A DNA stretch of 20,795 nt. It comes from a virus. The stretch lies in the IMG/VR virus record IMGVR_UViG_3300040801_005258, positions 1 to 20,795 of that record; one strand, written 5' to 3'. Under the pieces are notes generated by a model. It was not told the origin of the DNA. It was given only the letters and a program-made list of their open reading frames with translations, and did no database searches. Positions 1 to 20,795 of the stretch are shown here, one piece after another; position 1 is the stretch's first letter, and each line of letters opens with the position of its first letter. The translations under genes and the position numbers were made by a program.

Positions 1-1
1 C

Positions 2-1822
2 GCGGCGGCCGCGCGCCTCGCCGCGCTGGACACGCTGTCGGCGCTGATCGGGGCGGGCATGGCGCGCGGCCGCGCCGTCGCCGCCGTCGCCGCCGAGCAC
101 GGCGTCAGCGCGCGGACCCTCTACAACTGGGAGAAGCAGGCGGCAGGAGCGGCGCGCGAGGACCGGCTTGCCCACCTGCTGCCGGCCACCACGGGGCGCG
201 GGCCGTCGGCGCGGCGCGCCGAGGTCGACCCGGAGTTCGCGGCGCTGGCGATGGCCGGCTACCTGCAGCTGGGCGGGCGATCGCTGAAGGCCTGCTACGA
301 CGACGCGGTGCGGATCGCCCGCGACCGGGGGATCGAGGTCTGCGGCTACAAGGCGCTGCTGCGCTGGAAGGCCCGCGAGATCAGCCCCCAGCAGGAGGTC
401 CTGGCGCGCCACGGCATCGAGCGGCTGCGCGCGATGTATCCGCCCCAGGTGCGCGACAAGTCGGCGCTGCGCGCCATGCAGGCGGTGAACGGCGACTTCC
501 ACCGGTTCGACGTGTTCGTGCGCTGGCCGGGCGTCGACGGGCGGCCCGAGAAGATCGTGCGGCCCCAGATGGTCGCCTTCCAGGACGTCCATTCGGGCAA
601 GCTGCTGTCGTGGCGCGTCGACCTGACGCCCAACGCCCAGGCCGTGCGGCTGTGCATCGGCGACATGATCGAGCGCTACGGCATCCCCGAGCAGGTGACG
701 CTCGACAACGGGCGCGAGTTCGCGGCCAAGGCGATCACCGGCGGGACGCCGACGCGCTACCGCTTCAAGGTGCGCGAGGACGACACCCAGGGCCTGCTGA
801 CCCAGCTGGGGTGCGAGGTGCATTGGGCGCAGCCCTATAGCGGCCAGTCGAAGCCCATCGAACGGGCGTTCAGGGACCTGTGCGACCGCGTCTCGAAGGA
901 CCCGCGGTTCCAGGGCGCCTACACGGGCAACAAGGTCGACGCGAAGCCCGAGGACTACGGCAGCCGCGCGATCCCGCTGGAGGACTTCCTACGGGTGCTG
1001 GGCGAGCGGATGGAGGAGCACAACGCCCGCGAGCGCCGCACCGAAGTCGCCTGGAAGCGGTCCTTCGCGGAGGCGTTCGAGGAGAGCTACGCCGCCCACC
1101 CCATCCGTAAGGCCACGCCCGAGCAGCGGCGCCTGTGGATGATGGGCGCCGAGAAGCTGCGCGCCAACACCCGGACGGGCGAGATCGCCCTGATGGGCAA
1201 CCGGTACTGGGCGCCCTGGCTGGTCGCGCGGGGCGGCGAGAACCTGGTCGGCCGGTTCGACCCCGCGGCCCTGTGGGACGGGTTGCACGTCTACGACGCG
1301 GCCGGCCGCTACCTGGGCCACGCCGAGTGCCGCGAGAAGGTCGGGTTCTACGACGTCGACGAGGCCCGCGTGCATGCGAAGGCCCGGAAGGACTGGGTCA
1401 ACGCCGAGAAGAAGGCCCTGGAGGCCCGGCGGACCCTGTCGGCCGCCGAGCTGGGCGCCGCGCTGGATGCCAGCGCGCCTACGCCGGCGGAGCCGCCCGA
1501 GGCGCAGGTGATCGCACCGACATTCCCGGCGCCGCGCCCGCCCCGAGAGGACCCGCATGCCGAGGCCGACGCCGCGGCGCAGGCCGCGATCGTCGAGGAC
1601 CTCGCGCGCCATCGGGCCGACGCCGAGACCCGGCCCGACGACGAGGACGAGGAGCGTGCGCAGTTCCGGCGCGCGCTGGACCTGGAGCGCGTGCGCGAGG
1701 GCGGGGGCGAGCTGACGAAGGACCAGGACAAGTGGCTGCAGATTTACCAGCAGTCCTCGCCCTACCGAGCGCACCGCGCCCTCTACGAGGATTTCGGCGA
1801 GCAGATGTTCGTCGGGATGTGA
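2..1822 (+). CDS. Mu-type DDE transposase (MuA-like), 5' end outside window
   Basis: Catalyses strand transfer for integration and replicative transposition of the phage. The frame is open from base 2 with no stop, so the true start is upstream; the first ATG seen is at 59, and residues here are counted from it. A helix-turn-helix (about residues 4-25, ending in SARTLYNW) would bind the phage ends. The catalytic core resembles MuA: NGDFHRFDVFVRW (D146), TLDNGRE (D216) and KPIERAF (E268) supply the DDE triad, with MuA-like blocks GGTPTRYRFKVREDD and GAYTGNKVDAKPEDYG between and after. The C-terminal third is charged and Ala/Pro-rich, ending in the region where MuA contacts MuB and ClpX. It lies immediately upstream of the MuB-like gene, as in Mu. 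Family assignment is very secure; the N-terminal limit is unknown. Confidence 0.96.
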   Translation, partial: AAAARLAALDTLSALIGAGMARGRAVAAVAAEHGVSARTLYNWEKQAAGAAREDRLAHLLPATTGRGPSARRAEVDPEFAALAMAGYLQLGGRSLKACYDDAVRIARDRGIEVCGYKALLRWKAREISPQQEVLARHGIERLRAMYPPQVRDKSALRAMQAVNGDFHRFDVFVRWPGVDGRPEKIVRPQMVAFQDVHSGKLLSWRVDLTPNAQAVRLCIGDMIERYGIPEQVTLDNGREFAAKAITGGTPTRYRFKVREDDTQGLLTQLGCEVHWAQPYSGQSKPIERAFRDLCDRVSKDPRFQGAYTGNKVDAKPEDYGSRAIPLEDFLRVLGERMEEHNARERRTEVAWKRSFAEAFEESYAAHPIRKATPEQRRLWMMGAEKLRANTRTGEIALMGNRYWAPWLVARGGENLVGRFDPAALWDGLHVYDAAGRYLGHAECREKVGFYDVDEARVHAKARKDWVNAEKKALEARRTLSAAELGAALDASAPTPAEPPEAQVIAPTFPAPRPPREDPHAEADAAAQAAIVEDLARHRADAETRPDDEDEERAQFRRALDLERVREGGGELTKDQDKWLQIYQQSSPYRAHRALYEDFGEQMFVGM

Positions 1823-1824
1823 AT

Positions 1825-1857
1825 GCGGCGGGCCCCGGTTGGGGCCGGTCCCGCCGC
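1825..1857 (+). terminator. Hairpin between transposase and MuB-like genes
   Basis: Three bases after the transposase stop, GCGGCGGG (1825-1832) is an exact inverted repeat of CCCGCCGC (1850-1857). A nested alternative pairs GGCCCC with GGGGCC around the loop GGTT. No U-tract follows. It may attenuate transcription or stabilise the RNA so that transposase and ATPase levels differ. The role is inferred; only the dyad is seen. Confidence 0.4.
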
Positions 1858-1895
1858 CAACGCCCTGTGAGGGGAGCAGAAAGGACGATACACGA

Positions 1896-2627
1896 ATGAC
1901 GGCGCTTTACAACAACATCGCGGGCCTGCGGAACGTCGCGGCGCTGGTGCGCCTGGTCGACCGGGTCGAGAACCGCGGGGCGTCCCTGCCGGGGATGGCC
2001 TGCTTCTTCGGCCCCTCGGGCTGGGGGAAGACCACGGCGGCGGGCTATGCCGCCAACCAGAAGGAATGCCACGTCGTCCAGTGCAAGTCGACCTGGCGGA
2101 CGAAGAAGTTCCTGGACGCGACGGCGCAGGAGCTGGGGCTGAAGCCCGCCCGCGTGGTCGCGGACGTGGCCGACCAGGTGTCGGAGAAGCTGGCGCGGTC
2201 TGGCCGCACGCTGCTGATCGACGAGGCGGACGTGCTGGTGAACGCGAAGCTCGTCGAGGTCGTGCGCGACATCTACGAGAGCAGCGGTGTCGGCGTGATC
2301 CTGATCGGCGAGGAGGGGCTGCCGCAGAAGCTGCGCCAGTGGGAGCGGGTCCACGGCCGGATGCTCGACTGGGTGCCGGCGCAGCCGGGCACGCGGTCCG
2401 ACCTGGAGATGCTGCTGGACCGCTACGCGCCCGGCGTCGAGATCGCCGAGGACCTGAAGGGGGCGGTGATGGAGGCGGCCGGCCCGTCGATCCGGCGCAT
2501 GTGCGTGAACCTGTCGATGGTGGCCGAGCGCGCGAAGGCCATGGGCGTCGAGCGCATGGACAAGGCCGCGATGGGGAAGACCGGGTTCTTCACGGGCCAG
2601 GCCCCCGAGCCGCGGAGGGTGGCATGA
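1896..2627 (+). CDS. MuB-like AAA+ ATPase, transposition target protein
   Basis: Probable ATP-dependent DNA-binding partner of the transposase that selects target DNA and stimulates strand transfer. The protein is 243 aa. It shows a Walker A motif GPSGWGKT (residues 39-46) and Walker B LLIDEAD (106-112), followed by LIGEEGLP in the sensor I position. A C-terminal GPSIRRMCVNLS segment resembles sensor II. I chose ATG 1896, preceded by a purine-rich AGGGGAGCAGAAAGGA stretch, rather than an in-frame ATG at 1839 that lies inside the intergenic hairpin. Mu MuB is about 312 aa with an N-terminal HTH appendage; here only 38 residues precede Walker A, so that DNA-binding domain is absent. Its stop overlaps the next start by ATGA. 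The family call is strong and the target-selection role is inferred from MuB. Confidence 0.92.
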   Translation: MTALYNNIAGLRNVAALVRLVDRVENRGASLPGMACFFGPSGWGKTTAAGYAANQKECHVVQCKSTWRTKKFLDATAQELGLKPARVVADVADQVSEKLARSGRTLLIDEADVLVNAKLVEVVRDIYESSGVGVILIGEEGLPQKLRQWERVHGRMLDWVPAQPGTRSDLEMLLDRYAPGVEIAEDLKGAVMEAAGPSIRRMCVNLSMVAERAKAMGVERMDKAAMGKTGFFTGQAPEPRRVA

Positions 2628-3199
2628 ACCCGGCGCGCGTGGCCGCGCGGAAGCGGGAGATGGACGACGCGTGGGAGATCCTGAAGGACCGCGCGGAGAT
2701 CACCACCGACGACGTCGTCGACGTGACCGGCTTCGGCCGCGCCCGATGCCGCGAGATACTCCGCCGCTGGGAGGGTCGCGTGATGATCAAGTGCATCACC
2801 AGGGGCTCCGCGCTGCGGGTCTACGTGCCCTGCGATGGCGTCGACCTGCTGGCCGCCCCGAAGCAGGCGATGGCCGGCGAGCACGTGCGCGACCCGGTGG
2901 CCAATATGTGGCGTGCGATGCGGGTGCTGGACACCTTCACGCCGCGCGACGTGGCGGCGATCGCCGACATCGAGGAGGCCCCGGTGTCCGAGAAGGACGC
3001 GGCCGGCTACTGCCAGCTGCTGCTGCGGGGCGAGTACCTGCGGGTGATCGAGAAGGCGCAGGCCGGGGTGCGGCCGGCGACCTACAAGCTGACGCGCAAC
3101 ACCGGCCCGCTGCCGCCGCGCGAGAAGCGCATCCGGGCGCTGTGGGACGACAACCTGGGCGGCACGACCTACGCCGCCGGCGTGGGGGTGATCGGATGA
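2624..3199 (+). CDS. Phage early protein with winged-helix-like segments
   Basis: A 191-aa protein whose start overlaps the MuB-like stop by ATGA. Residues about 25-60 (ITTDDVVDVTGFGRARCREILRRW and following) read as a helix-turn-helix. A second helical segment (NMWRAMRVLDTFTPRDVAAIA) is followed by a probable recognition helix and wing ending in ATYKLTRNTGPLPPRE. The phrase YKL/YRL...R(N/D)TGP is familiar to me from early genes of Mu-like prophages, where such proteins are annotated only as hypothetical or HTH proteins. The position next to transposition genes suggests a DNA-binding regulator or transposition accessory protein. I cannot assign a named function. Confidence 0.8.
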   Translation: MNPARVAARKREMDDAWEILKDRAEITTDDVVDVTGFGRARCREILRRWEGRVMIKCITRGSALRVYVPCDGVDLLAAPKQAMAGEHVRDPVANMWRAMRVLDTFTPRDVAAIADIEEAPVSEKDAAGYCQLLLRGEYLRVIEKAQAGVRPATYKLTRNTGPLPPREKRIRALWDDNLGGTTYAAGVGVIG

Positions 3200-3564
3200 C
3201 CGCCCCCGTCCGCACCCGCCTGGACCAGGCCCGGGAGGCCTGGGGCGACGAGATCGAGGACTGGGTGGAGGAGCTGGCGCGCCGCGTCGACGCGACCTCG
3301 CAGAACGCCGTGGCCCGCGAGATCGGCCGATCGGCGTCGCTGGTGAGCCAGGTGATCAGCCGGACCTACCGGGGCGCCTACGGACCGACCGAGGACGTCG
3401 TGCGCGGCGTCTACATGGCCCGGACCGTCGAGTGCCCGCAGCTGGGCACGATCCCGTCCAACGTCTGCCGCGACTGGCAGCGGCGCCCCTTCCTCAACAC
3501 GAACGCGCAGCGGGTGGCGATGTATCGCGCCTGCGCGCGCTGCCCGCGAAAGGAGACGACATGA
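3196..3564 (+). CDS. Helix-turn-helix regulator with C-terminal Cys motif
   Basis: A 122-aa protein starting at an ATGA overlap. NAVAREIGRSASLVSQVISRTYRG (about residues 37-60) is a good XRE-like helix-turn-helix. The C-terminal half has four cysteines, C80, C91, C113 and C116, in the pattern VECPQLGTI...C...YRACARCP, which could bind a metal. The combination of an HTH and a C-P-x-LG-x-I...C...CxxCP tail recurs in Mu-like prophages as a small early transcriptional regulator. Likely it controls phage early or middle transcription. Metal binding and target sites are inferred. An alternative is a structural DNA-binding accessory factor for transposition. Confidence 0.8.
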   Translation: MTAPVRTRLDQAREAWGDEIEDWVEELARRVDATSQNAVAREIGRSASLVSQVISRTYRGAYGPTEDVVRGVYMARTVECPQLGTIPSNVCRDWQRRPFLNTNAQRVAMYRACARCPRKETT

Positions 3565-3827
3565 CCGATCTGACGATCGACGGCGTGACCGTCGAGACCG
3601 CGACCGTGCCCGGCCTGCCCGCGATCGACGAGGAGCTGCTGGCCGTGCTGCTGGAGGCCGGGTTCGCCAGCCGGGTGAACGCGTACACGCTGATCCAGGC
3701 GGCGGCGATCGCGACGATCTACCGGGCCCGGCAGCACGGCGAGGGCGTCCCGCGCCGCCGCAAGGTGTTCAACGAGGTGCTGGCGATCAACGCGCTGGCG
3801 CAGACGGACCCGGAGGGGCGGGCATGA
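3561..3827 (+). CDS. Small phage protein, first of a tandem paralogue pair
   Basis: An 88-aa protein starting at ATG 3561, overlapping the preceding stop by ATGA and preceded by AAAGGAG. It has no domain I recognise. The core LLEAGFASRVNAYTLIQAAA (about residues 31-50) and a GEGVPRRRKVFNEVLAINAL segment are predicted helical. The product of the next gene is clearly related over its last 60 or so residues, sharing TLIQAAA, GF, a spaced RxxxHGE and a terminal GRA. It lies in the early operon between regulators and the DnaA-domain gene. Function unknown; the paired arrangement suggests a duplicated small helical protein, perhaps an oligomer-forming or inhibitory factor, but that is speculation. 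Confidence 0.75.
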   Translation: MTDLTIDGVTVETATVPGLPAIDEELLAVLLEAGFASRVNAYTLIQAAAIATIYRARQHGEGVPRRRKVFNEVLAINALAQTDPEGRA

Positions 3828-4078
3828 GCGCGGTCCGGGAGGTCGCGGAGATGCACGTCAAGCCGACGCGCCCCGTGGACCGGACCCTGTTCCATGCCCT
3901 GCTGGTCCGGGGCTTCGTGGATGCCCAGGCGGCCGACACGCTGATCCAGGCCGCGGCGGCCGTCGCGGTCCATCGGCACCATCGCCACGGCGAGAAGGTC
4001 GGCGAGCGCGGCCAGGATTTCGCCGAGGCGCTGTCGGTGACGAACCTGCTCTATGCGCAGGCCCGGGGGCGGGCATGA
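3824..4078 (+). CDS. Small phage protein, second of a tandem paralogue pair
   Basis: An 84-aa protein with an ATGA-coupled start. By eye it aligns with the preceding gene product over about 63 positions with roughly 40 percent identity: LF/LL...GF, the identical block TLIQAAA, HRHGEKV against RQHGEGV, FAEAL against FNEVL, and the identical C-terminus GRA. It is histidine-rich in the middle (VHRHHRHGE), unlike its partner, which has arginine there. No known domain. The divergence indicates an old duplication kept under selection rather than a recent repeat. Function unknown. Confidence 0.72.
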   Translation: MSAVREVAEMHVKPTRPVDRTLFHALLVRGFVDAQAADTLIQAAAAVAVHRHHRHGEKVGERGQDFAEALSVTNLLYAQARGRA

Positions 4079-4554
4079 TCGCCCCGCGCCCCATCCAGAC
4101 CGCGATCGAGGTGGTCGCCGCGTCGCGCGGGATCACGCTGGAGGAGCTGATCGGCCAGGCGCGCACCCGGGCGTTCGCCTGGGCCCGGCAGGAGGTCTGC
4201 TGGATCGCCCGCGAGGAGGGCCTGGGCAGCTATCCCCAGATCGGCGCACGGCTCGGCGGGCTGGACCACACGACGGTCCTCTACGGCGAACGCCGCGTCG
4301 CGCAGCGCATGGCGGCCTCGGTCGACTACGCCCGCGAGATGCGGGCCATGCGTGACGCGGTGGCCGAGCGGCTCGCCGAGCCTGCCGTCATCGGCCCGAT
4401 CCCCGACCGCGATCCCCGCGACCTGGCGCTGCGCATCCTCGCGTCGCCGTCGCCCGCGCTGATCGTGTCGGAGGCCGACCTGAAGGCGCTCGCTCGGGCG
4501 ACGCTCGGCTTCCGCGACACGTCCGAACCCAACCCCGAAGAGGAGAGCGCGTGA
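4075..4554 (+). CDS. Stand-alone DnaA domain IV (DnaA-box binding) protein
   Basis: A 159-aa protein, ATGA-coupled to the gene before. Residues about 7-80 match the C-terminal DNA-binding domain of DnaA: an N-terminal helix, then ARTRAFAWARQEVCWIAREEGLGSYPQIGARLG, then the signature GGLDHTTVLYGERRV with G61-G62-L63-D64-H65-T66-T67-V68. In host DnaA the equivalent DHTT residues read the DnaA box. No AAA+ ATPase domain is present and the protein is far too short for full DnaA (about 450 aa). The remaining 80 residues are acidic and unrecognised. It could bind DnaA boxes on host or phage DNA and steer, block or recruit replication. Domain call is firm; the biological role is inferred. Confidence 0.9.
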   Translation: MIAPRPIQTAIEVVAASRGITLEELIGQARTRAFAWARQEVCWIAREEGLGSYPQIGARLGGLDHTTVLYGERRVAQRMAASVDYAREMRAMRDAVAERLAEPAVIGPIPDRDPRDLALRILASPSPALIVSEADLKALARATLGFRDTSEPNPEEESA

Positions 4555-4877
4555 TGAAGCTTACAGCCCCGCAGGCATGGGCGCTTCGCAAGATCGCGGA
4601 GGGCCGCGCCACCAGCTCGGCCAACCTGGGCTGGGCGCTTGCCGAGCGCCCCGGCTACGTGGGCCGGTCCAGCTTCGGTCTTAAGGCGCAGGGCGCCGGC
4701 CGGCTGGGTGGCACGATGATGGCGCGGCTCGAGCGCCGGGGCCTTTGCCGCACTCGGCTTTCCGCGGGCGGATACGTGACCGAAGCCTCGATCACACAGG
4801 CCGGGCGCGCTGCCCTGGCCCAGGCGTCCGCCGAAAAGCCCGAGAACTCCACGCCCACCGACGAAGAGGAGGCCTGA
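4554..4877 (+). CDS. Small winged-helix-like phage protein
   Basis: A 107-aa protein. I use ATG 4554, which overlaps the previous stop by one base (TGATG); a GTG at 4551 would add one residue. GAAGAGGAGAG upstream is a plausible ribosome binding site. LTAPQAWALRKIAEGRATSSANLGWAL and GGTMMARLERRGLCRTRLSAGGYVTEASITQAGRAAL resemble a winged-helix DNA-binding fold (helix, turn, helix, beta wing, then a T-x-x-G-R-A-A-L helix), as in small MarR-like phage proteins. Codon use includes CTT and ACA near the start, slightly richer in A/T than neighbours. Function unknown; DNA binding is inferred. Confidence 0.7.
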   Translation: MKLTAPQAWALRKIAEGRATSSANLGWALAERPGYVGRSSFGLKAQGAGRLGGTMMARLERRGLCRTRLSAGGYVTEASITQAGRAALAQASAEKPENSTPTDEEEA

Positions 4878-4880
4878 CCC

Positions 4881-5534
4881 ATGGCCCACGACGACGAGTA
4901 TTGGACCGACAGCAAGGGCCGGAAGGTCCCGCCCGGCATGGTCAGCGAGAGCGACCGCATCATCGACGAGACGGTGCGCGAGATCGCCCGGTTCGGCGAG
5001 GAGCTGATGCACCGGATCGCCCGGTTCCGGACGCATTCCTTCGACGACATGGGCGCGCTGCAGGCGCTGCTCGACGAGAAGTACGGGCTCAAGCGCGGCG
5101 GCGCGAAGGGCAACATCTCGTTCACGACCTACGACGGCACGATCAAGGTGTCCGTCCGGGTGCAAGACGAGGTGACCTTCGGGCCGGAGCTGCGCACCGC
5201 CAAGGGCCTGATGGACGAGTATATCGAGGAGGTCGCGGCCGGCAGCGACGACGTGGTCCGGTCGCTCCTGGAGCACGCGTTCGAGGTCGGCCAGACGGGC
5301 AAGATCAACCGCGGCTCGCTCTACGCGCTGCGGCGCCTGTCGATCGACCACCCGACCTGGACCCGCGCCATGGAGGCGCTGTCCGACAGCATGCGGATCA
5401 TGGGGTCGAAGGAGAGCTTCACGATCTCGATCCGCCCGCACGCCCAGGCGGGCTGGGCGTCGCTGCCGATCAACCTCGCCAACGCCCGCGGGCCCGAGGA
5501 GGCCGACGAGGATCAGCTGAAGGAGGCGGGGTGA
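4881..5534 (+). CDS. DUF3164 family Mu-like phage protein
   Basis: A 217-aa protein with a strong ribosome binding site (AGGAGG at 4867-4872, 8 bases before the ATG). It matches my memory of DUF3164, a conserved early protein of Mu-like phages: N-terminal YWTDSKGRKVPPGMVSESDRIIDETVREI, a central KGNISFTTYDGTIKVSVRVQDEVTFGPEL beta-rich segment, then HAFEVGQTGKINRGSLYALRRLSIDHPTW and a final SDSMRIMGSKESFTISIR. The biochemical function of the family is unknown. Its constant place among early genes and its basic beta segment are compatible with DNA binding or recombination support, but that is not shown. Confidence 0.88.
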   Translation: MAHDDEYWTDSKGRKVPPGMVSESDRIIDETVREIARFGEELMHRIARFRTHSFDDMGALQALLDEKYGLKRGGAKGNISFTTYDGTIKVSVRVQDEVTFGPELRTAKGLMDEYIEEVAAGSDDVVRSLLEHAFEVGQTGKINRGSLYALRRLSIDHPTWTRAMEALSDSMRIMGSKESFTISIRPHAQAGWASLPINLANARGPEEADEDQLKEAG

Positions 5535-5779
5535 TGGCGGGCGAGTATCAGGTCACCGCCGCCGAGCTGCGGCAGTTCATCGAGCGCGTCGAGCGGCTGG
5601 AGCAGGAGAAGAAGGACGTCGCCGAGCAGCAGAAGGAGGTGTTCATGGAGGCCAAGGGCCGGGGCTACGACACCAAGGTCATGCGCAAGGTGATCGCCCT
5701 GCGCCGGCGAGAGCCCGACGACATCGCCGAGGAGCAGACCGTTCTGGAGATGTACCTCGAAGCGATGGGGATGGCGTGA
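5534..5779 (+). CDS. GapR-like (DUF2312) nucleoid-associated DNA-binding protein
   Basis: An 81-aa protein starting at a TGATG overlap. ELRQFIERVERLEQEKKDVAEQQKEV (residues 11-36) is a coiled-coil-like helix; EAKGRGYDTKVMRKVIALRRRE and EEQTVLEMYLEAMG complete the DUF2312/GapR pattern. GapR is an alphaproteobacterial nucleoid protein that clamps overtwisted DNA ahead of replication and transcription and helps topoisomerases. The basic residues after the helix that form the DNA channel in GapR appear kept here (K41, K48, K52 and the RRR run at 57-59). Length agrees with the family (about 80-90 aa). Encoded inside the phage early operon it probably serves replicative transposition or modifies host chromosome topology; this last point is inference. 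Confidence 0.9.
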   Translation: MAGEYQVTAAELRQFIERVERLEQEKKDVAEQQKEVFMEAKGRGYDTKVMRKVIALRRREPDDIAEEQTVLEMYLEAMGMA

Positions 5780-6000
5780 TGGGCGTCCACGTGGAGGTCG
5801 GCGCGGCCGACATCGCGGAGGCGGTCGCCAGCGGCGACCTGCCCCTGGCCGAGGTGCTGACGGCGGTGCTGTCGGAGTGCGCGACGGAAGGGTTCGCGGT
5901 CGAGGTGCTGCGCGTGGCGGCGGCCGAGACGCTGGTGCCGGCGGAGCGGTGGCGGCTGCAGGCCGTGCTGGACCGGCTGGCCGCGGATGCGGGGGCATGA
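5779..6000 (+). CDS. Small acidic phage protein, unknown function
   Basis: A 73-aa protein. ATG 5779 overlaps the GapR-like stop by one base; a GTG three bases earlier is also possible. The sequence is alanine- and leucine-rich and acidic (VEVGAADIAEAVASGDLPLAEVLTAVL), predicted all-helical, with no membrane segment or cysteine pattern. I recognise no family. Support comes from its exact fit in the coupled operon (TGATG before, ATGA after) and typical codon use. Confidence 0.65.
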   Translation: MGVHVEVGAADIAEAVASGDLPLAEVLTAVLSECATEGFAVEVLRVAAAETLVPAERWRLQAVLDRLAADAGA

Positions 6001-6239
6001 CGATGCAATCGCTGACGAATGCCCAGGAAGCCGCGCTGGTATTGCTGCAGGAGGTCCCCCGAACGATGCTGGAACTTCGCGCCGATCTCTACACGATGGG
6101 CGAGGACCGCATCACCATCGACATGGGCGTGATCGCGTCGCTCTGGCGGCTCGGCCTGTTGAGGTCGTGCGGGGCGGCGGGCTGGATCATCACGGATAAG
6201 GGTCGCGCGAGGCTGCGCGACATCGAGGCCGCGTCATGA
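5997..6239 (+). CDS. Small winged-helix-like phage protein
   Basis: An 80-aa protein starting at an ATGA overlap. SLTNAQEAALVLLQEVPRTMLELRADLY followed by GVIASLWRLGLLRSCGAAGWIITDKGRARLRDIE reads as a compact winged helix of the kind found in small phage regulators. The ending, a beta hairpin then TDKGRARL, is like that of the gene at 4554. It is slightly richer in A/T codons than the GC-rich neighbours. DNA binding is inferred; no target or partner can be named. Confidence 0.65.
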   Translation: MTMQSLTNAQEAALVLLQEVPRTMLELRADLYTMGEDRITIDMGVIASLWRLGLLRSCGAAGWIITDKGRARLRDIEAAS

Positions 6240-6907
6240 CCGGCCCGCATCTGGAGATCGTCGAGGCCGACGGCGGCTGGTCGCTGCGCGAGATCGCCTG
6301 GAAGGAGCGGGCCTGGTGCCGGGACCGCGCCCATGTCGAGGCGGTCGCGGCGATGCTGCGCGGCGAGGTCGGGCCGGCGGGCGAGGCGGCGGAGGTCCCC
6401 GAGCCCGCGGCGCCCGCGCCTGACCAGGCGCCGGCCGTCCCTGCCGACCCAACGCCCGCGTCCGCGGCGCCCGAGCCGGCCGAGGCCGACTGGGACGCCG
6501 CGCTGGACCGCGTCGCCGCCGGCGAGAAGCTGAAGGCGGTGGCCGAGGAGCTGGGCCTGCCCTGGGCGCAGCTGCGCGGCAAGTGGACCGTGCGGCGGAA
6601 GGCGGAGCGGGCAGAGGCGGCTTCGCGCGCCGCCGAGGGCGATCCGCTCGACGTCCCGTGGAAGCAGATCGTCCCTGACCGGTCGCTCGCCCTGCGCCCT
6701 GCGGCAGCACCCGTTGCGCAGGACGACTACGTCCGCCCGCCCGCGCCCGCCCAGGGCCTTTGGACCGACGACGAGGACGTCGAGATCGCGACCGCGGCGG
6801 AGGGCGATCTGCTCGCGGTCGCCGAGAAGCTGGGCCGCAGCCTGGCGGACGTCACCCGGCGGCGCGCCCGGCTCGAAGCCGAGGCCGCCCGGGAGATGTC
6901 GAAGTGA
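6236..6907 (+). CDS. Phage protein with two SANT/HTH-like helical repeats
   Basis: A 223-aa protein, ATGA-coupled. The N-terminus (HLEIVEADGGWSLREIAWKER, about residues 4-25) is unrecognised. An Ala/Pro-rich linker (about 45-82) follows. Two similar helical units come next: ADWDAALDRVAAGEKLKAVAEELGLPWAQLRGK (about 83-115) and WTDDEDVEIATAAEGDLLAVAEKLGRSLADVTRRRARL (about 174-211). Both share the pattern W/D-D-x-x-(I/L)...A-x-G-x-x-L-x-A-V-A-E-(E/K)-L-G, typical of homeodomain- or SANT-like DNA-binding helices. The protein may therefore bind DNA bivalently. I recognise no named family. Confidence 0.7.
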   Translation: MTGPHLEIVEADGGWSLREIAWKERAWCRDRAHVEAVAAMLRGEVGPAGEAAEVPEPAAPAPDQAPAVPADPTPASAAPEPAEADWDAALDRVAAGEKLKAVAEELGLPWAQLRGKWTVRRKAERAEAASRAAEGDPLDVPWKQIVPDRSLALRPAAAPVAQDDYVRPPAPAQGLWTDDEDVEIATAAEGDLLAVAEKLGRSLADVTRRRARLEAEAAREMSK

Positions 6908-7356
6908 CCCCGACCGCGCGCAAGCTCCAACGGACCATCCACGCCGCGGCCCGCGAGATCGGCCTGGGGCCCGACGATCGCCGCGCACTGCAGCTGGTCG
7001 CCACCGGCAAGGCCAGCACGGCCGAGATGTCGGAGGCGGAGCTGGAGGGCGTGGTCGACGCGCTGAAGGCGCGCGGCTGGCGGCCCGAGGCGAAGCGCCG
7101 CCCGAAGGCGCAGCGCCCCGACATCCGGTTCATCCACGTGCTCTGGCGCCTGCTGGGCGAGGCGGGCGCCACGACGCCGGGCCGGCCCGCGCTGAACGCG
7201 TTCATCCGGGCGCGCTTCCCGAAGCAGGGCACCGTCCTCGACGTCGACATGATGCGCGACGCCGACCAGATCGCGGCCGTCACCGAGGCGTTGAAGGCCA
7301 TGTGCGCGCGCCACGGGGTCGAGCTGGACCCGCCTGGCGCGGGCGGCAGGAGGTAG
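6904..7356 (+). CDS. Mu gp16-like protein (DUF1018)
   Basis: A 150-aa protein starting at GTG 6904, giving a GTGA overlap with the previous stop; no ATG fits better. KLQRTIHAAAREIGLGPDDRRALQLVATGKASTAEMSEAELEGVVDALKARGW is the diagnostic N-terminal block of the DUF1018/gp16 family in Mu-like phages. The C-terminal part contains a PDIRFIHVLWRLLGEAGA helix and a final MRDADQIAAVTEALKAM. Family members lie just before the Mor activator gene, as here. Molecular function is not known. Confidence 0.87.
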   Translation: MTPTARKLQRTIHAAAREIGLGPDDRRALQLVATGKASTAEMSEAELEGVVDALKARGWRPEAKRRPKAQRPDIRFIHVLWRLLGEAGATTPGRPALNAFIRARFPKQGTVLDVDMMRDADQIAAVTEALKAMCARHGVELDPPGAGGRR

Positions 7357-7358
7357 CG

Positions 7359-7631
7359 ATGCCCGGCCGCCGCCCCCATCCGGTCGTCACCGACCACGCC
7401 GTGCTGCGCTACCTGGAGCGGGCGCTCGGCCTCGACGTCGAGGCGGTCCGCGCGGAGGTGGAGGCACGGGTCGAGACCGGCCTGCATCACGGCGCGGGCA
7501 AGGTGGTGGTCGGCGGCATGCGCTACGTCCTGCGGGACGGGCGGGTCGTGACGGTGCAGCGCGCCCGGCGCCCCGCGCCGAGCCGCCCGCCCCGCTACCG
7601 CGAAGCCCCGGAGGCCGACCATGGCCGATGA
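7359..7631 (+). CDS. Conserved short hypothetical protein
   Basis: A 90-aa protein starting two bases after the DUF1018 stop (AGGAGG lies just upstream). The core VTDHAVLRYLERALGLDVEAVR followed by VVVGGMRYVLRDGRVVTV is a compact helix plus beta-hairpin fold that I have seen repeatedly in alphaproteobacterial genomes and prophages as a hypothetical protein. The C-terminus is basic and proline-rich. No catalytic motif is evident. It overlaps the following Mor-like gene by 11 bases, so the two are probably coupled. Confidence 0.72.
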   Translation: MPGRRPHPVVTDHAVLRYLERALGLDVEAVRAEVEARVETGLHHGAGKVVVGGMRYVLRDGRVVTVQRARRPAPSRPPRYREAPEADHGR

Positions 7632-8013
7632 CCTGCCCGGGATCGCGCGGGAGATCGAGGCGGTGATCGGCACGGAGCTGACGCTGCGCCTGCTGGAGAA
7701 GCGCGGCGGCTCCGAAATCAAGGTGCCGACCAAGGCGCGCGGCACCAAGCTGGCCGAATGGGTCGGCGAGGACGCCGCCCAGAAGATCGTCGACGTGATC
7801 GGCCCGGGCAAGCTGGAGCTGCCCTGCGGCGACCTGCGTGGCGCTAAGGGGCGCCGGCGGCGCGGGATCGCCATGCTCGAGCGCGGCGCGACGCTCGAGG
7901 AGGTCGCCTTCGAGTGCGACGTCCACGTACGCACGGCGACCAATTGGCGCCACGAGATGGGCGGGCGGCGACCCCTGCCCACCCCCGGCAAGCAGCTGCG
8001 CCTACCGCTCTGA
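7621..8013 (+). CDS. Mor/C-family transcription activator of middle/late genes
   Basis: A 130-aa protein of the Mor family, dimeric activators that bind DNA just upstream of the -35 position and recruit RNA polymerase. ALIKE features are the N-terminal dimerisation helices (IAREIEAVIGTELTLRLLEKRGGSEIKVP, with the GG-x-x-I-x-VP beta strand typical of Mor) and a C-terminal HTH (RGIAMLERGATLEEVAFECDVHVRTATNW, about residues 80-108). It is the last gene before the first large non-coding gap, so by analogy with Mu it should switch on the lysis and head operons. Mu has two such proteins, Mor and C; only one is visible here. Its DNA site is probably the motif repeated at 8036 and 15714 (inference). 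Confidence 0.88.
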   Translation: MADDLPGIAREIEAVIGTELTLRLLEKRGGSEIKVPTKARGTKLAEWVGEDAAQKIVDVIGPGKLELPCGDLRGAKGRRRRGIAMLERGATLEEVAFECDVHVRTATNWRHEMGGRRPLPTPGKQLRLPL

Positions 8014-8015
8014 AG

Positions 8016-8033
8016 GCGCGATCGGGGTCGCGC
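8016..8033 (+). terminator. Small hairpin after the Mor-like gene
   Basis: GCGCGA (8016-8021) and TCGCGC (8028-8033) form a 6-bp stem with a 6-base loop two bases after the Mor-like stop. No U-tract follows. It may mark the end of the early/middle transcript immediately before the proposed late promoter. Weak on its own. Confidence 0.3.
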
Positions 8034-8035
8034 GG

Positions 8036-8075
8036 GAAATCCTTCCAGGACGCATCAAGGGCCGCCTCCGGGCAT
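8036..8075 (+). promoter_or_regulatory. Proposed late promoter/activator site upstream of endolysin (copy 1)
   Basis: GAAATCCTTCCAGGACGC (8036-8053), then 14 bases, then CCGGGCAT (8068-8075). The same composite element, with one mismatch in the first part and identical spacing, occurs at 15714-15753 upstream of the protease gene. The core TCCT-TCC-AGGA is an imperfect dyad. Its place corresponds to Mu Plys. The endolysin Shine-Dalgarno GGAAGG (8096-8101) lies downstream, 7 bases before ATG 8109. Activator binding by the Mor-like protein is inferred. Confidence 0.55.
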
Positions 8076-8108
8076 CCCGGGGAAGGACCCCCGACGGAAG
8101 GCCTGCAG

Positions 8109-8984
8109 ATGCGGATCGTCAGACACAAGCTCACCGGCGACCTGCGCGTCGCCCCGTTCGCGCGCGCGCGCAACATCGACGAGGCGATCGCGCCGGAGCT
8201 GGTGGTGCTGCACGACACGGCCTCGTCGATCGATCACGGGTCCGTCGCGCGGTTCCTGCGCGAGAGCCCGCGCGTGTCGGTGCATTTCGTCATCGAGCGG
8301 GACGGCACGATCGAGCAGCAGATACCCACCAACCGCGCCGGCGACCATGCCGGGCAATCGCACTACCACGGCCGCGACGGCGTCAACGCCTTCTCGATCG
8401 GGATCGAGCTGGTGAACCCCGGCCTGATGGAGGCCTCGTCCGACAATCCCGCCTGGGTGCGCGCTTGGTGGGACCAGACTTTCGGGGTCGCGGATTACGG
8501 CATCGTCCGCCGCCGGACGCCCGAGCACGGGGACGGCTGGTGGATGCCGCACACGCGGCCGCAGATCGCGGCGCTGCTGGACCTGCTCGACGCGCTGTTC
8601 GCCAGCGTCCCCACGCTGCGGGACATCCGCGGGCACTGGTACGTCTCGCCGGGGCGCAAGATCGACCCGGGTCCGACGCTCGACATCGAGGCGATCCGGG
8701 CGCGGGTGCTGGGCCCGACCGACCCCGTCGAGGCCGACCTCGACGCGCGCGGCGAGGATCTTCGCGTCGACGGCGCGCCGCCCCATGCCCGCGTCAGCAC
8801 GAACGGCGGGAACCTCAACCTGCGGCGCTGGCCGTCCTTCAACCCCAACGTGATCGGCTCGATCCCCGACGGCACGCCGCTTGAGGTGATCCGCGGCGGC
8901 GAGTTCGGCGGGCGGCGGTGGTCGCGCGTCGACCATGGCGGCCGCGAGGGCTGGGTCGTCGACACCTACCTGGAGTTCCTGTGA
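8109..8984 (+). CDS. Endolysin: N-acetylmuramoyl-L-alanine amidase with SH3 domain
   Basis: A 291-aa peptidoglycan hydrolase that cuts the bond between N-acetylmuramic acid and the stem peptide at lysis. The N-terminal Amidase_2 domain (about residues 1-195) has LVVLHDTAS (H35), SVHFVIERDGTIEQ (H59), AGDHAGQS (H80), NAFSIGIELVNPG (E100) and GHWYVSPGRKIDPGP (H176, K184, D186). The zinc ligands should be H35, H176 and D186. Residues about 230-291 (NLNLRRWPSFNPNVIGSIPDGTPLEVI...WSRVDHGGREGWVVDTYLEFL) are a bacterial SH3 cell-wall-binding domain. There is no signal peptide, so export depends on the holin. ATG 8109 is preceded by GGAAGG. First gene of the lysis cassette. Confidence 0.93.
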   Translation: MRIVRHKLTGDLRVAPFARARNIDEAIAPELVVLHDTASSIDHGSVARFLRESPRVSVHFVIERDGTIEQQIPTNRAGDHAGQSHYHGRDGVNAFSIGIELVNPGLMEASSDNPAWVRAWWDQTFGVADYGIVRRRTPEHGDGWWMPHTRPQIAALLDLLDALFASVPTLRDIRGHWYVSPGRKIDPGPTLDIEAIRARVLGPTDPVEADLDARGEDLRVDGAPPHARVSTNGGNLNLRRWPSFNPNVIGSIPDGTPLEVIRGGEFGGRRWSRVDHGGREGWVVDTYLEFL

Positions 8985-9457
8985 TGCTGTCCAAGATCGT
9001 CACCGACGTGGCGCTGCGCGAGGTCGGCGGCCTGCTCGAAAAGATCGTCACCTCCGACGAGGAGCGCGGCCAGCTGCAGCTCGCCCTGGCGAAGATCGGC
9101 CAGGCGGCGGAGCTGAAGTCGCTCGACGAGAGGATCGCCTTCGCGCAGCACCCCTCGATCTTCGTTGCCGGCGGCCGGCCCTTCGTCATCTGGGCGGCGG
9201 GCGTGGGCATCGCGTTCAACGTGGTGTTCATCCCCCTGCTGAACTTCGCCGGCGAGATGCTGGGCGGGCCCGACTTCGCCGCGCTGCAGGACCTCGACTG
9301 GGACAAGCTGCTGGTGCTGGCGGGTCTGGCGGGCGGCACCAGCTGGGTGCGGCACATGGACAAGGTGCGCGGCGTGGCCCGGGCGAACCTGTCCCACCCG
9401 GACCCCTCGGACATGGCGGTCGGCGCGGCCTCGCGGGGTGGCGGGGGGCTGTACTGA
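8984..9457 (+). CDS. 3TM-type holin (GTA holin superfamily)
   Basis: A 157-aa inner-membrane protein starting at a TGATG overlap with the endolysin. An amphipathic N-terminal region (KIVTDVALREVGGLLEKIVTSDEERGQLQLAL, charged) precedes the sequence HPSIFVAGGRPFVIWAAGVGIAFNVVFIPLLNF, with a strong transmembrane helix (about residues 67-85) and a second hydrophobic stretch near LLVLAGLAGGTSWVRHMDK. The RPF/W-hydrophobic pattern and layout match the 3TM holins found next to alphaproteobacterial phage and gene-transfer-agent lysis genes. It would form the membrane lesion that releases the endolysin. Exact topology is not certain. Confidence 0.82.
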   Translation: MLSKIVTDVALREVGGLLEKIVTSDEERGQLQLALAKIGQAAELKSLDERIAFAQHPSIFVAGGRPFVIWAAGVGIAFNVVFIPLLNFAGEMLGGPDFAALQDLDWDKLLVLAGLAGGTSWVRHMDKVRGVARANLSHPDPSDMAVGAASRGGGGLY

Positions 9458-9873
9458 TGGAGCCCCACGACGCCCTGACGGCGGGCGCCCACGTCGCGCT
9501 GATCTTCTCCGCCGTCCTGGTGCTGCTGGAGGTGACCTGGCTGGTGAAGCGGCCCGAGCTGCTGGAGCGGGCGCTGACATCGTCCTGGCTGCGGGTGACG
9601 GCCTACGCCGCGCTGACGGCCCTGATCCTGGAACGGTCGTTCTACGTCGCCGCGCGCATCCTGATCCACCGCGGCATCGACCTGTGGGGCGCGCATCCCG
9701 CGCCCGCCGTCCTGTCGGCCATCACGGCCGCGGCCATCTTCGCCTGCTGGGCCGCGCTGATCCGCGAGACGGCGTCGTCCCCGCGCGCAGCGGGCGGGTC
9801 GATCGTGGCCCATGCCGCCGTGATCGCCGCGGCCTGCGGCGCGTGCGTCCTCGTGATGGTGGGGGCCGCCTGA
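9457..9873 (+). CDS. Four-helix membrane protein of the lysis cassette
   Basis: A 138-aa protein, TGATG-coupled to the holin. Four hydrophobic helices are visible: AHVALIFSAVLVLLEVTWLV, TAYAALTALILERSFYVAARI, AVLSAITAAAIFACWAALI and IVAHAAVIAAACGACVLVMVGAA. No family is recognised. The place between holin and DUF2730-like genes suggests a second holin, an antiholin or another lysis accessory protein. Many Mu-like phages carry a small membrane protein here. Membrane location is firm; the role is inferred. Confidence 0.75.
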   Translation: MEPHDALTAGAHVALIFSAVLVLLEVTWLVKRPELLERALTSSWLRVTAYAALTALILERSFYVAARILIHRGIDLWGAHPAPAVLSAITAAAIFACWAALIRETASSPRAAGGSIVAHAAVIAAACGACVLVMVGAA

Positions 9874-10259
9874 TGGAGCTGCTGAAGTCGATCGAGATCG
9901 TCCTGGGGCTGATCTTCGCCGGGGGCGGCGCGATCCTCACCGGCGCCGTCTGGCTGGACCGGCGCAGCCGCACCTACGCGGCCAGCACGCGCAAGGAAGT
10001 CCGCGGCGGGCAGACCCAGACGCACGCGCGGCTCGACCGGCTGGAGCAGCGCGTCGGCGCCATCGAGGGCGAGGTCGACGACACGCGCGAGCGGCTCGGC
10101 GGGATCGAGGCCCGGTTGGAGGGCCTGGCCACGAAGGACCAGTCGGCGCAGCTGGGCGAGCGGCTCGGCCGCGTCGAGGGCGCGCTGGTCAAGGTCGGCA
10201 CCCAGCTCGACACGCTCTATCGCGCCGCGCTGCGCGCTGGCGGGGGCGACGACGGATGA
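9873..10259 (+). CDS. DUF2730-like membrane-anchored coiled-coil protein
   Basis: A 128-aa protein, TGATG-coupled. One N-terminal transmembrane helix (SIEIVLGLIFAGGGAILTGAVWLD, about residues 6-29) is followed by a basic stretch (RRSRTYAASTRKEVR) and a long coiled coil with heptad-like repeats (HARLDRLEQRVGAIEGEVDDTRERLGGIEARLEGL, then AQLGERLGRVEGALVKVGTQLDTLYRA). The architecture and position before the gp26-like genes fit DUF2730 of Mu-like phages. Function of the family is unknown. An anchored periplasmic coiled coil is also the plan of an inner-membrane spanin, and no other spanin is seen in this cassette, so that role deserves thought, although the basic stretch after the helix would favour a cytoplasmic C-terminus. 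Confidence 0.78.
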   Translation: MELLKSIEIVLGLIFAGGGAILTGAVWLDRRSRTYAASTRKEVRGGQTQTHARLDRLEQRVGAIEGEVDDTRERLGGIEARLEGLATKDQSAQLGERLGRVEGALVKVGTQLDTLYRAALRAGGGDDG

Positions 10260-10555
10260 TGCAGGACTGGCCCGTCGCGCAGATCGAGGCCGAGAAGCGG
10301 CGCCTCGCGGTGCTGCGGTACCTGGCCGGCTGCGCCGGCTACGAGGCCGCGGCGGTCCTGGTGCTGCTGCATTTGCGCGACCGCGGCATCCCGACGTCGT
10401 CCGACCAGCTGAACGCCACGCTGGCCTGGCTGGCCGAGGCGGGCCTCGCGACGCTGCGCGACGCCGAGGGCCAGGTCGCCCGCGTCACGCCGCGCGGACG
10501 GGAGGTCGGGCTCGGCCTCGCCCGCCAGCCCGGCGTCCTGCCCCCCGATCCCTGA
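10256..10555 (+). CDS. Mu gp26-like winged-helix protein, copy 1
   Basis: A 99-aa protein with an ATGA-coupled start (a second ATG follows at 10259). RRLAVLRYLAGCAGYEAAAVLVLLHLRDRGIPTSSDQLNATLAWLAEAGLATLRDAEGQVARVTPRGREVGLG is a small winged helix ending in the usual wing and T-x-x-G-R-E-V pattern. Similar proteins in Mu-like phages sit between DUF2730 and the terminase small subunit and are often labelled ArsR-like. The next gene encodes a paralogue. DNA binding at packaging or regulation is inferred from fold and place only. Confidence 0.78.
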   Translation: MMQDWPVAQIEAEKRRLAVLRYLAGCAGYEAAAVLVLLHLRDRGIPTSSDQLNATLAWLAEAGLATLRDAEGQVARVTPRGREVGLGLARQPGVLPPDP

Positions 10556-10566
10556 AAGGAACCCCG

Positions 10567-10860
10567 ATGGACCACACCACCGCCACCGAGCATCGCCGCC
10601 TGGCGATCCTCCGCCACCTCGATGCGCTGCCGCAGTTCAGCTCGAACGCGTCGATCATCCGCGACGTGCTGGCGGGCGTCGGCGTGCCGTCCTCCGAGGA
10701 CCAGCTGCGCCAGGCGTTGGCCTGGCTAGAGGAGATGGGGCTGGTGCGGCTGCGGCACGCCGAGGAGGTGACGATCGCCGAGATCACCGGGCGCGGCTCG
10801 GAGGTCGCGCGCGGCGAGGCCCTGGCGCCTGGCGTGGCGGGCCCGCGGCCGCGGGGCTGA
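10567..10860 (+). CDS. Mu gp26-like winged-helix protein, copy 2
   Basis: A 97-aa protein, 11 bases after copy 1, with its own ribosome binding site (GAAAGGA, 10555-10561). It shares with copy 1 the start EHRRLAILRHL against EKRRLAVLRYL, then G(I/V)P(T/S)S-x-DQL-x-x-(T/A)LAWL-x-E-x-GL-x-x-LR-x-AE, and the tail (T)-x-RG-x-EV...PGV. The first helices differ (QFSSNASIIRDVLAGVG against YEAAAVLVLLHLRDRG). Because of the spacing and the separate ribosome binding site it is probably translated independently of copy 1. Function as for copy 1, unproven. Confidence 0.75.
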   Translation: MDHTTATEHRRLAILRHLDALPQFSSNASIIRDVLAGVGVPSSEDQLRQALAWLEEMGLVRLRHAEEVTIAEITGRGSEVARGEALAPGVAGPRPRG

Positions 10861-10864
10861 CGGC

Positions 10865-11113
10865 GTGCCGCCGCCGCGCAAGGTCGACCTGCTGCCGCCC
10901 GAGCTGCGCGGCTGGCTCCAGGAGGAGCTGCGCGCGCGCGGGTTCGGCGGGTACGAGGAGTTGGCCGAGGCGCTGAACTTCCGGCTGGAGGAGGAGGGGG
11001 TCGAGCTGCGCATCGGCAAGTCGGCGCTGCACGCCTACGGCTCGGAGTTCCGCGAATACGCGCAGATGCAGGAGCGGCGCAGGACGAGATCAAGGCCTTC
11101 CTCACCGAAATGA
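10865..11113 (+). CDS. Terminase small subunit (DUF3486, gp27-like), N-terminal part
   Basis: An 82-aa product starting at GTG 10865, four bases after the previous stop. KVDLLPPELRGWLQEELRARGFGGYEELAEALNFRLEEEGVELRIGKSALHAYGSEF is the DNA-binding N-terminal part of DUF3486 terminase small subunits (LPPE, an HTH, then S-x-S-AL-H-x-Y-G). After QMQER the frame runs into an unlikely basic tail (RRTRSRPSSPK) and stops. The -1 frame from the same place reads AQDEIKAFLTEMTAGQEVD, which continues naturally into the next gene. So this is half of a gene that normally encodes about 180 aa. Either a base is missing near 11076 (run GCGGCGC), or the protein is really made in two pieces or by frameshifting. 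Confidence 0.8.
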   Translation: MPPPRKVDLLPPELRGWLQEELRARGFGGYEELAEALNFRLEEEGVELRIGKSALHAYGSEFREYAQMQERRRTRSRPSSPK

Positions 11114-11403
11114 CGGCGGGCCAGGAGGTCGACGTGACGAGCGCGCTGTTCCAGCAGCTATCGGCGATCGCGTTCCGAACGCAGATGGCGATCGCGAAGT
11201 CCGAGACGGGGATCGTCGACCCGAAGGGGCTGAAGGACCTGACGACGGCGCTGAACAACCTGATCCGCTCGACCGACCTGCGCGAGCGCATCGCGGCCGA
11301 GGAGCGGCGCCAGGCGGTCGACAAGCTGGACGGGGCCGTGGCCAAGGGCGCGATCGACGCGGCCGCGGCGGCGCGGGCCCGCGAGATCATGGGGTTCGCG
11401 TGA
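11110..11403 (+). CDS. Terminase small subunit (DUF3486, gp27-like), C-terminal part
   Basis: A 97-aa product beginning at ATG 11110, which overlaps the stop of the first part by ATGA. VTSALFQQLSAIAFRTQMAIAKSETGIVDPKGLKDLTTALNNLIRSTDLRERIAAEERRQAVDKLD and the ending AARAREIMGFA match the C-terminal helical region of DUF3486, including the final (I/A)REI-x-G. In Mu-like phages this part is joined to the N-terminal HTH part. The frame extends upstream in line with a -1 shift from the first part. The small subunit recognises phage ends for packaging with the large subunit encoded downstream. Whether this piece alone is translated is uncertain, but the coupled start makes it possible. Confidence 0.75.
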   Translation: MTAGQEVDVTSALFQQLSAIAFRTQMAIAKSETGIVDPKGLKDLTTALNNLIRSTDLRERIAAEERRQAVDKLDGAVAKGAIDAAAAARAREIMGFA

Positions 11404-11738
11404 TGGTCTCTAACCTTGAGATCGCCCACTGGCTTGATCGTTGGGCGGGCAGCGCGGAGGGCGTCATCCCCGAGGCCATGATCCTCGACCTTCGGCGTGC
11501 GGCGGTTAGGCTCCGCGAGGATGCGTCCCGCGCCAACCTGAAGGCCTGGCTGGTCGAGCACGGACCTACGGATCGCCCCGTTTACCTGAGAATGCGTTGC
11601 CCCGGCCCCGGCTGGACGAAGGACCCGACGAAAGCCGTTTGCTTTGCCCGGCAGCAGGACGGCCAGGAGGCCCTCGATCATTACGGACCGGATTACGGGC
11701 GGGTCGTCGAGTACACCTTCCCGATCGATCCGAGCTGA
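11403..11738 (+). CDS. Unknown gene inserted between terminase subunits, lower GC
   Basis: A 111-aa protein; ATG 11403 overlaps the previous stop (TGATG), with a GTG three bases earlier as alternative. NLEIAHWLDRWAGSAEGVIPEAMILDLRRAAVRLRED is helical; KAWLVEHGPTDRPVYLRMRCPGPGWTKDPTKAVCFARQQDGQEAL looks like a small alpha-beta fold, with W-T-K-D-x-x-K-A-V-x-FAR-x-x-D recalling hypothetical phage proteins of Enterobacteria. A hand count gives about 65 percent GC against about 73 percent in a nearby terminase stretch, and it uses AGA, AGG, GTT, CTT, TTT and TCT codons that neighbours avoid. Mu has no gene at this place. Probably a later insertion (moron-like). Function unknown. Confidence 0.7.
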   Translation: MVSNLEIAHWLDRWAGSAEGVIPEAMILDLRRAAVRLREDASRANLKAWLVEHGPTDRPVYLRMRCPGPGWTKDPTKAVCFARQQDGQEALDHYGPDYGRVVEYTFPIDPS

Positions 11739-11742
11739 TCCG

Positions 11743-13113
11743 ATGACCGCCCCCGTCATCACCTGGCTGCCCTACCAGCAGGCCTGGCTGGCCGACCAGT
11801 CGCGCTTCAAGATCGGGATGTTCACGCGCCGGGGCGGCAAGACCTTCGGCGCGGGCGGCGAGATCGTCGACCAGGTGGTGCAGGCCGAGCTGGCCGGCCG
11901 GCGCGAGCGCTGGACGATCCTGTCGCGCTCGGAGCGGACGGCGAAGGAGGCGATGAACGACGCGATCAAGCCCATCACCCAGGGCTTCTTCGCGGCCTAC
12001 GGCGAGGTGCTGCGCGGGCGCGAGCCCGAGTACGGCACCGACACCTTCCGCACGGCCGAGGCCACCACCACCACCCACGAGGTGCACTTCCCCGGCGGGT
12101 CCCGCGTCGTCGCCCTGTCGGCCTCGCCCGACGCGGCCCGCGGCTTCGGCGGGAACCTCCTGCTCGACGAGTTCGCGTTCCACCGCGACAGCCGCGCGAT
12201 CTGGGGCGCGGCCTTCCCGGTCGCCGCGCGCGGCGGGCACAAGATCAGGGTGATCTCGACGCCCAACGGCAAGGGCAACAAGTTCTACGAGCTGTGGACC
12301 GACGAGACCGGGACCTGGTCGAAGCACCGCGCCGACATCCACGAGGCCGTCGCCCAGGGCCTCGACGTCGACATCGAGGAGCTGCGGGCCGCGCTGGGCG
12401 ACGAGGACGCCTGGGCGCAGGAGTTCGAGCTGAAATGGCTCGACGCCGCGTCGGCCTGGCTCGACTACGACCTGATCGCCTCCTGCGAGGACGTCCGCGC
12501 CGGCCGGCCCGAGCAGTACCAGGGCGGCCCGTGCTTCGTGGGCGTCGACATCGCGGTGCGCCGCGACCTGTTCGTCGTCTGGGTCGCCGAGGACGTGGAC
12601 GGCCGCCTGGTCACGCGCGAGGTCTTCGCGCGCGCCGGCATCCCCTTCGCCGAGCAGCAGCTGGTGACGGACCGCATCTTCGAGCGGTACCGCGTCGTCC
12701 GCGCCGCCTACGACCAGACGGGGATCGGCGAGGCCCCGACCGAGGCCGCGATCCGCCGCTACGGGTCGAGCCGCGTCGAGGGCGTGCAGTTCTCCTCGGC
12801 GCGCAAGCTCGACATGGCCACCGCGCTGAAGGAGCGGATGCAGGACCGCACGCTCCTGATCCCGGCCGGCGACACGAAGCTGCGCGCCGACCTCCACGCG
12901 ATCCGGTCCGTCGTCGGGCCGACCGGCCTGCGCCGCCTGGTGGCCGACGGCGACACGGACGGGCACGCCGACCGCTTCTGGGCCGCGGCGCTCTCCTGCT
13001 CGGCGGCCGTGACCGAATACCAGCCGCTCGACTACCAGCCCGTCCGCCGCGACCGCGGCGAGCGCGACATGCCGATCACCGCGGGCTTCCGCGCGCACCG
13101 GGGAGTGATGTGA
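11743..13113 (+). CDS. Terminase large subunit (Mu gp28-like)
   Basis: A 456-aa packaging motor: an N-terminal ATPase drives DNA into the prohead and a C-terminal RNase H-like nuclease cuts it. Walker A-like FTRRGGKTFG (K33-T34) and Walker B NLLLDEFAFH (D142, E143) are clear, followed by ISTPNGKGNKFYE, the coupling motif region. In the nuclease domain FVGVDIAVRRD (D269), AAYDQTGIGE (D324) and DGHADRFWAAAL (D410) supply the acidic residues. Length is slightly shorter than Mu gp28 (about 550 aa). ATG 11743 is four bases after the preceding gene; the longer open frame upstream overlaps that gene and is unlikely. Packaging is probably headful, as in Mu. Confidence 0.94.
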   Translation: MTAPVITWLPYQQAWLADQSRFKIGMFTRRGGKTFGAGGEIVDQVVQAELAGRRERWTILSRSERTAKEAMNDAIKPITQGFFAAYGEVLRGREPEYGTDTFRTAEATTTTHEVHFPGGSRVVALSASPDAARGFGGNLLLDEFAFHRDSRAIWGAAFPVAARGGHKIRVISTPNGKGNKFYELWTDETGTWSKHRADIHEAVAQGLDVDIEELRAALGDEDAWAQEFELKWLDAASAWLDYDLIASCEDVRAGRPEQYQGGPCFVGVDIAVRRDLFVVWVAEDVDGRLVTREVFARAGIPFAEQQLVTDRIFERYRVVRAAYDQTGIGEAPTEAAIRRYGSSRVEGVQFSSARKLDMATALKERMQDRTLLIPAGDTKLRADLHAIRSVVGPTGLRRLVADGDTDGHADRFWAAALSCSAAVTEYQPLDYQPVRRDRGERDMPITAGFRAHRGVM

Positions 13114-14669
13114 TGCGACCGACCGACCGCTTGAAGGACTGGCTGGGCCGCGTGGTGCGCGGCCGCACCTTGGAGGCGCCGCAGGCCACGCCCAGCCTCA
13201 CGGGCGTCCGCCAGCCCTATGCCGACAGCGTCGCGACGGGGCTCACGCCCGTGCGCCTGGCGCAGATCCTCGCGGCCGCCGACCAGGGCGACATCCTGGA
13301 CTTCATGACGCTCGCCCAGGAGATGGAAGAGCGCGACCCCCACTACGCCGCCGTGCTGGGCGTGCGGAAGCGGGCCGTCTCGGGCGTGCCCGTCGCCGTG
13401 GTCGCCGCCGAGGGCGCCGTCGAGGACGACCCCGTCGCCAAGGCCGTGACGCGGGACCTGGTCGAGAGCGGCCTGTTGCCTGACCTGGTCGAGGATCTGA
13501 TGGACGGGCTGGGCAAGGGCGTCTCCGTCGTCGAGATCGACTGGCACCGCGGGCCCGACCGCTGGCGTCCGCGCGGCTTCGAATGGGTCGACGCGCGCTT
13601 CCTGCAGCTCGACAGGGAGACGGGCCGCGAGGTGCGGCTGCGCGACGAGGCCGACCTGCAGGCCGGCGTCGCGCTGGAGCCCTTCCGGTTCCTGGTCCAC
13701 CGCCCGGCGCTCAAGGCGGGGCTCGCGGTGCGCGGCGGGCTCGCCCGGCTGGTCGCGTTCATGTGGCTGCTCAAGAAGTACGACGAGAAGGACTGGCTGG
13801 CGTGCATCGAGCTGTTCGGGATGCCCTTGCGCCTGGGCAAGTACGGCAGGGAGGCCACGGCCGAGGACATCGCCGCGCTGCGCCGGGCCGTCGCCTCGAT
13901 CGGGACCGACGCCGCCGCGATCGTGCCCGAGGCGATGGCGATCGAATTCGTCGAGGCGATGAAGGGATCGGGCGAGCCGCCCTACGAGGCCTTCGCGCGC
14001 TACGCCGACGAGCAGGTCTCCAAGGCCGTGCTCGGCCAGACGATGACCTCCGACAACGGGTCGAGCCAGAGCCAGGCCGAGGTCCACGACAGCGTGCGGC
14101 ACGACATCGCCGCCGCCGACGCGCGCGCGATCTCGGCGACGCTCAACCGCGATCTGGTGCGCCCCTATGTCGACCTGAACTTCGGCCCGCAGGCCGCCTA
14201 TCCCCGGCTCGTGATCGAGGTCGCCGAGCCCGAGGACGTCGACATGCAGCTGACCAACGCCGCGCGGCTCATCGCGGTGGGCGTGCCGTTCAAGGCATCC
14301 GAGCTGCGCCGCAAGGCGGGGTTCACCGACCCGCGGGAAGGCGATGAGGTCGTTGGCGCGGCGTCCGCCCCCGCTCCGCCCTCGGGGCCGGCGCGGGTCG
14401 AGGCCAACAGCTTGGCCCGCGACGATCCCGGTCCCTGGGCCCTGCTGGGGCCGCTGGAGGCGGAGGTCGCCGCCGGCTGGCGCGAGGCGTTCGAGGACAT
14501 GCTCGCGCCAATCGAGGAGCGGCTGGAGGCGGCGCGGAGCCCGGAGGACGCGCTCCGGCTCGTGCGGGAGCTCGAGCTGCCCGGCGCGCCGCTGGCGCTG
14601 ACCGAGCAGCTCGCCCGCGCGGCGGTGATGGCACGCGGCATCGGCGAGGGGTGGACCGAGGATGGCTGA
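13113..14669 (+). CDS. Portal protein, DUF935 family (Mu gp29-like)
   Basis: A 518-aa protein that forms the ring at the head vertex through which DNA is packaged and ejected. LTPVRLAQILAAADQGDILDFMTLAQEMEERDPHYAAVLGVRKRAVSG is the hallmark N-terminal block of DUF935, followed by GKGVSVVEIDWHR, PRGFEWVDARFLQLD, WLLKKYDEKDWLACIELFGMPLRLGKY and the core VLGQTMTSDNGSSQSQAEVHDSVRHDI. The region from about residue 415 on is Ala/Pro-rich then helical. It starts at TGATG overlap with the terminase stop. Length agrees with the family (about 500 aa). Confidence 0.94.
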   Translation: MRPTDRLKDWLGRVVRGRTLEAPQATPSLTGVRQPYADSVATGLTPVRLAQILAAADQGDILDFMTLAQEMEERDPHYAAVLGVRKRAVSGVPVAVVAAEGAVEDDPVAKAVTRDLVESGLLPDLVEDLMDGLGKGVSVVEIDWHRGPDRWRPRGFEWVDARFLQLDRETGREVRLRDEADLQAGVALEPFRFLVHRPALKAGLAVRGGLARLVAFMWLLKKYDEKDWLACIELFGMPLRLGKYGREATAEDIAALRRAVASIGTDAAAIVPEAMAIEFVEAMKGSGEPPYEAFARYADEQVSKAVLGQTMTSDNGSSQSQAEVHDSVRHDIAAADARAISATLNRDLVRPYVDLNFGPQAAYPRLVIEVAEPEDVDMQLTNAARLIAVGVPFKASELRRKAGFTDPREGDEVVGAASAPAPPSGPARVEANSLARDDPGPWALLGPLEAEVAAGWREAFEDMLAPIEERLEAARSPEDALRLVRELELPGAPLALTEQLARAAVMARGIGEGWTEDG

Positions 14670-14796
14670 TTTGCGCGACATCCAGGCGGCTCTGGAGTGG
14701 TACCTGCGGCGCGACCGCGAGGGGGTGGGTCGCAAGCAGCTTCGGTACTGGGAGCGCGAACTCGGCCGCCGCATCAAGGCGCACTTCGATGGCTGA
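14662..14796 (+). CDS. 44-residue basic phage protein between portal and gpF-like genes
   Basis: The frame ATG 14662 to TGA 14796 encodes MADLRDIQAALEWYLRRDRE...QLRYWERELGRRIKAHFDG, 44 aa. It overlaps the portal stop by 8 bases and the next gene's ATG (14789) by 8 bases, and has a ribosome binding site GAGGGG (14646-14651) or GAGG (14658 region) before it. It fills exactly the gap that would otherwise be left between two coupled head genes, which is the main support. It is predicted to be one or two amphipathic helices, with aromatic W/Y and many R/K. No known homologue comes to mind. Its in-line overlap with both neighbours argues that it is real. Confidence 0.6.
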   Translation: MADLRDIQAALEWYLRRDREGVGRKQLRYWERELGRRIKAHFDG

Positions 14797-15598
14797 GCGC
14801 GCCGACGAGGACCGCCCCGGCTTCCGCTTCGACCCCGGCGCGCCCGAGGAGGTCTCTGCCTTCTTCCGCGACAAGGGCCTGCGAGAGACCGATCGGTGGG
14901 ACGAATGGCTGCCCGAGGAGCATGCCGTCTCGTTCACGGTGGCGCGCTCGCTCGAGCAGGACGTGCTGGGCGACATCGCCGAGGAGCTGCAGTCGGCCAT
15001 CGACGAGGGCCGCGGCATCGATGAGTTCGTGCGCAGCCTGCGCCCGCGGCTGGAGGCCAAGGGCTGGTGGGGCAGGACCGAGGGCGACGGGGGCGACCGG
15101 GAGGTCGAGCTGGGCACGCCTCGGCGGCTGCGCACGATCTACCGCGCCAACGTCCGCTCGGCCTACGCAGCCGGCCAGTGGGGCCGCATCGAGCGGACCA
15201 AGTCCGTGCTGCCCTTCCTAGAGTACCGGCTCGGGCCCAGCCTGGTCCACCGGCCCGACCACCTCGCCAAGGAGGGGCTGGTCCTGCGCGCCGACGACCC
15301 GTTCTGGCGCCGCTGGATGCCGCCCAACGGCTGGGGCTGCAAATGCTGGGTGCGGCAGCTTTCGCGGCGGGCCGCCGAGGCGCTGGGCATCGACCTCGCG
15401 CCCGAGGTGCAGATGACGACCTACACCGACAGCCAGGGCCGGGATCGCCAGGTTCCTCGCGGCATCGACCCCGGCTGGGACGGCAACCCCGGAGCCGCGC
15501 GCCTAGCCGCGCGCAGGGAGGAGCTGGCCGCCAAGGAAGCCCGGCGGCGGGGCCAAGCGCCCTCGGGGGGCCACGGGCCAGACGAGCCCGTCCGTTAA
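14789..15598 (+). CDS. Head morphogenesis protein, Mu F-like (gp30 / SPP1 gp7 family)
   Basis: A 269-aa minor head protein, probably placed inside the prohead near the portal. ATG 14789 overlaps the 44-residue gene. The N-terminal block PEEVSAFFRDKGLRETDRWDEWLPEEHAVSFTVAR is typical of Mu gpF relatives; TPRRLRTIYRANVRSAYAAGQWGRI then the signature DPFWRRWMPPNGWGCKCWVRQLS (about residues 171-193, with the CKC pair) identify the Phage_Mu_F family. It is shorter than Mu gpF (about 425 aa), as in other alphaproteobacterial Mu-like phages that I recall. The TAA stop lies in a GTTAAAC sequence at the edge of the non-coding gap. Confidence 0.9.
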   Translation: MAERADEDRPGFRFDPGAPEEVSAFFRDKGLRETDRWDEWLPEEHAVSFTVARSLEQDVLGDIAEELQSAIDEGRGIDEFVRSLRPRLEAKGWWGRTEGDGGDREVELGTPRRLRTIYRANVRSAYAAGQWGRIERTKSVLPFLEYRLGPSLVHRPDHLAKEGLVLRADDPFWRRWMPPNGWGCKCWVRQLSRRAAEALGIDLAPEVQMTTYTDSQGRDRQVPRGIDPGWDGNPGAARLAARREELAAKEARRRGQAPSGGHGPDEPVR

Positions 15599-15610
15599 AC
15601 AGGGGTTAAA
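15594..15610. repeat. GTTAAA direct repeat, 11-base period
   Basis: GTTAAA at 15594-15599 and again at 15605-15610, 11 bases apart (one helical turn), unusual AT-rich hexamers in a very GC-rich stretch. The first contains the stop codon of the gpF-like gene. It may be a protein-binding or upstream promoter element for the protease operon, about 110 bases before the proposed promoter, or chance. Confidence 0.3.
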
Positions 15611-15615
15611 GGGGG

Positions 15616-15690
15616 CAGGAGCGTCCTCCCGACCTCCGGGCACCCCAGGCCCCCGATCCGAAGCCGAGGGCGCCCTACGGCCCGCTCCTG
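15616..15690. repeat. Inverted repeat in the gap before the protease gene
   Basis: CAGGAGCG (15616-15623) is exactly inverted as CGCTCCTG (15683-15690), enclosing 59 GC-rich bases with further short self-complementary stretches. The 165-base gap 15599-15763 holds no gene that I can support. The repeat may be a structured RNA end of the upstream operon (terminator) or an operator. Confidence 0.3.
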
Positions 15691-15713
15691 GGCGATCTCT
15701 TGGAGGGGCCGCC

Positions 15714-15753
15714 GAAATCTTTCCAGGACGCCGCGTCCGTCCGTGCCGGGCAT
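15714..15753 (+). promoter_or_regulatory. Proposed late promoter/activator site upstream of protease (copy 2)
   Basis: GAAATCTTTCCAGGACGC (15714-15731), 14 bases, then CCGGGCAT (15746-15753). It matches copy 1 at 8036-8075 in 17 of 18 and 8 of 8 positions with the same spacing. The place corresponds to Mu PI. If CCGGGCAT marks the polymerase contact region, transcription would begin near 15760, almost at ATG 15764, so the protease message could be leaderless. Function inferred. Confidence 0.55.
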
Positions 15754-15763
15754 GGTCGGCCGC

Positions 15764-16750
15764 ATGAACACGACCACCCTTCCCGCCGCGGCCGTCGAGC
15801 TGCACGCCGCCGGGGGCGCCGCCCCCGAATGGGTGCACCTGCTTCCGGCGGGGCCGGAAGTGGTCGGCCGCGACGGACGGCGCTTCAGCTACCATGCGCC
15901 GGCGATCGTCGCGGCCTTCGTCTCGCGCGGCCACCACCTGCCCATCGACTACGAGCACGCGACCCAGAACCGCGCGCCCAAGGGCGAGCCCGCGCCCGCC
16001 GCTGGCTGGGTCGTCGAGGTGCAGGCGCGTGCCGACGGCGTCTGGGGCCGGGTCGAATGGACGGAGGCCGGGCGGGCGACCGTCGCAGCGCGCGAGTATC
16101 GCTACACCAGCCCCGTCGTGCTGGCGCTCAAGGGCACGCGCGTGGCGACGGACCTGATCTCCGTGGCGCTCACCAACCAGCCCAACCTTCACCTCACCAG
16201 CCTGAACCGCGCCGGAGCGGCGCAGGAGGAGACCCCGATGACGAAGGCGATCAACACCGCGCTGGACCTCGCCGAGGACGCCAGCGAAGCCGATGCCGTC
16301 GCGGCCATCGGCAAGCTGAAGTCCGACGTGACCGTCGAGCGCAACCGGGCCGAGATGCCCGATCCGCAGACGTTCATGCCGCGCGCCGACTACGACCGCG
16401 TCGCCCACCGCGCCGCCGAGCTCGAAGAGAAGCTCGCCGCGCGCGAGGCGGCCGACGTCGAGGCGGCGGTCGACGCGCATGTCGAGGCGGGCCGGATCGC
16501 GCCGGCGTCCAAGGACCACTATCTCGCGCTGTGCAACACCGCCGGCCTCGACGCCTTCGAGAAGCTGGCCGCGACGCTGCCGGTGATCGGCGGCGGGGGC
16601 GGATCGGCCGCCAGGGCCGCTGCCGCGGTCCGCTCAGAGGACGTCGCCACCGAGCTCAACGCCGAGCAGCGCGCCGCCGCCGACGTGCTCGGCATCCCCC
16701 ATGACGCCTACGCGGCCGAGCTGTCCGCATCCCAGGAGACCGCCCGATGA
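15764..16750 (+). CDS. Mu I-like prohead protease with C-terminal scaffold
   Basis: A 328-aa protein (counted from ATG 15764) that by analogy with Mu gpI processes the prohead and carries the scaffold at its C-terminus. FSYHAPAIVAAFVSRGHHLPIDYEHATQNRAPKGEPAPAAGWVVEV (DYEHAT at residues 62-67) and REYRYTSPVVL...LISVALTNQPNL are the usual blocks of the Mu-like I family. From about residue 159 on the protein is helical and charged, scaffold-like. In-frame alternatives are GTG 15743 and ATG 15752; no start has a good ribosome binding site and I chose 15764 because the upstream codons overlap the conserved motif. It is followed by the capsid gene with an ATGA overlap. Confidence 0.87.
   Translation: MNTTTLPAAAVELHAAGGAAPEWVHLLPAGPEVVGRDGRRFSYHAPAIVAAFVSRGHHLPIDYEHATQNRAPKGEPAPAAGWVVEVQARADGVWGRVEWTEAGRATVAAREYRYTSPVVLALKGTRVATDLISVALTNQPNLHLTSLNRAGAAQEETPMTKAINTALDLAEDASEADAVAAIGKLKSDVTVERNRAEMPDPQTFMPRADYDRVAHRAAELEEKLAAREAADVEAAVDAHVEAGRIAPASKDHYLALCNTAGLDAFEKLAATLPVIGGGGGSAARAAAAVRSEDVATELNAEQRAAADVLGIPHDAYAAELSASQETAR
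16238..16750 (+). CDS. Internal scaffold product (Z-like), in frame within the protease gene
   Basis: ATG 16238 lies in frame within the protease gene and is preceded by AGGAGGAG (16224-16231), 6 bases before it, the best Shine-Dalgarno in this region and much better than that of the full gene. It would give a 170-aa protein (MTKAINTALDLAEDASEADAV...) composed of the helical C-terminal part. Mu makes its scaffold Z in just this way, as the 3' part of gene I. Separate translation is therefore likely; the protein itself contains a coiled-coil-like stretch (YDRVAHRAAELEEKLAAREAADVEAAV). Confidence 0.65.
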   Translation: MTKAINTALDLAEDASEADAVAAIGKLKSDVTVERNRAEMPDPQTFMPRADYDRVAHRAAELEEKLAAREAADVEAAVDAHVEAGRIAPASKDHYLALCNTAGLDAFEKLAATLPVIGGGGGSAARAAAAVRSEDVATELNAEQRAAADVLGIPHDAYAAELSASQETAR

Positions 16751-17658
16751 TCGTCACCAACGCCTCCGTCGCCGCGCTGCAGGTCGGCTTCAAGAAGCAC
16801 TTTCAGGACGCCTTCACGGCGACGCGCGCCGAGAGCGACTTCCTGAAGGTGGCTACGCTGATCTCGTCGAGCTCGAAGTCCGAGACCTATGGCTGGCTGG
16901 GCAAGTTCCCGAAGATGCGCGAGTGGGTCGGCGCTCGCGTGCACAAGGACATGGCGTCCTACGGCTACACGGTCCCCAACAAGGACTTCGAGGCGACGGT
17001 CGACGTGCTGCGCACCGACATCGAGGACGACAACCTCGGGCACCTCGCGCCGCTGATGGCCGAGATGGGCATGGCCGCCGCGCAGCAGCCCGACCAGCTG
17101 GTCTTCGAGCTGCTCGGCGCGGGCACTACCACGCCCTGCTACGACGGGCAGAACTTCTTCGACACCGACCACCCGGGTTTCGACGGGGACGGCGACCCGA
17201 TCACCGTGTCCAACGTCGACGCGTCGGGTGTCGCCAGCGCGCCCTGGTGGTACCTGCTCGACACCACCCGGCCGCTCAAGCCCCTCTTCTACCAGGAGCG
17301 CAAGCGCGCGGAGTTCGTCACCAAGACCAACCCGCTGTCGAGCGACAAGGTCTTCGAGGAGAACGTCTTCGTCTACGGCGCCGACATGCGCGGGAACGCG
17401 GGCTTCGGGATGTGGCAGATGGCCTACGCGTCGAACGCCGCCCTCGACGGCCCGGCCCTCGACGCCGCCATGGAGGCGATGCGGTCGCTGCGCGACAGCA
17501 ACGGCCGCCCGCTGGGCATCAAGCCCAACCTGCTGGTCGTCGGGCCTCGGCTGCGCGCCGCCGCCAGCCAGACGGTCAACGTCATGCTCGGGGCCGGCGG
17601 CGCGTCGAACGCCAACTACAAGGCGGTCGAGGTGCTCGACACCGCGTGGGCCGCCTGA
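16747..17658 (+). CDS. Major capsid protein (Mu gpT-like)
   Basis: A 303-aa head shell protein. VTNASVAALQVGFKKHFQDAF followed by YGWLGKFPKMREWVGARVHKDMASYGYTVPNKDFEATVDVLRTDIEDDNLG is the typical N-terminal block of Mu-like gpT, then NFFDTDHPG, PWWYLLDTTRPLKPLFYQERK, FVYGADMRGNAGFGMWQMAY and the C-terminal LLVVGPRLRAAASQTVN. Length agrees with Mu T (305 aa). It starts at an ATGA overlap with the protease-scaffold gene and would be the most abundant structural product. Confidence 0.95.
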   Translation: MIVTNASVAALQVGFKKHFQDAFTATRAESDFLKVATLISSSSKSETYGWLGKFPKMREWVGARVHKDMASYGYTVPNKDFEATVDVLRTDIEDDNLGHLAPLMAEMGMAAAQQPDQLVFELLGAGTTTPCYDGQNFFDTDHPGFDGDGDPITVSNVDASGVASAPWWYLLDTTRPLKPLFYQERKRAEFVTKTNPLSSDKVFEENVFVYGADMRGNAGFGMWQMAYASNAALDGPALDAAMEAMRSLRDSNGRPLGIKPNLLVVGPRLRAAASQTVNVMLGAGGASNANYKAVEVLDTAWAA

Positions 17659-18113
17659 TGAGCGCCCCCAACAGGCGCATCCGGTTCGTCGGGCGCCCGG
17701 CGGCCACGCTGGGCGCGGCGAAGCAGACCACGATGTGGCGCTGCGGCGTGCTGCACGACACCACCGGCGCCGTCTGGCGCGACGACGCCTTCACCGTTCT
17801 GGAGTGGGCGCAGCTGCACGCCGATCCGCTCTTCGAGATCACGGACGCGGATGCCGAGGCTCCGCCTCGGGCGGACGGCCCCGTCTCCGGCCAGGCCGTC
17901 GCGTCGTCCGGTGGCGACGATCCGTCGGACGGCGCGCTGCGCGAGAAGCTGTCCACCATGATGGGCGCGCTCGGCGAGGACGACATGACCCAGGCCGGCG
18001 TGCCCAGGGTCGGCCCGCTGCGCGAGGCCCTGCCCGAGCATGCCGAGGCGATCACCGCCGAGCTGGTCCGCGAGCTTTGGGAGGCGCGGGGCGGGAACGC
18101 CCCCGCCTCCTGA
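17658..18113 (+). CDS. gp35-like protein following the major capsid
   Basis: A 151-aa protein, TGATG-coupled to the capsid gene. The N-terminal part (RRIRFVGRPAATLGAAKQTTMWRCGVLHDTTGAVWRDDAFTVLEWAQLHADPLFEI) is beta-like. An Ala/Gly/Ser/Asp linker follows, and the end has TQAGVPRVGPLREALPEHAEAITAELVRELWEA, a helical motif (G-x-P-R-V-x-x-L-x-x-x-L) that I know from small proteins next to Mu-like capsid genes. Possibly a head decoration or completion protein. Exact role unknown. Confidence 0.72.
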   Translation: MSAPNRRIRFVGRPAATLGAAKQTTMWRCGVLHDTTGAVWRDDAFTVLEWAQLHADPLFEITDADAEAPPRADGPVSGQAVASSGGDDPSDGALREKLSTMMGALGEDDMTQAGVPRVGPLREALPEHAEAITAELVRELWEARGGNAPAS

Positions 18114-18120
18114 CGAGACC

Positions 18121-18186
18121 GCCGGGCGGCGACCCCGCCCGGCGAGACCGGTCCTGGCCCCCTCTCCGGTCGTCGGGGGGGCCAGG
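18121..18186 (+). terminator. Two tandem hairpins between head and connector genes
   Basis: Hairpin 1: GCCGGGCGG (18121-18129) with CCGCCCGGC (18135-18143), 9 bp and a 5-base loop. Hairpin 2: CCTGGCCCCC (18153-18162) with GGGGGCCAGG (18177-18186), 10 bp and a 14-base loop. Both are perfect. Neither is followed by a U-tract. They lie in the 100-base gap 18114-18213 and could reduce transcription after the capsid operon or protect the abundant capsid message. Confidence 0.6.
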
Positions 18187-18213
18187 GCCACCCCATGACC
18201 AGGAGGCGCCGCC

Positions 18214-18645
18214 ATGTATGCCGTGCGCGAGGACATCTCACGGCTTTACGGCGCGGACGCGCTCTATGTGGCCGAGCTCGACGGGGGCGGCGTCGACGTC
18301 GCCGCGGTCGACGCCGCGCTCGCCTCGGCCGCCTCTGAGATCGACACCTACCTGGCCGTCCGCTACGTGCTGCCGCTGCCGGTCTCGGTCGACGCGCTCG
18401 TCCAGCCCGCCGTCGACATCGCGCTCTACCGTCTGGCCTCCTCGCGCCAGCTGCTGTCGGAGGACCTGCGCCAGCGCTACGAGGACGCGCTGGCCATGCT
18501 CAAGCGCCTGTCCTCGGGCGCCCAGGAGCTGGTGCTGCCCCTGCCCGAACCCGAACCCGGCGAGACGCCGCTCGCGCCGGGCAACCCGATCGTCGTCGAG
18601 GGGGCGCCGCGCCTCTTCGACCGGCGCACGATGCGGGGGCTCTGA
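18214..18645 (+). CDS. Head-tail connector, DUF1320 (Mu gp36-like)
   Basis: A 143-aa protein with its own ribosome binding site (AGGAGG, 18201-18206). MYAVREDISRLYGADALYVAEL, then VDAALASAASEIDTYLAVRYVLPLP, PAVDIALYRLASSRQLLSEDLRQRYEDALAMLKRLSSGAQEL are the usual DUF1320 blocks: N-terminal helix, S-E-IDTYLA-x-RY-x-LPLP, and the paired helices with A-L-x-x-L-x-x-(L/I)-x-x-G. These proteins resemble HK97 gp6-type connector rings below the portal. A PEPEPGE linker and an RLFDRRTMRGL tail complete it. First gene after the hairpins. Confidence 0.9.
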   Translation: MYAVREDISRLYGADALYVAELDGGGVDVAAVDAALASAASEIDTYLAVRYVLPLPVSVDALVQPAVDIALYRLASSRQLLSEDLRQRYEDALAMLKRLSSGAQELVLPLPEPEPGETPLAPGNPIVVEGAPRLFDRRTMRGL

Positions 18646-19073
18646 TGGTCGGGGTCGTCATCGAGGACGTCGGCCTGGAGGAGGCGCAAGCCGCGATCGG
18701 CCGGCTGATCGAGGACGCCACCTTCAAGGAGGCGCTGGGCGAACTGGTCGTGAACCAGACCAAGCAGCGCATCGCCGCCGAGAAGACCGCCCCCGACGGC
18801 ACATCCTGGCAGGCATGGTCGACCGCCTATGCCGGGGCCAGGCATGGCGGCCATTCGCTGCTGATGTCGGGCGGCACGCTCTTGGACAGCATCTCCGCTT
18901 ACGTTTCGGGCGACACAATTGAGGTCGGCTCGGGCATGGTCTCCGCCGCGACCCACCAGTTCGGCTCGCGCGACGGTCGGATCCCGGCCCGCCCGTACCT
19001 GGGCGTCTCCGAGGACAACCGCCAGGAGATCGAGGACGTCGCCCTCGACCATTTCGCGGAGCTGCTGCGATGA
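18645..19073 (+). CDS. Virion morphogenesis / tail completion protein (Mu gpG, P2 gpS family)
   Basis: A 142-aa protein starting at ATG 18645 (TGATG overlap). QRIAAEKTAPDGTSWQAWSTAYA...LLMSGGTLLDSISAYVSGDTIEVGSGMVSAATHQFGS...IPARPYLGVSEDN is the diagnostic pattern of the family: P-x-G-x-x-W, L-x-x-(S/T)G-x-L-x-x-SI, A-x-x-HQFG and IPARP(Y/F)LG. It acts at the head-tail joint. In Mu, gene G lies before the protease; here it follows the connector, as tail completion genes do in P2-like phages. Confidence 0.9.
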   Translation: MVGVVIEDVGLEEAQAAIGRLIEDATFKEALGELVVNQTKQRIAAEKTAPDGTSWQAWSTAYAGARHGGHSLLMSGGTLLDSISAYVSGDTIEVGSGMVSAATHQFGSRDGRIPARPYLGVSEDNRQEIEDVALDHFAELLR

Positions 19074-19600
19074 CCGCCGAAGCCCCCGCCGTCCTCCGCG
19101 ACCTCGTCGAGGGCGTGGTCGCGGAGATCTCCACGCTGCTGCCCGGGCTGCGCGCCTGCGACGGGATGGTCGGGCCCTTCGACGCCTCGGAGCTGCGACG
19201 GGGCGGCACGCGCCTGCCGGCGGTACGGGTCTCGCTGCTGGGCCTCAAGACCCGGGAGACCCGCGCAGGCTGGGCCACGATCCACGACGCGTCGATGGCA
19301 GCCTACGTCGTGACCGGCCCGCGCCATGGCGCCGACCGCGACCTCGACGCGCTGACGATCGCCGAAGCGCTGCTCGGCCAGGTCCCGGGCGCGACCTGGG
19401 GCCTGAGCGCCGCGGTGATGGAGGCCGAAGGCTGCGTGCTGCGCCCTCTCGTGACCACCGCCGTTCGCGACGCGGCCGCCTCGCTGATGGGCGTGATGTG
19501 GACGCAGCCGGTGGCGCTGCGCTCGTTGGCCCCCGGCGCGACCTTTCCGGCCACGCTCTTCGTGAACGGCGAGCAGGTCACGCCGGAGGTGAACGCATGA
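19070..19600 (+). CDS. gp37-like (DUF1834-type) neck or tail protein
   Basis: A 176-aa protein with ATGA-coupled start. The layout LRDLVEGVVAEISTLLPGLRACDGMVGPFDASELRR, then LPAVRVSLLGLK, a central MAAYVVTGPRHGADRDLDALTIAEALLGQVPGATW and the end AASLMGVMWTQPVALRSL fits the gp37/DUF1834 pattern in order (helix, beta, helix, then a W-x-Q strand near the C-terminus). The gene is in the usual place after gp36. I have less certainty than for the neighbours because no single motif is unique. Confidence 0.7.
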   Translation: MTAEAPAVLRDLVEGVVAEISTLLPGLRACDGMVGPFDASELRRGGTRLPAVRVSLLGLKTRETRAGWATIHDASMAAYVVTGPRHGADRDLDALTIAEALLGQVPGATWGLSAAVMEAEGCVLRPLVTTAVRDAAASLMGVMWTQPVALRSLAPGATFPATLFVNGEQVTPEVNA

Positions 19601-20025
19601 GCTTCCAGGCCGCCGAGCAGGACCGTCAGCTGCAGCAGGTCGTCGAGATCGGCACCGTCACGGCCGTCGAGGGCGACCGCCTGCGCGCGGACCTGGCCGG
19701 CGCGCCCTCGCCGCCCCTGCCGGTGATGCGCATCGCCATGGGCGGGCTGCGCGTGCGGGCGCGGATCGAGGCGGGCGAGCAGGTCGTCGTCGTCGCCCCC
19801 GGTGGCGACATGGCCCGCGCCTTCGTGCTGGGCACTCTGCCCCAGGGCAACGACCTGCCTGGCGCCGAGGCGCTGGAGATCGACCTGGGCGGCGGGACGC
19901 TCATGGTCACCGGCGGGTCCATCGCCGTGCCCGACGGCGACGTCACCGCCTCCGGCATAAGCCTGACCACCCACGTCCATGGCGGTGTCTCGGTGGGCCT
20001 GGCCGACACGGACGGTCCCCAATGA
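19597..20025 (+). CDS. Baseplate assembly protein V, central spike
   Basis: A 142-aa protein, ATGA-coupled, that forms the trimeric spike under the baseplate which pierces the cell surface. VVEIGTVTAVEGDRLRADLAG and GEQVVVVAPGGDMARAFVLGTLPQ form the OB-fold typical of P2 gpV and Mu gp45. The C-terminal part is beta-repeat rich (LEIDLGGGTLMVTGGSIAVPDGDVTASGISL) and ends in THVHGGV, whose HxH motif binds the iron ion at the tip of P2-type spikes. Shorter than P2 gpV (211 aa), so the beta-helix is short. Contractile tail is implied. Confidence 0.9.
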   Translation: MSFQAAEQDRQLQQVVEIGTVTAVEGDRLRADLAGAPSPPLPVMRIAMGGLRVRARIEAGEQVVVVAPGGDMARAFVLGTLPQGNDLPGAEALEIDLGGGTLMVTGGSIAVPDGDVTASGISLTTHVHGGVSVGLADTDGPQ

Positions 20026-20357
20026 GCGGGCTGGACCGGACCACGGGCGACGTGATCGACGGCATCGACCTGCTGCGACAGCAGATCGAGGACGTGTTGA
20101 GCACGCCGGTCGGCACGCGCGTGCTGCGGCGCGACTACGGCTCCGAGCTGCCACGCCTCGTCGGCGCGCCCCTCAACGGTGAGACCGTCGTGGATGTCTA
20201 CGCCGCGACGGCCGAGGCGATCGACCGCTTCGTCGGCGAGTTCGCGCTGGCCCGCGTGACCATCACGGCTGCCGATCCCGGTCGTTTCATGTTCGAGATC
20301 GCGGGCGCGCACCCGGCGCTCGGCGGCGCGCCGATCACGGTCGAGGTTACGGCATGA
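20022..20357 (+). CDS. Baseplate wedge protein W (gp25-like)
   Basis: A 111-aa protein, ATGA-coupled to V. GLDRTTGDVIDGIDLLRQQIEDVLSTPVGTRVLRRDYGSELPRLVGAPLNGETVVDVYAATAEAIDRF is the unmistakable GPW/gp25 signature: a helix followed by L-(S/T)TP-x-GTRV-x-RRDYGS-x-L-x-x-L-x-x-x-P. P2 gpW and T4 gp25 are lysozyme-like wedge components joining the baseplate to the sheath. Length agrees with the family (about 115 aa). Confidence 0.94.
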   Translation: MSGLDRTTGDVIDGIDLLRQQIEDVLSTPVGTRVLRRDYGSELPRLVGAPLNGETVVDVYAATAEAIDRFVGEFALARVTITAADPGRFMFEIAGAHPALGGAPITVEVTA

Positions 20358-20795
20358 TGATCGACCTGTCCCGCCTACCGCCCCCCGAGCTCATCCGGCA
20401 GCTGCGAGCTGACGAGGTTCAGGCGGAGATGGCGGCACTCGTGGCCGAGCGGCTGCCGGAGCTCGCGGATCGTCTCGACGACCCATCGGCCTGGCTCGTG
20501 AAGGTGATCGACCTCCTGGCCACCTACGCCGTGCTCCAAGCGGCCCGGGCCGACGACCAGGCGCGGGCGGCCATGCTGGCCTTCGCGTCTGGCAGCGATC
20601 TCGACCACCTCGGCGCGTTGCTGGGCGTCGCGCGGTTGACGGTCGATGCCGGCGACCCGGCCGCCCGGCCGCCGGTGCCGCCCGTCATGGAGCCCGACGA
20701 CGCGTTCCGGCGGCGCATCCAGATGGCGCCCGAGGCGTTCAGCGCGGCGGGCCATGCGTCGTTCTACGTCGCGCAGGCGCTGGCGGCCGACGGGA
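20354..20795 (+). CDS. Baseplate wedge protein J, 3' end outside window
   Basis: ATG 20354 (ATGA overlap with W) opens a frame with no stop before the window end, giving 147 codons. IDLSRLPPPELIRQLRADEVQAEM at the start, then AARADDQARAAMLAFASGSDLDHLGALLGVARLTV, then PPVPPVMEPDDAFRRRIQMAPEAFSAAGHASFYVAQAL is nearly the canonical start of P2 gpJ, including A-x-G-x-DLD-x-(L/I)GA and the (V/M)-x-E-x-D-x-x-(F/Y)R-x-RIQ-x-AxE segment. The full protein is normally about 300 aa. It confirms a V-W-J baseplate order. Confidence 0.92.
   Translation, partial: MMIDLSRLPPPELIRQLRADEVQAEMAALVAERLPELADRLDDPSAWLVKVIDLLATYAVLQAARADDQARAAMLAFASGSDLDHLGALLGVARLTVDAGDPAARPPVPPVMEPDDAFRRRIQMAPEAFSAAGHASFYVAQALAADG

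Follow-up and report, generated by a model that had tools for sequence, protein, structure and literature searches.

A contig-private frameshift very probably splits a Mu-like small-terminase gene (gp27) that is otherwise ordinary

Results

The small-terminase gene of the contig lies in two reading frames

Within a 20,795-base virus record (hereafter the window; G+C 73%), a Mu-like gp27 gene for the small terminase, ordinary in other respects, is very probably split by a frameshift private to this contig, with a net loss of one base. Instead of one continuous gp27 frame of approximately 180 aa, which is not present in the window, the coding content is distributed over two frames. The initial annotation had proposed a small terminase divided by a -1 change near position 11076, with N- and C-terminal parts of a single family in different frames; Pfam, PHROGs, and tblastn homology confirmed both points and placed the crossing within 11074-11077. 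The relevant features are as follows.

10865..11113, plus strand: N-terminal ORF of gp27 (small terminase), 82 aa, GTG start, frame 2
11074..11077, plus strand: frame-change site, a short GC-rich stretch with one base fewer than close relatives
11077..11403, plus strand: gp27 C-terminal part, shifted to the -1 frame, recognized by Pfam, PHROGs, and tblastn homology
11737..13113, plus strand: TerL, the large terminase subunit, in a single open frame with matches to phrog terminase large subunit

Residues 7 to 74 of the N-terminal ORF matched positions 1 to 63 of PF11985 Phage_Mu_Gp27 (E 1.9e-14), and residues 5 to 93 of the second ORF matched positions 76 to 168 of the same profile (E 7.7e-6; 26.8 bits, slightly below the 28-bit cut-off). 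DUF3486 is an older name of this family. Likewise, both halves matched phrog_426 (terminase small subunit), the N-terminal part with an E value of 1.2e-17 and the C-terminal part with 1.1e-7, so that the two halves correspond to consecutive parts of one family. Rhodovulum phage vB_RhkS_P1 encodes gp27 as an intact 178-aa protein (YP_009285912.1), annotated as a single terminase small subunit. By tblastn, its residues 1 to 70 aligned on 10865-11074 in frame 2 and its residues 72 to 178 on 11077-11400 in frame 1, at 70% (N part) and 62% (C part) identity. Since the alignment switches frame there, the homology crosses frames within 11074-11077, where the window carries 2 nt in place of one Rhodovulum codon. 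Correspondingly, the gap between N- and C-terminal homology was 8 nt in the window, whereas it measured 9 nt in every relative locus whose alignment reaches both ends (11 loci from 10 records). The helix-turn-helix (HTH) part stays in frame to approximately 11074 and is followed by about 11 out-of-frame residues until the stop at 11111-11113. The second ORF (11110-11403, 97 aa, frame 1) has its own ATG at 11110, overlapping the first stop as ATGA, and the C-terminal homology reaches upstream of that ATG.

The split gene sits in a Mu-like gene neighborhood

Mu-like phage genes matched in the window encode a transposase, a TnpB-like protein, a late activator, an amidase, TerL, a portal, a minor head protein, and a major head protein. 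The split gp27 lies upstream of TerL, an order also found in NC_031059. The Rhodovulum gp27 follows a gp26-like gene and precedes TerL; it is a single intact ORF, whereas in the window the corresponding content is spread over two frames. TerL of the window was 60% identical to residues 1 to 440 of its Rhodovulum phage counterpart (tblastn). Between gp27 and TerL, the gene at 11400-11738 drew no Pfam or PHROGs family hit with an E value of 0.1 or lower, and no relative in the viral-contig scan, which may leave out the records nearest to the window.

Several other features of the neighborhood were observed. The adjacent ORFs at 10256-10555 and 10567-10860 are tandem paralogues sharing 40 of 88 residues (45% identity). 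Rhodovulum phage P1 has a single gp26-like gene that matches both, and its protein matches the window twice because the window contains two paralogues. Within 14662-15598, the minor head ORF encodes approximately 270 aa versus 437 aa in the Rhodovulum phage and is preceded by a small ORF (14662-14796) with no Pfam match. Baseplate-type tail genes at 19597-20357 include a weak GpV Apex motif and a GPW/gp25 baseplate wedge. The Rhodovulum phage, whose name is of the siphophage type by naming convention, resembles the window in the head-gene region but carries other tail annotations. The head and tail modules of the window may have separate origins.

gp27 is intact in nearly all relatives

To place the split within the family, 187 relative loci from scans of viral contigs, genomes, and fetched phage regions were surveyed, excluding the window's own copy (L001), by running a gp27 profile derived from 28 of the relatives on all stop-to-stop ORFs. 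The family was matched in 175 loci, and in 169 of these, unlike in the window, at least 85% of the profile lay in a single frame. These near-full-length loci comprise 142 records (by contig name, so one prophage can occur in two collections), 111 distinct gene sequences, and 100 distinct proteins, and include all 39 genome loci. Two of them are atypical at the 3' end: one gp27 leaves the contig end at 174 aa (L056), and another (L044, 3001-3735) extends to 244 aa with an unrelated tail past the usual C-terminal residues, perhaps reflecting a lesion at the very end of the gene.

Only six matching loci carried a partial gp27. Three were truncated by the end of the locus (L159, L169, and L177), and one lacked a match to the first 31 profile positions, with no second frame seen (L114). 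The remaining two, both metagenomic (L143, 1250-1821; L187, 1402-1981), had gp27 in two frames with a break near profile position 140, distant from that of the window at position ~71; the L187 split carries a 22-nt tandem duplication, whereas the L143 frame change does not. The 12 loci with no family match were L017-L021, which had entered the set through weak C-part matches, and seven TerL loci whose DNA starts 26 to 557 bases ahead of the TerL match. No split at the same site was found among the 187 loci scanned (175 with a match). Breaks in gp27 are rare, and none repeats at the window's site. A literature search at the level of titles and the beginnings of abstracts likewise returned no split Mu gp27.

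The initial annotation had named an intact gene in relatives as one outcome that would point to an error or a local mutation, and the comparison recovered such a gene in relatives of at most 86% (N) and 65% (C) identity. The closest is the gp27 of a Roseivivax halotolerans prophage (L008/L071; 86% N and 65% C identity), the sister of the window in both the N (support 0.80) and C (0.95) trees built without outgroups; it is one intact 179-aa ORF where the window is split. In the TerL scan, relatives stood at 58 to 74% identity (best 80 of at least 596). Searches with gapped DNA patterns spanning the break found no near-identical copy in viral contigs (0) or genome contigs (0), scans that may omit the records nearest to the window. 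As no near-identical contig was found, the intactness of gp27 holds for relatives rather than for the same phage.

The C-terminal part keeps nearly all invariant positions and shows a mild excess of changes

Positions invariant in the close subfamily were kept in both parts, 26 of 27 in the C part and 16 of 16 in the N part, and the C part is therefore not long-decayed. Mean identity of the window to the subfamily was 0.59 for the C part and 0.74 for the N part, compared with averages of 0.74 and 0.70, respectively, among subfamily pairs. In trees without outgroups, the window's C branch was the longest of 29 (0.38, versus 0.18 for its sister L008), while its N branch was short (0.06, rank 21, versus 0.14 for L008). 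FastTree trees with three outgroups were set aside, as two long outgroup branches joined the window in the C tree. At conserved residues, defined as those kept in at least 80% of the other sequences, the window had changed 16 of 72 in the C part, ranking first of 29 (next 13 of 71; L008 10 of 72); in the N part it ranked 18th, with 2 of 44 changed. The branch-length and residue comparisons are affected by the choice of subfamily, whose members were selected for C-part identity with the window. Counts at codon positions 1, 2, and 3 were 13/81, 17/85, and 7/27 for the window and 8/80, 11/85, and 5/25 for L008, and do not show a sign of neutral drift.

Such a C-part excess would be expected if a real break were of some age and selection had since relaxed, if the C part came from elsewhere by recombination, or if its role had changed; it weighs somewhat against a fresh sequencing error as the sole cause. 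As one rank among 29, it gives a mild lean toward real mutation and is not proof.

Alternative readings of the split

Programmed -1 ribosomal frameshifting fusing both parts, an option raised in the initial annotation, found no support and has a very slim chance of being correct. The change is in the -1 direction and both frames are open over the junction, but 10865-11113 lacked an X_XXY_YYZ heptamer in every frame, 11050-11110 contained no in-frame triple, and 11040-11120 had no homopolymer of four or more. Predicted stability of the downstream RNA (11080-11160) was barely above that of shuffled sequences (z -1.04; 28 of 200 shuffles as good; pseudoknots lie outside the model), and the shift is not conserved, intact relatives needing none. 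A broadly decaying prophage, in which gp27 would be one of many broken genes, is the most improbable reading. It would accommodate the broken gp27 and the excess of changes in its C part; however, 15 of 38 Rhodovulum phage proteins matched the window and, besides gp27, none of 14 switched frame, in a check that covers only window genes with a Rhodovulum match, several of the matches being partial. PHROG matches moreover span most of the ORF length for TnpA, TnpB, TerL, the portal, and the minor and major head proteins.

The initial annotation had also entertained a true two-subunit small terminase, in which ATGA coupling would yield an HTH protein and a C-terminal helical protein as separate products that then assemble; this option was not supported either and is very unlikely. 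The ATGA overlap is indeed present and resembles many junctions of this operon, but its value as a sign of coupling is weak. When the 111 intact relative genes are read in the +1 frame past codon 72, the first stop met is likewise ATGA in 50 of them and one of ATGA, GTGA, or TTGA in 67. Out-of-frame stops of this kind within the window's genes were ATGA in 14 of 119 cases and any of the three in 64 of 119 (32 of 33 genes, true junctions excluded). Because out-of-frame reads so often end in this manner, the overlap alone is weak evidence of coupling. At the alignment column where the second ORF has its Met, none of the 28 close-subfamily sequences carries one (27 Ala, 1 Val), a point for an evolved start, yet across the wider family 25 of 100 intact proteins do have Met there. 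Furthermore, C-part homology begins upstream of this ATG, and none of the 187 loci scanned is divided at this site.

Structure prediction also bears on a two-subunit arrangement. The AlphaFold2 model of the intact Roseivivax protein (L008; 25 sequences, mean pLDDT 77, pTM 0.53) contains a single helix at residues 52 to 82 that spans the break, so the split does not fall at a domain boundary. The pLDDT means over 10-residue blocks were 89 to 98 for residues 1 to 70 and 53 to 81 beyond and, given these lower values past residue 70, only the break-spanning helix of the model was used. No profile match to a solved structure was found for gp27 up to E 1, and Foldseek gave no match at E 0.001 or better. 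The C part keeps nearly all invariant positions yet changes more than the C parts of relatives, which counts toward a separate protein; that gp27 has become two translationally coupled proteins in this one lineage, an HTH DNA-binding subunit and a helical subunit linked by assembly alone, with faster C-part change reflecting a new role, is similarly very doubtful.

Discussion

The private one-base frameshift in gp27 is thus by far the most probable explanation. Since the one-base change was not found at that place in the relatives examined, a local mutation or a sequencing slip is most likely, and the assembly error and the damaged gene offered by the initial annotation both fit the data. Between these two, a real mutation is only modestly favored over sequencing or assembly error, given the lack of a homopolymer at the site and the mild C-part excess. 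The latter effect, being mild, moved only this balance, from marginally to modestly in favor of mutation.

If the change lies in the DNA, ribosomes would make an 82-aa HTH fragment ending at the TGA at 11111-11113, and some may restart at the overlapping ATG to give a 97-aa C-terminal product; recognition of the DNA to be packaged would then be impaired in this phage. Were the change instead an error of sequencing or assembly, the true gene would be whole.

Neither programmed frameshifting nor a two-subunit terminase finds good support in the split gp27. NTGA-type overlaps are common in these GC-rich phage genes and call for caution when coupling is read from an overlap alone. The gene itself is ordinary, and its split matters little beyond annotation, where the two ORFs are to be recorded as one frameshifted gp27 gene and not as two new proteins.
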